DNA of 64,000 bases from Hydrogenobacter hydrogenophilus (GTDB lineage Bacteria; Aquificota; Aquificia; Aquificales; Aquificaceae): the NCBI RefSeq assembly GCF_900215655.1, contig NZ_OBEN01000001.1, positions 1 through 64,000 on the forward strand, written 5' to 3'. The notes under the pieces were generated by a model. The model had not been told where the DNA came from. It made no database searches and saw only the letters and a program-made list of their open reading frames with translations. Made by a program: the position numbers and the translations under genes. Shown one piece after another: positions 1 to 64,000 of the stretch (the stretch's first letter is position 1; every line of letters begins with the position of its first letter).

Positions 1-48
1 TGGTGCTTTGGGGGATTTACTTATTTTTTGAGCTTTTGAGGGCTGTTT

Positions 49-2409
49 TTAGAAATCAAGTTTTGTCAATGCTCTGGGATTTTTCAAACAGCCTCCCCAG
101 CTTTTGACAAATGTTATAGATTTTGGAACAATATATGCAAGTATTCCGCTTGGTTTTAGTAATTCAAAACCTTTTTCCAAAAATAAACTTGCTGAATTTT
201 TCTTTTGTTCGTAATAGCTATAATGCTTCACTATATAGTCTTTAAAGCTATCTATTTTTGCACCATGTGGCGGATTTCCTATCACTATATCAAAACCATC
301 TTCCACTCCAAACATCCAAACGGGGTCAAACCAGTCTGCTTTTGCGGTTTGATCAAAGATGTCAAACTCCACTATTTTTTGTATATCATCTGCAGGAAAG
401 CGTAATTTTTGGAGTTCCTGCCTTAGTTCTTCCTTTAGCTTTTTGGCTTTTTCTTTTATGCGTTCCTTTTCTGTTCTTGTCCTTATGCTAAAGTGTTTCT
501 TGTAAAGGGTTTTTAGCTCTTCCTTTAGGTCTTTTAGTTTGCTGTGGGCAAGGGTTCTTTGGTTTTTGCCTTCTAAACCTATTAGTGTGTTGGCACACAC
601 AAACTTGGTCTCCAAGTGTGGAAGTGGTCTTATGCCTTGGTTATCTTTTGTTTTATCCACCTTTTGGTCTATCAGAAGGGATAAGAAAAACCTTAGCTTG
701 CATATCTGTATGGCTATGGGTTGGATATCCACTCCGTATATGCAGTTCTGTATAAGGTAGAGCTTTCTGGCATAATCGGGGTAGTTCATGCTCTCATCAA
801 AGTTTTCGTTGAGCTCCCTAAATAGCTCTTCCCTTTCCTGTTTATCCTCTTTTTGGAATATCTTTTTTGCTTCCTGTTCTATTCTTTGGCGCTGTAGGTC
901 TTTCCAAATTTGGTTGTCTGGGTCTATTTTAGAAAGGGCATGCACCAACTTGTGAAGCGCTCCCATGGGAAAAGCACCTGAGCCTACCGCTGGGTCTATG
1001 ATCTTTACCTCGTCTATAGCTCTTAGTATTTTCTCCTTTTCTTCTTCTGTTAGGTCTTGCTGGTCTTCTGAGTAAGACAAGACGCTTCTTATCTTCTCTT
1101 CTGGTAGCTTTGTCTTTTCTTTGAAGTATTCTGTGAGAGCCTCTTCAACCATAAAATCTACGATCTCCTTGGGTGTGTAATAAGAGCCTGTGGATTTTCT
1201 GGCGGTGCTTTGGGTCTCTTGGTTATAAGATGCCAGTAGGTTTTCAAAGATGTGTCCCAAAAGCTCTGGGTCCAAAGAAACTTCTATGTCTATGGGACTG
1301 CTTTCGTCTGCGGTCCAGTTGTAGTCTTTTAGTATGTTTATGATGCCTCTGACTTTCACTTTCTTCTTCTGTCCGTAAAACTCGCTTAGGTCTTCCTCTA
1401 TCTCTTGGGAGAAGAAAAGTTCATCGGGCACTTTGGCTCTTTTTTTCTCTTCCCTTGAAAAGCCATCTATGTATTGTTTGTCCTCATCTAAGCACTCAAA
1501 GAGACCACCATTTACAAAAGGCACTTCCCTAAAAAGTTCCAAAAACTCCTGTGGGTCTATCAAAAGAAAGTCCTCGTTCCTAAAAAGGGTTTTTACTCCA
1601 AAGTGGTTTCTGTTTTGTAAAAAGTCCTTCTTGTAAGCCCAGCCTCTCTCACCTTGTGGTCTGTTTAGGGTAGCAAAAAAGAGGTTTTGCAAAACTACAT
1701 TGTAGTAATAATTTCCGTGTGGAAAGTTCTTTACCACACCTTTTAAAGATTCCTTATCAAAAAGTTTCTCTGGCACTAAGCTCTTTTCTTTCAAAAACCA
1801 CACAAATATGAGCCTTGTGATGAGTCTTATTAGGTTTTCTTCTTTTTTGCCACCGGGAAACTGCACATCTGGTCTTTTTAGTGCCCACGCAAACCAAAAC
1901 TCTATCTCTTTGTAAAACTCTTCTGTGAGTGGCATTAGGGAAAAGGCAGACCTTATGGAGTTTAGGTCTTTTAACTCAAGATCCATCATCCTCTTCAGGA
2001 AGGTTCTGTAGGGTTTTCCCCTTTGCACAAAGTAGGTGTAGCGCTTATAACTGCTAAGCTGAACCTTTCCGCCGGGTTTGTAGGTTTTTTCTACAAAAGA
2101 TAACCTAAAGTTTCCATTCCTGTAAAAGACAAATATGCCCGCATCAAACTCAGGTGTGTCTAAAACCTTCTTTGCTATCTCAAACTGTTCTTTTTTGCTG
2201 GTTCTCTCAGAAAGCTCCTCTTCCCACTTTACCGCAAAAATTCCAAGATGGTTTTTGTCCTCCAGTTCAAGCTCACCGATAAGCAGGACATTATCTGATA
2301 GCTTTTCTTCTTTCTCCTCAAGCTTTTTGTTCTTTTTGCTCAAAAAGTGTATGAGCTTTTCCCAAGAGAAATCCTGTATTAACTCTTCTAACAGCTCTTC
2401 ACTGGACAT
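49..2409 (-). CDS. Eco57I/N6_Mtase-type adenine DNA methyltransferase, C-terminally truncated
   Basis: Large gamma-class N6-adenine methyltransferase of the Eco57I/type I-like family. The SAM-binding segment begins near residue 405 (YYTPKEIVDFM), motif I is DPAVGSGAF at about 472, and catalytic motif IV is NPPH at 712-715 (usual form NPPY). The N-terminal 400 residues resemble the helical leader region of such enzymes. The protein stops at residue 786, only about 15 residues after the IVPKSITF strand. Family members normally continue for several hundred residues with a target-recognition domain, so the end looks like a frameshift or deletion. The last residues after W771 do not look like family sequence. 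Its start overlaps the end of the upstream helicase gene by 11 bp, indicating translational coupling and joint action in DNA modification or defence. Specificity is unknown. Confidence 0.85.
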   Translation of the reverse strand: MSSEELLEELIQDFSWEKLIHFLSKKNKKLEEKEEKLSDNVLLIGELELEDKNHLGIFAVKWEEELSERTSKKEQFEIAKKVLDTPEFDAGIFVFYRNGNFRLSFVEKTYKPGGKVQLSSYKRYTYFVQRGKPYRTFLKRMMDLELKDLNSIRSAFSLMPLTEEFYKEIEFWFAWALKRPDVQFPGGKKEENLIRLITRLIFVWFLKEKSLVPEKLFDKESLKGVVKNFPHGNYYYNVVLQNLFFATLNRPQGERGWAYKKDFLQNRNHFGVKTLFRNEDFLLIDPQEFLELFREVPFVNGGLFECLDEDKQYIDGFSREEKKRAKVPDELFFSQEIEEDLSEFYGQKKKVKVRGIINILKDYNWTADESSPIDIEVSLDPELLGHIFENLLASYNQETQSTARKSTGSYYTPKEIVDFMVEEALTEYFKEKTKLPEEKIRSVLSYSEDQQDLTEEEKEKILRAIDEVKIIDPAVGSGAFPMGALHKLVHALSKIDPDNQIWKDLQRQRIEQEAKKIFQKEDKQEREELFRELNENFDESMNYPDYARKLYLIQNCIYGVDIQPIAIQICKLRFFLSLLIDQKVDKTKDNQGIRPLPHLETKFVCANTLIGLEGKNQRTLAHSKLKDLKEELKTLYKKHFSIRTRTEKERIKEKAKKLKEELRQELQKLRFPADDIQKIVEFDIFDQTAKADWFDPVWMFGVEDGFDIVIGNPPHGAKIDSFKDYIVKHYSYYEQKKNSASLFLEKGFELLKPSGILAYIVPKSITFVKSWGGCLKNPRALTKLDF

Positions 2410-5400
2410 CTTTATTCTCTATGGATATTATAACTTCTCCCTTTTGACTCTGTTGGTCCTGTTCAAGCTTTTGGAGTGCGGTCCCAAATCGCCTTTTGAT
2501 CCCTTCAAGGTATTTTTCCATTTCCTCTTTGTCTTTTATGTTGGATATGTCCCGCAGAGTTTTTATTGGAAGCACTCCATAATCCTGTATGGCAGATATT
2601 AACACATCTATAAACTCGTCTTTTATGTGGTCTCTGAAGTATTTTAAGTTTCTTATGGCTGATTTTTCCACATCTTGATAATCTTTTCTTCTTTCTTTCG
2701 TGTAATCTTCTACTTTTTTGTAAAACTCCCAGAAGTGCTCGCTAAGGCTCAAGGATTTGGTTTGTGGGTCTGCCTTTATTCTTGAGAAGGCTTCCTCAAG
2801 GGGCACTTCTTGGGTTTGGTCCTTTTGGTAATCACAGTGTATGCAGAATAGCTCGCCGTACTTTTTTACAAACACAAAAAGCTCACTTTTATCTGAGGGC
2901 TTTGCGCACTTTACTCGGTTGGGCATGTCCTTTATCTTTTCTTCTATATCTGGGGTCTCTTTTTTTATCCTCTCCCACTCTTCTAACATGATGGTGTAAA
3001 AGCTCTTCTCTTGATCTTCTCTGTATGTGCTTAGTCTTGTGTATAGCTCAGAGGGGGTTGGCTCTTCGTCGGGGGTGAATATCTTAGCATCCTCTCCCAA
3101 CACTTTGTGTATCATAAACATCTTGTTCTTGGCTATCTCCACTATGCGAGTCTGGTCCGCTCCCTTTTCTGTGGGGAAGAAATTGACTATGTAAAGCTCC
3201 TCATATACCTTTTGTCCTATGCGGTTTATCCTTCCCACCCTCTGGATTACTCTCACAGGATTCCAAGGTATGTCGTAGTTTATCACAACACCCGCCCTGT
3301 TTAGGTTTATGCCTTCGGAGAGCTTGTCCGTGCTTACAAGCACATCGTAATCATCTCTCTTATCTTCGTGCTGTGCATCAAAGTTCTGTCTTATCTCCTC
3401 AAGTCTGCCCTTTGAGAGACTGCCTACCGCCTTTAGAACTCTAAAGCCCATCTCTTGGAGCTTCTCTGCCAGATATTCTGCGGTATCCACATACTCGCTG
3501 AAGATGACCACTTTTCTGTTTTGCTCTATAAACTCCCTTAGGGTGTTTGATAGCTCCTCAAGTTTAGGGTCCTGTTCCAAAAGCCCAGAATCCTCAAGCT
3601 TTTTCTGTATGTTCTCAAAGAGTTTTTTGTCCCTCTTTAGGTCCTCTAAGAGCTTATCTATGTCCGCATTGGTCTCGTCGTAGATGTACTCGTATCTACC
3701 TTTTGGAGAACTGCTTGCTTTTAGACTCTCCTCAAATTCCTTTAACTCCTTAAGTATGGTTTCTTCTTCTGCGGTGTATAGGTCTTCTATCAGGTCTCTG
3801 TTAAGAACATACTTCCTACTCTTTTGCACAAACTCTATAGCGGTTTCGTGAAGCTGTATGAAGTTTTTTATGCTCTGATTAAAGGCGTAAAAACTGCTTT
3901 CAAACCTTTTTACCAACAGTCTGCGCATAAAGTCATAGAGGTTTCTCTGGCTTAGCTCCCTAAAATCGTCCTTTTGGTCTCCCTTTAGGTATCTCTCTGG
4001 CATGTAAAGAGCTCCCACAAAGCTCCCTCCTTCTTCTGGTGAGCTAAAGGTCTGTATGACCTCATCGTAAAACTCGCTCTGGTCTTTGGATAACTTGTAG
4101 AACTTCACTACTGGGTCTTTCACTTGGGATAGGGGTATCTCTTCTTTGTACCACCTTAAATCAAGCCTGTTTCTGCGTATAACCACTGGGGATATCATCC
4201 CTTTTATCTTCTGAGCTATACTTTTTAGGGATAGGTCTACCTCATTCACTTCTACATCTGTTGATCCAAAGAGCTTTTCGTACTTCTGAAGGGCTCTTTT
4301 TCTCTTCTCCTTGTCTTTGGAAAGATAGTACTTTTTTATGTAGCTGAGCTCCTCAAAAACATCTTGGAACTTTTTGAACTTTTCTTGAAGGTCTCCATCC
4401 AACACTATGGTGGACTTTTTGGGCAGAGTGAAAAGCTTTAGCATGGCAAATATGTCCTCGGGTCTGTTGTTAAAGGGTGTGGCAGTAAGGAGTAAAACTT
4501 TCCTGTGAGTGGTTATAGCCTTTAGAAGTTCGTAGGATTGGGTCTCTTCGTTTCTAAAGCGATGGGCTTCATCTACTATGACCACTTGATAGTGGGGGTT
4601 TTTGCTCACGAACTCAAGAACGTTCTCCAGTTTTCCTACTGAAAAGACGCGCCAATCATAAAGTCCAAACCTGCTCAGGTAATCTTTCCAACCTCTGTCC
4701 TCCTCTTCTCCCACAAGGTGCGGTGGAGCTATCACTATGCCTTTCAGATCCAAAAGCTTGGCTATGGCACAGGCAATCACCGTCTTTCCCAAACCCACCA
4801 CATCTGCGAGGATCACTCCTCCGTGGTCTTTTAGTATGGAAAGAGCTTCCATTACCGCATGCACTTGGTAAGAGTAAGGCTTAAAACCCGCTTCCTCCAA
4901 GATGGATTTTACTGCCTCTTCTGAAAACTCCTTGAGTGTGTGAAGGTCCAGGTAGGTTTTTACAAGGTATGCGTAGGCTGTGTAGGGCTCTACCCACCTT
5001 AACATGGTCTTTTGCCTGATGGTCTCCACCACATCCTTTGGGTTTATCTCCTGAGCCTCCCGCCAAAGTTTGTCAAAGTACCTTTCTGCCTCCTCAAATC
5101 CGTAATCCCTTATTTCTACATTGAACTCCTCTTGTTCCCTAAGTCCATACTTAGTTAGATTACTGCTCCCTGTGATGATGGAGTGCTTTGCACCTTTCTC
5201 GTTTAGCTTAAAAAGGTAGAGCTTTGCGTGGTTAGGTTTTTTAGTTTTTCTAAGCACCATGTATCCTTCTTCCAAAAGCCTCAGGAAAAACTCTGCCTGT
5301 TGGTATAGCTCTTTGCTGTCTAACTCCTCAGAGGTAAGTGCGGTTTCTAAGGATTTTTTGAACTCTCTTATTCTCTGCTCCCCTGAGTTTTCGGAGGTTG

Positions 5401-5632
5401 ACACCTCATAAAGCCCATAAAGACCCCTATCCACCTTTAGACCTACCAAGACCTTGAGGTGTTCTTGGTTTAGCTTTTTCTCATCGTATAGCTTTTTCAA
5501 CTCTTCGTATATCACTGGCAGGGCGGAGAAGTAAAAGTAGCCTACCAAAATCTTTATCTCGTTGGAGACGCTTATGAGCTCCTTTAGGCGCTCTGATAGG
5601 CCTTGACTCCCTGAGTTGGTTATAAAACCCAT
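2399..5632 (-). CDS. PLD-nuclease-like domain fused to SNF2-family helicase
   Basis: A 1077-residue fusion. The N-terminal ~200 residues form a phospholipase-D-like domain: H135-A-K137, then GSSNLT at about 155-160, the PLDc_2 pattern. The Asp of a full HxK(x4)D motif is not in place (Lys instead). A superfamily 2 helicase core follows: Walker A GLGKT at 280-284, DEAH at 354-357, LTATPFNN near 382-389 and motif VI RVGRINRIGQ near 800. The C-terminal 250 residues are charged and helical, with a CIHC pair. A single-HKD nuclease on an ATP-driven translocase beside a methyltransferase suggests a restriction or anti-phage system. It resembles the SNF2-helicase/adenine-methylase pair of class 1 DISARM, but this is not proven. 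The start lies only 18 bp past the tRNA-Gly 3' end. Confidence 0.85.
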   Translation of the reverse strand: MGFITNSGSQGLSERLKELISVSNEIKILVGYFYFSALPVIYEELKKLYDEKKLNQEHLKVLVGLKVDRGLYGLYEVSTSENSGEQRIREFKKSLETALTSEELDSKELYQQAEFFLRLLEEGYMVLRKTKKPNHAKLYLFKLNEKGAKHSIITGSSNLTKYGLREQEEFNVEIRDYGFEEAERYFDKLWREAQEINPKDVVETIRQKTMLRWVEPYTAYAYLVKTYLDLHTLKEFSEEAVKSILEEAGFKPYSYQVHAVMEALSILKDHGGVILADVVGLGKTVIACAIAKLLDLKGIVIAPPHLVGEEEDRGWKDYLSRFGLYDWRVFSVGKLENVLEFVSKNPHYQVVIVDEAHRFRNEETQSYELLKAITTHRKVLLLTATPFNNRPEDIFAMLKLFTLPKKSTIVLDGDLQEKFKKFQDVFEELSYIKKYYLSKDKEKRKRALQKYEKLFGSTDVEVNEVDLSLKSIAQKIKGMISPVVIRRNRLDLRWYKEEIPLSQVKDPVVKFYKLSKDQSEFYDEVIQTFSSPEEGGSFVGALYMPERYLKGDQKDDFRELSQRNLYDFMRRLLVKRFESSFYAFNQSIKNFIQLHETAIEFVQKSRKYVLNRDLIEDLYTAEEETILKELKEFEESLKASSSPKGRYEYIYDETNADIDKLLEDLKRDKKLFENIQKKLEDSGLLEQDPKLEELSNTLREFIEQNRKVVIFSEYVDTAEYLAEKLQEMGFRVLKAVGSLSKGRLEEIRQNFDAQHEDKRDDYDVLVSTDKLSEGINLNRAGVVINYDIPWNPVRVIQRVGRINRIGQKVYEELYIVNFFPTEKGADQTRIVEIAKNKMFMIHKVLGEDAKIFTPDEEPTPSELYTRLSTYREDQEKSFYTIMLEEWERIKKETPDIEEKIKDMPNRVKCAKPSDKSELFVFVKKYGELFCIHCDYQKDQTQEVPLEEAFSRIKADPQTKSLSLSEHFWEFYKKVEDYTKERRKDYQDVEKSAIRNLKYFRDHIKDEFIDVLISAIQDYGVLPIKTLRDISNIKDKEEMEKYLEGIKRRFGTALQKLEQDQQSQKGEVIISIENKDVQ

Positions 5633-5650
5633 GATCAGTCTCTTTTATTT

Positions 5651-5725
5651 TGGAGCGGGCGACGGGACTCGAACCCGCGGCCTGCTGCTTGGAAGGCAGC
5701 TGCTCTACCACTGAGCTACGCCCGC
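5651..5725 (-). tRNA. tRNA-Gly (TCC)
   Basis: Cloverleaf read on the minus strand: 7-bp acceptor stem GCGGGCG/CGCCCGC, anticodon stem GCTGC/GCAGC with loop CTTCCAA (anticodon TCC), and T-arm GGTTCGAACC-type sequence. The discriminator is T and the 3' CCA is encoded, unlike in the two tRNAs beside it. It is the last member of a Thr-Tyr-Gly cluster. The helicase gene begins 18 bp beyond its 3' end. Confidence 0.96.
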
Positions 5726-5727
5726 TG

Positions 5728-5811
5728 TGGAGGGGGCAGGATTCGAACCTGCGTAGGGCGGAGCCCGGGGGATTTACAGTCCCCTGCCTTTGACCGCTCG
5801 GCCACCCCTCC
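5728..5811 (-). tRNA. tRNA-Tyr (GTA)
   Basis: Class II tRNA with a long variable arm. The acceptor stem is GGAGGGG/CCCCTCC. The anticodon stem GGGGA/TCCCC encloses CTGTAAA, giving anticodon GTA. The discriminator is A and CCA is not encoded. Only 2 bp separate it from tRNA-Gly and 15 bp from tRNA-Thr, so the three are surely co-transcribed. Confidence 0.96.
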
Positions 5812-5826
5812 TGAGGGTAGCTTACA

Positions 5827-5899
5827 AGCTGGCGGTGGGACTTGAACCCACGACCGCGGGATTACAAATCCCGCGCTCTGCCGACTGAGCTACGCCAGC
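5827..5899 (-). tRNA. tRNA-Thr (TGT)
   Basis: Acceptor stem GCTGGCG/CGCCAGC. The anticodon stem CGGGA/TCCCG encloses TTTGTAA, giving anticodon TGT. CCA is not encoded. It is the first gene of the Thr-Tyr-Gly cluster, an order conserved in many bacteria (E. coli thrU-tyrU-glyT, followed there by thrT-tufB). Confidence 0.96.
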
Positions 5900-5915
5900 T
5901 AAAACACTATAATAT

Positions 5916-5921
5916 ATTATA
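5916..5921 (-). promoter_or_regulatory. -10 box of the Thr-Tyr-Gly tRNA cluster
   Basis: Perfect TATAAT on the minus strand, 16 bp before the tRNA-Thr 5' end, in an AT-rich gap. No strong -35 box is evident at 17 bp spacing. Confidence 0.5.
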
Positions 5922-5950
5922 CACCGAATGAGAATTTAAGCACATGGCTG

Positions 5951-5984
5951 AACCTTGATATTAAAACATTAAAAATCAAGGGTT
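5951..5984 (-). terminator. Stem-loop at the end of the dnaX operon
   Basis: An inverted repeat (CCTTGAT/ATCAAGG, extendable to AACC/GGTT with one bulged G) with a 15-nt A/T-rich loop overlaps the stop codon of the 86-residue gene. No U-tract follows on the minus strand, so it may be an RNA 3'-end stabiliser rather than a classical intrinsic terminator. Confidence 0.4.
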
Positions 5985-6229
5985 TCCGATCCATCGTTTA
6001 GGGTTTCTATGATCTCAAGTTGGGGTATGTGCCTTTTTATGTAAGATACTGTGGAAAGGATATCTTGGTACGTATCTGGAGTGGCTATCAGATAAACTTC
6101 GTCCTTTTTGCTTTCTTTTGTTCTCACTATAGCCTTTCTACCAGAGCCGTCTATCAAAGAAGTAAGTAGACCTATAAACTCAGGTGGTATTCTTACCAGA
6201 AGAACCTTCGCTCTTATCGCTTTTCCCAT
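5969..6229 (-). CDS. Small conserved protein, possibly DUF4911-like
   Basis: 86 residues with no signal peptide or membrane segment. The pattern is alternating strands and helices: a hydrophobic strand KVLLVRIPPEF, then a helix, then RKAIVRT and DEVYLIATPD strands, then IIETL. This suggests a compact alpha/beta fold such as the DUF4911 family, but that assignment is from memory of the pattern only. The gene overlaps the 3' end of dnaX by 50 bp and is translated in another frame, so expression is tied to the clamp-loader transcript. Function unknown. It is followed by a stem-loop and then the tRNA cluster. Confidence 0.7.
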   Translation of the reverse strand: MGKAIRAKVLLVRIPPEFIGLLTSLIDGSGRKAIVRTKESKKDEVYLIATPDTYQDILSTVSYIKRHIPQLEIIETLNDGSETLDF

Positions 6230-7625
6230 GTTTTATTACCTTTGCGGAAAATAAGTCCTTTACCTTCTGAGAAAACTCTGGCAATTCTTCACTTTTCTTT
6301 TCAGAAGGTATTATCTCAAAACTTACTTCGGGAAACCTTGCTTTTATCTTATTCATCTCTATGGTTTTGGCATCTTCTTCTGGGACAAGAAACACCAACT
6401 TTCCTCCTTCTTCTTTAGCACTGAGTTTTTTGAGTTTTTCAGCTTCAAGCACACCAAAAGCTTTTTCTACTTCTTTTAGGATATTTTCTTTTAGGTTTTG
6501 ATTTTCCTTAAGTGTGTTATCACTTTTTTTGAGCAGTTCCTTTATAGGAAGAATGTCTTTGACTATCAAAGTTTTGATTATGGCGAGTTCACAAGCTCTC
6601 AAAAAGTCTCTGGTTTTTGCATCTGCTCTGGCTGTGTTTATTACTTTCTCAAGATAAAGGAGTGCGTTAAGAGGGACATCTGCCATTTTTTTGTGAAAGT
6701 CTTCTACTCTGATAACTCTTTCTGGTTCTTTCAAGCTCCTGAAAAGCAAAAGAGTTCTTATCTCTTCTTCTAAAGTATCCCAGAACCTTGTAAGATTAAA
6801 CCCTCCCATACTCATATCTCTAAGAACCCTAATGGCTTCGTCCACCTTGGAGTCTAACAGCATATTTAGAAACTCTCTTACCTTCTCTTGGGATACTATA
6901 CCTAAAAACCCCTCTATACTCTTTTCATCAACTTTACCTTCTCCATAAGTGCTTATTTGGTCTAACAAGGAAAGTGCGTCCCTCATACCTCCATCACTGA
7001 GCTTGGCTATACTATACAAACTCCTTTCTTCATAAGCTATACCCTCTTTTAGACACACATCTTTTAACCTTTGTACAATTTGATCCTCACTTAGTTTTGT
7101 AAAAATTAGCCTTTGACATCTTGAAAGTATGGTGGGTATGATCTTCTCATACTCAGTAGTGCACAGTATGAAAATAGTCCTAGGTGGCGGCTCTTCCAAG
7201 GTTTTAAGTAGAGCGTTAAAAGCCTCTTTGGTTAGCATGTGAGCTTCGTCAAGAATGTACACCTTATACTTGCCTTTTATGGGAGTGTAAGAGACTGCAT
7301 CTCTTATAGCTCTTATGTCATCTATTCCTCTGCTTGATGCTGCATCTATTTCTATAAGGTCAGGGAAGTTTCCTTTATCTATAGAAACACAGTTTTCACA
7401 CTCTCCACACGGCTCACCATCCTTCTGCAAGTTAAGGCAGTTGAGGGACTTAGTGAGCAATCTAGCCACCGTAGTTTTACCTGTACCCCTTGAACCAGCA
7501 AAAATGTATGCGGAAGAAACTTTGTTTAATTTTATAGCGTTTAAAAGCACTTTTTTTACTGGCTCCTGACCCACCAAATCTCTGAAAAACTTTGGTCTGT
7601 ATTTCCTCGCAAAGGGTATATACAT
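6180..7625 (-). CDS. dnaX: DNA polymerase III subunit gamma/tau
   Basis: Clamp-loader ATPase that loads the beta sliding clamp during replication. The AAA+ core shows Walker A GSRGTGKTT near residue 45, the zinc-binding cluster CGECENC near 75, Walker B DEAHMLTKEAFNALLK near 125, and the SRC arginine-finger motif near 166. The collar domain ends near residue 365. It is followed by a charged linker and a C-terminal tail of about 110 residues. At 481 residues it is a short tau form. An A7 tract at the collar/linker boundary may allow a gamma-like product (separate entry). ATG start; TAAAAT lies 8 nt upstream. Its partner, the delta' gene holB, is also in this window. Confidence 0.97.
   Translation of the reverse strand: MYIPFARKYRPKFFRDLVGQEPVKKVLLNAIKLNKVSSAYIFAGSRGTGKTTVARLLTKSLNCLNLQKDGEPCGECENCVSIDKGNFPDLIEIDAASSRGIDDIRAIRDAVSYTPIKGKYKVYILDEAHMLTKEAFNALLKTLEEPPPRTIFILCTTEYEKIIPTILSRCQRLIFTKLSEDQIVQRLKDVCLKEGIAYEERSLYSIAKLSDGGMRDALSLLDQISTYGEGKVDEKSIEGFLGIVSQEKVREFLNMLLDSKVDEAIRVLRDMSMGGFNLTRFWDTLEEEIRTLLLFRSLKEPERVIRVEDFHKKMADVPLNALLYLEKVINTARADAKTRDFLRACELAIIKTLIVKDILPIKELLKKSDNTLKENQNLKENILKEVEKAFGVLEAEKLKKLSAKEEGGKLVFLVPEEDAKTIEMNKIKARFPEVSFEIIPSEKKSEELPEFSQKVKDLFSAKVIKHGKSDKSEGSSGKNTT
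6510..6542 (-). promoter_or_regulatory. Candidate frameshift/slippage signal in dnaX
   Basis: On the minus strand an AAGGA Shine-Dalgarno-like stretch lies 7 nt before an A7 tract (6530-6524), read CTC AAA AAA AGT in frame. A 5-bp AAGTG/CACTT hairpin with a 6-nt loop begins at the tract end. A -1 ribosomal shift, or +1 A by transcript slippage, gives AAG TGA and ends the protein at 368 residues, just after the collar domain. The layout resembles the E. coli dnaX signal, but the codon phase of the slippery run is not the classical A_AAA_AAG. Confidence 0.45.
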
Positions 7626-7657
7626 GACTTAAAATTTTAACTCAAGAGGTTCGGTGA

Positions 7658-7663
7658 TATAAT
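7658..7663 (+). promoter_or_regulatory. -10 box of eno, leaderless spacing
   Basis: Perfect TATAAT with 7 nt between it and the eno ATG, so the predicted transcript begins at or next to the start codon. No Shine-Dalgarno precedes the ATG. Confidence 0.6.
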
Positions 7664-7670
7664 CTAAATC

Positions 7671-8954
7671 ATGTCTGCTATAAAGAAAGTCAGAGCAAGG
7701 GAAGTTTTAGATTCAAGAGGGAATCCCACTGTAGAGGTGGAAGTATTTTTAGAATCCGGAGCGGTAGGCAGAGCTATAGTACCAAGTGGGGCATCCACGG
7801 GAGAAAAGGAAGCTTTGGAACTTAGAGATCATGACCCGAATAGGTATATGGGAAAAGGTGTTTTAAAGGCTGTGGATAATGTGAACAGTATAATAGCAAA
7901 AGAGATAGAAGGCTTGGAATCCACATGCCAGCAAGACATAGACAGCATACTCATATCTTTGGACGGTACTCATAACAAAAGTAAGTTAGGCGCTAACGCT
8001 ATACTGGGAGTGAGCATGGCAGTGGCAAAAGCAAGTGCGCAGGAATTGGGTGTTAGCCTTTATAGATACTTGGGTGGTATAAGTGCCAACAAACTCCCCG
8101 TACCTCTTATGAATGTGATAAACGGCGGTGTTCACGCGGATAATCCTCTTGATCTGCAGGAGTTCATGATAGTGCCTGTGGGTGGAGGTAGCTTTTCAGA
8201 AGCTCTACGCATGGGAGTAGAGACTTTTCACACCCTAAAGAATCTTCTGAAAGAAAGGGGCTACTCTACAAATGTGGGAGATGAAGGGGGTTTTGCACCC
8301 CAGCTTGAAAATACAGAAAAGGCTCTTGATATGCTCATGCTTGCCATAGAAAATGCTGGTTACACTCCTGGTCAAGACATATTTATAGCTCTTGATTGTG
8401 CCTCTTCTGAGTTTTATTACGAGGATGAGCTTTATCACCTTGAGGGAAAAAGGTTTAGCAGAGAGGACCTTTGTAATTTTTACTCACGCTTGATAGAGAA
8501 GTATCCCATCATCTCCATAGAGGATCCTATGGCTGAAGATGACTGGGAGGGTTGGAAGTTAATAACCCAAGCTCTTGGGAAGAAGGTACAGTTAGTAGGA
8601 GATGACCTTTTTGTCACTAACGCAGAGCTTCTCAAAAAAGGCATAGAGGAGGGTATAGCTAATGCAATTCTCATAAAGCTCAATCAGGTAGGTACTGTTT
8701 CAGAAACCCTCAAAACCATAAGCTTAGCCAAAGAAAGAGGCTATTCTACCATAGTATCCCATCGCTCTGGAGAAACAGAAGACACTTTTATATCTCACCT
8801 TGCAGTAGGTGTAGGTAGCGGTCAGATAAAAACGGGCTCTGCTTCCAGAACGGATAGGATAGCCAAGTACAACGAGCTTTTGAGAATAGAGGAGGAACTT
8901 GGTAATGCGTCAAAGTTCGGAGGGAAAGAGGAATTTTGGAGGTTTATCTCCTGA
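7671..8954 (+). CDS. eno: Enolase
   Basis: Glycolytic and gluconeogenic enzyme interconverting 2-phosphoglycerate and phosphoenolpyruvate. At 427 residues it has the standard length. Visible landmarks are [15 protein letters not shown] near residue 39, the metal-ligand Asp and Glu in [10 protein letters not shown] and [14 protein letters not shown], the catalytic Lys region [10 protein letters not shown] near 340, and the signature [12 protein letters not shown] near 370. It is the first gene of a co-directional eno-ftsB-ribD-fmt run. The ATG was chosen because it fits the N-terminal [17 protein letters not shown] sequence and the TATAAT just upstream. Confidence 0.98.
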
Positions 8955-9234
8955 GTCTTTACCTCTTGTTTTTATGCTCGTAGTGGTTATCTTAACGGTG
9001 TATAACCTCTTTTTCAGCACCTTTAATATCTTTAACATATTAAAGATGCAAAAGTCTTTGCACAGCATAGACAAGAAGTTAGAAGAAGTTAAAAACAAAA
9101 ACGCAAAGCTTGAGAACATGCTTGATCTTGTAAATAAGTACCCAGACACATACAAAGAGAGATTCATAAGAAGATACATGCAACTTCAGAAAAAGGACGA
9201 GAAGATAATACTTTTTAGTGATGACGCCAACTGA
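8905..9234 (+). CDS. ftsB: FtsB/DivIC-family septum formation initiator
   Basis: Small bitopic membrane protein of the division complex. It has a short cytoplasmic N-terminus, one membrane span ([19 protein letters not shown], about residues 18-36) and a Leu/Lys-rich coiled coil of about 60 residues. The position right after eno matches the eno-ftsB arrangement in E. coli and many other bacteria. The coding region overlaps eno by 50 bp. ATG at 8905 is preferred over an upstream TTG at 8899 because GGAGGA lies at good spacing before it. Its likely partners FtsL and FtsQ act in the same complex; a partial ftsQ lies at the right edge. Confidence 0.8.
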
Positions 9235-10309
9235 AAAAGACATATACTTTATGAAAAAGGCTTTGGAGCTTGCAAAAAGCAGGAAGGGACTCACCCATCC
9301 CAACCCTACCGTGGGCTGTGTCATAGTAAAAGACGGAAAGATCATCGCAGAAGGCTACCACGAGCGAGCTGGTATGCCGCATGCAGAAGTAGTAGCTCTT
9401 GAAAAGGCTGGAAAACAAGCGGAAAACTCCACCGTTTATGTTACCTTAGAACCTTGCAGTCATTACGGAAGAACTCCACCTTGTGCGGATGCTCTCATAA
9501 GGGCAAAGGTCAAAAGAGTAGTAATAGCGGTGCTTGATCCCAACCCCTTAGTGTCGGGGAAGGGAGCAGAAAGGCTAAAACAGGCAGGTATAGAGGTGTC
9601 TGTGGGAGTTTTGGAAGAAGAAGCAAAAGAGTTAAACGAAGACTTTTTTACTTACATAACTCAGAAGAGACCTTACATAACTCTTAAGATGGCTCAGAGC
9701 ATAGACGGGCGCATGGCACTAAAAAGTGGTCAGAGTAAGTGGATAACAAACCAAGAGAGTAGAGACTTTGCTCACAAGCTAAGGTCAGAGGCTACAGCGG
9801 TACTCATAGGTATTAACACCCTGCTAAGAGATGATCCTCAACTCACTGTGAGAGCCTTTCCTTGGGAAAGGCAACCCATCAGGATAGTGCTTGATCCACG
9901 CTTGAGAATACCCTTGGACTCTAAACTGGTCAAGGACAAGTCCGCAAGCACCATAGTAATAACTGCGCTGGAGGATAAAGAGAAGATAGAAAACCTCCAA
10001 AAAGAGGGCGTGGAAGTAATACTTGCAGAGGCTATTGATGGAAAACTAAGTTTAAAAGAAGTACTCAGACAGCTCTATTTTAAAGAGATCATGCACCTTT
10101 TGGTGGAAGGCGGTAGCATAACCATCACGAACTTTATAAAGGAAGAACTGTATGATAGGCTCTTTGTCTTTGTAGCACCCATTTTGATAGGTGAGGGGCT
10201 CGGCATTGGACATATAGGTGTTGAGGACCTATCGCAAGCAAAGAGACATAAGCTGGTAAATCTCTACAGGTTTGGGGATGATATAGCTCTGGAGTACAGA
10301 AAACTATGA
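9221..10309 (+). CDS. ribD: Bifunctional riboflavin deaminase/reductase
   Basis: Catalyses two consecutive steps of riboflavin synthesis: deamination of the pyrimidinone, then NADPH-dependent ribose-side-chain reduction. The N-terminal deaminase carries HAEVVAL near residue 50 and [11 protein letters not shown] near 75-85 (zinc ligands). The reductase domain begins near 145 with [14 protein letters not shown] and contains LLVEGGSI near 298. Length (about 362) is typical. ATG at 9221 is preferred to the GTG three bases earlier. It overlaps ftsB by 14 bp and ends in a 4-bp overlap with fmt. The later pathway enzyme ribF is also in this window. Confidence 0.97.
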
Positions 10310-11202
10310 GGCTAATCTTTATGGGTACATCTTCCTTTGCACTGCCGAGTCTTAAAGCTCTACATGAACACTTTCAAGTAGTTGGAGTGATCACGCAACC
10401 AGACAAACCTGCAAAAAGGGGGCTTAGACTTACACCACCACCAGTAAAAGTAAGCGCTTTGGAGTTAAACCTTAAAGTACATCAGCCAGCTACTAAAAGC
10501 CAAGTTCGTGATATACTTTTGGAACTCAAACCTGACTGTGTCGTTGTGGTTGCTTACGGAAAGATTCTAACAAAAGAAATTCTCCAGATTCCACCTTATG
10601 GGTGTATAAACCTTCACGCTTCCTTACTTCCTAAGTACAGAGGTGCATCACCCATACAGAGATGTCTTATGGCAGGTGAAAAGCTAACAGGCAATACAGT
10701 TATACTTATGGACGAAGGTATGGATACTGGAGACATACTGAGTGCAGAAGGCTTACCAGTAGAAGAGGATGATAACTTTGTGAGCCTAAGCGAAAAGCTT
10801 TCCACAAGAGGGGCAAAACTGCTTGTTGATACTCTAAAAAGATGGTTTGCAGGTGAGATAAAACCCATACCACAAGCTCACCAAGAGGCAACTTATGCGC
10901 CTCCCATTCTAAAAGAGGAATACCGCATATGTTGGAAAGCACCCGCAACTAGCGTAAAAGACAGAATAAGGGGACTTTACCCTGACTGCTATACCTTTTT
11001 AGAAGGAGGGGAAAGGATAAAGATCCTGAAGGTAAAGGTGTGTGAGGAAGGGGGAGAACCCGGTGAGGTTATACACGAAAAAAAACTTCAGGTTGCCTGC
11101 GGTGAAGGTTCTGTTGAAATCCTTGAGCTTATAAACCCAAAGGGTAAAAAAGTCAGTGGTGAGGACTTCATGAGAGGTTACAGACCAAAAAAGTTGCTTT
11201 AA
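10306..11202 (+). CDS. fmt: Methionyl-tRNA formyltransferase
   Basis: Formylates initiator Met-tRNA using 10-formyltetrahydrofolate. The catalytic Asn-x-His is in [17 protein letters not shown] (about residues 101-117) and the Asp is in GMDTGDIL near 140. The C-terminal tRNA-binding domain ends YRPKKLL. 298 residues is slightly shorter than E. coli Fmt. The start codon overlaps the ribD stop by 4 bp. Its 3' end shares a TTAA with the convergent birA gene, so both stop codons are formed from the same four bases. Confidence 0.97.
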
Positions 11203-11897
11203 GGTATGCTTCCCCTCAAAGTAATGTCTCCACTGACTACTTTCTTTTCACCTTGAGCAGTAAGAAGCATGAGGTATCCTTCTTCTGATATATCCTTGAG
11301 TATTCCCACAACAGGAGGCTCTGTGTGAAGGATAACCTCCTGATCCAAAAAGAGAAGCCTTTTCTTTATGTCCTCTCTGAAGGCTCTAAAGCCCTCTTCT
11401 TTCAAAAGGTCAAGATTCACCTCTATTTTGTCCAAAAGGAAAAAAAGCACGCAAGCCACACTGTACTCCTTCCCAGAAACTAAGAACATAGATGTAGCAG
11501 GAAGGTCTTGGGGAAAGTTCCTTTGATTTACGTTAATACCTATACCCACTATACTTCTGTTTTTGAGCTTTTCTACAAGGACACCGCATATCTTTTTACC
11601 CATTACATACACATCGTTTACCCATTTTATGCTTGTTAAAAAACCGTAATCTTCAAGCATTTGGCAAACAGAAAGTGCCACCACAAGGGGCAAAGTTTGT
11701 TCATCTTTTAGTTCCTCCTGCAGAGGAAAGCTTAGGTACAGACCACCTTCGTCTGAGTGCCAGCTCCTTCCGTACCTTCCCCTACCCAATGTTTGCCTTT
11801 TTGCACAAACTACACAGTTTAAATCTTCCCTTTCTTTTAAAAAGTCCTGTGTTGAGCTCACCTCCTCAAGCCAAACAAGGCAGGAAAACCTACTCAT
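11199..11897 (-). CDS. birA: Biotin-[acetyl-CoA-carboxylase] ligase, monofunctional
   Basis: Attaches biotin to the carrier domain of biotin-dependent carboxylases. Visible motifs are STQDFLKE near residue 14, the biotinyl-AMP loop GRGRYGRSW near 38-46, IKWVNDVYV near 93 and KKICGVLVE near 105. At 232 residues it lacks the N-terminal winged-helix DNA-binding domain of E. coli BirA, so it is probably an enzyme only, not a repressor. It overlaps bioA by 4 bp in a biotin-themed operon. Confidence 0.95.
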
Positions 11898-13240
11898 TCC
11901 AATGACTTTATGGTATCAAAAAGAGCTTCTAAGACTTTATCCATATCTTCAAAGGATATGACAAGAGGCATCATAAGTACCATCACATCACCCAAGGGCC
12001 TCATAAAAACTCCCCTTTCTCTGCATTTGTATGCCACCTTAAAGCCAGTGCGATCTCCGTAAGGAAAGGGCTCACCTCTGTCTCTGTCTTTTACAAGCTC
12101 AATACCTGCCATAAATCCCAGCTGTCTTATGTCTCCCACGTGCTTTAGTTCCCAAAACTCCTGCAACCTTTCTGACAGGTAATTTATTTTAGGCTTGAGA
12201 TTTTCTAAGGTTTTTTCTTCTTCAAACACTTCAAGGTTTGCAAGAGCTACCGCACATGCCAGATTGTTTCCTGTGTATGTGTGTCCGTGATAGAAATGTT
12301 TCATCTCTCCGAACTCTCCCAAAAAAGCATCAAAAACTTCATCAGTAGTCAGCGTAGCAGCCAAAGGAAGGTATCCGCCTGTTATACCCTTGCCCAAACA
12401 CATAAAGTCAGGTGTTATCCCCTCCTGCTCACAGTAAAACATGCTTCCTGTTCTTCCAAAGCCCGTTGCTACCTCATCCACTATCATCAAAACCTCATAC
12501 CTTTTAGTAAGTTCCCTTACGCCCTTTAAAAAACCTTTGGGAAAGGGTAGCATACCAGCTGCTGCTTGAATACCCGCCTCTAAGCTTATGGCTACCACAT
12601 CTTGAGCCTTGTCCTTTAGGATTTCTTCAAGCATCTGAAGCAAGTCATTTTTACACTCATCGCAAAGTTTTTGGTAATTTTGTTTACAGTAAAGGTAAGG
12701 CGAAGGGAGTCTTATGGTGTTGAAAAGTAGATCTCTGTAGGCGCCGTGGAAGAGCTCAATCCCTCCTAAGCTTACCGCACCTATGGTGTCTCCGTGATAG
12801 GCTTCCGATAAAGTAATGAAGATCTTTTTCCTTTTTCCTTTGTTTATCCAATACTGGTAGGCAAGCTTTATGGCTATCTCAACAGCTTCCGCACCGTCCT
12901 CCGAGTAGAAAACTTTCGTAAGACCTTTAGGGGCTATTTCTACAAGTCTTTTGGCAAGAAGTATGGCAGGTATGTTGGAAGAGCCTAAGGTGGTGGTGTG
13001 CGCTACTTTTTTAAGCTGATCAGTAATGGCTTGATTAAGCTTTGGGTGGTTGTGTCCGTGAACATTGCACCAAAGAGAAGATATGGCATCTATAAACTTC
13101 CTCCCGTAAATGTCGTAAAGATAAACACCTTCTGCTCTTTCAAAGATGAGGTTTTCTTCCTCTCTGTATACTTTCATTTGGGTAAAGGGATGCCAAAAGT
13201 ACTCCTTGTCCCAACTTTCAAGAACTTTAGGGTCAAGCAT
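11894..13240 (-). CDS. bioA: Adenosylmethionine-8-amino-7-oxononanoate aminotransferase
   Basis: PLP enzyme of biotin synthesis converting KAPA to DAPA with SAM as amino donor. Motifs are WHPFTQMKVY at the N-terminus, YSEDGAEAVEIAIKLA near 108, AYHGDTIGA near 140, IVDEVATGFGRTG near 250 and the PLP-Lys segment CLGKGITGGYLPLA near 280. The ATG at 13240 (protein MLDPKVLESWDKEY) was chosen over an ATG 51 bp upstream because AGGAGA lies 6 nt before it and family members start there. It is followed by birA. It is transcribed divergently from the nitronate monooxygenase-like gene. Confidence 0.96.
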   Translation of the reverse strand: MLDPKVLESWDKEYFWHPFTQMKVYREEENLIFERAEGVYLYDIYGRKFIDAISSLWCNVHGHNHPKLNQAITDQLKKVAHTTTLGSSNIPAILLAKRLVEIAPKGLTKVFYSEDGAEAVEIAIKLAYQYWINKGKRKKIFITLSEAYHGDTIGAVSLGGIELFHGAYRDLLFNTIRLPSPYLYCKQNYQKLCDECKNDLLQMLEEILKDKAQDVVAISLEAGIQAAAGMLPFPKGFLKGVRELTKRYEVLMIVDEVATGFGRTGSMFYCEQEGITPDFMCLGKGITGGYLPLAATLTTDEVFDAFLGEFGEMKHFYHGHTYTGNNLACAVALANLEVFEEEKTLENLKPKINYLSERLQEFWELKHVGDIRQLGFMAGIELVKDRDRGEPFPYGDRTGFKVAYKCRERGVFMRPLGDVMVLMMPLVISFEDMDKVLEALFDTIKSLE

Positions 13241-13270
13241 TTGTTTCTCCTTGACTAAACTATCTAAGGA

Positions 13271-13278
13271 ATTATAAT
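13271..13278. promoter_or_regulatory. Overlapping divergent -10 boxes (bioA / nitronate monooxygenase)
   Basis: The sequence ATTATAAT contains TATAAT on both strands: plus 13273-13278 and minus 13276-13271. Initiation in either direction should compete. Both downstream genes have ribosome binding sites, so these are leadered transcripts. Confidence 0.55.
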
Positions 13279-13305
13279 ATAAGCAAGACAAAAGAGGAGC
13301 TTATC

Positions 13306-14436
13306 ATGAATTTACCACCGCTTAAGCTGGGAAAGAAAACTGCAGAGATACCCATTATACAAGGTGGTATGGGAGTGGGTATATCTTGGGAGAAGCTTGC
13401 AGGTGCAGTTGCCAAAGAAGGCGCTGTAGGCGTAGTATCTGCGGTAGGTACAGGTTATAGGCATCCCAACTTGGTAAAAAGGGACAAGTTTGGAAGACCT
13501 ATAGGTTCTGTTTATACACACAGTAAGGAAGCCCTAACGAAAATAATACAGGATGCCAAAAGGATATCTCAAGGTAGAGGTCTCATAGGAGTAAACATAC
13601 TCTGTGCTATAACGGATTATGGTAGGGTAGCACGTGATGCTGTAGAGGCTGGCACAGACCTCATCATATCTGGGGCAGGTCTTCCCATGAGGCTTCCTGA
13701 GTATGTGGAAGGCGCAGATGTGGCGCTCATACCCATAGTTTCTTCCGCAAGAGCCATGAACCTAATATGCAGAACTTGGGAAAAGAGGTACAAAAGACTG
13801 CCTGATGCGGTAGTGTTAGAAGGTCCAAAATCTGGGGGACACCAGGGTTTTAAGTACGAAGAGTGTTTTATGGAAGAATACCAGCTTGAAAACCTATTTC
13901 CTTCGGTACTGGAAGAAGCTAAAAGGTGGGGTGGTATTCCTGTTATAGTGGCTGGTGGTGTATGGAGCTACAAAGACATACTCTTTTACATAAAGCAAGG
14001 CGCAGCTGGTGTTCAGATGGCAACGAGATTTATAGCAACGCACGAATGCGATGCACCGCTTATATACAAAGAAGTTGTACTGAATGCAGAAGAAGAAGAC
14101 ATAATACTCCTTAAGTCTCCGGTGGGCTATCCTCTAAGGGTTATAAGAACTCCTTTTGTAGAAAGGCTGATGGCAGGATACAACGGGTGGAACGGATGCG
14201 TTTCTCACTGCATAACCCCTTGCAACAAAGGTGAGGAAGCCAAAAAAGTGGGCTTTTGCATAGCGGACAGACTGGGCGCTGCATGGCTTGGAAATTACGA
14301 AGAAGGTATATTCATAAGTGGTGCAAACGGTCACCTTCTCAAAAAGCAGGGCATTATCTCAGTAAAGGAGCTTTTGGAAATGCTCACAGGGAAAAGGCCT
14401 GATCCTACAGTGGAGAGTCTAACAGTTAGTGCATGA
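13306..14436 (+). CDS. Nitronate monooxygenase / 2-nitropropane dioxygenase-like FMN enzyme
   Basis: FMN-dependent TIM-barrel protein of the NPD/FabK-like family, 376 residues. The N-terminus shows PIIQGGMGVGIS; EGPKSGGHQGF lies near residue 175 and AGGVWSYKDILFYIKQGA near 220 (phosphate-binding region). A Cys-rich stretch CVSHCITPCNKGEEAKKVGFC near 303-323 is unusual and might bind metal or form disulfides. Substrate cannot be deduced. Family members include nitronate-detoxifying enzymes and enoyl-ACP reductase FabK. An RBS (GAGGAG) precedes the ATG. The stop overlaps the next gene by 4 bp. Confidence 0.85.
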   Translation: MNLPPLKLGKKTAEIPIIQGGMGVGISWEKLAGAVAKEGAVGVVSAVGTGYRHPNLVKRDKFGRPIGSVYTHSKEALTKIIQDAKRISQGRGLIGVNILCAITDYGRVARDAVEAGTDLIISGAGLPMRLPEYVEGADVALIPIVSSARAMNLICRTWEKRYKRLPDAVVLEGPKSGGHQGFKYEECFMEEYQLENLFPSVLEEAKRWGGIPVIVAGGVWSYKDILFYIKQGAAGVQMATRFIATHECDAPLIYKEVVLNAEEEDIILLKSPVGYPLRVIRTPFVERLMAGYNGWNGCVSHCITPCNKGEEAKKVGFCIADRLGAAWLGNYEEGIFISGANGHLLKKQGIISVKELLEMLTGKRPDPTVESLTVSA

Positions 14437-14654
14437 TGGAGAGCATGGGTAAATTCTTAGCGCTCATTGGTGCGGTGCTTCTTCTGATGGGTATTATCAT
14501 GATGCTCTTTGAAAAACTACCTTTGGGACTTGGCAAACTTCCCGGCGACATAGTCATAAAGAGAGATAACTTTACTTTCTACTTTCCTCTGGCAACTTCT
14601 CTGCTTTTGAGTCTTATCCTCACTTTAATACTTAACCTCCTTTTCAGAAAGTGA
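14433..14654 (+). CDS. DUF2905 small membrane protein
   Basis: 73 residues with two hydrophobic spans (about residues 7-26 and 51-70) separated by the DUF2905 signature LGKLPGDIVIKRDNFTFYFP. Function unknown; family members are inner-membrane proteins widespread in bacteria. The start overlaps the previous stop (ATGA). The last 30 bp overlap the 3' end of the convergent trmFO. Confidence 0.88.
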   Translation: MMESMGKFLALIGAVLLLMGIIMMLFEKLPLGLGKLPGDIVIKRDNFTFYFPLATSLLLSLILTLILNLLFRK

Positions 14655-15956
14655 AAACTCTTCCAAAAAGTTCTTCAAAACCCTCAAGGAGCGTTCTGCT
14701 AAAAGCTTTTTTCTAAGAGCTTTATCCTTCACCTTTTCCTCAAGAGGTGGCAAAAGTCCCATAACCGGAGACATGGGCTCAAGCTGTCCTTCCTTGGTCG
14801 TTATATAGTTTATGAGAGCACCTATCATAGTCTCCTCAGGAAAACGCAAAAGCCTTTCTCCTCTTAAGAGCCTTCCTGCGTTTATACCTGCAACTATACC
14901 CGTCGCTGCAGAAGCAACATAACCTTCAACGCCTGTTATCTGACCCGCAAAGAATATGTTCTCCATTTTCCTCATATCTAAAAAAGGTGTTAAAACCTTG
15001 TTGGACTGTATGAATGTGTTTCTGTGCATAGAGCCAAGCCTTACAAAAACAGCATTTCTAAGACACGGTATTAGCCTCAATACTCTCTTCTGCTCCGAAT
15101 AAGTCATCTGGGTTTGAAAGCCTACCAAAGACAGGAGAGTGCCTTCTTTGTTTTCTTTTCTGAGTTGCACCACCGCAAAAGGAGTTTTGCCATCAGGAGC
15201 TTTCAAACCCACCGGCTTCATGGGACCAAAAAGCAAAGTCTTGAAACCCCTTCTTGCGAGTTCCTCTATAGGCATACATCCTTCAAAATACACAGCCTTT
15301 TCAAAATCTTTTGGCACTACCTTTTGAGCTTTAAGAAGCTCTTCGTAAAAAACTTTATATTCCTCCTCTGTAAGCGTGCAGTTAAAGTAATCCTCCTCTC
15401 CACCTTTGCCGTAGCGCGAGCCCCAAAAGCCTTTTGTAAAATCCACACTTTCTGCTTCCACTATGGGAGATATGGCATCGTAAAAGAATAGATAGTCTTG
15501 TCCTATTAGCTCTTTTATGTCTTCTGAGAGCTCCTCGGAGGTAAGAGGTCCCGTTGCTACTATGACTACTTCATCTCTGGGTATCTTCTTGACTTCCTCT
15601 CTTATAACCTGTATGTTGGGATGGCTCAAGAGCTTCTGGGTGATGTATTCAGAGAAAATATTCCTGTCAACACCAAGGGCGCTCCCTGCAGGTACATAAG
15701 CGTGCCTTCCTGCAGACAAAGTAAGCGATCCCAAAAGTTCCATCTCAGCTTTTAAAAGACCACTTCCTGAAGTTATCTCCATACTGCCAAGTGTGTTGCT
15801 ACACACAAGCTCGGCAAACTTATCCGTTTTGTGTGCAGGTGTCTGTCTTTTTGGTCTCATTTCATAAAGAACTACTGGGAAGCCTTCCTCAGCTAACCTG
15901 TATGCCGCTTCCGAACCCGCAAGACCTGCACCTATTACAATAACTCTTTCCATCAA
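14625..15956 (-). CDS. trmFO: tRNA (uracil-5-)-methyltransferase, folate/FAD dependent
   Basis: Makes ribothymidine at tRNA position 54 using methylene-THF as carbon donor and FADH2 as reductant. The FAD-binding Rossmann motif GAGLAGSEAAYRLAE is at residues 8-22. VCSNTLGSMEI near 51 and GQITGVEGYVASAATG near 335 are family signatures. 443 residues is normal length. It stands alone on the minus strand between convergent and divergent neighbours. A TAAAAT sits just upstream of its ATG. Confidence 0.97.
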   Translation of the reverse strand: MMERVIVIGAGLAGSEAAYRLAEEGFPVVLYEMRPKRQTPAHKTDKFAELVCSNTLGSMEITSGSGLLKAEMELLGSLTLSAGRHAYVPAGSALGVDRNIFSEYITQKLLSHPNIQVIREEVKKIPRDEVVIVATGPLTSEELSEDIKELIGQDYLFFYDAISPIVEAESVDFTKGFWGSRYGKGGEEDYFNCTLTEEEYKVFYEELLKAQKVVPKDFEKAVYFEGCMPIEELARRGFKTLLFGPMKPVGLKAPDGKTPFAVVQLRKENKEGTLLSLVGFQTQMTYSEQKRVLRLIPCLRNAVFVRLGSMHRNTFIQSNKVLTPFLDMRKMENIFFAGQITGVEGYVASAATGIVAGINAGRLLRGERLLRFPEETMIGALINYITTKEGQLEPMSPVMGLLPPLEEKVKDKALRKKLLAERSLRVLKNFLEEFSLSEKEVKY

Positions 15957-16034
15957 TTTTTATTTTAATTCTATGGTCGTAGTGTCAGAAAAGGAAGTGC
16001 TAAAGGGTTATAAGTTATTGTAAGGAGGTAAACC

Positions 16035-16283
16035 ATGATATGGTTATTGATAATAGGTGTCATAGGACTGTTCTTAACCCCTTATCGCCACAGAAAACAT
16101 ACACAGCAAGATGATTGCAATATAGACAGTTTTATGTATGACTCTTCTTGTCCTTTGGATCATCATTTTTACCACGAAAACAATCCGTGGGTGGATGATT
16201 GCGACATATCAAGGTCCATGTACGACCCTTCTTGTCCCATGTACTGGATTTTTAACCACACGGATTTCTCCTCTTGGGATTGA
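16035..16283 (+). CDS. Small membrane-anchored protein with two Cys/His repeats
   Basis: 82 residues, not recognised. An N-terminal hydrophobic helix (IWLLIIGVIGLFLTP, residues 2-16) is followed by a basic PYRHRKH and two imperfect 22-residue repeats with the shared pattern DDC-x-I-xxx-MYD-x-SCP-xxxx-F-x-H (about residues 27-48 and 54-75). Each repeat has two Cys and a terminal His; the first also has a His pair. The pattern suggests metal binding or redox chemistry at the membrane, by inference only. A strong RBS (AAGGAGGT) 7 nt before the ATG supports expression. It is a single-gene unit ahead of metK. Confidence 0.8.
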   Translation: MIWLLIIGVIGLFLTPYRHRKHTQQDDCNIDSFMYDSSCPLDHHFYHENNPWVDDCDISRSMYDPSCPMYWIFNHTDFSSWD

Positions 16284-16310
16284 ATTGATTACAAGCTTTC
16301 CTTTGCTGTT

Positions 16311-16316
16311 TATAAT
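16311..16316 (+). promoter_or_regulatory. -10 box of metK, leaderless spacing
   Basis: TATAAT with 6 nt to the metK ATG. A TTACAA at 16289-16294 lies 16 bp upstream as a possible -35. No RBS precedes the ATG. No SAM riboswitch fits in the 39-bp gap. Confidence 0.6.
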
Positions 16317-16322
16317 ATTCTC

Positions 16323-17459
16323 ATGGGAAGATACATAAAGATGGCTGAATCACCAACGGAAGGACACCCAGACAAGCTTGCGGACCTTATTGCTGATGCT
16401 CTTCTTGACGAATTTCTCAAAAAAGACCCATACAGCAGAGTGTCCTTAGAAATTCTTCTTATCTCCGGTATGACTTTTGTATCGGGGCATGTATCCACAG
16501 AAAGTTATGTGGACATTCCTGGTGTTGTAAGGAGCACCATAAAAGAAGTTGGGTACAACAAGCCCGAGTATGGTTTTGACGCAGATACATCCGCAGTGAT
16601 AACTTCTATAGAAGAGCAAAGCCCTGAGATAGTGCTCGGTATATCCTCAGAAGGAGCAGGAGATACCGCTACGGTTGTAGGATACGCTTGCACCGAAACA
16701 CCCAATTACATGCCTCTCCCTATAAGCTTGGCTCATGCCATTTCTAAGAAGGTATCTGATATGAGAAAGGCAGGAAAAGCACCTTTTCTCAGACCAGACG
16801 GTAAAGTTTTGCTCACTGTCGTGTATGAAGACGATAAGCCTTTGTTTTTAAAAGACCTCGTAGTGTTTGTCCAACATGACCCAGATGTATCCTTAGATAA
16901 CCTCAGGGAGTTTGTACATGAAGAGGTTATCAAGAGGGTGGTACCACAGGATTTGCTACAGAAGGACACAAGGATCATGATAAATCCCTCAGGAAGGTTC
17001 GTGCTGGGTGGACCTGCTGCTGATGCAGGACAAACTGGTAGGAAAATAGTATCTGACGCTTACGGAGATGTGGCCTATTCGGGAGGAAGTGCCTTTTCAG
17101 GAAAAGACCCTACAAAAACGGACAGGTCTGCATCCTACCTTGCAAGGATGATGGCAAAGCATGTAGTCGCTTGTGGTTTTGCAAAAAGATGTATGGTTCA
17201 GATGGCTTACGCTTTTGGAGTGAGTGAAGTCTTAGCCTTTGATGTGGAGACATACGGCACGGAGGTTATAGACAAAGAGAGGATCAAGTCTGCCCTACTT
17301 GATGTGTTCCCAACAGGACCTAAGAAGATCATTGACTTCCTTGATCTACGAAAACCCATATATAAAAAGACCGCTTGCTATGGGCACTTTGGTAAGGAAG
17401 ACCTATCTTGGGAAAAGCTCACAAAGGTAGAGGACCTTAAATCAAGGTTATCTTTATAA
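16323..17459 (+). CDS. metK: S-adenosylmethionine synthetase
   Basis: Makes SAM from methionine and ATP, here the methyl donor for the many methyltransferases of the window. Motifs: ESPTEGHPDKLADLIADA at the N-terminus (catalytic His), SEGAGDTATVVGYACTE near 108-124, then RPDGK near 155 and the C-terminal GRKIVSDAYG and SAFSGKDPTK segments near 240-265. At 378 residues the length is standard. It heads the metK-dsrE-rpoZ-slt run with gaps or overlaps of a few bases. Confidence 0.97.
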   Translation: MGRYIKMAESPTEGHPDKLADLIADALLDEFLKKDPYSRVSLEILLISGMTFVSGHVSTESYVDIPGVVRSTIKEVGYNKPEYGFDADTSAVITSIEEQSPEIVLGISSEGAGDTATVVGYACTETPNYMPLPISLAHAISKKVSDMRKAGKAPFLRPDGKVLLTVVYEDDKPLFLKDLVVFVQHDPDVSLDNLREFVHEEVIKRVVPQDLLQKDTRIMINPSGRFVLGGPAADAGQTGRKIVSDAYGDVAYSGGSAFSGKDPTKTDRSASYLARMMAKHVVACGFAKRCMVQMAYAFGVSEVLAFDVETYGTEVIDKERIKSALLDVFPTGPKKIIDFLDLRKPIYKKTACYGHFGKEDLSWEKLTKVEDLKSRLSL

Positions 17460-17464
17460 TAGTA

Positions 17465-17971
17465 ATGATGATGTGGCACTTTCTGATTTTTCTACTTATG
17501 GTAGGGTGGTCTTTTGCCACTGAAGGAGCCAAGTTAATACAAACTCCATACTCAAAGCCTTTTAAAGCGGTTGTGGAGTTTTACTTTGATCACCCAGAGA
17601 AGATAGGACCAGCTTTAGGTTGGGTTTCTAACCTCGTGTATGTGCTTACCAATCCACCTTACGATTACTCTCAGGAGGACATAGACATTGTGGTTATATC
17701 TCACGGTAGAGAACTGCCTGTATTTGCCAAAGAAAACAGAAAGAAATACGAAAGCATAGTTGAAAGGATAGAGAGCCTCAGTATGTATGGAGTAAGGTTT
17801 ATGGTTTGTTCTATGGCAGCCAAGCAGTTTTATGGATACTCGGAAAAGGACTTTTACCCTTTTGTTAGTTTAGTGCCTTCTGCCCTTACAGAAATAGTTC
17901 ACTGGCAACACATGGGTTATGGACTTTTAATACCGCAGATTATAGAAATTAAGCAAGGAGGTGTACCATGA
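17465..17971 (+). CDS. Secreted DsrE/DsrF-like protein
   Basis: 168 residues with an N-terminal signal peptide (hydrophobic core FLIFLLMVGWSF, cleavage expected near residue 20). The body has the DsrE-like alpha/beta pattern: VVISHGRELPVF near 75 and a conserved Cys in VRFMVCSMAAKQF near 118, followed by VPSALTEIVHWQHMGYGLL near 140. DsrE-family proteins carry sulfur or bind small molecules. A periplasmic version fits a sulfur-metabolising Aquificales cell, but the substrate is inference. It starts 5 bp after metK and overlaps rpoZ by 4 bp. Confidence 0.85.
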   Translation: MMMWHFLIFLLMVGWSFATEGAKLIQTPYSKPFKAVVEFYFDHPEKIGPALGWVSNLVYVLTNPPYDYSQEDIDIVVISHGRELPVFAKENRKKYESIVERIESLSMYGVRFMVCSMAAKQFYGYSEKDFYPFVSLVPSALTEIVHWQHMGYGLLIPQIIEIKQGGVP

Positions 17972-18177
17972 GTAGAAGACCTAACATAGAAAAGGCTTTA
18001 AAGCTTGTGTCTTCCAGATACGAGCTGGTGCATGCAGTGGCAAAAAGGGTGGAACAGCTCATGCAGGAAGGGGAAGACATATTCATCAGAGACAAAACTA
18101 AGGGAGAACTCGTAAAAAAGACCTTTCAGGCTATAGAAGACATAGCAAACGGTAAGGTTAAAGTGATAAAGGAATGA
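17968..18177 (+). CDS. rpoZ: RNA polymerase omega subunit
   Basis: 69 residues. It shows the RpoZ pattern: RPNIEKALKLVSSRYELVHAVAKR near the N-terminus (the conserved R-Y-x-L-V-x-x-A-K-R segment), then a Glu/Lys-rich tail. Omega helps assemble and stabilise the beta' subunit. A clear RBS (AAGGAGG) overlaps the end of the previous gene. The stop overlaps the following transglycosylase start by 4 bp. Confidence 0.92.
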   Translation: MSRRPNIEKALKLVSSRYELVHAVAKRVEQLMQEGEDIFIRDKTKGELVKKTFQAIEDIANGKVKVIKE

Positions 18178-19841
18178 CCTTCCTTATCTTACTTTTCTAT
18201 TTTTTCTCCGCTCTTTCCTTTTCTCAGACCATCCTACCAGAGGAGTACAGACTTCTTTCTGAATACATGAAAACCAAAGATGAAAACATAGGTAAGTATC
18301 TTTTGGAGAAATATCCAGATGCGGTCTTTTCAGAAGACTTAAAGCTGATGCTTTCCGAAAACGCTTACCAAAGGGGAGACCTTGAGACTGCAAGAAACTA
18401 TCTTAAAAGCATAAACGCAAACAAGTTAAAGCCTGATCTTCTTGATAAGTACGCTCAGCTTTGGAAGGATCTCAGCCTTGATAAAAAAAGTGCCCTACTT
18501 TCTTATCCTGTCCTTTTCAGAGATTTTATAGGCAGTGTAAAGCTCACCGATAACCAAGCTCTGCAGGTAGCCGATAAACTCCTGAAAAGCAGGCACTACA
18601 GAGATGTTATAAAAGTTCTATCTGATTTAAAGGACGAAAGAGTGTGTTATTACTTGGGTGTGTCCTATTTTCGCATAGGTGATGAAAGTAGGGCAGAGGA
18701 AATTCTCAGCTCTTGTAAAGATGAGAGAGGCTACAAGTACCTTGCGCTTATATACCTAAAAAGAGACGAGGAAGATAGTTTAAGAGATACGCTTTTGAAG
18801 ATAAGGGAAACCCAGATTAGGGACAACATACTTCTGATGGTTGGTAGACACTACTTTCAACGTGGAGATTACCAAAGAGCTAAGGAGTTTTTCTCTCTGA
18901 TGGTAGATGATCATGACAAGTTTTTTAACTTGGGGCTCCTTAGCTTTGTGCAAAAGGACTATCAAGATGCTCTTTCTTACTTTATCAGAGCGTACTATTT
19001 TGCAAGAAATGAAGCAGAATCATCTAAAGCCTGTTTTTGGGCTTATAGATCATACGCAATACAAGGAAAAGAAGACTTAGGGCTTAAGTATTTAGTTATG
19101 GCAAGTAAGGGTGAAGGATTTTATTCTGCTGTAGCTAAGATCATGTCTGGAGAACCATTAATAAGTAAAAGTGTCAGGCGTGTCTTTTCAGAAGGAGATA
19201 CTCCTGTGCAAGCTGAAATCATAAAAGCAATAAGATCAGCAGGATTTTATTACTACTCCCGGCTTGAAGCTTTCAAAAGACTTGGGGAGCTTTCTCCAAC
19301 AGACATAATAGCCATATCACAGTTTGACCCTTTCCTCAGCATAAGATTGGCAATAAGGAAGTACGGGAGCACTTCAGATGTCTATAAATATGTAGCCTTT
19401 CCACTGCCTTACAAGCAGTATGTTTACAGAGCGTCAGAAAGATACGGGATGGCACCTGAGCTCATATGGGCTGTGATGAGGCAGGAGAGCCTTTTTGATC
19501 CTTCAGCAGTATCTGTTTCTGGAGCAAAGGGGCTTATGCAGATTATAGACTCTACAGCCAGATGGCTTTATAAACAGGTAGGTATTGAACCCAAAAACAT
19601 TTTTGATCCAGAAACAAACATACTGCTTGGCAGTGCTTACCTGAGACATCTTTACGATATGTGGGATGGCAACCTTGTTAAAGTCCTTGCCAGCTACAAT
19701 GCGGGACCAAACAGGGTAAAATCTTGGACAGATTATTCAGATCCTTACCTTTTTATAGAAAGCATACCCTTCAAAGAGACAAGGGATTATGTGATGAAGG
19801 TTCTTTACAACTACTATGTTTATGCAGAGCTTTTAAAGTGA
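18174..19841 (+). CDS. Lytic murein transglycosylase, Slt family
   Basis: 555 residues. A signal peptide (LILLFYFFSALSFS) is followed by about 380 residues of helical TPR-like superhelix (for example RGDLETARNYLKSI, YQDALSYFIRAYYF). The C-terminal SLT catalytic domain begins near 425: PELIWAVMRQESLFDPSAVS with catalytic Glu, then GAKGLMQIIDSTA and LASYNAGPNRVKSW. It cleaves peptidoglycan glycan strands in the periplasm. Domain order and size match Slt70. The final 9 bp overlap the convergent hemL. Confidence 0.93.
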   Translation: MTFLILLFYFFSALSFSQTILPEEYRLLSEYMKTKDENIGKYLLEKYPDAVFSEDLKLMLSENAYQRGDLETARNYLKSINANKLKPDLLDKYAQLWKDLSLDKKSALLSYPVLFRDFIGSVKLTDNQALQVADKLLKSRHYRDVIKVLSDLKDERVCYYLGVSYFRIGDESRAEEILSSCKDERGYKYLALIYLKRDEEDSLRDTLLKIRETQIRDNILLMVGRHYFQRGDYQRAKEFFSLMVDDHDKFFNLGLLSFVQKDYQDALSYFIRAYYFARNEAESSKACFWAYRSYAIQGKEDLGLKYLVMASKGEGFYSAVAKIMSGEPLISKSVRRVFSEGDTPVQAEIIKAIRSAGFYYYSRLEAFKRLGELSPTDIIAISQFDPFLSIRLAIRKYGSTSDVYKYVAFPLPYKQYVYRASERYGMAPELIWAVMRQESLFDPSAVSVSGAKGLMQIIDSTARWLYKQVGIEPKNIFDPETNILLGSAYLRHLYDMWDGNLVKVLASYNAGPNRVKSWTDYSDPYLFIESIPFKETRDYVMKVLYNYYVYAELLK

Positions 19842-21110
19842 GCTAAGGGCTTTTTTTATCCTCTCCAGCGCATTGTCTATGTCTTCTTGGGTGTGAGCCA
19901 TGCTTAAAAACCAAGCTTCAAACTGGGAGGGTGGAATAAGAACTCCCTCAGACAGTAAAGCTCGGAAAAATCTTGCAAACATCTGGGTGTCTGAACTTTT
20001 GGCGCTTTGAAAGTCTTTTACCTCTTGGTCTGTAAAGAATACGGTAAACATAGAACCAATGCGGTTTATTCTGTGGGGTATACCCTTTTCCCTCAAAAGA
20101 TCAGAAATACCGTCAGAAAGCCTTTGGGTGAGTTCTTCAAGATACGCGTAAGGTTTTTCTCTGATAAGCACCTCAAGGGTCTTTATGCCTGCCACCATAG
20201 AAAGGGGGTTTCCTGACAGCGTACCAGCTTGATAGACAGGACCCTCTGGAGACACTTTATTCATTATGTCTTCTTTACCACCGTAAGCACCCAAAGGCAT
20301 ACCTCCGCCTAACACCTTACCCAGACAGGTCATGTCGGGTTTTATACCCAAAAGCTCCTGAGCACCTCCGAGAGATAACCTAAAGCCTGTTATAACTTCG
20401 TCAAAAATAAGTAAAGAAGCGTATTTTTTGGTCTGCTCTGCTATGACTTTTAGAAAATCTTCTTCAGGAAGCACTACTCCCATATTCCCAGCTACAGGTT
20501 CTAAAATAACACAGGCTATATCTTCTCCATACTTTTCAAAGGTCTCTATAAGTGCATGGGAGTCGTTATAAGGAAGTACAAGGGTGAGTTTAGCCATCTC
20601 TTCAGGCACACCAGCGGTACCTGGGATACCAAAAGTGGCAACTCCTGAACCACCACTTACCAGAAGACTATCGTAATGCCCATGATAGCATCCTTCAAAC
20701 TTCACCACATAATTTCTACCCGTATAACCTCTTGCAAGTCGTATGGCGGACATAACCGCTTCTGTACCAGACGAGACAAACCTCACCTTATCTATAGACT
20801 GTACTAAATTAGCAACCATAGTGGCTAAAGTTATTTCGTGAGGGTTAGTAAGCCCGTAAGATAGGCCTTTGTGTGCCTGCTCGCATACCGCCTGAACTAC
20901 CTCCGGATGAGCGTGTCCTAGTATGATGGGACCCCAAGAGCACAAAAAGTCTATGTACTCTTTACCTTCTACATCCCATATTTTGCAACCTTGTGCTCTT
21001 TCTACTATGATGGGATCTCCACCAACAGACTTGAAAGCCCTTACTGGAGAGCTAACACCTCCCGGCATATACCTTTTTGCTATACTAAAGAGCTCAGCAT
21101 TCTTACTCAT
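19833..21110 (-). CDS. hemL: Glutamate-1-semialdehyde 2,1-aminomutase
   Basis: PLP enzyme making 5-aminolevulinate for haem by the C5 pathway. Motifs: GGVSSPVRAFKSVGGDP near residue 17, FVSSGTEAVMSAIRLARG near 115, LLIFDEVITGFR near 235 and the PLP-Lys segment CLGKVLGGGMPLGAYGG near 263. 425 residues is typical. It is the last gene of the DUF190-crcB-DUF190-hemL run, 5 bp after the upstream gene, so it is probably co-transcribed with the fluoride exporter. Confidence 0.97.
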   Translation of the reverse strand: MSKNAELFSIAKRYMPGGVSSPVRAFKSVGGDPIIVERAQGCKIWDVEGKEYIDFLCSWGPIILGHAHPEVVQAVCEQAHKGLSYGLTNPHEITLATMVANLVQSIDKVRFVSSGTEAVMSAIRLARGYTGRNYVVKFEGCYHGHYDSLLVSGGSGVATFGIPGTAGVPEEMAKLTLVLPYNDSHALIETFEKYGEDIACVILEPVAGNMGVVLPEEDFLKVIAEQTKKYASLLIFDEVITGFRLSLGGAQELLGIKPDMTCLGKVLGGGMPLGAYGGKEDIMNKVSPEGPVYQAGTLSGNPLSMVAGIKTLEVLIREKPYAYLEELTQRLSDGISDLLREKGIPHRINRIGSMFTVFFTDQEVKDFQSAKSSDTQMFARFFRALLSEGVLIPPSQFEAWFLSMAHTQEDIDNALERIKKALSSL

Positions 21111-21115
21111 CTGTA

Positions 21116-21439
21116 TTAAGGATACCTCAAAATCTTCACTTTTTCCAGAGTTATAAGTCCGTTGCTCACCAACTTGGCTATCTCAGGAAGAACATCTTTA
21201 AGGTTTTCTTCACAGTCTATAATCTCAACCACTATGGGTAGGTCCGAAGATAGCTTTAAGGGGCTCGCTTTGTGTATAACGGAAGACTTTCCATAACCTA
21301 ATATGCCTCTGAACACAGTAGCACCAGCAATTTTTTTACTCCTGCAGAGTTCCACTATGTATTTGTAGAGAGGTTTACCTTCGTACTTATCATCCTCTCC
21401 AAAGAATATACGGACTAAAAGAGCATGCTCGCACTTCAT
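21116..21439 (-). CDS. DUF190 protein (first of two paralogues)
   Basis: 107 residues of the DUF190 family, which has a PII-like ferredoxin fold. Signatures: LLVRIFFGEDDKYEGKPLYK near the N-terminus, GATVFRGILGYGKSS near 37 and DLPIVVEIID near 66. The gene abuts crcB with a 4-bp overlap. A second DUF190 copy lies on the other side of crcB. Association with fluoride channels is common for this family; a regulatory, small-molecule-sensing role is inferred from the fold. Confidence 0.9.
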   Translation of the reverse strand: MKCEHALLVRIFFGEDDKYEGKPLYKYIVELCRSKKIAGATVFRGILGYGKSSVIHKASPLKLSSDLPIVVEIIDCEENLKDVLPEIAKLVSNGLITLEKVKILRYP

Positions 21440-21810
21440 AGCACCCTTCCTAAATTGTAGCCCAAAAAGGTCATAGATATACCTCCGCCAACACTTCCCA
21501 ATATGTAAAGCAGAAACTTTAGCAGTTCACCGTTCACAAGTAAGTAATAGCTTTCGTAAGAGAAGGTAGAAAAGGTAGAAAAGCCACCCAAAAAGCCTGT
21601 TATTAGAAAAGCCCTCATACTGGAGGAAACATTTATTTTCTCAACCAAGTACGAGAAGAAAAATCCCACTAAAAAACAAGCCAGCAAGTTAACTACAAAG
21701 GTCCCAAGAGGAAAATCCAAACCAGCTTTTTTCTGTATTATTTTAGAAAGCTCATACCTCAAAACAGATCCCAGGGCTCCACCTATGGCGATAACAAACA
21801 TTAGTCCCAT
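21436..21810 (-). CDS. crcB: Fluoride-specific ion channel
   Basis: 124 residues with four membrane spans. Family motifs: GGALGSVLRYELSK near residue 9, PLGTFVVNLLACFLVGFF near 35 (with the conserved Asn) and TGFLGGFSTFSTFSYES near 71 (the Phe-box and Na+-binding region). It exports fluoride as a dual-topology dimer. A single crcB suffices for a homodimer. It is sandwiched between two DUF190 genes with overlaps of 4 and 10 bp. Confidence 0.96.
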   Translation of the reverse strand: MGLMFVIAIGGALGSVLRYELSKIIQKKAGLDFPLGTFVVNLLACFLVGFFFSYLVEKINVSSSMRAFLITGFLGGFSTFSTFSYESYYLLVNGELLKFLLYILGSVGGGISMTFLGYNLGRVL

Positions 21811-22106
21811 ATCTCAGCCTTCTCCATGGTTATGAGTCCACTTTTTAGATACTTGCTTATCTCTTCTATCACACTTTGAACTTTCTCTTCCTCATCTACA
21901 AACTCCACAACAACGGGAAGGTCGTAAGAGAGTACCTCTATTCCCTCATAATGGTACTGGCCTGTAGTACCGTATCCAAGTATGGCTTTTAGAACTGTGG
22001 CACCCCTTATACCCTTACTTTTGAGCATACTCAATATTGTGGAATAAAGAGGCTCTCCACTTAGTTTATCTCCTTCTCGTAGGAATATACGGACAAGGAC
22101 AGCCAC
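21801..22106 (-). CDS. DUF190 protein (second paralogue)
   Basis: 101 residues. The signature is LVRIFLREGDKLSGEPLYS, then GATVLKAILGYGTTGQYHYEG and YDLPVVVEFVDEEEK. It is clearly homologous to the copy downstream of crcB but diverged (similar motifs, different linkers), suggesting an old duplication or a heteromeric pair. It is the first gene of the operon. TATAAT on the minus strand ends 6 nt before its ATG. The 27-bp gap to argJ leaves no space for a fluoride riboswitch. Confidence 0.9.
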   Translation of the reverse strand: MAVLVRIFLREGDKLSGEPLYSTILSMLKSKGIRGATVLKAILGYGTTGQYHYEGIEVLSYDLPVVVEFVDEEEKVQSVIEEISKYLKSGLITMEKAEIWD

Positions 22107-22112
22107 ATGAAT

Positions 22113-22127
22113 ATTATATGTTAGAAT
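22113..22127. promoter_or_regulatory. Divergent leaderless promoters (DUF190-crcB / argJ)
   Basis: Minus-strand TATAAT (22118-22113) lies 6 nt from the DUF190 start. Plus-strand TAGAAT (22122-22127) lies 6 nt from the argJ ATG. Both point to transcripts starting at the initiation codon. Confidence 0.55.
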
Positions 22128-22133
22128 TTATCT

Positions 22134-23270
22134 ATGCAAGTTTTAATGGGAGTAGGAAAGGCAGGACTAAAAAGGGAAGGCAAACCTGACTTACTTGTGG
22201 TGCTCCTTCCTCAGGCATGCAATGCTTCCTTCCTTTTTACAAACAATCACTTCAAAGCAGGAAGTGTCATATATTCCCAGAAGGTGCTTGAAAAAAGTAG
22301 AGTAGTTAGAGCTATTGTAATAAACAGCGGTAACGCAAACTGTGGTGTGGGTAAGGAAGGAATAATCCACGCAGAGCTTATGGCAAAGAGGACTGCGGAG
22401 AACCTTGATATTGAAGAGGATCAGGTACTTGTGTTTTCCACAGGAGTTATAGGCAAACCTCTACCCATAGATAATGTCCTAAAAGCAATTGATGATGCCT
22501 GCAATGTGCTTGAGCCTTTGGACATAAAGAGAGCCAGCGAAGTGATCTCTACCACAGACAGCTTTCCTAAGTATACTTTTGTAAAGACGGGACTACTTGA
22601 AGTCTATGGCTTTGCAAAAGGTGCGGGTATGATACATCCCAACATGGCAACCATGTTAGCCTTTATCTTTATTAATGCAGATCTTGATCCCTTCACCCTA
22701 AACCAATTGCACAAAGAAATAACTGAAAGGACCTTTAATTCCATAAGCGTTGATGGGTGCACCAGCACTAATGATAGTTTTGGAATAATAAGCCTTGGAG
22801 TTATAAAAGAGGATCTTGAAAAGGTCAGACAAGCACTTCATCAAGTATCTTTAGACCTTGCCAAAAAGATAGTGGAGGATGGTGAAGGAGCAACAAGGAT
22901 AATAAAGGTGGTTGTCAAAAACGCATCTCTTGAACTAAAAGCCAGAACTATAGCGGAAAAGATAGCCCTTTCAAATCTTGTAAAGACCGCAGTCTTTGGT
23001 AGAGATCCCAACTGGGGTAGGATATTAGCCTCAGCAGGCTCCACCGCATTTCCTATAGATCAGTTTAAGCTAAAGCTTTATATAGGCAATCACCTAGTTT
23101 ACGACGGAAAACCACACCTCAAAGCGGTCCAAAGTGCCAAAAGGTATATGGAAGAAAACAAGGAGATTGAGATAGTGCTTGATCTTATGGAAGGTAAAGA
23201 AAGTTGGACTTATTATACTTCAGACCTTTCTTACGAATACATAAAAATCAACGCAGAATACACTACTTAG
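22134..23270 (+). CDS. argJ: Glutamate N-acetyltransferase / amino-acid acetyltransferase
   Basis: Bifunctional ArgJ-family enzyme that recycles the acetyl group from acetylornithine to glutamate in arginine synthesis. The self-cleavage site is in GAGMIHPNMATMLAF near residue 165-180 (Thr becomes the new N-terminal nucleophile). TDSFPK near 140 and FGRDPNWGRILASAGS near 287 are further signatures. The protein starts at QVLMGVGKAGLKREGKPD, somewhat shorter at the N-terminus than many homologues (378 residues). Another arginine gene, argC, lies 11 kb away. It converges on the histidine kinase with a 4-bp overlap. Confidence 0.95.
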   Translation: MQVLMGVGKAGLKREGKPDLLVVLLPQACNASFLFTNNHFKAGSVIYSQKVLEKSRVVRAIVINSGNANCGVGKEGIIHAELMAKRTAENLDIEEDQVLVFSTGVIGKPLPIDNVLKAIDDACNVLEPLDIKRASEVISTTDSFPKYTFVKTGLLEVYGFAKGAGMIHPNMATMLAFIFINADLDPFTLNQLHKEITERTFNSISVDGCTSTNDSFGIISLGVIKEDLEKVRQALHQVSLDLAKKIVEDGEGATRIIKVVVKNASLELKARTIAEKIALSNLVKTAVFGRDPNWGRILASAGSTAFPIDQFKLKLYIGNHLVYDGKPHLKAVQSAKRYMEENKEIEIVLDLMEGKESWTYYTSDLSYEYIKINAEYTT

Positions 23271-25174
23271 CACTGAGTTTTTGAAGGTAAGCTTATTACC
23301 ACCTCTAAACCCTGTGATGTGTTGTGCATACTGATGCTACCCTTCATGTCATCCAAAAACCTCTTCACAAGGGAAAGACCAAGACCCGTACCTTCTTTCT
23401 TGGTAGTATAGAAGGGCTCAAATACCTTTTGAAGGTCTTCTTCTGGTATACCCTCGCCATAGTCCCTTACTGTCCAAACAAAGCATGAGTTTTCCGACTT
23501 TAGTTTAATCTCCACCTTTTGACCTTGTTGAGAAGCATCTATAGCATTTTCTATGACATTTATAAGAACTTGCTCCAATTTCCACGAAGAACACATCATC
23601 CCCACATGCGCGTCTATATCAGCAGTAAACTCAAGGCTTACTCTCTTCCTTCTTGCTTTGAAGGACAAAAGTTCTATAACTTCCCTGGTAATATCGTACG
23701 GGTTTATCTCTTGAGGTTTCCCATCAAAAACTTTTGCCATATCCAGAAGTTTTTTTACTGTCTCTGCACTTTTGAGTGCCTGCCTCATTATTATGCCTGC
23801 CTTCTCCCTTAGTTTCTCATCTTGGACAGTGTTGTGTATGTATTCCGCGTAAACAAGTATGGAAGCAAGAGGATTATTAAGCTGGTGAGCTATACAGCAT
23901 GCGATCTCTCCTGCAAAGGATAGTTTGGATGTTCTGTAAAGAATAAGCTCAAGCTCTTTTTTCTCCGTTATGTCTCTTATCTGGTAAAGAAGGAACTCCC
24001 CGTCTTCTACATTTATAGGTACTGTGCAAATATTCACCACATACCTTTTACCCCCTATAGTCAGAAGTGCCTCAGGAATGAAGAGGGTTTGATGGGAACT
24101 GTGTTCTAAAAACTGTGATATATTCTTGCCTACTACTTCTTCTTCCTTTACAGAATATCTCTCTAAAAAGCTCTTGTTTACTCTCTTTATCTTACCATCT
24201 TTGCTTACAAGTAGCATACCGTCCACAGAACCGTTGAATATCTTCATGTAAACTTCTTTTTCTCTTTCTAAGCGGTTTACAAGCTCCTCAAAAGTTTTAG
24301 AAAGCATACCTATTTCATCACTTCCTTGCAAGCTTATACGCCTCTTTTCATTCCAATCAAGAAGACTTTCTTTTAGTCTGTCAAGGGGTTTGAATATGCG
24401 CCTTATTACTAAAAAGACTATAACTCCTACTCCTGTAGTGCTCAGTAATCCAAATAGCAAAGCTCTCAACAAAAACTGGTAAGCTGGTTCTAAAACAGTT
24501 TGGTAAGGCTCTTCAAGTACTAATGTCCAGTCAGTACCTTTTACGGGACTAGTAGCTCTTAAGGTATCTTTGCTAACTGCGTGTTGCAGGCTCAAAAGAG
24601 TCCTTCCAAAGCTATCCAGAAGGTAAAGGTTAGCATTTTGAATGCTCAAAGAATACACATCTTTCAAAAGACTGTTCAGGTTTATACTCACAACATAAAA
24701 ACCCTTGAATACATTGTCTTGGAAGTCTGGTACTTTGATCCTCACATAGAGCTCCCCATAGCTGTCCTTGTAGTATCCTACCTTTTCTACTCTTTCCAGA
24801 AGCGAGCTTAGTTGTTTTTCAAACTCAGGCACAGTTTTTAATCTACTTGAAAAAGCTAAAAGTCTACCAGAAGTATCATAGAAAGCCCCTTCAGAAACGC
24901 CAGCTATATCCCCAGATAAGCGCCACAAGACCTCTTCGGGACTTAGCCCTAACCTTTCGTACTTGGCAGTGAGGGTGTTTATCTGACTGACTTTTTCTTC
25001 TAAGAGAGAACTTAGTTTATCTGACATGATGCTGACAAGCACATTTGCTTCTTCTTTCCACCTTTGTATGAGCTCCTGCTTAAGAACATAAAAGTGATGA
25101 AAGTATGATATTACCTGAACAGTAAGCACAAAGGTAAAAAGTAGAAGTATCTTGGTTCTTAAACTCATCCTCAT
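23267..25174 (-). CDS. Membrane sensor histidine kinase with PAS domain
   Basis: 635 residues. TM1 is at about 8-27, followed by a periplasmic sensor region of about 200 residues, TM2 near 232-254 (LLSTTGVGVIVFLVI), HAMP, and a PAS domain near 310-420. The HisKA domain has its phospho-acceptor in IACCIAHQLNNPLASI. The HATPase domain shows NVIENAIDAS, DYGEGIPEED and GTGLGLSLVKRFL. No response regulator lies nearby, so its partner is elsewhere. It overlaps the upstream lipoprotein gene by 4 bp, suggesting the lipoprotein supplies the ligand signal. Confidence 0.93.
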   Translation of the reverse strand: MRMSLRTKILLLFTFVLTVQVISYFHHFYVLKQELIQRWKEEANVLVSIMSDKLSSLLEEKVSQINTLTAKYERLGLSPEEVLWRLSGDIAGVSEGAFYDTSGRLLAFSSRLKTVPEFEKQLSSLLERVEKVGYYKDSYGELYVRIKVPDFQDNVFKGFYVVSINLNSLLKDVYSLSIQNANLYLLDSFGRTLLSLQHAVSKDTLRATSPVKGTDWTLVLEEPYQTVLEPAYQFLLRALLFGLLSTTGVGVIVFLVIRRIFKPLDRLKESLLDWNEKRRISLQGSDEIGMLSKTFEELVNRLEREKEVYMKIFNGSVDGMLLVSKDGKIKRVNKSFLERYSVKEEEVVGKNISQFLEHSSHQTLFIPEALLTIGGKRYVVNICTVPINVEDGEFLLYQIRDITEKKELELILYRTSKLSFAGEIACCIAHQLNNPLASILVYAEYIHNTVQDEKLREKAGIIMRQALKSAETVKKLLDMAKVFDGKPQEINPYDITREVIELLSFKARRKRVSLEFTADIDAHVGMMCSSWKLEQVLINVIENAIDASQQGQKVEIKLKSENSCFVWTVRDYGEGIPEEDLQKVFEPFYTTKKEGTGLGLSLVKRFLDDMKGSISMHNTSQGLEVVISLPSKTQC

Positions 25175-26127
25175 CGGATCATCTGATCCGCAAAGGATAG
25201 TATGGCAGAGTTGTACTGCACTCCCTGTTCCCTGAGGGATCTTTCGTTCACAACGAGCTTTATGTCTCTTACTTTTTCAAAAGGCACATTTTTGACTTGT
25301 TCACCCTTTAACAGTCTGTAAGCTATGAAAGATGCTTGATATCCTTGCTGATAACCAGAGCTTCCATAAGCTACAGTGCAACCCTTCTTTGCCTGTTCAG
25401 GTGATAGGCAAAAGACAGGTAGCTGATAGAAACTTGCATACTGAAGTATGTAAGAAGTCAGAAAGTTTTCTGTATAAAAACAGGGAGTTATCACTATGCC
25501 ATCAAATCCGTCCTCTTTCATATGACTTATCACATACTCCAAATCAAGAGCATCCCTGACAGATATGGGAACTACCTTTACGCCGTACTTCTCCCCTGCC
25601 TTTACAGTTATCTTTGTTGCTACCTTTGAGGCTTCAAACTGAGGCGTACAAAAAACTACCACCTTTTTTATGCTTGGAAAGAGTTTGTGGAGTATCTCCA
25701 TCCTTTTTTCCATAAGCTCCGCGTTAAGGTTGTCCACACCAGTTATATTGTAAGAGGGTCTGCTAAGGCTCTCCGTAAGGCCCCAAGTCTTTATGGCTGT
25801 ACCTCCCATAATGACTACGGGCTTTTTCATGTCTGGCTTTAGTTTTTTCAGGTAATAAGCTTCTATGCTTCCCCCTACTGCTATCATGCTATACTCGTCA
25901 AGCCTGTTTATTATCTCAATAGCCTTCTCTTCAAGCTTCTTTAGATTGTTGTCTCCAGTATAAAGGTCAAACTCTACATCTTTAATCCCCAGTGCTCTTA
26001 GCCCATCCTTAAAACCTTCTACCTTGCTCATTCTTCCTTCACCAGATATAAGTATGGCTATTTTTTTCTCGTCTTTTGAACACGAAAAGAGTGAAAGAAG
26101 TAATAAGAAGAGTATGAAAACCCTCAT
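25171..26127 (-). CDS. ABC-type substrate-binding lipoprotein (PF04392-like)
   Basis: 318 residues. A lipoprotein signal peptide ends in the lipobox LFSC (Cys near residue 16). The fold pattern is that of the ABC_sub_bind/TrpX-like periplasmic binding family: IAILISGEGRMSKVEGFKDGL, AVGGSIEAYYLKK, KPVVIMGGTA and GCTVAYGSSGYQQGYQAS. No permease or ATPase gene is adjacent. Instead the gene is coupled to a histidine kinase. This suggests a receptor role in signalling, not transport. The ligand is unknown. Confidence 0.87.
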   Translation of the reverse strand: MRVFILFLLLLSLFSCSKDEKKIAILISGEGRMSKVEGFKDGLRALGIKDVEFDLYTGDNNLKKLEEKAIEIINRLDEYSMIAVGGSIEAYYLKKLKPDMKKPVVIMGGTAIKTWGLTESLSRPSYNITGVDNLNAELMEKRMEILHKLFPSIKKVVVFCTPQFEASKVATKITVKAGEKYGVKVVPISVRDALDLEYVISHMKEDGFDGIVITPCFYTENFLTSYILQYASFYQLPVFCLSPEQAKKGCTVAYGSSGYQQGYQASFIAYRLLKGEQVKNVPFEKVRDIKLVVNERSLREQGVQYNSAILSFADQMIR

Positions 26128-26147
26128 AAGGTAAAATATAATTTCAT

Positions 26148-26987
26148 TCAGTAGTTCTTGATTAAAACCTCTACATTTGCCTTTTCTCTTTTATCACCTT
26201 TGCAGTTAATGAATCTGTTTGCGGATACTTCCCAAATATCATATTCCTTATAGAGCTCTCTTATGAATTCTGTGTTGGAGTTAGATAGCATAACATAACA
26301 GCCCTTTCTGTCCAACTCTCTAAAAACTTTTGTCAATTCCATCTGATCTCTTTCAGTAAAATTAAGTTTGTGGTATCTGGTGAAAGAGGAGCTTTTTGAT
26401 ATGGGATAGTAAGGTGGGTCTAAATAAACAAAATCCCCTTTTTCCGCCAACTTACAAACTTCTTTATAATCCAAATTTAGTATGGAAATTTCTGCGGTGT
26501 TTAAGTATTCAGAGACAGCCCTTAAATTTTCTTCATCTAAAATTTTAGGATTTTTATGCCTCCCAAAGGGAACATTAAATTTACCCTTTGAGTTTTCTCT
26601 ATAAAGTCCATTGAAGCATGTTTTGTTCAGGTAAATAAACCTACTTGCCCTTTCCACAGCAGATAATTTCTCAGGATCTAAAGACCTTATCTTGTAGTAG
26701 TATTCTTCTTCGTTTTTATGTTTTTTTAGATTTTCAATGAGTGCATCTATGTTATCTCTTATTACCCTGTAGGCGTTTATAAGTTCTGTATTTATGTCGT
26801 TGATAATGGCTTTGTGGGGTAAAACCTCAAATAGCAATGCACCACCACCAACAAAAGGCTCTATGTATCTGTTGAACGAAGGTGGTAAGTTATTAATTAA
26901 CACCTTAATTAATTGTCTTTTTCCACCAGCCCACTTAACAAAAGGTTTAGGTTTTACCAACTGCTTAATCACTGCGTGTTTGTTCAT
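26148..26987 (-). CDS. D12-class (Dam-type) adenine DNA methyltransferase
   Basis: 279 residues, alpha-class N6-adenine methyltransferase. KPFVKWAGGKRQLI near the N-terminus is motif X, FVGGGALLFE near 44 is motif I, and the catalytic DPPY is in FVYLDPPYYPISKSS near 191. FIYLNKTCFNGLYRENSKG near 115 is the family hallmark. The likely target is GATC-like or another short adenine site, but this cannot be read from sequence. There is no endonuclease gene next to it, so it is an orphan in this window. Possible -10 TAACAT lies 6 nt upstream of the ATG. Confidence 0.94.
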   Translation of the reverse strand: MNKHAVIKQLVKPKPFVKWAGGKRQLIKVLINNLPPSFNRYIEPFVGGGALLFEVLPHKAIINDINTELINAYRVIRDNIDALIENLKKHKNEEEYYYKIRSLDPEKLSAVERASRFIYLNKTCFNGLYRENSKGKFNVPFGRHKNPKILDEENLRAVSEYLNTAEISILNLDYKEVCKLAEKGDFVYLDPPYYPISKSSSFTRYHKLNFTERDQMELTKVFRELDRKGCYVMLSNSNTEFIRELYKEYDIWEVSANRFINCKGDKREKANVEVLIKNY

Positions 26988-27010
26988 ATAGTTATGTTAA
27001 TATAAGAGAC

Positions 27011-27859
27011 ATGCAAAGCATGACAGGAGTAGGAAAAGCTGTATGCGAAAACGAAAGCTGGAAAGTATCAACCCTCATAAAAAGCGTAAACTCAAGAGGT
27101 TTGGACATATTTATAAAGTCCAATTATAACCTATCACCTATAGAGATGAGCATAAGAAAGCTCATAAGAGATTTCATCGCCAGAGGCACCGTCTCTGTTC
27201 AAATTGACATAACACCCAAAAAAGCAGAAACTCCTGTGGATATAGGGAAAATTCTTTTGAACGCTGAAATGATAAAGATCATAGCAAAAGAGCTTGGACT
27301 TAAGCTTATGGACGATACCATATTCCAGATAGCTTGGAAACATTCCGAAAGAACTATGGAAGAGTTAAGCCCGCAGCTTGAAGATTGTCTTTACGCATCT
27401 TTGCAATCTGCTTTGAATGACCTTATAAGAAGCAGAAAGGAAGAAGGACAACACCTAAAGGAAGACATGGAAGTGAGAATACGCAGAATAGAGAGCTTTT
27501 TAGAGAGCATAGAAAGGCAAAAGGAAGAGGTTTTAAACCTTATTAAAAACAGGGTAATTGAAAAAGCTAAGGAGCTTGGGCTTCCCGATACACACCATAC
27601 GGTGCTAAGTGAGATTACCTTTATTCTCTCAAGGATAGATGTAGATGAGGAGATAACTAGAATAAAGTCGCACCTGCAAAAGATAAAGTCTCTTCTGAAC
27701 TCAGAAGGAGAAGTAGGTAGAAAGCTGGATTTTGTATTACAAGAAATGCACAGAGAGATAAACACCCTTGGGAATAAACTGCCTGAGTTTTCTCAGGTAG
27801 TAGTGGAGATAAAGTCTGAAATAGATAGACTAAAACAACAGGTCGCAAATGTAGAATGA
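27011..27859 (+). CDS. YicC-family endoribonuclease
   Basis: 282 residues. The N-terminal signature MQSMTGVGKA, then KSVNSRGLDIFIK, and the C-terminal DUF1732 segment RIDVDEEITRIKSHL and GRKLDFVLQEMHREINTLGNK (about residues 205-260) are clear. YicC proteins are reported as endoribonucleases acting on small RNAs. It is close ahead of yebC (17-bp gap with its own -10). Its divergent neighbour is the Dam-type methylase. Confidence 0.92.
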   Translation: MQSMTGVGKAVCENESWKVSTLIKSVNSRGLDIFIKSNYNLSPIEMSIRKLIRDFIARGTVSVQIDITPKKAETPVDIGKILLNAEMIKIIAKELGLKLMDDTIFQIAWKHSERTMEELSPQLEDCLYASLQSALNDLIRSRKEEGQHLKEDMEVRIRRIESFLESIERQKEEVLNLIKNRVIEKAKELGLPDTHHTVLSEITFILSRIDVDEEITRIKSHLQKIKSLLNSEGEVGRKLDFVLQEMHREINTLGNKLPEFSQVVVEIKSEIDRLKQQVANVE

Positions 27860-27862
27860 GAA

Positions 27863-27868
27863 TATAAT
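27863..27868 (+). promoter_or_regulatory. -10 box of yebC
   Basis: TATAAT with 8 nt to the yebC ATG and no RBS, so the transcript should be leaderless or nearly so even though yicC lies just upstream. Confidence 0.5.
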
Positions 27869-27876
27869 ATTAACCT

Positions 27877-28626
27877 ATGGCAGGACACAGTCATTGGGCT
27901 CAAATAAAGCATAAGAAGGCTAAGATTGATGCACAAAGGGGTAGGCTTTTTAGCAAACTAATCAGAGAGATAACTGTTGCGGTTAGGGAAGGAGGTCCAA
28001 ACCCGGAATCCAATCCTAGGCTCAGAACAGCTATAGAAAACGCAAGAAAAGTTAATATGCCTATGGAAACAATAGAGAGAGCAATAAAAAAGGGTGCGGG
28101 AGAGCTCGGAGGTGAAACCTACGAAGAGGTTCTTTACGAAGGATACGGTCCGGGAGGGGCAGCCATAATGGTGCTTGCCGCTACTGACAACAGAAATAGG
28201 ACTACCGCAGAGATAAGACACACCTTTTCTAAGTACGGAGGGAACCTTGGCTCTTCGGGGTGCGTATCCTACATGTTTGAAAGGGTAGGGTACATGGAAA
28301 TTCCCAAAGAAAGCGTCTCCGAGGATGAACTTTACGAAAAAGCTATAGAAGCAGGAGCTGAAGACATTCAAACAGGAGATACTCATTACATAGTGTACAC
28401 AAAGCCTGAGATGTTATACACTGTCAAAGACAGTCTGTCCAGATGGGGCATACCTGTGGAAAACGCAAGCATAAACTACAAACCCTTAAGCACAGTTCAG
28501 ATAACAGACCCAGAAACAGCCAAAAGGCTCATAAAACTACTTGATGCCTTAGATGACCTTGATGATGTGCAGATGGTTATATCTAACTTTGACATACCGG
28601 AAGAAGTTCTAAAGGAATCCGCATGA
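27877..28626 (+). CDS. YebC/PmpR-family protein
   Basis: 249 residues with the family start MAGHSHWAQIKHKKAKIDAQ, followed by FSKLIREI, NARKVNMPMETIERAIKKGAG and GYGPGGAAIMVLAATDN. Family members were described as transcriptional regulators, and recent work assigns a role in relieving ribosome stalling at proline-rich stretches. Both views rest on the family, not on this sequence. The stop overlaps ridA by 4 bp. Confidence 0.95.
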   Translation: MAGHSHWAQIKHKKAKIDAQRGRLFSKLIREITVAVREGGPNPESNPRLRTAIENARKVNMPMETIERAIKKGAGELGGETYEEVLYEGYGPGGAAIMVLAATDNRNRTTAEIRHTFSKYGGNLGSSGCVSYMFERVGYMEIPKESVSEDELYEKAIEAGAEDIQTGDTHYIVYTKPEMLYTVKDSLSRWGIPVENASINYKPLSTVQITDPETAKRLIKLLDALDDLDDVQMVISNFDIPEEVLKESA

Positions 28627-29015
28627 AAAAGATACATACACGGGAAGCACCTAAGCCCGTAGGTCCTTACTCACAGGCTGTAATACACGGTAATTTACTG
28701 TTTGTATCGGGACAGATTGGCATAGACCCAAAGATGGGCAGGCTCAGGGAGACCTTTGAAGAACAGGTAAAACAGATATTTACTAACATAGATGCCATAC
28801 TAAGGAGCGCTGGCGCAGACAAAAAGAACATTGCCAAAGTGAGCATCTACATAACAGATCTTTCCCTTTTTCCACAGCTGAATGCTTTGTATGAGGATTT
28901 TTTCAAAGATGTTGAGGTTAAACCTGCAAGGACCACAGTGGGTGTAAACAGCCTTCCTATGGGTGCATATGTAGAGATGGACATTATCGCTGTCTTAGGG
29001 CAGGGAAAAGAATAA
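28623..29015 (+). CDS. ridA: RidA-family enamine/imine deaminase
   Basis: 130 residues with PVGPYSQAVIHGNLLFVSGQIG, the Arg-containing PARTTVGVNSLPMGAYVEMDI segment near 105 and the expected trimeric YjgF fold. The conserved Arg that binds the imine carboxylate is present. It hydrolyses reactive enamines released by PLP enzymes, of which this window encodes at least two (BioA, HemL). The last 32 bp overlap the convergent lysS. Confidence 0.95.
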   Translation: MKKIHTREAPKPVGPYSQAVIHGNLLFVSGQIGIDPKMGRLRETFEEQVKQIFTNIDAILRSAGADKKNIAKVSIYITDLSLFPQLNALYEDFFKDVEVKPARTTVGVNSLPMGAYVEMDIIAVLGQGKE

Positions 29016-30678
29016 CCTCCCTTATAGAATCCACATCTGCCAATAGCATGACCAATCTGTCTATGCCTATGCCTTCTCCTGCGGTAGGGGGCATGCCGTG
29101 TTCCAAGGCTATGATAAAGTCTTCGTCCATCTGCATGGCTTCTTCATCTCCCATCTCTTTCTCTTTTAACTGTTCTAAGAACCTACTTCTTTGCTCTATT
29201 GGGTCGTTGAGCTCTGTGTAAGCGTTAGCTATCTCCCTGCCTGCTACGAAAAGCTCAAACCTTTCCACAAGGTCAGTGTCTTCTCTGTGGGTCTTTGCCA
29301 AGGGGGAGAGTATCTTAGGAAAGTCTATAACAAAAACGGGACCAATGAGCTCATCTTCTACAAGAAGGTCAAACACCTTGTCAAGAAGTTTTGCGTGAGT
29401 CAGTGTTTCTGCTTTTGGCACGCCTATTTCTATAGCGAGCTTTCTAAGACCCTCAATGTCTCTGAGGAAGAACTCCTTGTCCTTTCCTGTTTTCTCTTTG
29501 AGCAGGTCAAAGTATCTAACCACCTTATAAGGGGGTGTAAAGTCAAGAGTAATGCCCTGATAGGTTATCTTGAGAGTGCCCAAGAGCCTGTTAAGAAGGT
29601 GAGAGAAAAGCTCTTCCGTAAACTTGATAAGGTCCTTGTAGTCCCAGTAAGCACAGTAAAACTCAAGCATGGTAAATTCTGGGTTGTGTGTTGTATCCAC
29701 GCCTTCATTTCTGAAGTTTTTACCAAGCTCATAAACCCTGTTGAAGCCTCCCACTATTAACCTTTTTAGATAAAGCTCTGGTGCTATTCTAAGGTAAAGA
29801 TTTTGCTCAAGGTAGTTGTGGTAAGTGATGAAGGGTTTGGCATTAGCTCCAGATGCTACAGGTTGCAAGATGGGTGTTTCTACTTCTATAAATCCCCTCT
29901 CATCAAGAAATCTTCTTATCTCTGAAATAAGCCTACTTCTGAGAATAGTTATTTTGCGCGCCCTTTCGTTGGATATAAGGTCCAAATACCTCTGTCTGTA
30001 TCTTACTTCCACGTCTTTGAGTCCATGCCACTTTTCTGGAAGGGGTCTTAGGCTCTTTGCTAACATCTTAAAATCATTGACCTCAACAGTTAGCTCTCCC
30101 GTGTTGGTCCTAAAGAGCTTACCCTTTACTCCCACTATGTCCCCCACATCAAAAAGATCATCAAAAGCCTGAAACTTATCATCTCCCACTATGTCCTTTT
30201 TTATGTATATCTGTATCCTTCCTGTGGCATCCTGAAGGTGTCCAAATATGGCTTTTCCCATACTTCTGAGAGAGACAAGCCTCCCTGCCACAGATATCTG
30301 ATAGAAGTTAGGATCAAAATCGTATGTGATCTTTATGTCTTTTATTGTGGTTGTGGGACTATCTGATGGTTCAGCAGACTCAAGAGTGAGCTTTCCCTCA
30401 TTCCTTACGAGCTTTCCCTTGAGATTATAAACCTCGCCCTGTTTTAGAGAATGCTCCGTTATGGCAAGTATCTCCACTCCTTCCTCATCACTAAGCCTTA
30501 CCAAAAATCCATCCTCTATCTTAGATACTCTCTTGACAATGCCCCTTACGCTTACCTCTTCTCCTGTAGGGTCTTTCTCAAACATCTGTCTTATTTCACC
30601 TATAAAATGGCTTACCTCAAACTTGTGTGGATAGGGTTCTTTTATTTTTTCAAGCTTTTTGAGCCTTTCTTGCTCCAT
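28984..30678 (-). CDS. lysS: Lysyl-tRNA synthetase, class II
   Basis: 564 residues, longer than the ~500 of E. coli LysS. An N-terminal OB-fold anticodon-binding domain (two OB-like stretches up to about residue 215) precedes the class II core. Motif 2 is FRNEGVDTTHNPEFTMLEFY near 317 and motif 3 is GEGIGIDRLVMLLAD near 540. The extra length comes from the N-terminal region, which seems to contain an additional OB-like domain (VSVRGIVKRVSKIEDGFLV near 42). Minus-strand TATAAT lies 8 nt upstream of its ATG. Confidence 0.96.
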   Translation of the reverse strand: MEQERLKKLEKIKEPYPHKFEVSHFIGEIRQMFEKDPTGEEVSVRGIVKRVSKIEDGFLVRLSDEEGVEILAITEHSLKQGEVYNLKGKLVRNEGKLTLESAEPSDSPTTTIKDIKITYDFDPNFYQISVAGRLVSLRSMGKAIFGHLQDATGRIQIYIKKDIVGDDKFQAFDDLFDVGDIVGVKGKLFRTNTGELTVEVNDFKMLAKSLRPLPEKWHGLKDVEVRYRQRYLDLISNERARKITILRSRLISEIRRFLDERGFIEVETPILQPVASGANAKPFITYHNYLEQNLYLRIAPELYLKRLIVGGFNRVYELGKNFRNEGVDTTHNPEFTMLEFYCAYWDYKDLIKFTEELFSHLLNRLLGTLKITYQGITLDFTPPYKVVRYFDLLKEKTGKDKEFFLRDIEGLRKLAIEIGVPKAETLTHAKLLDKVFDLLVEDELIGPVFVIDFPKILSPLAKTHREDTDLVERFELFVAGREIANAYTELNDPIEQRSRFLEQLKEKEMGDEEAMQMDEDFIIALEHGMPPTAGEGIGIDRLVMLLADVDSIREVILFPALRQR

Positions 30679-30686
30679 TCCTTAGC

Positions 30687-30711
30687 ATTATAACAAAAGT
30701 TGTGCTATAAT
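30687..30711. promoter_or_regulatory. Divergent promoters (lysS / atpG)
   Basis: Minus TATAAT (30692-30687) lies 8 nt from the lysS start. Plus TATAAT (30706-30711) lies 7 nt from the atpG ATG. The intergenic gap is only 40 bp, so the two promoters overlap on opposite faces. Confidence 0.6.
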
Positions 30712-30718
30712 CTTTCAC

Positions 30719-33779
<3,061 letters not shown>

Positions 33780-33788
33780 TTTTTTTAG

Positions 33789-33794
33789 TATAAT
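33789..33794 (+). promoter_or_regulatory. -10 box of rplM-rpsI-argC
   Basis: TATAAT followed by a leader of about 25 nt carrying AAGGAG 8 nt before the rplM ATG. This is a leadered transcript, in contrast to most promoters in the window. Confidence 0.5.
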
Positions 33795-33827
33795 TTTTTA
33801 ATAATGAAAGAAAGAAGGAGTTGAAAG

Positions 33828-34262
33828 ATGAAGACCTATAGAGTTAGACCTCAAGATGTGGAAAGAACATGGTGGGTTGTAGATGCAGAAAGTAAAACCT
33901 TGGGAAGGCTTGCATCTGAGTTGGCAAAGATCTTGAGAGGGAAACACAAGCCTTACTACCAGCCTGATGTGGATTGTGGAGACTTTGTAATAGTGTTAAA
34001 TGCAGAAAAGATAAAAGTGACAGGAAAAAAGTTAGAGCAAAAAACTTACAGCTTTCACACCAACTATCCTGGGGGTTTAAAAGTGCGTTCCCTCAGGTGG
34101 ATGCTTGAAAACAAACCAGAAGAAGTTATTAGGCTTGCGGTTAAAAGGATGCTTCCCAAAAACAGGTTAGGACACAGGATGCTAAAAAGACTAAAAGTGT
34201 ATCGTGGTACTGATCATCCACATCAAGCGCAAAAACCACAACCTTTGGAGGTTAAAGGATGA
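33828..34262 (+). CDS. rplM: 50S ribosomal protein L13
   Basis: 144 residues. [28 protein letters not shown] and [18 protein letters not shown] are L13 hallmarks; the C-terminal [14 protein letters not shown] ends as usual. It is followed by rpsI with a 4-bp overlap, the conserved L13-S9 pair. Confidence 0.98.
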
Positions 34263-34699
34263 TCACAAAGTTAAAAGATTTTCGTATAGGCTTTGACAAT
34301 GCGTACTACGGCACAGGCAGAAGAAAAGAGAGCATAGCAAGGGTTTGGCTTCTTAAAGACACTGATAAGATGATAGTCAAGGCAAAAGACAGTGGAAAAG
34401 AGTTCCTTATGAAGGATTATTTGCAAAGAGAAAGTTTATTTAGCAAAGTACTTTATCCCCTCAAGCTCACAAACCTTAATGGTAAATTCGGTATATACGC
34501 AACGGTGGAAGGTGGAGGCATTTCTGGACAAGCAGAAGCCATAATGTATGGTATAGCAAAAGCCCTACTTAAATACAATCCAGACCTCAGGCAAACCCTC
34601 AAAAAGGCTGGACTCCTTAGAAGGGACGCAAGAGAGAAAGAAAGAAAGAAGTATGGACTTATGAAAGCCAGAAAAGGCTACAGATGGAGCAAGCGTTAA
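34259..34699 (+). CDS. rpsI: 30S ribosomal protein S9
   Basis: 146 residues, starting with an extension before the conserved [16 protein letters not shown]. The C-terminal tail, [12 protein letters not shown], reaches into the ribosomal P site in the family. [20 protein letters not shown] near 85 is the other signature. The last 16 bp overlap the start of argC, an unusual coupling of a ribosomal and an arginine gene. Confidence 0.97.
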
Positions 34700-35706
34700 G
34701 AGTATGTGTTTATGGTGCTACAGGATACACAGGTATAGAACTCCTCAGATACCTGTCCCAACACCCTTATGTAAAGGTGGTTTCTGTTCTCTCAAGGACT
34801 TATGCAGGAAGATACCTTTCTGATGTACTGCCCTCTTTTTTTAATACTTACCTTTCAAAAATTCCCCTCACCGAAGAACCTCAAGAGGACTTTGATTTAG
34901 CTTTTCTGTGTCTTCCTCACGAAATATCCCTCAACCTGGTGCCTGAGCTAATAAAAAAGGGTAAAAAAGTTATAGATCTTTCTGGAGCTTATAGGATCAG
35001 TAAGAAAGAGCTTTATCCAGAGTTCTACGGATTTGAACATGTACACGAAGAGACTCTAAAGCTTGCGGTTTATGGCCTTCCAGAAGTTTTCAGAGACAGT
35101 ATAAAAAATGCAACGCTTGTAGCTAATCCTGGATGCTATCCTACCGCTACACTTTTGGGACTTTACCCATTTCTTAAAGAAGGGATAAACTTGGACAGAG
35201 TTATAGTGGACGCCATCTCTGGTGTGTCCGGAGCAGGAAGAAAGACTGCACAACACTTTCACTATCCTGAGATGGAGCAAAACATCATGGCATACTCTGT
35301 AGAGAAACACAGACATGTACCTGAAATGGAAGATGTTATAACAAAAATATCAGGAAAAAGTGTGAAGATAAGGTTTACTCCCAAAGTAATACCTGCATCA
35401 AGAGGCATGTTATGTAGCCTTTATGTACAGACTTCAGAGAAACGCCTGAAGGATTTATTTGAGGAAACTTATCTTTGTGAGAAGTTTGTAAAAATTATTC
35501 ACGAACCTCCAGCAACCAAACATGTAATAGGGACAAACCTATGCCTTATTTATCCCTACTACGAAGAAAGGACTCAAACCGCTGTTATCATAACTGTTAT
35601 TGACAACCTTGGTAAGGGTGCATCATCACAGGCTATCCAAAACATGAACATTATGCTTGGAATGGATGAAGCTACAAGCATAGAAAAGCCAGCGCTCTTT
35701 CCTTAA
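34684..35706 (+). CDS. argC: N-acetyl-gamma-glutamyl-phosphate reductase
   Basis: Third enzyme of arginine synthesis. 340 residues. The N-terminal NADP site is GATGYTGIELLRYLSQHP, the catalytic Cys is in VANPGCYPTATLLGLYP near 154, and the His is in EKHRHVPEME near 213. It acts downstream of ArgJ (this window) and ArgB (not seen). The stop shares TTAA with the convergent MglA-like gene. Confidence 0.96.
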   Translation: MEQALRVCVYGATGYTGIELLRYLSQHPYVKVVSVLSRTYAGRYLSDVLPSFFNTYLSKIPLTEEPQEDFDLAFLCLPHEISLNLVPELIKKGKKVIDLSGAYRISKKELYPEFYGFEHVHEETLKLAVYGLPEVFRDSIKNATLVANPGCYPTATLLGLYPFLKEGINLDRVIVDAISGVSGAGRKTAQHFHYPEMEQNIMAYSVEKHRHVPEMEDVITKISGKSVKIRFTPKVIPASRGMLCSLYVQTSEKRLKDLFEETYLCEKFVKIIHEPPATKHVIGTNLCLIYPYYEERTQTAVIITVIDNLGKGASSQAIQNMNIMLGMDEATSIEKPALFP

Positions 35707-36254
35707 TGGAGGAGTTCTTCCTTTATTATGTTCAAAAGGGTGAGTAGAGTGTTTTTAACGCTTTCCTTATCAATTGCAGAAACTGCAAGCACAGGAATAC
35801 CCTCCTCTTCATCTATGTCAAGGGCAGTCCTTACATCCTCTGGAGACCACGCATTAGGGAGGTCTTGTTTGTTCGCACCTACCACTATAGGTACTGGAAA
35901 TCTTGATTGGAAGAAGTTTATGATTCTTCTAGCTTCGTGGAAGGTAGAAGGGTCTGTGCTATCTACAAGAATGATAATTCCAAGAGCACCTTCACCCAGT
36001 ATCTCCCACATAAAGTCAAACCTTGACTGTCCAGGTGTGCCAAAAAGGTAAAGCTCATGCTCGTCATCTATCCTAATCTTCCCAAAGTCCATAGCTACCG
36101 TGGTGTAGTCTTTCACATTTCTCTCTCCTACCGCTTGCGTCCTTCTTTCTGTCTTCACAGTCTTTATCTCGCTGACAGTGTTTATGAACTGTGTTTTCCC
36201 TGCTGCAAAAGGTCCAGCAACAACTATCTTTATCTTCTTTATGGGCTTCATCAC
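35703..36254 (-). CDS. MglA/Arf-like small GTPase
   Basis: 183 residues. P-loop GPFAAGKTQFI near 14-24, switch-II-like GTPGQSRFDFMW near 72 and the base-specificity motif GANKQDLP near 130 are visible. It belongs to the prokaryotic Ras-like family that works with roadblock proteins to set polarity, motility or signalling state. DUF4388 and roadblock genes lie directly upstream in the same operon (4-bp overlap). Process controlled unknown. Confidence 0.9.
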   Translation of the reverse strand: MMKPIKKIKIVVAGPFAAGKTQFINTVSEIKTVKTERRTQAVGERNVKDYTTVAMDFGKIRIDDEHELYLFGTPGQSRFDFMWEILGEGALGIIILVDSTDPSTFHEARRIINFFQSRFPVPIVVGANKQDLPNAWSPEDVRTALDIDEEEGIPVLAVSAIDKESVKNTLLTLLNIIKEELLH

Positions 36255-36943
36255 AGCTCCTTTATCCTCTCTATGATCTTTGCAAGCAGTTCAAGGGTGA
36301 TAGAAGGTTTTTGCTTTTTCTCTCTCCTCTTTCTCTTTATAGCGCTTAGTGCCAAAAGTCCGTAAAGGGTTCTGTCCACGGTTAAGTTGTCCAGTCCAGA
36401 TTCGCGTCTTATGTCCATAACGCTCCTCTCTCCGTCAACGAGCATAAGCACCTTTTCCTCTTCCCTCGTTAGCTCAGCTTTGCGTATTTTTTCCATGTAG
36501 TCCTGAGACCTCTCAAAGGTCAAGAGCTCGTCTGATATTTTTCTCTCTACCTCCTCAGGTGTAAGTGTTCTTGATGCTATCATTATGAGTTTTTCTATGG
36601 GGTAATTAACGGGGATGTCCGAATTGTATCTTATAAATCCCGGTGTGAAGGAAAAAACGCCTTCTTTGCTACCGAGTTTGGTAATCAAAAAACGCTCTAT
36701 GGTTTTTGGTAGGTTTTCCTTAGAGATTCTGAGCTTATCTATGAGGTTATCAAAATCTCTTTCCGCATAAACTCTGAAGACCCTGTCAACAGGCCTTGCA
36801 AAAACTATTTCCCCTTCTTTAACATAGTAAGCTACAGTCATATCTGTCCATTCTACAAGCAGGATACCGCTTCTTTTGTCTCTTGCAAGTATCTGGAAGA
36901 TGTCCACAAAACTAAAAGTGCTTAAATCCCCTGTAAGTGCCAT
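36251..36943 (-). CDS. DUF4388 domain protein
   Basis: 230 residues. The N-terminal ~100 residues match the DUF4388 pattern: LTGDLSTFSFVDIFQILA, then SGILLVEW and YYVKEGEIVFARP. The C-terminal half looks like a winged-helix or dimerisation segment (EEKVLMLVDGERSVMDIRRESGL, then LTVDRTLYGLLALSAI) with a basic KRKRREKK stretch near 210. Such proteins occur with roadblock/MglA modules and are thought to serve as adaptors. It lies 10 bp after the roadblock gene. Confidence 0.85.
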   Translation of the reverse strand: MALTGDLSTFSFVDIFQILARDKRSGILLVEWTDMTVAYYVKEGEIVFARPVDRVFRVYAERDFDNLIDKLRISKENLPKTIERFLITKLGSKEGVFSFTPGFIRYNSDIPVNYPIEKLIMIASRTLTPEEVERKISDELLTFERSQDYMEKIRKAELTREEEKVLMLVDGERSVMDIRRESGLDNLTVDRTLYGLLALSAIKRKRREKKQKPSITLELLAKIIERIKEL

Positions 36944-36953
36944 AATTCCCCTT

Positions 36954-37307
36954 TTATATGAGTGCCTTCAGTCTCTCTTGTGCCTTTTTTATCTCCATTA
37001 GCAAAAGTCCAAGTTTAGCATTGTTATCTGCAAGAACTACCATAACCGCATCATGACCTACACCCGTAAGTATAACATATCCATTTTCCCCCTTTATGGT
37101 TATCTGCTCAAGCCCCCCCTTTGCAAGCTCTTCCGATACTCTCTCGCCAAGAGACAGAATAGCCGCGCTCATAGCTGCTATCCTGTCTTCTTCGAGTCCA
37201 GGCTTTAACACAGAAGATATGGGAAGACCGTCTGCGGACACAAGCGAAGCACCTTCCAAACCAGTGTTTTTTATAAGTTCCTGAAGTACCTGCATGTACT
37301 TGTCCAT
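36954..37307 (-). CDS. Roadblock/LC7-domain protein (MglB-like)
   Basis: 117 residues: GLEGASLVSADGLPISSVL, MSAAILSLGERVSEELAKG, ITIKGENGYVILTGVG and AVMVVLADNNAKLGLLLMEI form the single roadblock fold. In the family such proteins act as GTPase-activating or scaffolding partners of MglA-like GTPases. It is the first gene of the three-gene operon, with GGAGGG before its ATG and TATACT further upstream. Confidence 0.92.
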   Translation of the reverse strand: MDKYMQVLQELIKNTGLEGASLVSADGLPISSVLKPGLEEDRIAAMSAAILSLGERVSEELAKGGLEQITIKGENGYVILTGVGHDAVMVVLADNNAKLGLLLMEIKKAQERLKALI

Positions 37308-37332
37308 ATTTCCCTCCTATTTTTATAGTATA

Positions 37333-38193
37333 TCAAAATAATAAATCAAATATAAAACCAAGTAAACTGGAAAAGATGAACCACGACAGAACATAAATAA
37401 AAATGATTCTTATCGGTAAGAAACTTTTAACTGCAAAGATGGTAGGCAAACATGTTCCACTGGACGCAAGCATGAAGGTTAAAGCATTACCATGAGTAAA
37501 ACCTATATGTGTGAGAGCTTTTGCTATAGGAACATCTTCACCGGAGCAGACATATATAGGTGTGGATACAAGAGAGATGAGAGGATAAGAAAGAGGACTA
37601 CCTGCTACATAACTTGCTACATGAGTTGGGACCAAGGCTTTTATCATAGAAGCAATAGCTATACCTGTCAGTATATATCTTCCAGTAAAAAGTAGGTTGT
37701 ACCTAAGGGATTTTAAGAAGACTGTAAACCTTTTTTGGGAAACATCTTGGTTAGAAGCCCATCTCAGATGTATGTTTTTTTCTTTTTTGAAAAAAATACC
37801 TACAGTGTAGGCAACCACAAGCGCAAAAATAATAGTGCCGAAAACTCTAATTACAGTAAGCTCAAGTCCAAAAAAGCCATAAGTTAGCAGGACAGTAATG
37901 GGTGATAAAATAGGCGCTACCATAAGATAGGCTATTACTGGGGAGTAAGATTTAGACAGGTTGTTTATTAGGTGTGCCACAGGTATCATGGAACACGAAC
38001 ACTCGGGCAATAAAGCGCCAAAAGAAGCGGTAAAAAGAGGTGCAAGCTTGCTATTGCCCAAAATACTTCTGAGTATATTGAGGTTTAGATAAGCTTGAAT
38101 AAGAGAAGTTAAGAACGATGCTAAGATGAAGTAAGGGAAGATGTCAAGAGTATACCGATAGAAGGTATTTAGCAAAAGGTCGATGCTTACCAT
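37333..38193 (-). CDS. Permease, ArsP/DUF318 family
   Basis: About 286 residues, eight predicted membrane spans. Conserved polar motifs inside the membrane: FGALLPECSCSMIPVAHLI near 57-75 (Glu-Cys-x-Cys) and STPIYVCSGEDVPIAKAL near 220. These are typical of the PF03773 permeases linked to arsenical or sulfur-compound transport. Substrate unknown. ATG at 38193 was chosen; a longer frame to 38265 would run into the smpB start and lacks support. The -10 region is shared with smpB. Confidence 0.85.
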   Translation of the reverse strand: MVSIDLLLNTFYRYTLDIFPYFILASFLTSLIQAYLNLNILRSILGNSKLAPLFTASFGALLPECSCSMIPVAHLINNLSKSYSPVIAYLMVAPILSPITVLLTYGFFGLELTVIRVFGTIIFALVVAYTVGIFFKKEKNIHLRWASNQDVSQKRFTVFLKSLRYNLLFTGRYILTGIAIASMIKALVPTHVASYVAGSPLSYPLISLVSTPIYVCSGEDVPIAKALTHIGFTHGNALTFMLASSGTCLPTIFAVKSFLPIRIIFIYVLSWFIFSSLLGFIFDLLF

Positions 38194-38245
38194 AGGATTA
38201 TATAATAAGTTCTGTTTTTCCAAAAGTATTATACTATATGCTAAG

Positions 38246-38716
38246 ATGTCGGGTGGAAAGTACATAATAGCGGTAAATAAGGAAGCAAAGGCAAACTACG
38301 ATATAATAGAAACTTACGAAGCAGGTATAGTGCTTGAAGGTTCAGAGGTGAAAGCTTTAAGAAACAAACAAACTGTTTCCTTTAAAGACAGTTTCGTCAG
38401 GATAGAAAAAGGAGAAGCTTGGCTTTACAATTTGTACATAGCACCATACAAACATGCCACCATAAAACCTCCAGACCCTTCTAGGAAGAGGAAACTTTTA
38501 CTTCACAAGCGGGAGATACTCAGGCTTATGGGAAAAGTTCAGGAGAAAGGATACACACTCATACCCTTATCCATCTACTTTAAAAACAACAAAGTCAAAG
38601 TGGAAATAGCCCTCGCCAAAGGTAAAAAGGCTTATGACAGAAGACAAGAACTAAGGGAGAAAGACCTAAGAAGACAGTTGGAAAGAGAGCTAAAAAGTGG
38701 AAAGCTCAAACTCTGA
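38246..38716 (+). CDS. smpB: SsrA-binding protein
   Basis: 156 residues, partner of tmRNA in ribosome rescue. Motifs: NKEAKANYDIIETYEAGIVLEGSEVKALR, then FVRIEKGEAWLYNLYIAPY and the C-terminal AKGKKAYDRRQELREKDLRR. An upstream in-frame ATG at 38183 would add a 21-residue extension unlike the family, and TATACT at 38230-38235 lies downstream of it, so 38246 is the start. The tmRNA gene is not in the window. Confidence 0.96.
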   Translation: MSGGKYIIAVNKEAKANYDIIETYEAGIVLEGSEVKALRNKQTVSFKDSFVRIEKGEAWLYNLYIAPYKHATIKPPDPSRKRKLLLHKREILRLMGKVQEKGYTLIPLSIYFKNNKVKVEIALAKGKKAYDRRQELREKDLRRQLERELKSGKLKL

Positions 38717-38734
38717 CTTTTACAATATAACTCT

Positions 38735-39673
38735 ATGCACGAAAGAGTAAGCACTTTTCTTGAACGCATGTACAGGCTCAAAAGGGTCCCGCAAGCTCTT
38801 TTGTTTTATGGCAAGGAAGGTATAGGGAAAAAAACGATGGCTTTTGATTTTTCTAAAGCCCTGCTGTGTATAAAAGGCACTTTCCCTGCGTGTAATACAT
38901 GTCCATCCTGCCACTATATGAACCAGTTTAACCAAATGCCCGTTGAACAGTTGCGAGTGTATTCAGACAAGGAGACTGGTAAAAAAGTTTTTCTTTATCT
39001 TCAGGGAGAGCATCCAGACTTTATATACCTTCAGCCAGAAAAGGACGAGATAAAGATAGATCAGGTGAGAGGAGTTAGGGACTTTTTGAACCTAAAACCT
39101 GCTTTATCACAAAAAAAGGTTGTCTTGATTGCACCCGCAGAAAGCATGAACCCTTACTCTCAGAATGCCTTGCTCAAAACCTTAGAAGAGCCGCCCCAAG
39201 ACACACACTTTATTTTAGTTGCTAACAATCTTAATAATTTACTGTCCACAGTAAGGTCGCGTTGTTATCTGATAGAGTTTAAGGAACTCTCAAAGGAAGA
39301 TATAAAAAAAATAACTGGCATAAAGGATGAAGAGATCCTTGAGCTTTGTGAGGGTAGTATCACAAAGGCTAATCAGCTCTTGCAGAAAACACACATTATA
39401 AAATTGGCGAGGGTGGCGCTTTTTGGCTCACCTCTTGAACTTTACAACGTATCCACTCAGGTGGAGAAGATGGAGTATGAAGATCAAAAGCTATTTCTTC
39501 AACTGCTTGAGATCATGCTACACAAAAAGCTGTTGCAAGACAAGGAAAAGTGGGAATTCTACGAGCCTATCATTGACAGGATCGCTTTTGTATTGGATAA
39601 TTTAAAGAGGGGTATAAGGCTGAGCTTATTCCTCTTTTACCTAAATACATCTTTAACGGAGGTTAAAAAATGA
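38735..39673 (+). CDS. holB: DNA polymerase III delta' subunit
   Basis: 312 residues, clamp-loader partner of DnaX. AAA+ domain with P-loop-like GKEGIGKKTMAFDF near 27, a zinc cluster CNTCPSC near 53, PQDTHFILVANN and the SRC motif near 178. Walker B is degenerate (VVLIAPAESMNP where Asp-Glu is expected), consistent with delta' being a non-hydrolysing stator. TACAAT or TATAAC lies just upstream of the ATG. It overlaps the next gene by 4 bp. Confidence 0.92.
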   Translation: MHERVSTFLERMYRLKRVPQALLFYGKEGIGKKTMAFDFSKALLCIKGTFPACNTCPSCHYMNQFNQMPVEQLRVYSDKETGKKVFLYLQGEHPDFIYLQPEKDEIKIDQVRGVRDFLNLKPALSQKKVVLIAPAESMNPYSQNALLKTLEEPPQDTHFILVANNLNNLLSTVRSRCYLIEFKELSKEDIKKITGIKDEEILELCEGSITKANQLLQKTHIIKLARVALFGSPLELYNVSTQVEKMEYEDQKLFLQLLEIMLHKKLLQDKEKWEFYEPIIDRIAFVLDNLKRGIRLSLFLFYLNTSLTEVKK

Positions 39674-40314
39674 AGATACAGACGGTTTTACATAAGCCAG
39701 AAGAGCATGCTCAAAAGCTGGAGTTCTTCAAAAATTGGGAGGAACTCACATATACCACCAAGATGATTCCCTACGAAAACTGCTACATAGCGGTTTTAGA
39801 AATTCCAGACGAAGACTTTGAAAAACTTGTGGGCATATTTCAGAGCAAGGAAGAAGCCATGGGAGCTTTTTTGAGCAACGCTATGGAGTATGGATGGGAA
39901 ATTGTTCCAGAAAGCTATGTTATCTATCATGCACATTTTGAGGATAATAAGCTTTTTGCGGGACTTTTGCCAAAAGACTCCAACCCAGCCATCTTTGACC
40001 ATCTACATCTTGAAAACATGGTAAAGGAGATGGCAAAGTATCCAAGGGTGGTGGTTTATTCTTACGATGTGGTCACATACATAAAGGACGTGTATCCTGA
40101 GGTGGACAGCAAGCTTTATGTGATAACAAGAGAGATATCTAAAGTAAAGGGCTATGCGCCAGATTTGGAACAGTTAGCACAAATCTACGGTGTTAATCTG
40201 CAAAGTCTTGAGGACAAGTTGAGGTTTATACAGGAGCTCATTACTAAACCCATCAAACTAAAGGACGGTGAATTGCAATTGCCTCCTGTAGATAAGCCTA
40301 CTATAACTTGTTGA
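39670..40314 (+). CDS. Conserved protein of unknown function
   Basis: 214 residues, not recognised. No signal peptide or membrane segment. Aromatic-rich alpha/beta sequence: the N-terminal 140 residues alternate short strands (YIAVLEIPD, SYVIYHAHF, RVVVYSYDVVTYI) and helices. The C-terminal 70 residues include a LEQLAQIYGVNLQSLEDKLRFIQELI helical hairpin that looks like a helix-turn-helix dimer interface. It overlaps holB by 4 bp, so it is co-expressed with the clamp loader. Its 3' end lies 8 bp from the convergent polysaccharide operon. Confidence 0.75.
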   Translation: MKIQTVLHKPEEHAQKLEFFKNWEELTYTTKMIPYENCYIAVLEIPDEDFEKLVGIFQSKEEAMGAFLSNAMEYGWEIVPESYVIYHAHFEDNKLFAGLLPKDSNPAIFDHLHLENMVKEMAKYPRVVVYSYDVVTYIKDVYPEVDSKLYVITREISKVKGYAPDLEQLAQIYGVNLQSLEDKLRFIQELITKPIKLKDGELQLPPVDKPTITC

Positions 40315-40322
40315 ACACTTCA

Positions 40323-41747
40323 CTACCTTACCCTCTTAAAAACGTTATAAGTTTCATCGCTGTAGACCAGTATGTATCCCTTTAGAAAGCCCATCTTGGA
40401 GGTGGGAAAGCGATCTGAGATGATGTTTTGTGAGACTTTATTTACCAAGATACAGTCCGCAAAGGCAATAGGTGTGGAGATCACAGAGTAGTACTCATAC
40501 ATATAAGGAAGATAAAACTTCTTGGGGTTTTGGGAAAAGACTACTACAGGAAAGTCTGTTTTATCATCCAAGAGTGTCTTTTCACATCCTTGGTCTTTTA
40601 ACACTTTTGCGACATTTATATATTCTTTAATATTTTCCTTTACTCTTCCGGTGAGCAGAAATTTCACAAAGTTCTTTTCGTTCTCTTCCCTTGAATACAA
40701 AGGCAGTACCCAGCTTGCAAGAAAGGACACTATAAAGGCAACAGCCAGTGCCTTAGACCCTCTTATATTGAGACTTACCGCAAAGGTTATCGCAAAGGCT
40801 AAGAAAAGAACAGAGTAGTAATAAGAAGGGAAAAAGTAAGATAAGTAAATGGAAAAGAGCATAAGAACTATGGGAGACAGGTAAAGAAGGTACACTGGGA
40901 AAAGATACAACATCCTGTACTTTCTTAGTTTAAAAAGAACTACTACATACGGCAGTATTAGGGGTAGCAAATAAAAAAGCTGTAAAGCACTATACTTTAG
41001 GCTTTCAAAGATGCTACTTTTTGCAAGAAGGACATCAGTGTCAAGTGCCCTTCCCTTAAAGAAGGAGTATGGACTCTTTATAAAGGTTAGGGGGTCTCCT
41101 GTGAAGACCCAGTTTAGGTAGAGCCATATGAAAACGAAGAATACAATGGGTGTTAGCTTGACCATGGTTAGAGCAAGGGTGTAGTCCTTTCCTGCCCGTT
41201 TTGTGGTTAAAAATATAAAAAGCACAAACAAGGGTATTAGGAACACGCTCCTAAAGTCAAGGAAGAAGCAAAGACCCAGCAGAAAACCACCTACAAAAAG
41301 ATAGATGGAGTAGCCCATTTCCATGTGGAGTATAAGAAACATTACAGACAGGGTAAGTAGTATGTAAAAGGAAAGCACTTCAAACCTGTATACCGCCAAA
41401 AAAATAACCAGTGGATTGAGCAGTAAAGACCCAACTATAAAGTAAACGGGACTGAGACACCTTTTTAACAGGAATGAAAAAAACAGCGTGAGTATAAGAG
41501 CGGACGCAAAGGGGGATGCCATAAGATAGTCGCTTACAAACCAAAAGGGCAGAAAGGCAAGAGGTGGGTACACAAGACCTATGTTTTCAAGGCGTGGTGG
41601 TTCTCCTTCCTTTGCAAGTAGCACCTTCTCTGCATAAAAGAGCACATTAAGATGCACATAGCCAGCTTGGTAAAGGGTATGGGAAGCTGTATAGAACAAA
41701 AAGATCAGGCATAGAAACAGAAGGTAGAGCACCAAAAGGGGACGCAT
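40323..41747 (-). CDS. Polytopic membrane protein, probable GT-C-like glycosyltransferase
   Basis: 474 residues with about ten membrane spans and a short C-terminal soluble tail from near 370 containing LLDDKTDFPVVVFSQNP. The first loop carries EGEPPRLENIGLVYPPLAFLPFW, a pattern like the acidic first periplasmic loop of GT-C enzymes (DUF2029/ArnT-like), though the catalytic Asp is not certain. It ends the BcsB-like/OM/GT2 operon, with a 1-base TGATG overlap with the GT2 gene. Role in polysaccharide transfer or modification is inferred from context. Confidence 0.7.
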   Translation of the reverse strand: MRPLLVLYLLFLCLIFLFYTASHTLYQAGYVHLNVLFYAEKVLLAKEGEPPRLENIGLVYPPLAFLPFWFVSDYLMASPFASALILTLFFSFLLKRCLSPVYFIVGSLLLNPLVIFLAVYRFEVLSFYILLTLSVMFLILHMEMGYSIYLFVGGFLLGLCFFLDFRSVFLIPLFVLFIFLTTKRAGKDYTLALTMVKLTPIVFFVFIWLYLNWVFTGDPLTFIKSPYSFFKGRALDTDVLLAKSSIFESLKYSALQLFYLLPLILPYVVVLFKLRKYRMLYLFPVYLLYLSPIVLMLFSIYLSYFFPSYYYSVLFLAFAITFAVSLNIRGSKALAVAFIVSFLASWVLPLYSREENEKNFVKFLLTGRVKENIKEYINVAKVLKDQGCEKTLLDDKTDFPVVVFSQNPKKFYLPYMYEYYSVISTPIAFADCILVNKVSQNIISDRFPTSKMGFLKGYILVYSDETYNVFKRVR

Positions 41748-43627
41748 CAGACCGCTCCAGCAATAGGTGGTTTGTACTTGGTAATGCCGTGCTGTGTTTT
41801 CTGCCAGTAGAAGGGTTTAGTGAATAGCTCATATAGAGCCTTGTAAGAGGCTATTGAGTGGAGCATCCAATAGATGGGGTTTAGGAAGGCATAAGGAAGT
41901 AGGTTGTAGTAGCGTCTTTTGAACACCGCTATCATGTTTAGGTATATGCCCATAAAGTTCCCAAAGAGAAGGTTAAAGAGGGAAAGATAGAGTAGCCAGG
42001 GTGGAAAGAAAATGTCCAGCGCTTTGGTCTGGGTTATTAACCAGAAAATAAAGATGATCCACATAATTGGGTTTATTAGAAAAGTAAAGGGAGTTCCACC
42101 TATGAGAAGATGAAAAGCTAAAAAGCCCCTTAGCCCTACATTTTTGTAGAGTTTTTTGGAGTTTCTGGCATGCACCAGCCAGGTCTGCATGTAGCCCTTT
42201 ATCCATCTTGACCTCTGCCTTATCCAGTTTCTAACCTTTGCGTTTGCCTCTTCGTAGGTAGTGGAGTTTATAACACCCACCTTGTAGCCCTTTCCAAATG
42301 CCCTTACACCAAGGTCTGCGTCCTCTGTAGTGTTGAAAGGATCCCAAGCACCTATTTCTCTGAGCTTTTCCACATCAAAGTGGTTGCTTGTACCACCAAG
42401 AGGTATGGGAAGCTTAAGGTTGTATAACCCTGGCAGTAGGTAATCAAACCAATAGGAGTACTCAAGGGTAAACATCTTGGTCAGGAAGTTCTCATCTTTA
42501 TTGAAGTAGTTGAGTGCTGCCTGAAAGCATATGTACTGCCCACCACCCTTCTCAAAGGCTATTACCGCCTTTTTAAGTTGGTCTGGTTCTGGTATATCTT
42601 CCGCATCGTATATGGTCAAGTACTTTCCACGTGCAAAGAAAAGCCCATAATTACAAGCTTTTGGTTTTGTTTTTGGAAGGCTTGGAGGGACTATGATAAA
42701 TCTCCAGTTTGCCGGAGGTTTTTGAGCCTTTGCAGCCTCAAGGGTCTCCTTGTCATCTTCCTCTAAGAGGAGTATCACGTCAAGCTTGTTTTGGGGATAA
42801 TCCATCTTCTTTAGGCTATTTATGAGTATGCCTATCACTTCAGGCTCTTTATAAACGGGCACAAGCACCGTATAAACGGGCAGGTCTTTCTCATCAAGGT
42901 TCTTGACCTCGTCCTCTGTTATAAACTGTTGCATTTCCGATTTTGCACCTGCCAAGCTCGCCAAAAGTTTAAAGAGTATGGAGATCACATAAAAGACCTG
43001 AATTAACGCTATAAGAGTTATCACATAAGAAACAGCATCGTAGTATATCCACAACAGAGAACCGTAAAGAAAAAGACCCATAAAGAAAACCTGTCCCTTA
43101 GAAAACACCTGAGATGCGGAGTACTCGGGACTTAGGTAAAAAAGTCCATGCACTGCGCGATCCACAAAGTGGTCTTTAAAATAGGTCTCAAGGGTTTTTA
43201 TCAAGTCAAGGTCTGTTATGATTATCTCCTTGATGGGCTCATCTCCAAAGTGCTTGCGCACAAACTCATGGAACTTCTCGCTGTTTGGGTAAGAGGTAAG
43301 AAGTAGCACACCCTCTTGGGTCTGCCTTGCAGGGATAACCTCACAGCGAGCAAGCTCCTCTGGATCAAATCTCATCAAAAAGTTCTTATCCACCAGGCTT
43401 TTTATCTTCTCAAGGTCATCTATAAACTCAAGACCTAAGTGTTCTGCGAGTGTTCTAAAGAAGTCTATGCGCCTTATGTATCCCAAAGAAGCTAGTATCC
43501 AGCCAAGCCTACCGTCGTACTTCTTCTGATAATCAAGGGCTTCTTCTAACTGTTGCTGGGTTATTAGACCTTTTTTGAGGAGCACCTCACCTATGCGCTC
43601 CTTAGAAGTTCCACCAGACGCCCACAT
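41747..43627 (-). CDS. Processive GT2 polysaccharide synthase with N-terminal MshEN/T2SSE_N domain
   Basis: About 626 residues. The N-terminal ~165 residues form a T2SSE_N/MshEN module: RIGEVLLKKGLITQQQL and RLGWILASLGYIRRIDF are the paired c-di-GMP-binding half motifs, followed by the second lobe (RCEVIPARQTQEGVLLLTSY). Two membrane spans follow near 185-240. The GT2 catalytic domain has YTVLVPVYKEPEV, IYDAEDIPEPDQ (D-x-D-like), NTTEDADLG and the processivity motif QRSRW. More spans lie at the C-terminus. There is no PilZ domain. ATG at 43627 was chosen because GTAGGGG precedes it. It is inferred to be a c-di-GMP-gated exopolysaccharide synthase. Confidence 0.88.
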   Translation of the reverse strand: MWASGGTSKERIGEVLLKKGLITQQQLEEALDYQKKYDGRLGWILASLGYIRRIDFFRTLAEHLGLEFIDDLEKIKSLVDKNFLMRFDPEELARCEVIPARQTQEGVLLLTSYPNSEKFHEFVRKHFGDEPIKEIIITDLDLIKTLETYFKDHFVDRAVHGLFYLSPEYSASQVFSKGQVFFMGLFLYGSLLWIYYDAVSYVITLIALIQVFYVISILFKLLASLAGAKSEMQQFITEDEVKNLDEKDLPVYTVLVPVYKEPEVIGILINSLKKMDYPQNKLDVILLLEEDDKETLEAAKAQKPPANWRFIIVPPSLPKTKPKACNYGLFFARGKYLTIYDAEDIPEPDQLKKAVIAFEKGGGQYICFQAALNYFNKDENFLTKMFTLEYSYWFDYLLPGLYNLKLPIPLGGTSNHFDVEKLREIGAWDPFNTTEDADLGVRAFGKGYKVGVINSTTYEEANAKVRNWIRQRSRWIKGYMQTWLVHARNSKKLYKNVGLRGFLAFHLLIGGTPFTFLINPIMWIIFIFWLITQTKALDIFFPPWLLYLSLFNLLFGNFMGIYLNMIAVFKRRYYNLLPYAFLNPIYWMLHSIASYKALYELFTKPFYWQKTQHGITKYKPPIAGAV

Positions 43628-44378
43628 TAAAGCCCCTACCCGCTCCTGTGTTCCTACCATAAAAAACGTGCTGATAGGTAGCTACCAAAGATATGTTTCC
43701 CAAAATTAGCCTTGGACCTATATAAACCTGAGCCAGCTTGTAGTCAGGCTCCAAAAGTACATTCCTGCCTACTTGTTTTCTTTTGCCGTTTCCAAGGCCT
43801 ATCTGTAGGTCTAAGGTGGTTATCAGCTGTAAGTTTTTGTAAAGATTTAGTCCGCCAGTCGCATAATACCTCACCTGAGAAGAAGGATAGCCAAAGTAGT
43901 ATCGGTAGCCCAAACCCGTATCCAAAAAGCCCAAGTTTCCAGAAATGCCATAAAGAATCCCACCCTCCAAACCCAACCTTCCATAACCCAACCGAGGGTC
44001 TTTGTGTATGGAGTATCCAGTGGGTACTATGGCACTGCCATATGCAGAAAAAGAGCTATTTGGGAAGGCTCTTATCTGTCTTATAAAGCCTACTTCCAAG
44101 TCGGAAAAGCCAGAGGTCTCTTTTGCGCACTTTAGCCTGTCGTAGGGTAGCTTAAAGGTAAGGGTTGTCTTGTTGGTAAGACCATACTCTCCGTAGAGTT
44201 GTATCTCCTGCTTTTCAAAGGTGCAACCAATAGGCTTTTTGTTGCCATTCCTGTCATAGTAATCCTTTGCACTATAGTAGTAGAAGAAGGGAGCAATAAA
44301 AACCTCTCCTTCCTTTCTTACCCAAGCGGAAGAAAAGCCAACAACTGGTATGAGCACTAAGTAAAAAAGGTATCTCAT
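43602..44378 (-). CDS. Outer-membrane beta-barrel protein of the polysaccharide operon
   Basis: 258 residues. A signal peptide (LFYLVLIPVVGFSSAW) is followed by alternating amphipathic strands rich in aromatic and Gly residues (for example GRLGLEGGILYGIS, DTGLGYRYYFGY, VRYYATGGLNLYKNL), ending in GFNVGVWWNF with a C-terminal aromatic Phe as in outer-membrane barrels. Roughly 10-12 strands. Unlike BcsC it has no TPR region. Sandwiched between the BcsB-like and GT2 genes (4-bp and 26-bp overlaps), it may be the export pore. Confidence 0.78.
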   Translation of the reverse strand: MRYLFYLVLIPVVGFSSAWVRKEGEVFIAPFFYYYSAKDYYDRNGNKKPIGCTFEKQEIQLYGEYGLTNKTTLTFKLPYDRLKCAKETSGFSDLEVGFIRQIRAFPNSSFSAYGSAIVPTGYSIHKDPRLGYGRLGLEGGILYGISGNLGFLDTGLGYRYYFGYPSSQVRYYATGGLNLYKNLQLITTLDLQIGLGNGKRKQVGRNVLLEPDYKLAQVYIGPRLILGNISLVATYQHVFYGRNTGAGRGFNVGVWWNF

Positions 44379-46156
44379 GTGATCTGTCTCCTTGTGAGCT
44401 TTCTATAAGTATAACTAAGAAATAGAGCTATGGGTACTGCAAGAAGTAGCATTATCCAAATCTTATACTTATTCCAATAGTAGCTAATGTCCTTCTCCTG
44501 AGGATAGCGCACTCTCATTTTTTCCCCAACTTGGTAGGAGCCTAAAAAGGTTTCAGTAGCAACCGCTACATTACCAGCCAGTCCAAGCATGTCTGTGTAG
44601 GAGTAGTTTAATACATTTTCTATCCCTTCTGGACTCAGAAAGTAAGAGAATACCAAAGCTGGTCTTTTATCCACACTGCTCAACATAAGCACTCCAAAGC
44701 TCTCAGTGGGCATGCTTGCAAATAGCACCTTATTTGTGAGAGGGTTAATAATCTGAAACTCACCCTTGCTTAGGTCTATGGGCATACCCTTAGTGTCTTG
44801 GGGCTTTTTGAAAAGTATCAAAAAGTCGTACATAGAGAGGTCTTTTGGGTTTATGTCCAAAACTTTTATGTTCTTGTTATATGTGGCTAAGTCCGTTATC
44901 AGCTTAGTGGCTACTCTATAAAAGGCTGGATCTTCAACCACCAGTGCTACATAACCGCTCAGCGCATTGAAAAACTCAGAGATGCTTTTTGGGTCTTTTT
45001 CCAGACTGTTCCAGTATAGATAGGAAGTATCAAAGACAGTCAGGACAGTATGGGTTATAGCACCAAAGCAGTTATCAGAAGATGTAAAATTAACCAAGTT
45101 TATGCTTATATAATTCATGCCATAATGAAGCTGGTCTGTGGGAATCTCTATATTAAAGCTGTGCCTACCACCATCTTCAAGCTTATAAACATTTAGCACA
45201 AAACCATTAACATAAACCCTTAGCTCCATCTTATCTTTTTGGTGGGGTGGAGAGTTTGCTATGTCCAATTTTAAATACAACCTATCTGGTATGCCACCTA
45301 TGCGAGAAAGGTCCAGCGGTATAGTGTAGCTAATATTGCCAGAACCCTCCACAGTGGCAGTCCTTATGCCCAGCTCACGCAGAGAGATCTCGTTTCTCTG
45401 TATCTTTGCTTCCCTATCTACACCAGTTAAAGCCTGATCCCGAGAAAACAGTAAAGGGTAAAAAATATCTTCCTCAAAAACCAAGTAGGTTTCCTTAGGG
45501 ACATAAAGTCCATCTGGCTTTAGACTTATCTTTTCATCAGTAGAAAGCTTTATTAGTTTGCAATCACTGGGAGTTTGACCAGCTGTGTATTTAACATTAC
45601 AGGGTATAGGGTTTTGCTTGCACATCTGGTATATAAAGGGCAAAAGGTAGTGTGAGTCTATGCAGTAGTTATTGTCATAGTCCCTGAGAAACTCTCTTAT
45701 ATTCCTGTAGTTTTGGTAATAAAAGGATACGTAGCTGTCCTTGCGCACCACCATGTATATCCTGTCAGAAAAAACATCTTCGCATATGTTGTTAGAAATG
45801 CGCAAATTTCCAATGATGCTTATCTTCACAAAGTCCCTGTTTTTGTTTCTGCGCACTGGGATCACCACATCCGCAGGAACAGACATCAAACTATAACTTA
45901 CATAAGGCACATCATCTACAAGTATCATCACACTACTATCTTTCCTGAGATATTCTGGTAGAGAGAGTCTAAGATGCACCCGTCCTTCTATAAGTTGAGG
46001 AAGTGTGGGTATGTAAAAGTCATACTTGGGATTTACTCCCTTTATCACAAGGTCCTCTGAGAGCAAGTTCATCTGTTCAAAAGTAAAGACTGACATTCTC
46101 TCCTTAGAGAAGGCAAGGCTAAGAAATAGAAGGACCAATAGCCAAGTTCTTAGCAT
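44375..46156 (-). CDS. BcsB-like periplasmic polysaccharide co-synthase subunit
   Basis: 593 residues. Signal peptide (LLVLLFLSLAFS), a large periplasmic region of repeated jelly-roll/flavodoxin-like modules, and one C-terminal membrane anchor (IWIMLLLAVPIALFLSY near 568) with a basic tail. BcsB-like landmarks: INPLTNKVLFASMP, FVLNVYKLEDGGRHSFNIEIP and NNICEDVFSDRIYMVV. In cellulose synthase, BcsB anchors and guides the nascent glucan through the periplasm. First gene of the four-gene cassette. Its own -10 lies 7 nt upstream, so it can be transcribed apart from hisG. Confidence 0.83.
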   Translation of the reverse strand: MLRTWLLVLLFLSLAFSKERMSVFTFEQMNLLSEDLVIKGVNPKYDFYIPTLPQLIEGRVHLRLSLPEYLRKDSSVMILVDDVPYVSYSLMSVPADVVIPVRRNKNRDFVKISIIGNLRISNNICEDVFSDRIYMVVRKDSYVSFYYQNYRNIREFLRDYDNNYCIDSHYLLPFIYQMCKQNPIPCNVKYTAGQTPSDCKLIKLSTDEKISLKPDGLYVPKETYLVFEEDIFYPLLFSRDQALTGVDREAKIQRNEISLRELGIRTATVEGSGNISYTIPLDLSRIGGIPDRLYLKLDIANSPPHQKDKMELRVYVNGFVLNVYKLEDGGRHSFNIEIPTDQLHYGMNYISINLVNFTSSDNCFGAITHTVLTVFDTSYLYWNSLEKDPKSISEFFNALSGYVALVVEDPAFYRVATKLITDLATYNKNIKVLDINPKDLSMYDFLILFKKPQDTKGMPIDLSKGEFQIINPLTNKVLFASMPTESFGVLMLSSVDKRPALVFSYFLSPEGIENVLNYSYTDMLGLAGNVAVATETFLGSYQVGEKMRVRYPQEKDISYYWNKYKIWIMLLLAVPIALFLSYTYRKLTRRQIT

Positions 46157-46163
46157 GATGTAG

Positions 46164-46169
46164 ATTATA
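46164..46169 (-). promoter_or_regulatory. -10 box of the BcsB-like operon
   Basis: Minus-strand TATAAT 7 nt before the BcsB-like ATG, in the 19-bp gap after hisG. It suggests a separate leaderless transcript for the polysaccharide genes. Confidence 0.55.
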
Positions 46170-46175
46170 TTAAAT

Positions 46176-46784
46176 TTACTTTAATTTGTTGAAAAACTCC
46201 AGAACTTGCTTGTGTTTGTTTCTGTAGCTGGCTTTGTTGCACACAAGCCTTGCGGTAGATTGAGCCACCTCTTCTATAATCACCAAGTTATTCTCTTTGA
46301 GGGTTCTACCCGTTTGAACAATATCAAGAATGTAGTCTGCAAGTCCTATAGTAGGGGCGAGTTCTACGGACCCACTGAGGTACAAAATCTTACTCTTTAT
46401 ACCCATTTTAGAAAAAAAACTCTGGGCAATTCTGGGATACTTGGTAGCAACTTTTATGTAGGTTTCTTTGAAATACCTTTCCTTACTTTCTTCTCTGCCA
46501 GCCACAACTATTCTACAAAAGCCTATACCCAGATCAAGAAGAGTGTAAAGATTGGGCTCTCTCTCTAGAAGCACATCGTAGCCTGCTATACCAAGGTCTG
46601 CCACACCGTTTTCCACATAAACGGGCACATCCGCAGGCTTTACCAAAAGAAATTTAAAAGGATGGCACTCTATGAGAAGCTTTCTCCCCTCTTTAATGGG
46701 TTTTGAGATGATTCCCCTTTTTAGTAAGAGTTCCACGCTTTCCTCAAAAAGTCTACCTTTTGGAAGAGCTATAGTAAGACTCAA
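46176..46784 (-). CDS. hisG: ATP phosphoribosyltransferase, short form
   Basis: First enzyme of histidine synthesis. 202 residues, so it is the short HisG form without the C-terminal regulatory domain; the short form works with HisZ, which is not in this window. Motifs: IALPKGRLFEESVELL at the start, ADLGIAGYDVLLE near 62 and the PRPP loop ADYILDIVQTGRTLKENNL near 152. It overlaps cstA by 4 bp. Confidence 0.96.
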   Translation of the reverse strand: MSLTIALPKGRLFEESVELLLKRGIISKPIKEGRKLLIECHPFKFLLVKPADVPVYVENGVADLGIAGYDVLLEREPNLYTLLDLGIGFCRIVVAGREESKERYFKETYIKVATKYPRIAQSFFSKMGIKSKILYLSGSVELAPTIGLADYILDIVQTGRTLKENNLVIIEEVAQSTARLVCNKASYRNKHKQVLEFFNKLK

Positions 46785-48802
46785 GCTGGGACCTCTCTGT
46801 ATCTTACCCTTTTTAACACTACATACACGGAGTTAAGTATTATGAGAGATACAAGCAGTATGTACAAGCTTGCAAGACCTGCGTTCAGATAATCACCCCA
46901 TATTACCCTTTGGGCTATCTCAACCGAAGGTATGGAAGGGGGAAGAGTGCCTTGTTTTAACTTTTCTGAAAGCCACTGTGCGTGTGCTAAAAAACCTATG
47001 TCTTTATCCGGATGGAACACCTTTTGCAAACCGGCAGTTATAGTGTTTATGGACACAACAAGAGCAGGAAGACCTGTAACCCACATGTACTTTGCCTTTC
47101 CTGAATTCACAAGGTAAACGGTAGCTACCGTGAGCGCCAATGTGGCAAGTAGCTGGTTAGCTATCCCAAAAAGGGGCCAAAGGGTTTTTATTCCTCCGTA
47201 TGGGTCTATAACGCCTGCATACAGGAAGTATCCCCAACTTGCCACTGTTATTAAGCTTGTGAGTAAGTTAACTTTCAGGTCTCCGTAATTCTTAAAGTAG
47301 GATGAGAAAGTCCCAAGAAGATCCTGAAGTATGTACCTTCCTACCCTTGTTCCTGCATCTATTGTAGTAAGGATAAACACCGCTTCAAAGAGTATGGCAA
47401 AGTGATACCAAAAGGCCAAAAGGGCATTTCCTGTAATTTTGGCAAAGATAAGAGCCATACCGATAGCAAAGGCAGGTGCGCCACCTGTTCTTGAGAGTAT
47501 GGTCTTCTCTTCTACCATGCGTGCCAAGCTTTCAAGCTCCTGAGGCGTTATGTAAAAGCCCCATGAGGATATCTTCTGAGCTGCGGAAAAGACTGTCTTT
47601 CCTATTTCGCTGGCTGGACTATTTATAGCAAAGTATATACCCGGCTCCATAGAAACCGCAGCTATCATAGCCATAATGGCAACCAAAGACTCACCAATCA
47701 TACCGCCATATCCTACTAACCTAACGTGGCTCTCCTTGTCTATGAGCTTGGGAGATGTGCCTGAGGATATAAGGGAGTGAAACCCAGACACCGCACCGCA
47801 CGCTATGGTTATGAAGAGAAAGGGAAAGAGATCCCCTTTAAGCACAGGTCCTGAGCCTGTGAGGGCAAACTGTGTGATTGCTGGCATCTTTATCTCAGGG
47901 TTCACTATAAGAACACCCAACGCTATAAACAGCACAGTGCCAAGTTTTAAAAAGGTACTCAGGTAATCTCTTGGTGCAAGGAGAAACCATACGGGAAGAA
48001 CTGACGCAAAAAATCCGTAAATCATGAGAGCTACTGCAAGCTGAGGTTCAGAAAAGGTAAAAAGCTTAGCGATAGATGGGTTTAGGGCGATGAGCCTTCC
48101 CACATAAAGGGAAAGTAAAAGAGCTATCACACCAAATGCAGAAGCTTGCAGTACCGCGCCGGGCTTTATGTGCCACATGTAAACACCCATAAGCATGGCT
48201 ATAGGTATGGTCATAAGGACGGAAAAAGCTCCCCATGGGCTTTGGGCAAGAGCCTTTACCACAACAAGAGCCAAAACTGCAAGTAGTATGGTAAGGATAG
48301 TGTATATGACTATGAGAGAAACTATGCCACCTATACTGCCAAGCTCTTCTTTTACAATATTACCCAGACTTCTACCACCTTTGCGCATGGAGATTATGAG
48401 TATCACCATATCCTGAACGCACCCTGCAAGCACCGCACCTATAAGAATCCACAGAGTTCCCGGTAGGTATCCCATTTGGGCAGCAAGCACTGGTCCCACC
48501 AAAGGTCCAGCACCTGATATGGATGCAAAGTGATGTCCAAAAAGCACCCACTTGTTAGTAGGTACATAGTCCAGTTTGTTATAGTATCTGTGAGCAGGAG
48601 TTATGTTTTGGTCGTTTATCTCAAAAACTTTATAGGCTATGAAATAGCTATAAAACCTGTATCCTATGAAGTATATGCAAAGGGCAGCTATTAGTATCCA
48701 CAGAGCTCCTATGCGCTCACCCCTGCTCAGGGCTATAACGCCAAAGGCAAAAGCACCTATAAAAGAAACTAAGGCTAAAAGCAGATAATCTTTTAGCTTC
48801 AT
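46781..48802 (-). CDS. cstA: Carbon starvation protein A, peptide/pyruvate transporter
   Basis: 673 residues with about 16-18 membrane spans. Family signatures: NITPAHRYYNKLDYVPTN near 66, LFGHHFASISGAGPLVGP near 87 and ACGAVSGFHSLISSGTSPK near 335. CstA proteins import peptides or pyruvate. The gene lies between a dienelactone hydrolase and hisG with 4-bp overlaps on both sides. It probably supplies carbon, but the substrate here is not determinable. Confidence 0.95.
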   Translation of the reverse strand: MKLKDYLLLALVSFIGAFAFGVIALSRGERIGALWILIAALCIYFIGYRFYSYFIAYKVFEINDQNITPAHRYYNKLDYVPTNKWVLFGHHFASISGAGPLVGPVLAAQMGYLPGTLWILIGAVLAGCVQDMVILIISMRKGGRSLGNIVKEELGSIGGIVSLIVIYTILTILLAVLALVVVKALAQSPWGAFSVLMTIPIAMLMGVYMWHIKPGAVLQASAFGVIALLLSLYVGRLIALNPSIAKLFTFSEPQLAVALMIYGFFASVLPVWFLLAPRDYLSTFLKLGTVLFIALGVLIVNPEIKMPAITQFALTGSGPVLKGDLFPFLFITIACGAVSGFHSLISSGTSPKLIDKESHVRLVGYGGMIGESLVAIMAMIAAVSMEPGIYFAINSPASEIGKTVFSAAQKISSWGFYITPQELESLARMVEEKTILSRTGGAPAFAIGMALIFAKITGNALLAFWYHFAILFEAVFILTTIDAGTRVGRYILQDLLGTFSSYFKNYGDLKVNLLTSLITVASWGYFLYAGVIDPYGGIKTLWPLFGIANQLLATLALTVATVYLVNSGKAKYMWVTGLPALVVSINTITAGLQKVFHPDKDIGFLAHAQWLSEKLKQGTLPPSIPSVEIAQRVIWGDYLNAGLASLYILLVSLIILNSVYVVLKRVRYREVPA

Positions 48803-49503
48803 GTTAGGTGTCTCTTCATGAATTCAACGGTTTTGAGCCACACATCTACCGCGTACTCTTCGTTATAGACTTCTGGTCTTGTGTCGTTAAAGAAGGCATG
48901 GTCAACACCGCAGTAAATAAGAAATTGAGCTTTAACATTGTGTTTATTGCACTCCTCTATGGCATTTAACACATCGCTCAGAGGTACAAAGGCATCTTTA
49001 CCAGCATGCACTGCAAGGACTGGTGCTTTAATTTTGGAAAAATCTATGGGAACTATGGAATAAAGTCCGTAGTAGGGAGCAAGGGCATGAAAGTCTTCTG
49101 GAAACTGTGCTCCAAAGTACCAAGTGCAAGTCCCACCACAACAAAAACCTGTCATACCTATCCTGTAATCCTGCACTCTTCCCACAAAACCTATGTCATT
49201 TTCTTTAAAGTAATCTAAGGAAGCCTTTACCATGGCAGAGGCTTCAGAGAGCCTCTCCTTAAAGAGCTCCTGCATAAGCTTTCCTGCATCTTCTGGATTG
49301 TCCGCAGTTTTTCCTCTGTATAAGTCTATACCAAAAGCAAAAAAGCCTTCGTGTGCGTATCTGTCGCACACATCCTTTATGTGAGGTACAAGCCCCCACC
49401 ACTCGTGTATCACTATAACTAAAGGACCTTTAACAAGCTCTGGTTCCGCAAGATATCCCCTTACCTCAACACCATCCTTAGTAAATTTTAATTCTCTACC
49501 CAT
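48799..49503 (-). CDS. Dienelactone hydrolase family protein
   Basis: 234 residues, alpha/beta hydrolase. The nucleophile elbow is GFCCGGTCTW (Cys nucleophile, near 115), the acid is in VHAGKDAFVP near 165 and the His in GVDHAFFND near 197; HEWWGL near 31 is typical of the family. ATG at 49503 was chosen because GGAGGTGG lies right before it; the longer frame has no homologous N-terminus. Substrate unknown. It opens the leftward cstA-hisG block. Confidence 0.92.
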   Translation of the reverse strand: MGRELKFTKDGVEVRGYLAEPELVKGPLVIVIHEWWGLVPHIKDVCDRYAHEGFFAFGIDLYRGKTADNPEDAGKLMQELFKERLSEASAMVKASLDYFKENDIGFVGRVQDYRIGMTGFCCGGTCTWYFGAQFPEDFHALAPYYGLYSIVPIDFSKIKAPVLAVHAGKDAFVPLSDVLNAIEECNKHNVKAQFLIYCGVDHAFFNDTRPEVYNEEYAVDVWLKTVEFMKRHLT

Positions 49504-49524
49504 CTTTCCACCTCCTAAGCATAT

Positions 49525-49530
49525 ATTATA
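49525..49530 (-). promoter_or_regulatory. -10 box of the dienelactone hydrolase operon
   Basis: Minus TATAAT in a 27-bp divergent gap shared with the TetR gene. The TetR-family regulator could bind here; no clear palindromic operator is visible beyond the AT-rich core. Confidence 0.45.
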
Positions 49531-50139
49531 ATGATGATGCGTAAAGCCATACTTAAGGAGAAAAAAAGGCTTGAGATCATAAGGGTTGCTTGTAAGCTCT
49601 TCTCCGAAAAGGGATATTACAACACAACTATACCAGACATCGCACAAGCACTTGGTATGAGCGTGGGGAATCTGTACAATTACTTTGAATCTAAGGAAGA
49701 ACTGGCTAAGGAGATCATGATTACCGTATCTGGGTGGGTTGCGGAAAGGCTTAAAAAGGTAAACGAGAGGGAAATACCAGTTAAAGAGAAGATTTACGAA
49801 TTTACAAAGGCTTTCTTTGAAATAGCACTTACTGAGCCTGAGCTGATAAACTACTTTCTAAGAGTTTTTCTGGTAAACAGAGAAGTATTCAAAGAAGGGT
49901 GTGAGGGTTTTGCATGTGTAGGCGAAGTAATAACTGAAGTTATGATTCTTCTGTCCGATGGAGTAGAAAAAGGACAGCTTAGAAACCAAAGCTTTTTCCC
50001 TGCTTTTACTACCATAATGGGTCCCTTAGGAGGGATGGTATTTCTGCACAATGAGGGACTCCTGGACAAGCCTCTTATGGAGTACTCAGAAGAGGTTGCG
50101 GAAAACATATGGAACGCTCTTAAAGCGCCGTTAGATTAA
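49531..50139 (+). CDS. TetR-family transcriptional regulator
   Basis: 202 residues. The N-terminal HTH is TTIPDIAQALGMSVGNLYNY with the following FESKEELAKEIM helix (residues 31-62). The C-terminal ligand-binding domain is all helical with two Cys in EGCEGFACVGEV near 130, possibly redox-active. It is divergent from the hydrolase/cstA operon, so it probably represses that operon. Its end overlaps accD by 20 bp. Confidence 0.92.
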   Translation: MMMRKAILKEKKRLEIIRVACKLFSEKGYYNTTIPDIAQALGMSVGNLYNYFESKEELAKEIMITVSGWVAERLKKVNEREIPVKEKIYEFTKAFFEIALTEPELINYFLRVFLVNREVFKEGCEGFACVGEVITEVMILLSDGVEKGQLRNQSFFPAFTTIMGPLGGMVFLHNEGLLDKPLMEYSEEVAENIWNALKAPLD

Positions 50140-50968
50140 ACCTTTTCCAATAGGTTGCCATACTCAAAAGCTTGTAAAGAGTATCTTTGAGCTCCTTTCT
50201 ATGGACTACCATGTCAATCATACCCTTCTCTAATAGAAATTCCGCTCTTTGAAAGCCCTCAGGAAGCTGTTGTTTTATAGTTTGTTCTATAACCCTTGGA
50301 CCTGCAAAGCCTATGAGAGACTTAGGCTCCGCTATGATGATATCACCTAAGAAAGCAAAACTCGCAGAAACGCCCCCCATGGTAGGGTCTGTAAGCACCG
50401 TTATGTAAGGAACGCCCTTCTCTCTGAGAAAACCTACACCTATAGAGGTCTTAGCCATCTGCATGAGAGATAGGATACCTTCTTGCATTCTTGCACCACC
50501 AGAAGTGATCACGGATATGAGGGGTAATTCTTCGTTGGAACACAGTTTGCAAGCTCTGTAAAAGCGCTCTCCTACCACAGAACCCATGCTTCCTCCTATG
50601 AAGTTAAAGTCCATAACCGCAAGGACCACATTTATGTCCTTTAAATTTCCGCGCACCACCACTATAGCTTCGCTAAGACCTGTATCTTCCTGCGCCTGCT
50701 TTAGTCTGTCTTTATAAGGTTTCGTGTCTTTGAAGCGCAGTGGGTCCTTAGGAAGTATGTTCTCAAAGAGCAGTTGCGCATTTTCATCTAAGAGGGATTC
50801 TATGCGCTCTTTTGCGCTCATAGGAAAGTGGTAGTTGCATTTGGGACACACCTTTAGGTTTGCAGATAGCTCTGGCATGTAAAGTATGGTCTTGCACTCA
50901 GGGCATTTGGTCCACAGGCTTTCCTTTTCTTCCCTTTTTTTCTTGAAAAACCTATCAAGTATTCCCAT
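50120..50968 (-). CDS. accD: Acetyl-CoA carboxylase carboxyltransferase beta subunit
   Basis: 282 residues. The N-terminal zinc finger is CPECKTIL with CPKCNYHFPMSA. The carboxyltransferase core shows FNFIGGSMGSVVGERF near 125 and SGGARMQEGILSLMQMAKTS near 158. It transfers the carboxyl from biotin to acetyl-CoA in fatty-acid synthesis; the biotin carrier it needs is charged by the BirA encoded in this window. It is alone on its strand. Confidence 0.97.
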   Translation of the reverse strand: MGILDRFFKKKREEKESLWTKCPECKTILYMPELSANLKVCPKCNYHFPMSAKERIESLLDENAQLLFENILPKDPLRFKDTKPYKDRLKQAQEDTGLSEAIVVVRGNLKDINVVLAVMDFNFIGGSMGSVVGERFYRACKLCSNEELPLISVITSGGARMQEGILSLMQMAKTSIGVGFLREKGVPYITVLTDPTMGGVSASFAFLGDIIIAEPKSLIGFAGPRVIEQTIKQQLPEGFQRAEFLLEKGMIDMVVHRKELKDTLYKLLSMATYWKRFNLTAL

Positions 50969-50998
50969 ACAGAACTTAATTTTACCACTTAGCTATGC

Positions 50999-51004
50999 TA
51001 TAAT
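50999..51004 (+). promoter_or_regulatory. -10 box of yajC-purH
   Basis: TATAAT 7 nt before the ATG at 51012. It overlaps another in-frame ATG at 51003, which argues for 51012 as the real start. Confidence 0.5.
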
Positions 51005-51011
51005 GGATAAC

Positions 51012-51347
51012 ATGATAGACATAGCTTACGCACAGCAGTCAGCACAAGGAGGACCAGCTGGAGCCTTTTTTGTTCAGCTCATTTTTCTCATAGGTATCTT
51101 TGCTATTTTTTACTTTCTTATAATAAGACCACAGCAGAAAGCAAGAAAAAAGCATCAAGAGTTCCTTGCACAGCTAAAGAGAGGTGATAAGGTGATAACA
51201 AGTGGAGGCATATGGGGTACTGTAGTAGATATAGGGGAAGATACCATCACCTTAAAAGTGGATGCAAATACCAAAATCACCTTCACCAAGGATGCTATAA
51301 TCAGCTATCAACCCAAAGCCAAGGAGGAAAAGACAGAAAAAGAGTGA
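51012..51347 (+). CDS. yajC: Preprotein translocase accessory subunit
   Basis: About 111 residues. It has one membrane span (FVQLIFLIGIFAIFYFLIIRPQQK), then the YajC cytoplasmic domain: HQEFLAQLKRGDKVITSGGIWGTVVDI and ITLKVDANTKITFTKDAI. It associates with SecDF, whose genes are not here. ATG at 51012 is chosen because the -10 box overlaps the alternative start at 51003. purH begins 1 bp after its stop. Confidence 0.94.
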   Translation: MIDIAYAQQSAQGGPAGAFFVQLIFLIGIFAIFYFLIIRPQQKARKKHQEFLAQLKRGDKVITSGGIWGTVVDIGEDTITLKVDANTKITFTKDAIISYQPKAKEEKTEKE

Positions 51348-51348
51348 T

Positions 51349-52866
51349 ATGAGAGCTCTGATCTCCGTTTACAACAAAGAAGGTATCCTTGAGTTTGCCA
51401 AAGCGCTTGATGACCTTGGCTATGAGATCGTATCAACGGGTGGTACCGCCGAACTTCTTTCCCAACATGGACTTAAAGTTATAAAGGTAGAAGAACTCAC
51501 AGGTTTTCCAGAAATATTGGGTGGAAGGGTAAAAACTCTACATCCAACAATACACGCGGGCATACTTTACAGGGATTGGGTAGAAGGAGATACACTTCAG
51601 ATTCAGGAGCTTAACATAAAGCCTATAGATGTAGTAGTTGTAAATCTTTACCCCTTTGAAAATAAGCTAAACCAGGACCTGACAGAACAGGAACTCGTGG
51701 AGTTTATAGATATAGGTGGACCAACACTTCTTAGAGCCTCCGCTAAAAATTTCTACAGAGTTTTGGTAGTCTGTGATCCTAAGGACTACTCATGGGTAGC
51801 GCAGAAACTAAAAAGTGGAAACTTAAGCTTTCAAGACAGAAAGTATTTAGCTTATAAGGCTTTTTCTCTTACCGCTTATTATGATGCATTAATATCAAGA
51901 GCCCTTTCATCTTTATTTGAGATAGACCAACTTTCAGAACATTTTGCCCTACCTTTGAGGTTGGCAAATGCCTTAAGGTACGGAGAGAATCCTCATCAAA
52001 AGGGATGGCTCTTACTAAATCCCTTAGAAAACCTAGGTATTACTAGATCAAAAGTGCTTCAAGGAAAAGAAATGTCTTTCAATAACTACCTTGATGCAGA
52101 TACATGTGCCAAACTGGTAAGCGAGTTTCAAAAACCAGCCTGTGTTATAGTCAAGCATGGCAATCCGTGTGGTGTAGCTTTAGGAGAAGACCTCCTTTCT
52201 GCTTTTGAAAAAGCCATCAGTACAGACCCAGAGTCTGCTTTTGGGGGAGTAGTAGCCTTTAACGACAGGGTGGATAAAGCTTTGGCAGGTAAGCTTGCAG
52301 ATATGTTCCTTGAAATAGTGGTAGCTCCAGAATACTCACAGGAAGCTCTTGAGGTGCTCTCAAAAAAGAAAAATCTGAGACTAATACAGTTTATGGGATA
52401 TTCTTATGCCTTTGATATAAAGAAAGTTAGCGGAGGATATCTTTTTCAAGAAGAGGACACTATAGACTATCAGAAGTTGGAGGTAGTTTCTCAAAGACAT
52501 CCCACGCACGAAGAGATGGAAGATATGCTCTTTGCTTGGAAGGTTTGCAAATACATTAAATCTAACGCAGTGGTTATAGCAAAGGATGGTAGAACCTTGG
52601 GTATAGGCTCAGGTAATGTTTCTCGCGTGGATAGTTTAAGGTGTGCCATATCAAGGGCTGTCCGATACGGCTTTGACCTAAAAGGTAGCGTGTTGGCATC
52701 AGAAGCGTTTTTTCCTTTTCGGGACAGCATAGACCTTGCTCACTCTGTGGGTATCAGTGCGGTAATACAACCTGGGGGTTCCATAAGAGACAAAGAAGTC
52801 ATTCAAGCGGTAAATGAGCACAGTATGTGTATGGTTTTTACACACACAAGACACTTCAGACACTGA
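51349..52866 (+). CDS. purH: Bifunctional AICAR transformylase / IMP cyclohydrolase
   Basis: Last two steps of purine synthesis to IMP. 505 residues. The N-terminal IMP cyclohydrolase (MGS-like) domain starts with RALISVYNKEGILEFAKAL and has GGRVKTLHPTIHAGIL near 60. The transformylase has LRYGENPHQKGW near 205, KHGNPCGVALG near 262 and SEAFFPFRDSIDLA near 445. The second activity uses 10-formyl-THF, as does Fmt. Confidence 0.97.
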   Translation: MRALISVYNKEGILEFAKALDDLGYEIVSTGGTAELLSQHGLKVIKVEELTGFPEILGGRVKTLHPTIHAGILYRDWVEGDTLQIQELNIKPIDVVVVNLYPFENKLNQDLTEQELVEFIDIGGPTLLRASAKNFYRVLVVCDPKDYSWVAQKLKSGNLSFQDRKYLAYKAFSLTAYYDALISRALSSLFEIDQLSEHFALPLRLANALRYGENPHQKGWLLLNPLENLGITRSKVLQGKEMSFNNYLDADTCAKLVSEFQKPACVIVKHGNPCGVALGEDLLSAFEKAISTDPESAFGGVVAFNDRVDKALAGKLADMFLEIVVAPEYSQEALEVLSKKKNLRLIQFMGYSYAFDIKKVSGGYLFQEEDTIDYQKLEVVSQRHPTHEEMEDMLFAWKVCKYIKSNAVVIAKDGRTLGIGSGNVSRVDSLRCAISRAVRYGFDLKGSVLASEAFFPFRDSIDLAHSVGISAVIQPGGSIRDKEVIQAVNEHSMCMVFTHTRHFRH

Positions 52867-52872
52867 TATAAT
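52867..52872 (+). promoter_or_regulatory. -10 box upstream of the 97-residue gene
   Basis: TATAAT with 9 nt to the ATG at 52882, in the 15-bp gap after purH. Confidence 0.5.
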
Positions 52873-52881
52873 AATCTTAAA

Positions 52882-53175
52882 ATGGTGCGAGAGGAAGACA
52901 TAATTGCCAGAAGTGTAAGCATAGAGGTAGTAGGAGAGATAAGCAGATGCAAAGAGGGGACCAACTCCAGGTTTTACTGTCTTCCTGTGATCATTCACTT
53001 TGACAACGGTGAAAAAAGGGAGTATATGTTAAAAGCTTTCGGAGAGCCTAAGACACTACAGGACTTCTTAGAAAACAAGAAAGGATTAAAAGACAGAATG
53101 GAAAAAGGTTTTGCCCTTCTGAGAAATGGCGAGATAAGATACGTATCTTACCTATTTCAAGAGGCTTCTAGCTAA
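52882..53175 (+). CDS. Small protein of unknown function
   Basis: 97 residues, not recognised. No membrane segment. An N-terminal beta-rich part (RSVSIEVVGEISRC, FYCLPVIIHFDNG, REYMLKAFGE) is followed by a helical half with many Lys/Glu and a C-terminal RNGEIRYVSYLFQ strand. Its own -10 and ATG, and codon use like its neighbours, support a real gene. The final 24 bp overlap the convergent ribF. Confidence 0.7.
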   Translation: MVREEDIIARSVSIEVVGEISRCKEGTNSRFYCLPVIIHFDNGEKREYMLKAFGEPKTLQDFLENKKGLKDRMEKGFALLRNGEIRYVSYLFQEASS

Positions 53176-54090
53176 TGCTACATCTTGGTGTATCTGATGC
53201 AAAAGCTCGTGCACAGAATCAAATTTCCTTTCCTCCCTTAGGAACTTTACAAACTCCACCTTTATCTTCTTGTTTCTTAAGTTTCCTTCAAAGTCAAGGA
53301 TATGCACTTCCAGTACCTTCTTATTACCGTCAAAGGTAGGCCTGTAGCCATAATTGGCAACGCCTATAAGGTGCTCTTCAACTACCACTGCATACACGCC
53401 TTCTTTCAAACACAGATTTTCTGTTCCTTCTAAATTTGCGGTAGGAACACCTATAGAAGTACCTCTACCATCTCCCTTTATAACCCTTCTTCTTATCCAG
53501 TAGGGTCTTCCAAGATAATTGCGTGCCTCTTCTAATCTACCTTCACGAAGTAATCTTCTTATCAAAGTACTACTCACTACATGTTGACCCAGTTTGAAAG
53601 GTTCTACCGAAAGCACATCAAAACCCAATCTTTGCCCTACTTCCTTTGCCAGCTCTATTTCTCCTTCTCTCTTGTAGCCAAATCTCCAATCGTACCCAAC
53701 AAGCAAAAACCTCGCCTTTAATCTGTTATAAAGTATATCCAAAAGAAAGTCCTCTGCTCTCATGAGAGAAAACTTCTCGTCAAACTTCAAAAATACCGTG
53801 TAATCTACTCCTAAGGTAGCTAACAGCTCTGCCCTCTCTTCAAGACTTGTAAGTTCACAAGGAAGCTGTTTGGGAGCAAGCACTTTGAGAGGATGTGGAT
53901 AAAAGGAAAGCACAACAGTTTTTAAATTTCTTGCGAAAGCCTCTTCTTTGAGTTTATCAATGAGAAACCTATGCCCAAGATGGACGCCGTCAAAGTTTCC
54001 AACAGTTATAGCGCAAGGTTCTAAGATTTCTTCTATGCATTCAAGCTTTTTTATACATTCTCCGTTCCATTTTAAAGAGAGCGTTTTCAT
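53152..54090 (-). CDS. ribF: Bifunctional riboflavin kinase / FAD synthetase
   Basis: About 312 residues. The FAD synthetase domain has AITVGNFDGVHLGHRFLIDKL near 28-48 and VLSFYPHPLKVL; the C-terminal flavokinase has GRGTSIGVPTANL near 208. It makes FMN and FAD for the flavin enzymes of the window (TrmFO, MurB, the nitronate monooxygenase). ATG at 54090 was chosen since it forms an ATGA overlap with the upstream stop; a start 30 bp earlier is less likely. Confidence 0.95.
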   Translation of the reverse strand: MKTLSLKWNGECIKKLECIEEILEPCAITVGNFDGVHLGHRFLIDKLKEEAFARNLKTVVLSFYPHPLKVLAPKQLPCELTSLEERAELLATLGVDYTVFLKFDEKFSLMRAEDFLLDILYNRLKARFLLVGYDWRFGYKREGEIELAKEVGQRLGFDVLSVEPFKLGQHVVSSTLIRRLLREGRLEEARNYLGRPYWIRRRVIKGDGRGTSIGVPTANLEGTENLCLKEGVYAVVVEEHLIGVANYGYRPTFDGNKKVLEVHILDFEGNLRNKKIKVEFVKFLREERKFDSVHELLHQIHQDVALARSLLK

Positions 54091-54683
54091 CTCTTCCAAA
54101 GCTTTGCTATCTTTTCCCAAAAGCTTACCTCTTGCGTGATAATGGGTTTCTCTTCTACCACAAACCTATCAAGATAGTCATCAAGCAGTATAAACCTGTC
54201 GCACACCTTCCTCAGTTGATAAGAGCTTGTTCTCTTAAAAGATGCGTTCTCAACCCTTTTTCCTATCCTTTGTACCTCCTCAACTGTGTAAGAAAAATCA
54301 CTATCACCACTTACAAGCACCGCAGTATCGTAAGCGTTCATGTACGCCATACTGAGCATGTCGGTAGCCAACATAATATCCACCTCTTTTTCCACATATT
54401 CACCAGAGGGTAGTTTCCTAAGGTGTGCCATCTTAACCTTTATTCCCAGAAGGGAAAGCTCTTCTAAAAATCTTCTCTGTCTCATAAGACTTTCCCATTC
54501 GGGAGTGTTTTTTTTCACATCCTTCTCCTGAGGTATGGCACCATAAAAGTAAGCTCTGATAAGCCTTCTGCTTTCTGTTAAAAACTCTACGAGCTTTTGA
54601 TAGTCTATCTTAATGTTTAAATACCTTATAGCGTGAAATATATTAGAGCCATCTATGAAAAGGGCTACCCTCTCATCGATCAT
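54087..54683 (-). CDS. NYN-domain (PIN-like) nuclease, LabA/DUF88 family
   Basis: 198 residues. The acidic metal-binding positions of the NYN fold are visible: LFIDGSNIFHAI near 8, KEVDIMLATDMLSMAY near 98 and VLVSGDSDFSYTVEEV near 120. The spacing and GDSD box fit ribonucleases of the LabA/DUF88 group. It sits between an eRF1-like gene (overlap 4 bp) and ribF. Probably an RNase; target unknown. Confidence 0.9.
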   Translation of the reverse strand: MIDERVALFIDGSNIFHAIRYLNIKIDYQKLVEFLTESRRLIRAYFYGAIPQEKDVKKNTPEWESLMRQRRFLEELSLLGIKVKMAHLRKLPSGEYVEKEVDIMLATDMLSMAYMNAYDTAVLVSGDSDFSYTVEEVQRIGKRVENASFKRTSSYQLRKVCDRFILLDDYLDRFVVEEKPIITQEVSFWEKIAKLWKR

Positions 54684-55900
54684 ATTGCAAATCTTAGAAA
54701 AGCAGAAAGTCCATCTATCTTTTTCTGTGCTTGTGGGTCTATTATTACTTCTACCAACGCTTTTTCTTCTAAGGCGAGCTCTATCGCTTCATCTACTATA
54801 TCAGGTACTTCGTAGGCTACCTCGCCTTCTACAGGACACTCGGGTTTGAGCATGGGCAGGTTAGATTCGGGGCATAAGTACCCGGGTTTTTCAAAGTTTT
54901 CTGGTACTAAAAGTAGTCTCACATTGCCTATGGCTAACTGTTCCAAAACTTGACTGGTTCCATTTACCGCAAGCCCTTTACCCTTTAACTCCTCAAGCTC
55001 TTTCAAGAGCTCTTTCTCTTGCTCCCTGTCTTTCTGCCAAAGCAGGTCTATAACTAAAGACATGAGCTCTTTTTCTGTAATCTCACTTGGGTTTGCACGA
55101 ACATATCCCAAAAGCCTACTCAAAAGGTAAGGATGCAGATGGTTCTCTATCTCCTTTATGTCTTCTCTATCACTACCTATCACGAGTTTATCAAACTTGT
55201 GCTCCTTCCAAGCTTCCATAAGTGCGTCGTTGGCTATCTTAAAAAGCCTGTGCTTTTCCTCTCTTATCCTCATGTGAAATCTGTATTCCCCATAGGAATG
55301 CTGTACCATATTGGGAGCTCCTGTCCTTGCAGGCATAGTGTATCTCATAACGCCTTGTGCACCTTTAAGAAGCCCACCACCACTATGAAATTTGTGAGAC
55401 CTTGTTGCCAAAGGTTCAAGAAAGTCCACCAATTCGTAAATACCCTCCATATCCATTATGTAGAACTTTATGTGTTTCCTGTCTATTAGCAGAACACCTA
55501 CCCGTCCTAACTCCTCGTCTATGGCTGCTACTTCTCTTATTCTTGGGTTTGGAGATACCATAAGTCTGTTCCTATAAACATAAGGAAGTTTTATCACCTC
55601 AAAAAGCCCTTTGGCACTTGATGAGAATATGGCTATACCCCTTGACCCTTTTAAGTTCTCCAATTCAGACAGATAAGACTCCATTTTTGAAAAATCTTTG
55701 TCCAGTGATTCCATCACCTCTTTTTCTAAATTTCTCTTTGAAAGATACTCCTTTTGCTCTTTTACCATGTTTTTAAAGTTTAAAAGGTACTTTCTATCTA
55801 CTCTGTCTTCAGGCATGAGCCTAAGATAGAGACTTGCAACCATGTATTTGTTTGGCTTAAAGGATGTTAGCACATCAAGTGACTCTTTTAAGCTTTTCAT
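54680..55900 (-). CDS. Archaeo-eukaryotic release factor (eRF1)-like protein
   Basis: 406 residues resembling the bacterial eRF1-like (baeRF) families. The N-terminal ~120 residues are helical. The middle domain spans about 125-260 (VGVLLIDRKHIKFYIMD; FHMRIREEKHRLFKIAN; KLVIGSDREDIKEIE). The C-terminal domain has an L7Ae-like pattern (GLAVNGTSQVLEQLAIGNVR; LLVPENFEKPGYLCP). A canonical GGQ is not seen; the nearest are GGG and GAQ near 183-191. A role in stalled-ribosome handling is inferred, as the next gene encodes a nuclease. Confidence 0.8.
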   Translation of the reverse strand: MKSLKESLDVLTSFKPNKYMVASLYLRLMPEDRVDRKYLLNFKNMVKEQKEYLSKRNLEKEVMESLDKDFSKMESYLSELENLKGSRGIAIFSSSAKGLFEVIKLPYVYRNRLMVSPNPRIREVAAIDEELGRVGVLLIDRKHIKFYIMDMEGIYELVDFLEPLATRSHKFHSGGGLLKGAQGVMRYTMPARTGAPNMVQHSYGEYRFHMRIREEKHRLFKIANDALMEAWKEHKFDKLVIGSDREDIKEIENHLHPYLLSRLLGYVRANPSEITEKELMSLVIDLLWQKDREQEKELLKELEELKGKGLAVNGTSQVLEQLAIGNVRLLLVPENFEKPGYLCPESNLPMLKPECPVEGEVAYEVPDIVDEAIELALEEKALVEVIIDPQAQKKIDGLSAFLRFAI

Positions 55901-55920
55901 ACTCTACCTCCGCTTGAGTT

Positions 55921-57123
55921 TTACTGCATATATTTTATCAAAATCTCCTTTGCGTATTTTTCTTTGTCCTTGTCATCTTCAGAAGCTATAAGCCCTAACA
56001 CCTTCCATCTTCTTTTTTCTCCAAAGGTGAAGTATATTCGTCCACCCCTTGGTTTTAGCTTAAAAACATTTTTAAGCCCTTTCATACTTTCCAAAGGTTC
56101 TCCCTCTTCCTTCATGTTTAGTATCAAAAGCTCTTTGATAAACTCGCGCTTTTTCTCTATCGGAAGGTGCATAAACTCGCTTATGGCTCTGTCTTCCATC
56201 TCTATGTTTTCAAGAAAGACGTTTAAGATCTCCCTATATATTTCTCCTTTGGTATTAATCTGTTTTTTCAGCTCCTGAAGTTCCAACTCTAAAAGTTCTT
56301 TCTTTTGGCTCACATCTTCTAAATGAGATCTTATCTTTGATATTTCAAGTTTCAGCTCTGTGTTCTCTTTTGAATACTCTTCCAAAAGGGATTCTAACTG
56401 TAAAAGTTCCTTTACTAATCTTTTTCTTTCCTTTCTTAGCTGTGCTATCTCTCCCTTTTGGTTTTTATCTTCCTGTCTCTGTAATAAATCAATAAGTTCA
56501 AAGAGCTTTCTGTTGGCTTCTGTGAGCCTTTCAAGCCTGCTTCGGTATTCATTCAGATGCATCTGTGCTTGGTTTATTCTCTGTATAAGCTCTTCCCTCT
56601 CTTTTAAAAGCTTCTGTTTTTCCATACTTTGGCTTTCTTCAAGCTGACTGAGTTTTACCTCCACTTGCTCCTTTTCCCTTCTTAGTAGATTCACCAGATC
56701 TTCCGCTAACCTTACCTGCTCTTTTATGTTTTCCAGCTCCCTTCTGTTTCTTTCTAACTCACTCTCAAGTCTTTTTTTCTCCTCAAGGAGCTCTTTTGTG
56801 TGTCTTTCCGTTGGGGATTCGAATAGCGACAGAAATATAAGCGTGATCAGAAAAGATGGTGTAAAATGGGTTATTGGGTCAAAACTCTGCGTGATCAAAG
56901 ATAAGCCCAGTATTTGGAAGAAAAATAGGTAAGAGAGCCAAGCCAAAGTGCTGTATCTATAACCAAAAAACCACGCAAGGTAAAGTGCAGAATCAAAAGA
57001 CATTAACATCACAAAGCTTTGAAGGTCATCAGGAAACAGTTTTATTGGAAGTTTCTCTGAGATGTACTCTAGTATAAAGTTATAGGCTACTATCAGGAAA
57101 AGAAGTTTTAAGCTTTCCTTCAT
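55921..57123 (-). CDS. Membrane-anchored coiled-coil protein with RelE-like C-terminus
   Basis: 400 residues. Three to four N-terminal membrane spans (residues 1-100), a long Glu/Lys/Leu coiled coil (about 105-290), then a compact C-terminal domain (about 295-400). The last 55 residues (GLKNVFKLKPRGGRIYFTF, RRWKVLGLIASEDDKDKE) resemble the core strands of RelE/HigB-like proteins. Not recognised as a known family. It heads the operon with the eRF1-like and NYN genes, so a link to RNA or ribosome control is possible. Confidence 0.72.
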   Translation of the reverse strand: MKESLKLLFLIVAYNFILEYISEKLPIKLFPDDLQSFVMLMSFDSALYLAWFFGYRYSTLAWLSYLFFFQILGLSLITQSFDPITHFTPSFLITLIFLSLFESPTERHTKELLEEKKRLESELERNRRELENIKEQVRLAEDLVNLLRREKEQVEVKLSQLEESQSMEKQKLLKEREELIQRINQAQMHLNEYRSRLERLTEANRKLFELIDLLQRQEDKNQKGEIAQLRKERKRLVKELLQLESLLEEYSKENTELKLEISKIRSHLEDVSQKKELLELELQELKKQINTKGEIYREILNVFLENIEMEDRAISEFMHLPIEKKREFIKELLILNMKEEGEPLESMKGLKNVFKLKPRGGRIYFTFGEKRRWKVLGLIASEDDKDKEKYAKEILIKYMQ

Positions 57124-57160
57124 ACATAAAAATATGTGCTTGATTGGGAATATAGTGTAG

Positions 57161-57207
57161 TATCATAAAAAACATGAACGAAACCCTCAAAAAAAGAGCT
57201 AACTACT
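57161..57207 (+). other. Out-of-frame 5' part of the endonuclease gene: -10, ATG and A7 tract
   Basis: TATCAT (57161-57166) is followed 7 nt later by an ATG at 57174 that opens MNETLKK and then an A7 tract (57189-57195). In the genomic sequence this frame ends early at a TGA. Removing one A gives MNETLKKELTTLWLCGFEP, which runs straight into the long endonuclease frame. The promoter spacing supports 57174 as the genuine start, so the gene is frameshifted, phase-variable or expressed by slippage. Confidence 0.6.
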
Positions 57208-57678
57208 TTGTGGCTATGCGGTTTTGAGCCTAACTTAGAAAAGCTTGGCTACAATGGGTATAGAATGGATGTTCAAACGGGTAAGGTTCAACACTGTGAA
57301 GTAAAGCCTCAAAACACTGAAAATACTAAGAAAAAATTAAACGGCGGGGGAAGCTTCAATGACTACACTGAAGAAAGGCTTTTAGCAGATCTTAGAAATA
57401 ACCCTAATGTTTTGATCTCTGGATTTGTAAAAGGAAAGCTCATCTACATCATAGAGGTTAAGTTCGAGTGCTTAAAAGACAGACTTGAAAAGCTTCTGAA
57501 AAAGCGGTTTCCGAGCGGAAGAAAGTCAGGCGAATACTTAAGGTCTGCGAGCTTTTCTCTCAAGGACTACATAAACTGCCCTCACTTTAAGTTAGCGTAT
57601 CTAAGAAGAGATTGGCAGGATTTTAAAGAATACCTTTCAAAAGACCTTATATCTCTTTTTGAGGTAAAAACATCATGA
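57208..57678 (+). CDS. Putative type II restriction endonuclease (5' end frameshifted)
   Basis: 156 residues readable from a TTG at 57208; 168 if the upstream A7 tract is one base shorter. Not recognised in detail. YRMDVQTGKVQHCEVKPQNTE contains an E-x-K preceded by an acidic residue, which could be a PD-(D/E)xK catalytic core, and LIYIIEVKFEC near 90 has another E-V-K. The next gene, overlapping 4 bp, is a methyltransferase, so this is probably its partner endonuclease. No RBS precedes the TTG. Confidence 0.65.
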   Translation: MWLCGFEPNLEKLGYNGYRMDVQTGKVQHCEVKPQNTENTKKKLNGGGSFNDYTEERLLADLRNNPNVLISGFVKGKLIYIIEVKFECLKDRLEKLLKKRFPSGRKSGEYLRSASFSLKDYINCPHFKLAYLRRDWQDFKEYLSKDLISLFEVKTS

Positions 57679-58493
57679 GCGCTATTGAGAACTTTCTAAA
57701 CAAAGTGATATGTGGTGATGTTCTACAGGTCCTCAGGGAAATACCAGACAACAGCATAGACTTGGGTATCACTTCTCCCCCCTACAACAAAAAGGAGAAA
57801 AACGGTGGATGGTTAGTTAGTAGAGTGATTTACAAGGGCTTTAAAGACAGCATGCCAGAAGAGGAATACCAAGCTTGGCAGGTAGAAGTGCTTAACGAAC
57901 TCCACAGGGTTATAAAACAGGGGGGAAGCTTTTTCTACAACCACAAGGTAAGGTACGAAAAGGGTAAGATGATACATCCTTTGGAGTGGCTTAGTAAAAC
58001 CAAGTGGGACTTGTGGCAGGAGATCATATGGAACAGAAAGATAGCAGGCAATATAAGAGGATGGCGCTTTTGGCATGTAGATGAGAGGATTTACTGGCTG
58101 GTAAAGGGAAAACCAAAAGAACTAAAACCTGAGCATGCCAAACTTACCTCTGTGTGGGAAATAAGACCTGAAACAGGACACAAGGATCATCCTGCGGTTT
58201 TCCCCTTAGAGCTTCCTGTGAGGATCATTTATTCCATTCTTGGACAAGAAAAAGGTGTGGTAATAGATCCTTTTTGCGGGACTGGAACTACCTTAGTGGC
58301 GAGCAAATTGCTTGGTAAGGACTACATAGGTATAGATATATCAGAAGAGTATGTGCGCTACGCTCAAGAGAGGCTCGCTCAGGCACACAAAGAGAGACAG
58401 GCGGTTCTTAGGGAGATAGCTTTGCATACTACTGAACTCACCTTCAAAGAGAGGAAGAGTATGGGACTCTGGAACAAAAGAAGCTCACGATAA
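57675..58493 (+). CDS. Beta-class DNA methyltransferase (TSPPY)
   Basis: 272 residues. Motif IV TSPPY at residues 33-37 precedes the SAM-binding motif I DPFCGTGTT at 198-206, the circular order of beta-class enzymes. DYIGIDISEEYV near 215 is motif II. SPPY occurs in both N4-cytosine and N6-adenine methylases, so the modified base is undecided. There are about 40 extra basic residues at the C-terminus. Overlap with the preceding frame (ATGA) marks a restriction-modification pair that protects self DNA. Confidence 0.92.
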   Translation: MSAIENFLNKVICGDVLQVLREIPDNSIDLGITSPPYNKKEKNGGWLVSRVIYKGFKDSMPEEEYQAWQVEVLNELHRVIKQGGSFFYNHKVRYEKGKMIHPLEWLSKTKWDLWQEIIWNRKIAGNIRGWRFWHVDERIYWLVKGKPKELKPEHAKLTSVWEIRPETGHKDHPAVFPLELPVRIIYSILGQEKGVVIDPFCGTGTTLVASKLLGKDYIGIDISEEYVRYAQERLAQAHKERQAVLREIALHTTELTFKERKSMGLWNKRSSR

Positions 58494-58502
58494 AAATCTT
58501 GT

Positions 58503-58508
58503 TATACT
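58503..58508 (+). promoter_or_regulatory. -10 box of rhomboid-pdxA
   Basis: TATACT with 6 nt to the ATG at 58515 and no RBS: leaderless spacing. Confidence 0.5.
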
Positions 58509-58514
58509 TATAGA

Positions 58515-59174
58515 ATGTTTCCTATAAAGGACATCAATAGGAGCAGAAGTTTTCCTTTGGTGAATCTTCTGATCATACTAATTTGTTCCGCTGTCTGGTT
58601 GCATCAGGTTAGTCTTGATGAGGAGGAAATGAACCTTTTTATATACCACTATGGACTTGTACCTGTTGATATCCTTTATAGACCCTACACTTTGATCACT
58701 CACATGTTTCTGCACGGAAGCTGGCTACACATCATAGGCAATATGTGGTTTTTGTGGGTCTTTGGGGATAATGTGGAAGATAGGCTTGGGAGGTTAAGGT
58801 ATTTGGTTTTTTATCTGCTTTCAGGTCTGGGTGCTGCACTTTTGCAAACTATAGTGAGCTTCTTGTTTGGTGGAGCTGATGTGCCTATGGTGGGGGCAAG
58901 TGGTGCCATAAGTGGGGTGTTGGGTGCATACCTTTGGCTCTTCCCTCATGCCAGAATATTAGCTTTGGTCCCCATATTTATCTTTTTAACTTTCGTTGAG
59001 GTGCCTGCTGTTCTTTTCATAGGTCTGTGGATACTTATTCAAGTGTTTAATGGTATTCTTACCCTTCCTTTTGCGCATGGGGGTGGTGTAGCGTGGTTTG
59101 CTCACATAGGTGGGTTTGGTGTGGGATACTTGCTTGTTAGGTTCTTTTACCGAAAGGGGTGGTACTACTTATGA
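58515..59174 (+). CDS. Rhomboid-family intramembrane serine protease
   Basis: 219 residues, about six membrane spans. The catalytic Ser is in GASGAISGVLGAY near 137, the His in WFAHIGGFGVGYL near 197, and the oxyanion/His-Asn helix in HMFLHGSWLHIIGNMWFLW near 68. It cleaves membrane proteins within the bilayer; its substrate is unknown. The stop shares ATGA with pdxA. Confidence 0.94.
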   Translation: MFPIKDINRSRSFPLVNLLIILICSAVWLHQVSLDEEEMNLFIYHYGLVPVDILYRPYTLITHMFLHGSWLHIIGNMWFLWVFGDNVEDRLGRLRYLVFYLLSGLGAALLQTIVSFLFGGADVPMVGASGAISGVLGAYLWLFPHARILALVPIFIFLTFVEVPAVLFIGLWILIQVFNGILTLPFAHGGGVAWFAHIGGFGVGYLLVRFFYRKGWYYL

Positions 59175-60136
59175 TAAGGATAGGTATAACCATAGGAGAT
59201 CCTGCAGGAGTTGGTCCAGAACTGATCGTAAAGCTTTTGGATCACTTAGATCCCCAAAAAGCTTACATAGTGTACGGTGAGAAAAAGATAATAAAACACG
59301 CACAAGAGCTTTTGGGAAAGAGTGTTGAGATGAAAGACATATACACGATAGATGAAGTAAATGCTCCGGGTATTTATATAGCGGACCTTGATATATGCGA
59401 AACAGAAAGACCCATGCCTTCTTTAACTTCTGGTAAAGTTGCTGTTGCTTACTTGGGAAGGGCTGTGGTAGATGCTGTTTACCGTAAAATACATGGGCTT
59501 TTGACCATGCCTATAAACAAGTTCTGGGCTAAGCTTGCTGGATTTTCTTACGAAGGTCAAACAGAGTTTCTTGCTCAGGCTTTTAGTACAAAAGATTATG
59601 CCATGCTCATGTATTCAGAGAGGATAAAAGTGGTTCTTCTTTCTACACACATACCCCTCAGTGAAGCCATAACGCATGTGAAAAAGGAAAAGATAGATCA
59701 GAAGGTAAGACTTGTAGTGCGTGAGTTTAAAAGGCTCTTTGGCTATGAGCCATCTGTAGGCGTTCTTGGTTTGAATCCACATGCGGGAGAGATGGGACAG
59801 ATAGGTAGAGAGGATATGGAAGAGATCCTACCTGCTGTGGAAAAGTTAAAAGGTGAAGGTTTTAAGGTAGAAGGACCTCTCTCTCCGGATAGTGCATTTC
59901 TAAAACCTGATGCTTTTGATGTGTTTTTGTGTATGTATCATGACCAAGGGCTTATTCCTTTCAAGATATTTGCCTTTAATGAAGGTGTGAATTTAACCAT
60001 TGGTATACCTTTTGTAAGAACATCTCCGGATCACGGAACCGCTTACGACATAGCGTGGAAGGGTATAGCGGAAGTCTCATCCTCTTTGAACGCTCTTAAG
60101 CTGTGTGAAAAATTGGCAGAGAGATGTTTAGAGTAG
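59171..60136 (+). CDS. pdxA: 4-hydroxythreonine-4-phosphate dehydrogenase
   Basis: Oxidises 4-phosphohydroxythreonine in pyridoxal phosphate synthesis, the cofactor of BioA and HemL here. About 321 residues. Motifs: IGITIGDPAGVGPELIVKLL at the start, GLNPHAGEMGQIGREDME near 196 and MYHDQGLIPFKIFAF near 253 (metal-binding His and Asp); TSPDHGTAYDIA near 280. ATG at 59171 was chosen because it overlaps the rhomboid stop, whereas the frame upstream lies inside that gene. Confidence 0.96.
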   Translation: MIRIGITIGDPAGVGPELIVKLLDHLDPQKAYIVYGEKKIIKHAQELLGKSVEMKDIYTIDEVNAPGIYIADLDICETERPMPSLTSGKVAVAYLGRAVVDAVYRKIHGLLTMPINKFWAKLAGFSYEGQTEFLAQAFSTKDYAMLMYSERIKVVLLSTHIPLSEAITHVKKEKIDQKVRLVVREFKRLFGYEPSVGVLGLNPHAGEMGQIGREDMEEILPAVEKLKGEGFKVEGPLSPDSAFLKPDAFDVFLCMYHDQGLIPFKIFAFNEGVNLTIGIPFVRTSPDHGTAYDIAWKGIAEVSSSLNALKLCEKLAERCLE

Positions 60137-60137
60137 T

Positions 60138-61046
60138 TTACCTTCTTTCTATTTCCTTTATCTGCTCAAGTACTTCTTGAGCTTTCCTTTTATTGTTTGT
60201 AGAAATATAGATTTCGTAAGCTCTTTTGAGAAACTCTTTTGCAGAGCTAAGGTCTGATCTATCTCTGTAGAAAAGGCCTAATTTTAAGTATGCATGCGCC
60301 ATAAGCTGTTTGTCTTTTTGTGCCTTGGCTATTTCCAAGCCTCTTATGAGATATTCAGAAGCACTCTTAAAGTCCCTATTTAACCTATATGCATCCCCCA
60401 AATCTATAAGCAAAGCTCCAATAAGTTTTTTATCACCTGTTTTTTCTGCATACTTATAAGCCATCTTATAATTTTCAATAGCATCCTTGTATTTTCCTTG
60501 TTTAACATAAGCTTGAGCTATGTTTCTGTAGACTAAAACTCCGTCTTTTGGGTCAGAAATGAAATGTGTGGACTTCTGGTAATACTCTATTGCTTTTGTG
60601 TAATCTCCCATACTCTGGTATATATCCGCTATATTTACATTAGCAATAAACTGACCTTTTGTATCGTCTAACTCCCTGCTTATAGAAAGGTGCTTTTGGT
60701 GATATTCAAGCGCTTTAATTGTGTCTCCTTTCAGATGATACATAAAGCCTAAGCGATTATAAATAACAGCAAGATCTTCGTAAGATGGTGCCACTTGCTC
60801 TGCTTTTTTCATGGTGTTTATAGCATTTTCCAGTTCCCCTTTATGAAGGTATGCCGTACTCAGGCACAAGTAAGGTTCTGCGTTCCTGGGGTAAGCCTCT
60901 ATGGCGGTTTTGCTTATTTCTATAGCTTTTTGATAGTTCCCAGCTTTTATGTAATGTTGACACTCTTCTGGATAAAAAACCACCTGAGCACACGATGTTA
61001 AAAACACAAAGGGCAAAAAAAAGATTTTGTTCCTAAGTTTTTTCAC
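60138..61046 (-). CDS. TPR-repeat lipoprotein
   Basis: 302 residues with a GTG start. The lipoprotein signal FFLPFVFLTSC has its Cys at residue 19. Six to seven tetratricopeptide repeats follow (for example YIKAGNYQKAIEISKTAIE, YLHKGELENAINTMKKAEQ, SMGDYTKAIEYYQKS). It is a scaffold in the outer membrane or periplasm; partner unknown. Minus TACAAT lies 7 nt before the GTG. It is divergent from mnmC2 with overlapping -10 boxes. Confidence 0.88.
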   Translation of the reverse strand: MKKLRNKIFFLPFVFLTSCAQVVFYPEECQHYIKAGNYQKAIEISKTAIEAYPRNAEPYLCLSTAYLHKGELENAINTMKKAEQVAPSYEDLAVIYNRLGFMYHLKGDTIKALEYHQKHLSISRELDDTKGQFIANVNIADIYQSMGDYTKAIEYYQKSTHFISDPKDGVLVYRNIAQAYVKQGKYKDAIENYKMAYKYAEKTGDKKLIGALLIDLGDAYRLNRDFKSASEYLIRGLEIAKAQKDKQLMAHAYLKLGLFYRDRSDLSSAKEFLKRAYEIYISTNNKRKAQEVLEQIKEIERR

Positions 61047-61049
61047 GGG

Positions 61050-61059
61050 TAAAATTGTA
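61050..61059. promoter_or_regulatory. Overlapping divergent -10 boxes (TPR lipoprotein / mnmC2)
   Basis: Plus TAAAAT (61050-61055) lies 6 nt from the mnmC2 ATG. Minus TACAAT (61059-61054) lies 7 nt from the lipoprotein GTG. The two boxes overlap by two bases in a 15-bp gap between start codons. Confidence 0.5.
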
Positions 61060-61061
61060 TC

Positions 61062-62039
61062 ATGGAAAGCTTAGATTACCAGATTTTTTCAACCCTTGAA
61101 AGATGTCTTTCAGAAAGAGGACTCACTCTTGATGAAAGAAGCACAGATAACATCATCAAAGATATAAAAGCTTGGCTCAAGCCTTCTGTAGAGGCAAGGG
61201 GTATTATAGCTACCCAAGATGGTAGTTTGACCCTCATAAGCGATAAGTACGGAGAGCCTTACCACAGCTTAACAGCAGGAGCTATAAGTGAGTGTCTTGT
61301 AAAGTTTATAGAGCCCTCTCAGATAGTCAAAAAGGCACAAAAGGGAAAGGTAAGAATATTAGATGTGGGGTTTGGTTTAGGTTATAACTTGGCAGTTGCT
61401 TTGGAGCGTATAAAAACTGTAAATCCTTACGCGCAGGTGGAGATAATATCCTTTGAAAAGGAACTTCCAGAAATCATACCCCTTTTGCCTGAACCTTATA
61501 AAGGCTATCAGAAGCTTTTGCTTGATGGACTTCCAGAATTCTGTAAAGATGGGATAAGTTTTAGGCTTCTTTTGGGGGATGCAAGAGAGAGCATAAGAAA
61601 AATTGAGAACTTTTTTGCAGATGCGGTGTTTCACGACGGATTTTCTCCTTACAGAAATCCAGAGTTATGGACCTATGAGTTTTTAAGAGAAATAAAAATA
61701 CACATATCTTTGGAAGGCATTTGGGTATCCTACACCTCTTCTTTAGCGGTGCGCAAGGCTCTAAAGATGTTAGGCTTTGGTATCGCAACTTCACAAAGCG
61801 TAGGGAGGAAAAAAGGAGGCACTGTAGCATCTCTTACCTTAAGGGATCTTCTGACCGCAGAGGAATTAAAAAAGCTAATTACATCACCTTACGCAACACC
61901 CTTCAGGGATGAGACGCTAAAGGCAGAGCCTCTTGAGATACTCATAAACTATAGGATAAATGTGGAACTTCTCAAAATGGCCCAGGGCGGAATCGAACCG
62001 CCGACACCCCGGTTTTCAGCCGGGTGCTCTACCAACTGA
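61062..62039 (+). CDS. mnmC2: tRNA methyltransferase MnmC2-like (DUF752)
   Basis: 325 residues. SAM motif I ILDVGFGLGYNLAVALE is near 101 and the catalytic-loop motif DGFSPYRNPELWTYEFL near 192. The stand-alone DUF752 protein of Aquifex aeolicus is characterised as the methylase that finishes the mnm5U34 wobble modification without a fused MnmC1 oxidase. This looks like the same type. The frame has no stop before the tRNA-Phe gene and ends inside its antisense strand (62 bp), so the last 20 residues are tRNA-antisense sequence. Confidence 0.88.
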   Translation: MESLDYQIFSTLERCLSERGLTLDERSTDNIIKDIKAWLKPSVEARGIIATQDGSLTLISDKYGEPYHSLTAGAISECLVKFIEPSQIVKKAQKGKVRILDVGFGLGYNLAVALERIKTVNPYAQVEIISFEKELPEIIPLLPEPYKGYQKLLLDGLPEFCKDGISFRLLLGDARESIRKIENFFADAVFHDGFSPYRNPELWTYEFLREIKIHISLEGIWVSYTSSLAVRKALKMLGFGIATSQSVGRKKGGTVASLTLRDLLTAEELKKLITSPYATPFRDETLKAEPLEILINYRINVELLKMAQGGIEPPTPRFSAGCSTN

Positions 62040-62050
62040 GCTACCGGGCC
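61978..62050 (-). tRNA. tRNA-Phe (GAA)
   Basis: Acceptor stem GGCCCGG/CTGGGCC (one G-T), anticodon stem CCCGG/CCGGG around CTGAAAA giving anticodon GAA, D-arm GTAGCTCAGTTGGTAGAGC-type. CCA is not encoded. The 3' part is antisense to the end of mnmC2. Confidence 0.96.
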
Positions 62051-62062
62051 TTATAAGAAAAC

Positions 62063-62070
62063 ATTATAAT
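62063..62070. promoter_or_regulatory. Divergent -10 boxes (tRNA-Phe / murB)
   Basis: ATTATAAT holds TATAAT on both strands. The minus box ends 12 nt before the tRNA-Phe 5' end. The plus box is 14 nt before the murB ATG, with AAAAGG as RBS between. Confidence 0.55.
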
Positions 62071-62084
62071 AGATTTTAAAAAGG

Positions 62085-62963
62085 ATGCGCATAGAAAAGG
62101 AAGCAGACCTAACAAACTACACCACTATAAAGATAGGTGGAAAAGCAAGTTTTTTGTGTTTTCCTTCCACCTACGAGGAGGTATATCATGCTATAAGTTT
62201 TGCTCAGGATAAGGACCTTCCTGTGTTTTTTCTCGGAAGGGGTTCTAATACCATATTTGGAGACTACAAAGGTGTAGTTATAGTGACGCGAGAGCTCAGA
62301 GAAATGAAGGTTAGGCGAGAAGGGGATAAAGTTTATGTGTCTGCAGAGTGCGGGGTGCTCCTTTCACAGCTCATCAAACTTGCAGTAGATATGAACCTAC
62401 AGGGTATTTACAGGCTTGCGGGTTTTCCTGCCACCGTAGGTGGTGCTGTTGCTATGAATGCAGGAGCCTTCGGCTGTGAAATATCCCAACACATAAAGAG
62501 CCTTTTGGTTATGGCTTGGGACGGCACTATAGAAAGGTTTTCTGCTGAAGAACTTAGCTTTGGATATAGGTCTTCTCCTTTTCCAAAGATGGGTATAGTG
62601 CTAAGAGCTGATTTTGAGTTTGACATTGCAGATTTTGATGTAAAAAATGAGTACCAACTTATAAAGGAAAGGCGAAAACGCACACAACCCATAAACATGC
62701 CCACTTCAGGCTCTACTTTTAAAAATCCCCCTGGTACTTACGCAGGAGAGCTTCTTGAAAAAGTGGGTATGAAAGGTTATAGGGTAGGTGATACCGCTCT
62801 TTCTGACTTGCATGCCAACTTCTTAGTGAACTTAGGAAGAGGTAAATTTACAGAAGTGATTAAGATACTGCAAGAAGCCAAGAAGAGAGTTTACGAAGAA
62901 TTTGGCATAGAGCTTGAAGAGGAGGTAAGGCTAATTGAGAGTTGTGGTGCTTATGGGAGGTAA
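62085..62963 (+). CDS. murB: UDP-N-acetylenolpyruvoylglucosamine reductase
   Basis: FAD enzyme completing UDP-MurNAc for peptidoglycan. 292 residues. Motifs: FFLGRGSNTIFGDYKGVVI near 45, GFPATVGGAVAMNAGAFG near 111 and PTSGSTFKNPPGTYAGELL near 207 (catalytic Ser). The stop region overlaps ddl by 29 bp, and ftsQ follows, the conserved murB-ddl-ftsQ cell-wall/division order. Confidence 0.97.
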   Translation: MRIEKEADLTNYTTIKIGGKASFLCFPSTYEEVYHAISFAQDKDLPVFFLGRGSNTIFGDYKGVVIVTRELREMKVRREGDKVYVSAECGVLLSQLIKLAVDMNLQGIYRLAGFPATVGGAVAMNAGAFGCEISQHIKSLLVMAWDGTIERFSAEELSFGYRSSPFPKMGIVLRADFEFDIADFDVKNEYQLIKERRKRTQPINMPTSGSTFKNPPGTYAGELLEKVGMKGYRVGDTALSDLHANFLVNLGRGKFTEVIKILQEAKKRVYEEFGIELEEEVRLIESCGAYGR

Positions 62964-63801
62964 GTCCCAAGAGAGGGAGATCTCCATAAAAACAGGAAAT
63001 GCCATCTTGAAAGCTTTGAGAGAGTTAGGACACGAAGCTATTCCTCTTGACTTAGACGAAACCCTCTGCCAAAAACTCCTTGAGCTAAAACCTGATAAGG
63101 TGTTTATAGCACTTCACGGCACTTACGGAGAGGACGGAAGAGTGCAGGGACTTCTGGATATCCTCGGTATTCCCTACACAGGCTCAGGAGTTCTGGGTAG
63201 CTGTCTTGCCATGGACAAGGAGATAACCAAAAAGATACTTACCTATCACCATATACCAGTACCCAACGGAGTGTGTGTGCGCAGAGGTGAGGAAATAAAC
63301 TGGGACAAGTTCCCAGCCATAGTAAAGCCGGCAGATCAAGGCTCAAGCGTAGGGCTCTATTTAGTAAAGGAAAAAGAGGAGTTAAACTCAGCAATAAGAA
63401 AAATCTTTAACATTTCCCAAAAGGTACTTATAGAGGAGTATATAGAAGGTAGAGACATAACAGTAGGTATACTCAAAGATCAAGCCCTACCACCTTTAGA
63501 AGTGCGCCCAAAAAGAAACATTTATGACTATGAGAGCAAATACACTAAGGGTATGTCTGAGTATATCTTTTTAGAAGACGATGAGCTAATAAAAAAGCTT
63601 CAGGATATAGCTTTAAAAGTGCACAAATACTTGGAGCTCAAAGATATATCAAGGATAGATTTTAGACTTTCAGAAGATGGTACTCCGTATGTGTTAGAAG
63701 CCAATACCATACCCGGTATGACGGAGCTAAGCCTATTTCCTATGATGTGCATGAAAAAAGGCATTGATTTTAAAAGAATGGTACATATGTTATTATTTTA
63801 A
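62935..63801 (+). CDS. ddl: D-alanine--D-alanine ligase
   Basis: 288 residues, ATP-grasp enzyme making the D-Ala-D-Ala end of the peptidoglycan stem. Motifs: VVVLMGGKSQEREISIKTG at the start, IALHGTYGEDGRVQGLLD near 61, PAIVKPADQGSSVGLY near 126 and EANTIPGMTELSLFPMM near 258. TTG start at 62935 chosen: GAGGAGG precedes it and the frame gives the expected N-terminus, with ATG only further inside the glycine loop. Confidence 0.96.
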   Translation: MRVVVLMGGKSQEREISIKTGNAILKALRELGHEAIPLDLDETLCQKLLELKPDKVFIALHGTYGEDGRVQGLLDILGIPYTGSGVLGSCLAMDKEITKKILTYHHIPVPNGVCVRRGEEINWDKFPAIVKPADQGSSVGLYLVKEKEELNSAIRKIFNISQKVLIEEYIEGRDITVGILKDQALPPLEVRPKRNIYDYESKYTKGMSEYIFLEDDELIKKLQDIALKVHKYLELKDISRIDFRLSEDGTPYVLEANTIPGMTELSLFPMMCMKKGIDFKRMVHMLLF

Positions 63802-63804
63802 GCT

Positions 63805-64000
63805 ATGAAAAAAGAGGGGAAGAGCACGGGGAGTAAGTATACTGGGGTAAGCTATGTCTTGGCAATGGTTTGGATCTCCTCCATGGCTCTGGCGGGTTTT
63901 TTCCTGCCTGTTTTTGTGGATACACTACCCTACTTCAAAGTGAAAGCCGTTGAGGTAGAAGGCAATACCACCATACCAACCTATGTATTTTCCGAGGCGG
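63805..64000 (+). CDS. ftsQ: FtsQ-like division protein, partial (runs off the window)
   Basis: Only the first 65 codons are present. A basic N-terminus is followed by one membrane span (YVLAMVWISSMALAGFFLPVF) and the beginning of a POTRA domain (FKVKAVEVEGNTTIP). Position after murB-ddl, 3 bp past the ddl stop, agrees with FtsQ, the divisome partner of FtsB. Confidence 0.85.
   Translation, partial: MKKEGKSTGSKYTGVSYVLAMVWISSMALAGFFLPVFVDTLPYFKVKAVEVEGNTTIPTYVFSEA

Follow-up and report, generated by a model that had tools for sequence, protein, structure and literature searches.

Here we describe a four-gene cassette on the minus strand at positions 40323–46156 of contig 1 of the 1.6-Mb genome of Hydrogenobacter hydrogenophilus (Aquificaceae), within a stretch of 64,000 nucleotides that was analysed as a whole (hereafter referred to as the window). 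We put at roughly three in four the probability that this cassette is a cyclic di-GMP (c-di-GMP)-gated, synthase-dependent exopolysaccharide system, Bcs-like with exchanged parts. A first-pass annotation of the DNA had reported four overlapping genes in one operon-like row, and all four ORFs were recovered at these coordinates, the ends of neighbours overlapping. In the order of the genes, followed within the synthase by its N-terminal elements, the features are:

44375..46156, minus strand: BcsB-like periplasmic co-subunit, 593 aa (Pfam BcsB PF03170 and hydropathy)
43602..44378, minus strand: predicted 12-stranded outer-membrane barrel, candidate exporter, 258 aa, no TPR (AlphaFold and fold comparison)
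41747..43660, minus strand: MshEN-GT2 polysaccharide synthase, likely start 43627 (Pfam GT2, AlphaFold, BcsA fold)
43178..43603, minus strand: MshEN domain in the synthase, residues 20–161 (NF053729 and fold match to 5htl)
43439–43597, minus strand: c-di-GMP motif in the synthase, residues 22–74 (NF053729)
40323..41747, minus strand: polytopic GT-C/PMT-like membrane protein, 474 aa (profile-profile match and hydropathy)

The GT2 ORF is present as listed (43660–41747), but translation probably begins at its residue 12, the ATG at 43627; a close relative starts there, and a purine-rich stretch lies upstream. The BcsB-like gene is preceded on the same strand by hisG (46784–46176) at a distance of 19 bases (46157–46175), so the four cassette genes and hisG may be transcribed together. 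A TATAAT-like hexamer is found in the same interval, immediately 5' of the BcsB start codon. Three kilobases from the cassette, a Ras-like small GTPase, a DUF4388 protein and a Roadblock/LC7 protein are encoded in a row (35703–37307, minus strand) that resembles an MglA/MglB polarity module. The closest relative among the loci fetched is in a Hydrogenobacter genome, where the synthase is 97% identical.

The synthase matches GT2 families in Pfam with E-values down to 1.5e-20, and its AlphaFold model has a pLDDT of 89.9. In this model, the catalytic and membrane half (residues 204–632) superposes on BcsA with a Z-score of 31. The DAED, TED and QRSRW motifs, which the first-pass annotation had picked out (the first as DAEDIP), are invariant or nearly so in alignments of 97 and 42 relative sequences. 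The features of a processive GT2 polysaccharide synthase are thus all found: catalytic acids, TED, QxxRW and membrane channel helices. No PilZ domain was detected by Pfam in the cassette proteins or elsewhere in the host genome, which agrees with the first-pass annotation and extends it genome-wide.

By motif and predicted fold, the N terminus of the synthase is a complete MshEN domain. The curated c-di-GMP motif model NF053729 (NCBIfam) scores 59.2 bits over residues 22–73, against a cut-off of 38, and is matched in 41 of 42 relatives; the Pfam MshEN model scores 17.1 bits, below its own cut-off. Residues 20–161 of the AlphaFold model match MshE bound to c-di-GMP (5htl_B) over both subdomains (Z 19.4, r.m.s.d. 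2.1, 139/139 residues). Both RLG-type half-motifs described at first pass are present, but neither is perfect: at its key positions the first reads R22, I23, G24, L38, L42 and Q45, with Ile23 in place of Leu, and the second reads R51, L52, G53, F67, L71 and H74, with Phe67 in place of Leu and His74 in place of Gln. Both glycines and both arginines are retained. MshEN binds c-di-GMP (PMC5013675), and we infer that the domain does so here and gates the putative synthase activity. The complete two-part domain with its 53-residue motif is common to the synthase and to MshE, although in MshE and PilB-type proteins it sits on an ATPase (PMC5013675) and here on a membrane glycosyltransferase.

The BcsB-like assignment made at first pass holds: the protein matches PF03170 above cut-off (E = 1.7e-10) and carries a single predicted C-terminal transmembrane anchor at residues ~566–584 (hydropathy). 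It is the sole BcsB of the host genome, and phmmer found no match to it among PDB chains. The 258-residue, TPR-less outer-membrane barrel of the first-pass annotation is likewise upheld, by a confident AlphaFold model (pLDDT 90.3) with 12 strands and no TPR. Its closest folds are the COG4313 channel (4rl8, Z 24.1), FapF (5o65, Z 21.9) and the oligosaccharide porins KdgM and NanC (Z ~18). The 12-stranded barrel fold is common to the cassette protein, the COG4313 channel and FapF, but membership of a sequence family with these was not detectable, and FapF is an amyloid exporter, the cargo of which is a polypeptide. In the window, the barrel sequence has no Pfam or NCBIfam match and its profile found none among PDB sequences; among 31 relatives, one matches PF13557, at 0.012.

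The distribution of the barrel follows the presence of an outer membrane. It lies close to the GT2 gene in 25 loci, all of them in diderm phyla except one from an unclassified bacterium. In genome-wide searches with the barrel alignment, it was present in 10/10 outer-membrane-bearing genomes, including Mucilaginibacter and Sporomusaceae, where it was not found beside the cassette, and in none of eight genomes of Chloroflexota, Thermomicrobiota, Actinomycetota and Thermus, a genus with an atypical outer envelope. Envelope types were assigned to the phyla as they are generally described, and phylogeny is confounded with them; with this proviso, the co-occurrence is what an outer-membrane exporter of this system should display. 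In Hydrogenobaculum (locus L036, 1–5105), a PelB-like TPR-barrel protein and two unnamed genes are encoded just upstream of the cassette, and the PelB-like protein reads as a second exopolysaccharide exporter beside it.

The fourth protein, described at first pass as a polytopic membrane protein, is indeed one (474 aa, about 11 predicted transmembrane segments and a C-terminal soluble domain by hydropathy) and can be named more exactly as GT-C/PMT-like. Its sequence matched nothing in Pfam or NCBIfam, and its profile nothing credible in the PDB. Profile-profile comparison, the only method that placed it, aligned it with PMT_2 proteins of relatives at 96.4% probability over 391 columns (hhalign, E = 1.4e-9 for a single comparison), whereas three membrane-protein controls scored near 0. 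Three of 46 relatives match Pfam PMT_2 weakly. In the first periplasmic loop, where a catalytic acidic residue would be expected, no Asp or Glu is invariant; about 30 of the 46 retain Glu40 and Glu54. On this sequence evidence, the protein appears to be a divergent relative of GT-C/PMT-type (GT39/GT83-like) enzymes, a superfamily whose usual donors are polyprenyl-phosphate sugars.

Taken as one machine, the GT2 synthase would draw on a nucleotide donor to build a sugar polymer on the cytoplasmic side of the inner membrane, would thread the growing chain through its own membrane helices and would be gated by c-di-GMP through MshEN. The BcsB-like protein, held by its one C-terminal helix, would take up the chain in the periplasm. 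On the periplasmic side, the GT-C/PMT-like protein would probably modify the chain, for instance by attaching a substituent drawn from a polyprenyl-phosphate sugar, which is the weakest step of the scheme, and the 12-stranded barrel would release the chain through the outer membrane. The first-pass reading, an MshEN-GT2 with a BcsB-like guide and a TPR-less exporter, fared well: every prediction of it that could be computed came out in its favour.

A scan of GTDB genomes gave at least 576 loci encoding the fusion, which rules out the idea that the combination is rare. Among the best 80 of these, which were read, 45 are fully flanked; BcsB lies within 2 kb of GT2 in 36 of the 45, as the first-pass annotation had proposed to check, a GT-C-like gene is nearby in 37, and both are found in 33. 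Because the profiles that detected the neighbour families were trained on these loci, the resulting E-values lack the independence that the genomic adjacency has. BcsB, GT2 and the GT-C-like gene cluster in more than ten phyla, with loci from Aquificota, Nitrospinota, Thermodesulfobacteriota, Myxococcota, Pseudomonadota, Chloroflexota, Deinococcota and Bacteroidota and further ones from Gemmatimonadota, Synergistota, Bacillota, Cyanobacteriota, Chlamydiota, Thermotogota, Actinomycetota and others. The actinobacterial loci keep GT2, with BcsB not detected.

Within the order of the host, the synthase was found in 18 of 101 sampled genomes, once as two ORFs and once as fragments on two contigs. 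At locus L016 (1065–2994) of the relative G013, whose genome is a single contig, the synthase is split into an MshEN-only ORF of 145 aa and a GT2 ORF of 494 aa, ~13 bases apart, a break between sensor and enzyme that reflects either gene fission or a frameshift. In an Aquificaceae genome that lacks the gene, short remnants of the synthase C terminus with a stop codon are found (G044:C32:131552-131744), a trace of synthase loss.

If the MshEN motif serves c-di-GMP, its fate should follow that of c-di-GMP signalling, the bacterial "settle down" signal. Twelve key positions were scored against a permissive set of allowed residues, to which the Phe67 and His74 of the window belong, and a score of at least 9 counted as intact; the distribution has two pronounced peaks, at 4 and at 10–12. 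The motif is conserved in most lineages of homologues but has decayed in Bacteroidota/Kryptonia, Cyanobacteriota, a group of Anaerolineae (Chloroflexota), Persephonella and one Parachlamydiales genome, so not every family member would be gated by c-di-GMP. All 40 intact-motif genomes encode GGDEF proteins (32/32 and 8/8 in two batches), against 11 of 33 decayed-motif genomes (11/18 and 0/15), the other 22 having none; Fisher's test gave p = 3e-4 for the first batch, uncorrected for relatedness. About four changes of label are needed on the tree, so few independent events lie behind the association. There are exceptions: strong GGDEF genes accompany a decayed motif in the Cyanobacteria, in Persephonella and in the Parachlamydiales genome, and in Thermoflexus genomes the motif is intact but all GGDEF matches are weak. 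GGDEF proteins number four in the host; the GGDEF/GGEEF signature is intact in three of them, and one is fused to EAL, which answers the earlier call to check the genome for diguanylate cyclases.

These observations bear directly on the alternative that MshEN is a structural or protein-docking module that does not bind c-di-GMP, the synthase being constitutive or regulated transcriptionally. Precedent exists in XpsE, whose MshEN no longer binds (PMC5013675); relatives with a decayed motif retain the whole cassette, and the second half-motif here has two non-consensus residues. However, NF053729 is passed by a wide margin, both glycines and both arginines are kept, and decay is concentrated in lineages that are poor in GGDEF genes or devoid of them, as expected if the motif serves c-di-GMP; we therefore regard a non-binding module as unlikely. 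Most of the decayed-motif loci in Bacteroidota have a gene for a histidine kinase immediately upstream of BcsB, as if the kinase had become a replacement regulator. In Mucilaginibacter and relatives (L073–L113), whose genomes lack GGDEF and whose MshEN motif has decayed, over 20 loci have a histidine-kinase gene of ~448 aa directly upstream of BcsB and about 2 kb upstream of GT2.

A further question is what the synthase makes. An ordinary Bcs-type cellulose synthase, with MshEN for PilZ, a short barrel for BcsC and cellulose as product, would account for the BcsB homology, for BcsA as the closest fold and for a weak match to the CelA model in 42 of 42 relatives. But the CelA model scores 38.9 bits against a cut-off of 699, which argues against CelA orthology and not against cellulose as product; the mannosyltransferase PcManGT (Z 27.9) and hyaluronan synthase (Z 26) are almost as close in predicted structure as BcsA, bcs includes no PMT-like GT-C partner, and where a hydrolase was found, in four cassettes, it belongs to GH113 rather than GH8. 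Given the CelA score and the lack of PilZ and BcsC, we set this explanation aside as quite improbable. A polyprenyl-phosphate-sugar enzyme as partner would also suit glycosylation of a lipid or surface protein, in which GT2 makes a lipid-linked sugar, GT-C transfers it and the BcsB-like protein and barrel are accessory; we consider this very unlikely, as QxxRW and a BcsA-like transmembrane region are hallmarks of processive synthases and BcsB has no known role in such pathways.

The four GH113 genes are in two Nitrospinota and two gammaproteobacterial loci. GH113 includes beta-mannanases and a large clade of unknown substrate that adjoins GT2 genes, for which a biofilm-building role has been proposed (PMC9032380); this weakly suggests a beta-mannan-type chain. 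It stays a hint because GH113 occurs in the cassettes of only these four loci and is absent from the host genome, and a beta-mannan product for the cassette in general was not adopted. Three of the four GH113 cassettes also carry CotH-kinase and TLC-type transporter genes. These extended cassettes (L039 4628–9932, L041 5016–10257 and L111 13301–19258), with GH113 glycosidase, CotH-kinase protein and TLC ATP/ADP-type transporter, are common to Nitrospinota and a gammaproteobacterium.

Our preferred reading, a c-di-GMP-gated exopolysaccharide system, places the cassette beside Bcs (BcsA-BcsB-BcsC-BcsZ), with which it shares a processive GT2 fold with QxxRW, a BcsB partner, a domain of c-di-GMP receptor type on the synthase and an outer-membrane barrel. 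By contrast, the receptor-type domain is a C-terminal PilZ in Bcs and an N-terminal MshEN here, the exporter is TPR-bearing BcsC in Bcs and a 12-stranded, TPR-less protein of 258 aa here, and the cassette has an additional GT-C/PMT-like gene and no GH8. Bacillus YdaJKLMN also combines a GT2 and a BcsB-like protein with c-di-GMP control and a non-cellulose polymer. In that system and in Listeria Pss, a stand-alone, degenerate GGDEF protein takes the place of MshEN as c-di-GMP receptor, and there is no outer membrane. The GT2 and BcsB-like pair is common to both and to the cassette, in which the candidate receptor is the MshEN fused to the synthase. Pss of Listeria has the same pair under c-di-GMP control and a non-cellulose polymer (PMC4125290). 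The NfrA–NfrB system, the N4 glycan receptor system of E. coli, resembles the cassette in that a GT2 is fused to MshEN and c-di-GMP-activated polymerisation with outer-membrane export has been proposed (PMC8669469, PMC8669472). However, MshEN is C-terminal in NfrB, NfrA is a larger and different outer-membrane protein than the cassette barrel, and the E. coli nfr operon has no BcsB, although a BcsB homologue is reported in an Achromobacter nfr cluster (PMC8669472). The NfrB model scores 21.6 bits on the cassette synthase against a cut-off of 1170, below the level of orthology. We therefore file the cassette as a system that works like Bcs, yet is neither Bcs (no PilZ, no TPR exporter) nor Nfr (domain order, no NfrB orthology).

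The suggestion that this combination may be undescribed stands in part: a search of non-subscription literature found no paper on an N-terminal MshEN-GT2 with BcsB, a GT-C protein and a 12-stranded barrel as a system, but the fusion is not rare, and MshEN-glycosyltransferase fusions have been mentioned in general terms (PMC5013675). More tentatively, the cassette could be a widespread, old c-di-GMP-controlled system with its own parts and a beta-mannan-type or otherwise non-cellulosic polymer, its sensor lost and replaced by a histidine kinase where c-di-GMP signalling was given up; this is possible, on balance doubtful.

The known c-di-GMP-controlled polymer machines (Bcs, Pga, Pel, alginate and Nfr) have been described mostly from Proteobacteria. 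The cassette, which is found in phyla as far apart as Aquificota, Bacteroidota and Deinococcota, would follow their logic with other parts, and would provide many phyla with a defined output for c-di-GMP that does not involve PilZ. It could also be relevant to those GH113 enzymes beside GT2 genes whose substrate is unknown (PMC9032380). It would add an unusually small exporter, and would offer a natural experiment in the loss of a second-messenger sensor from an enzyme.
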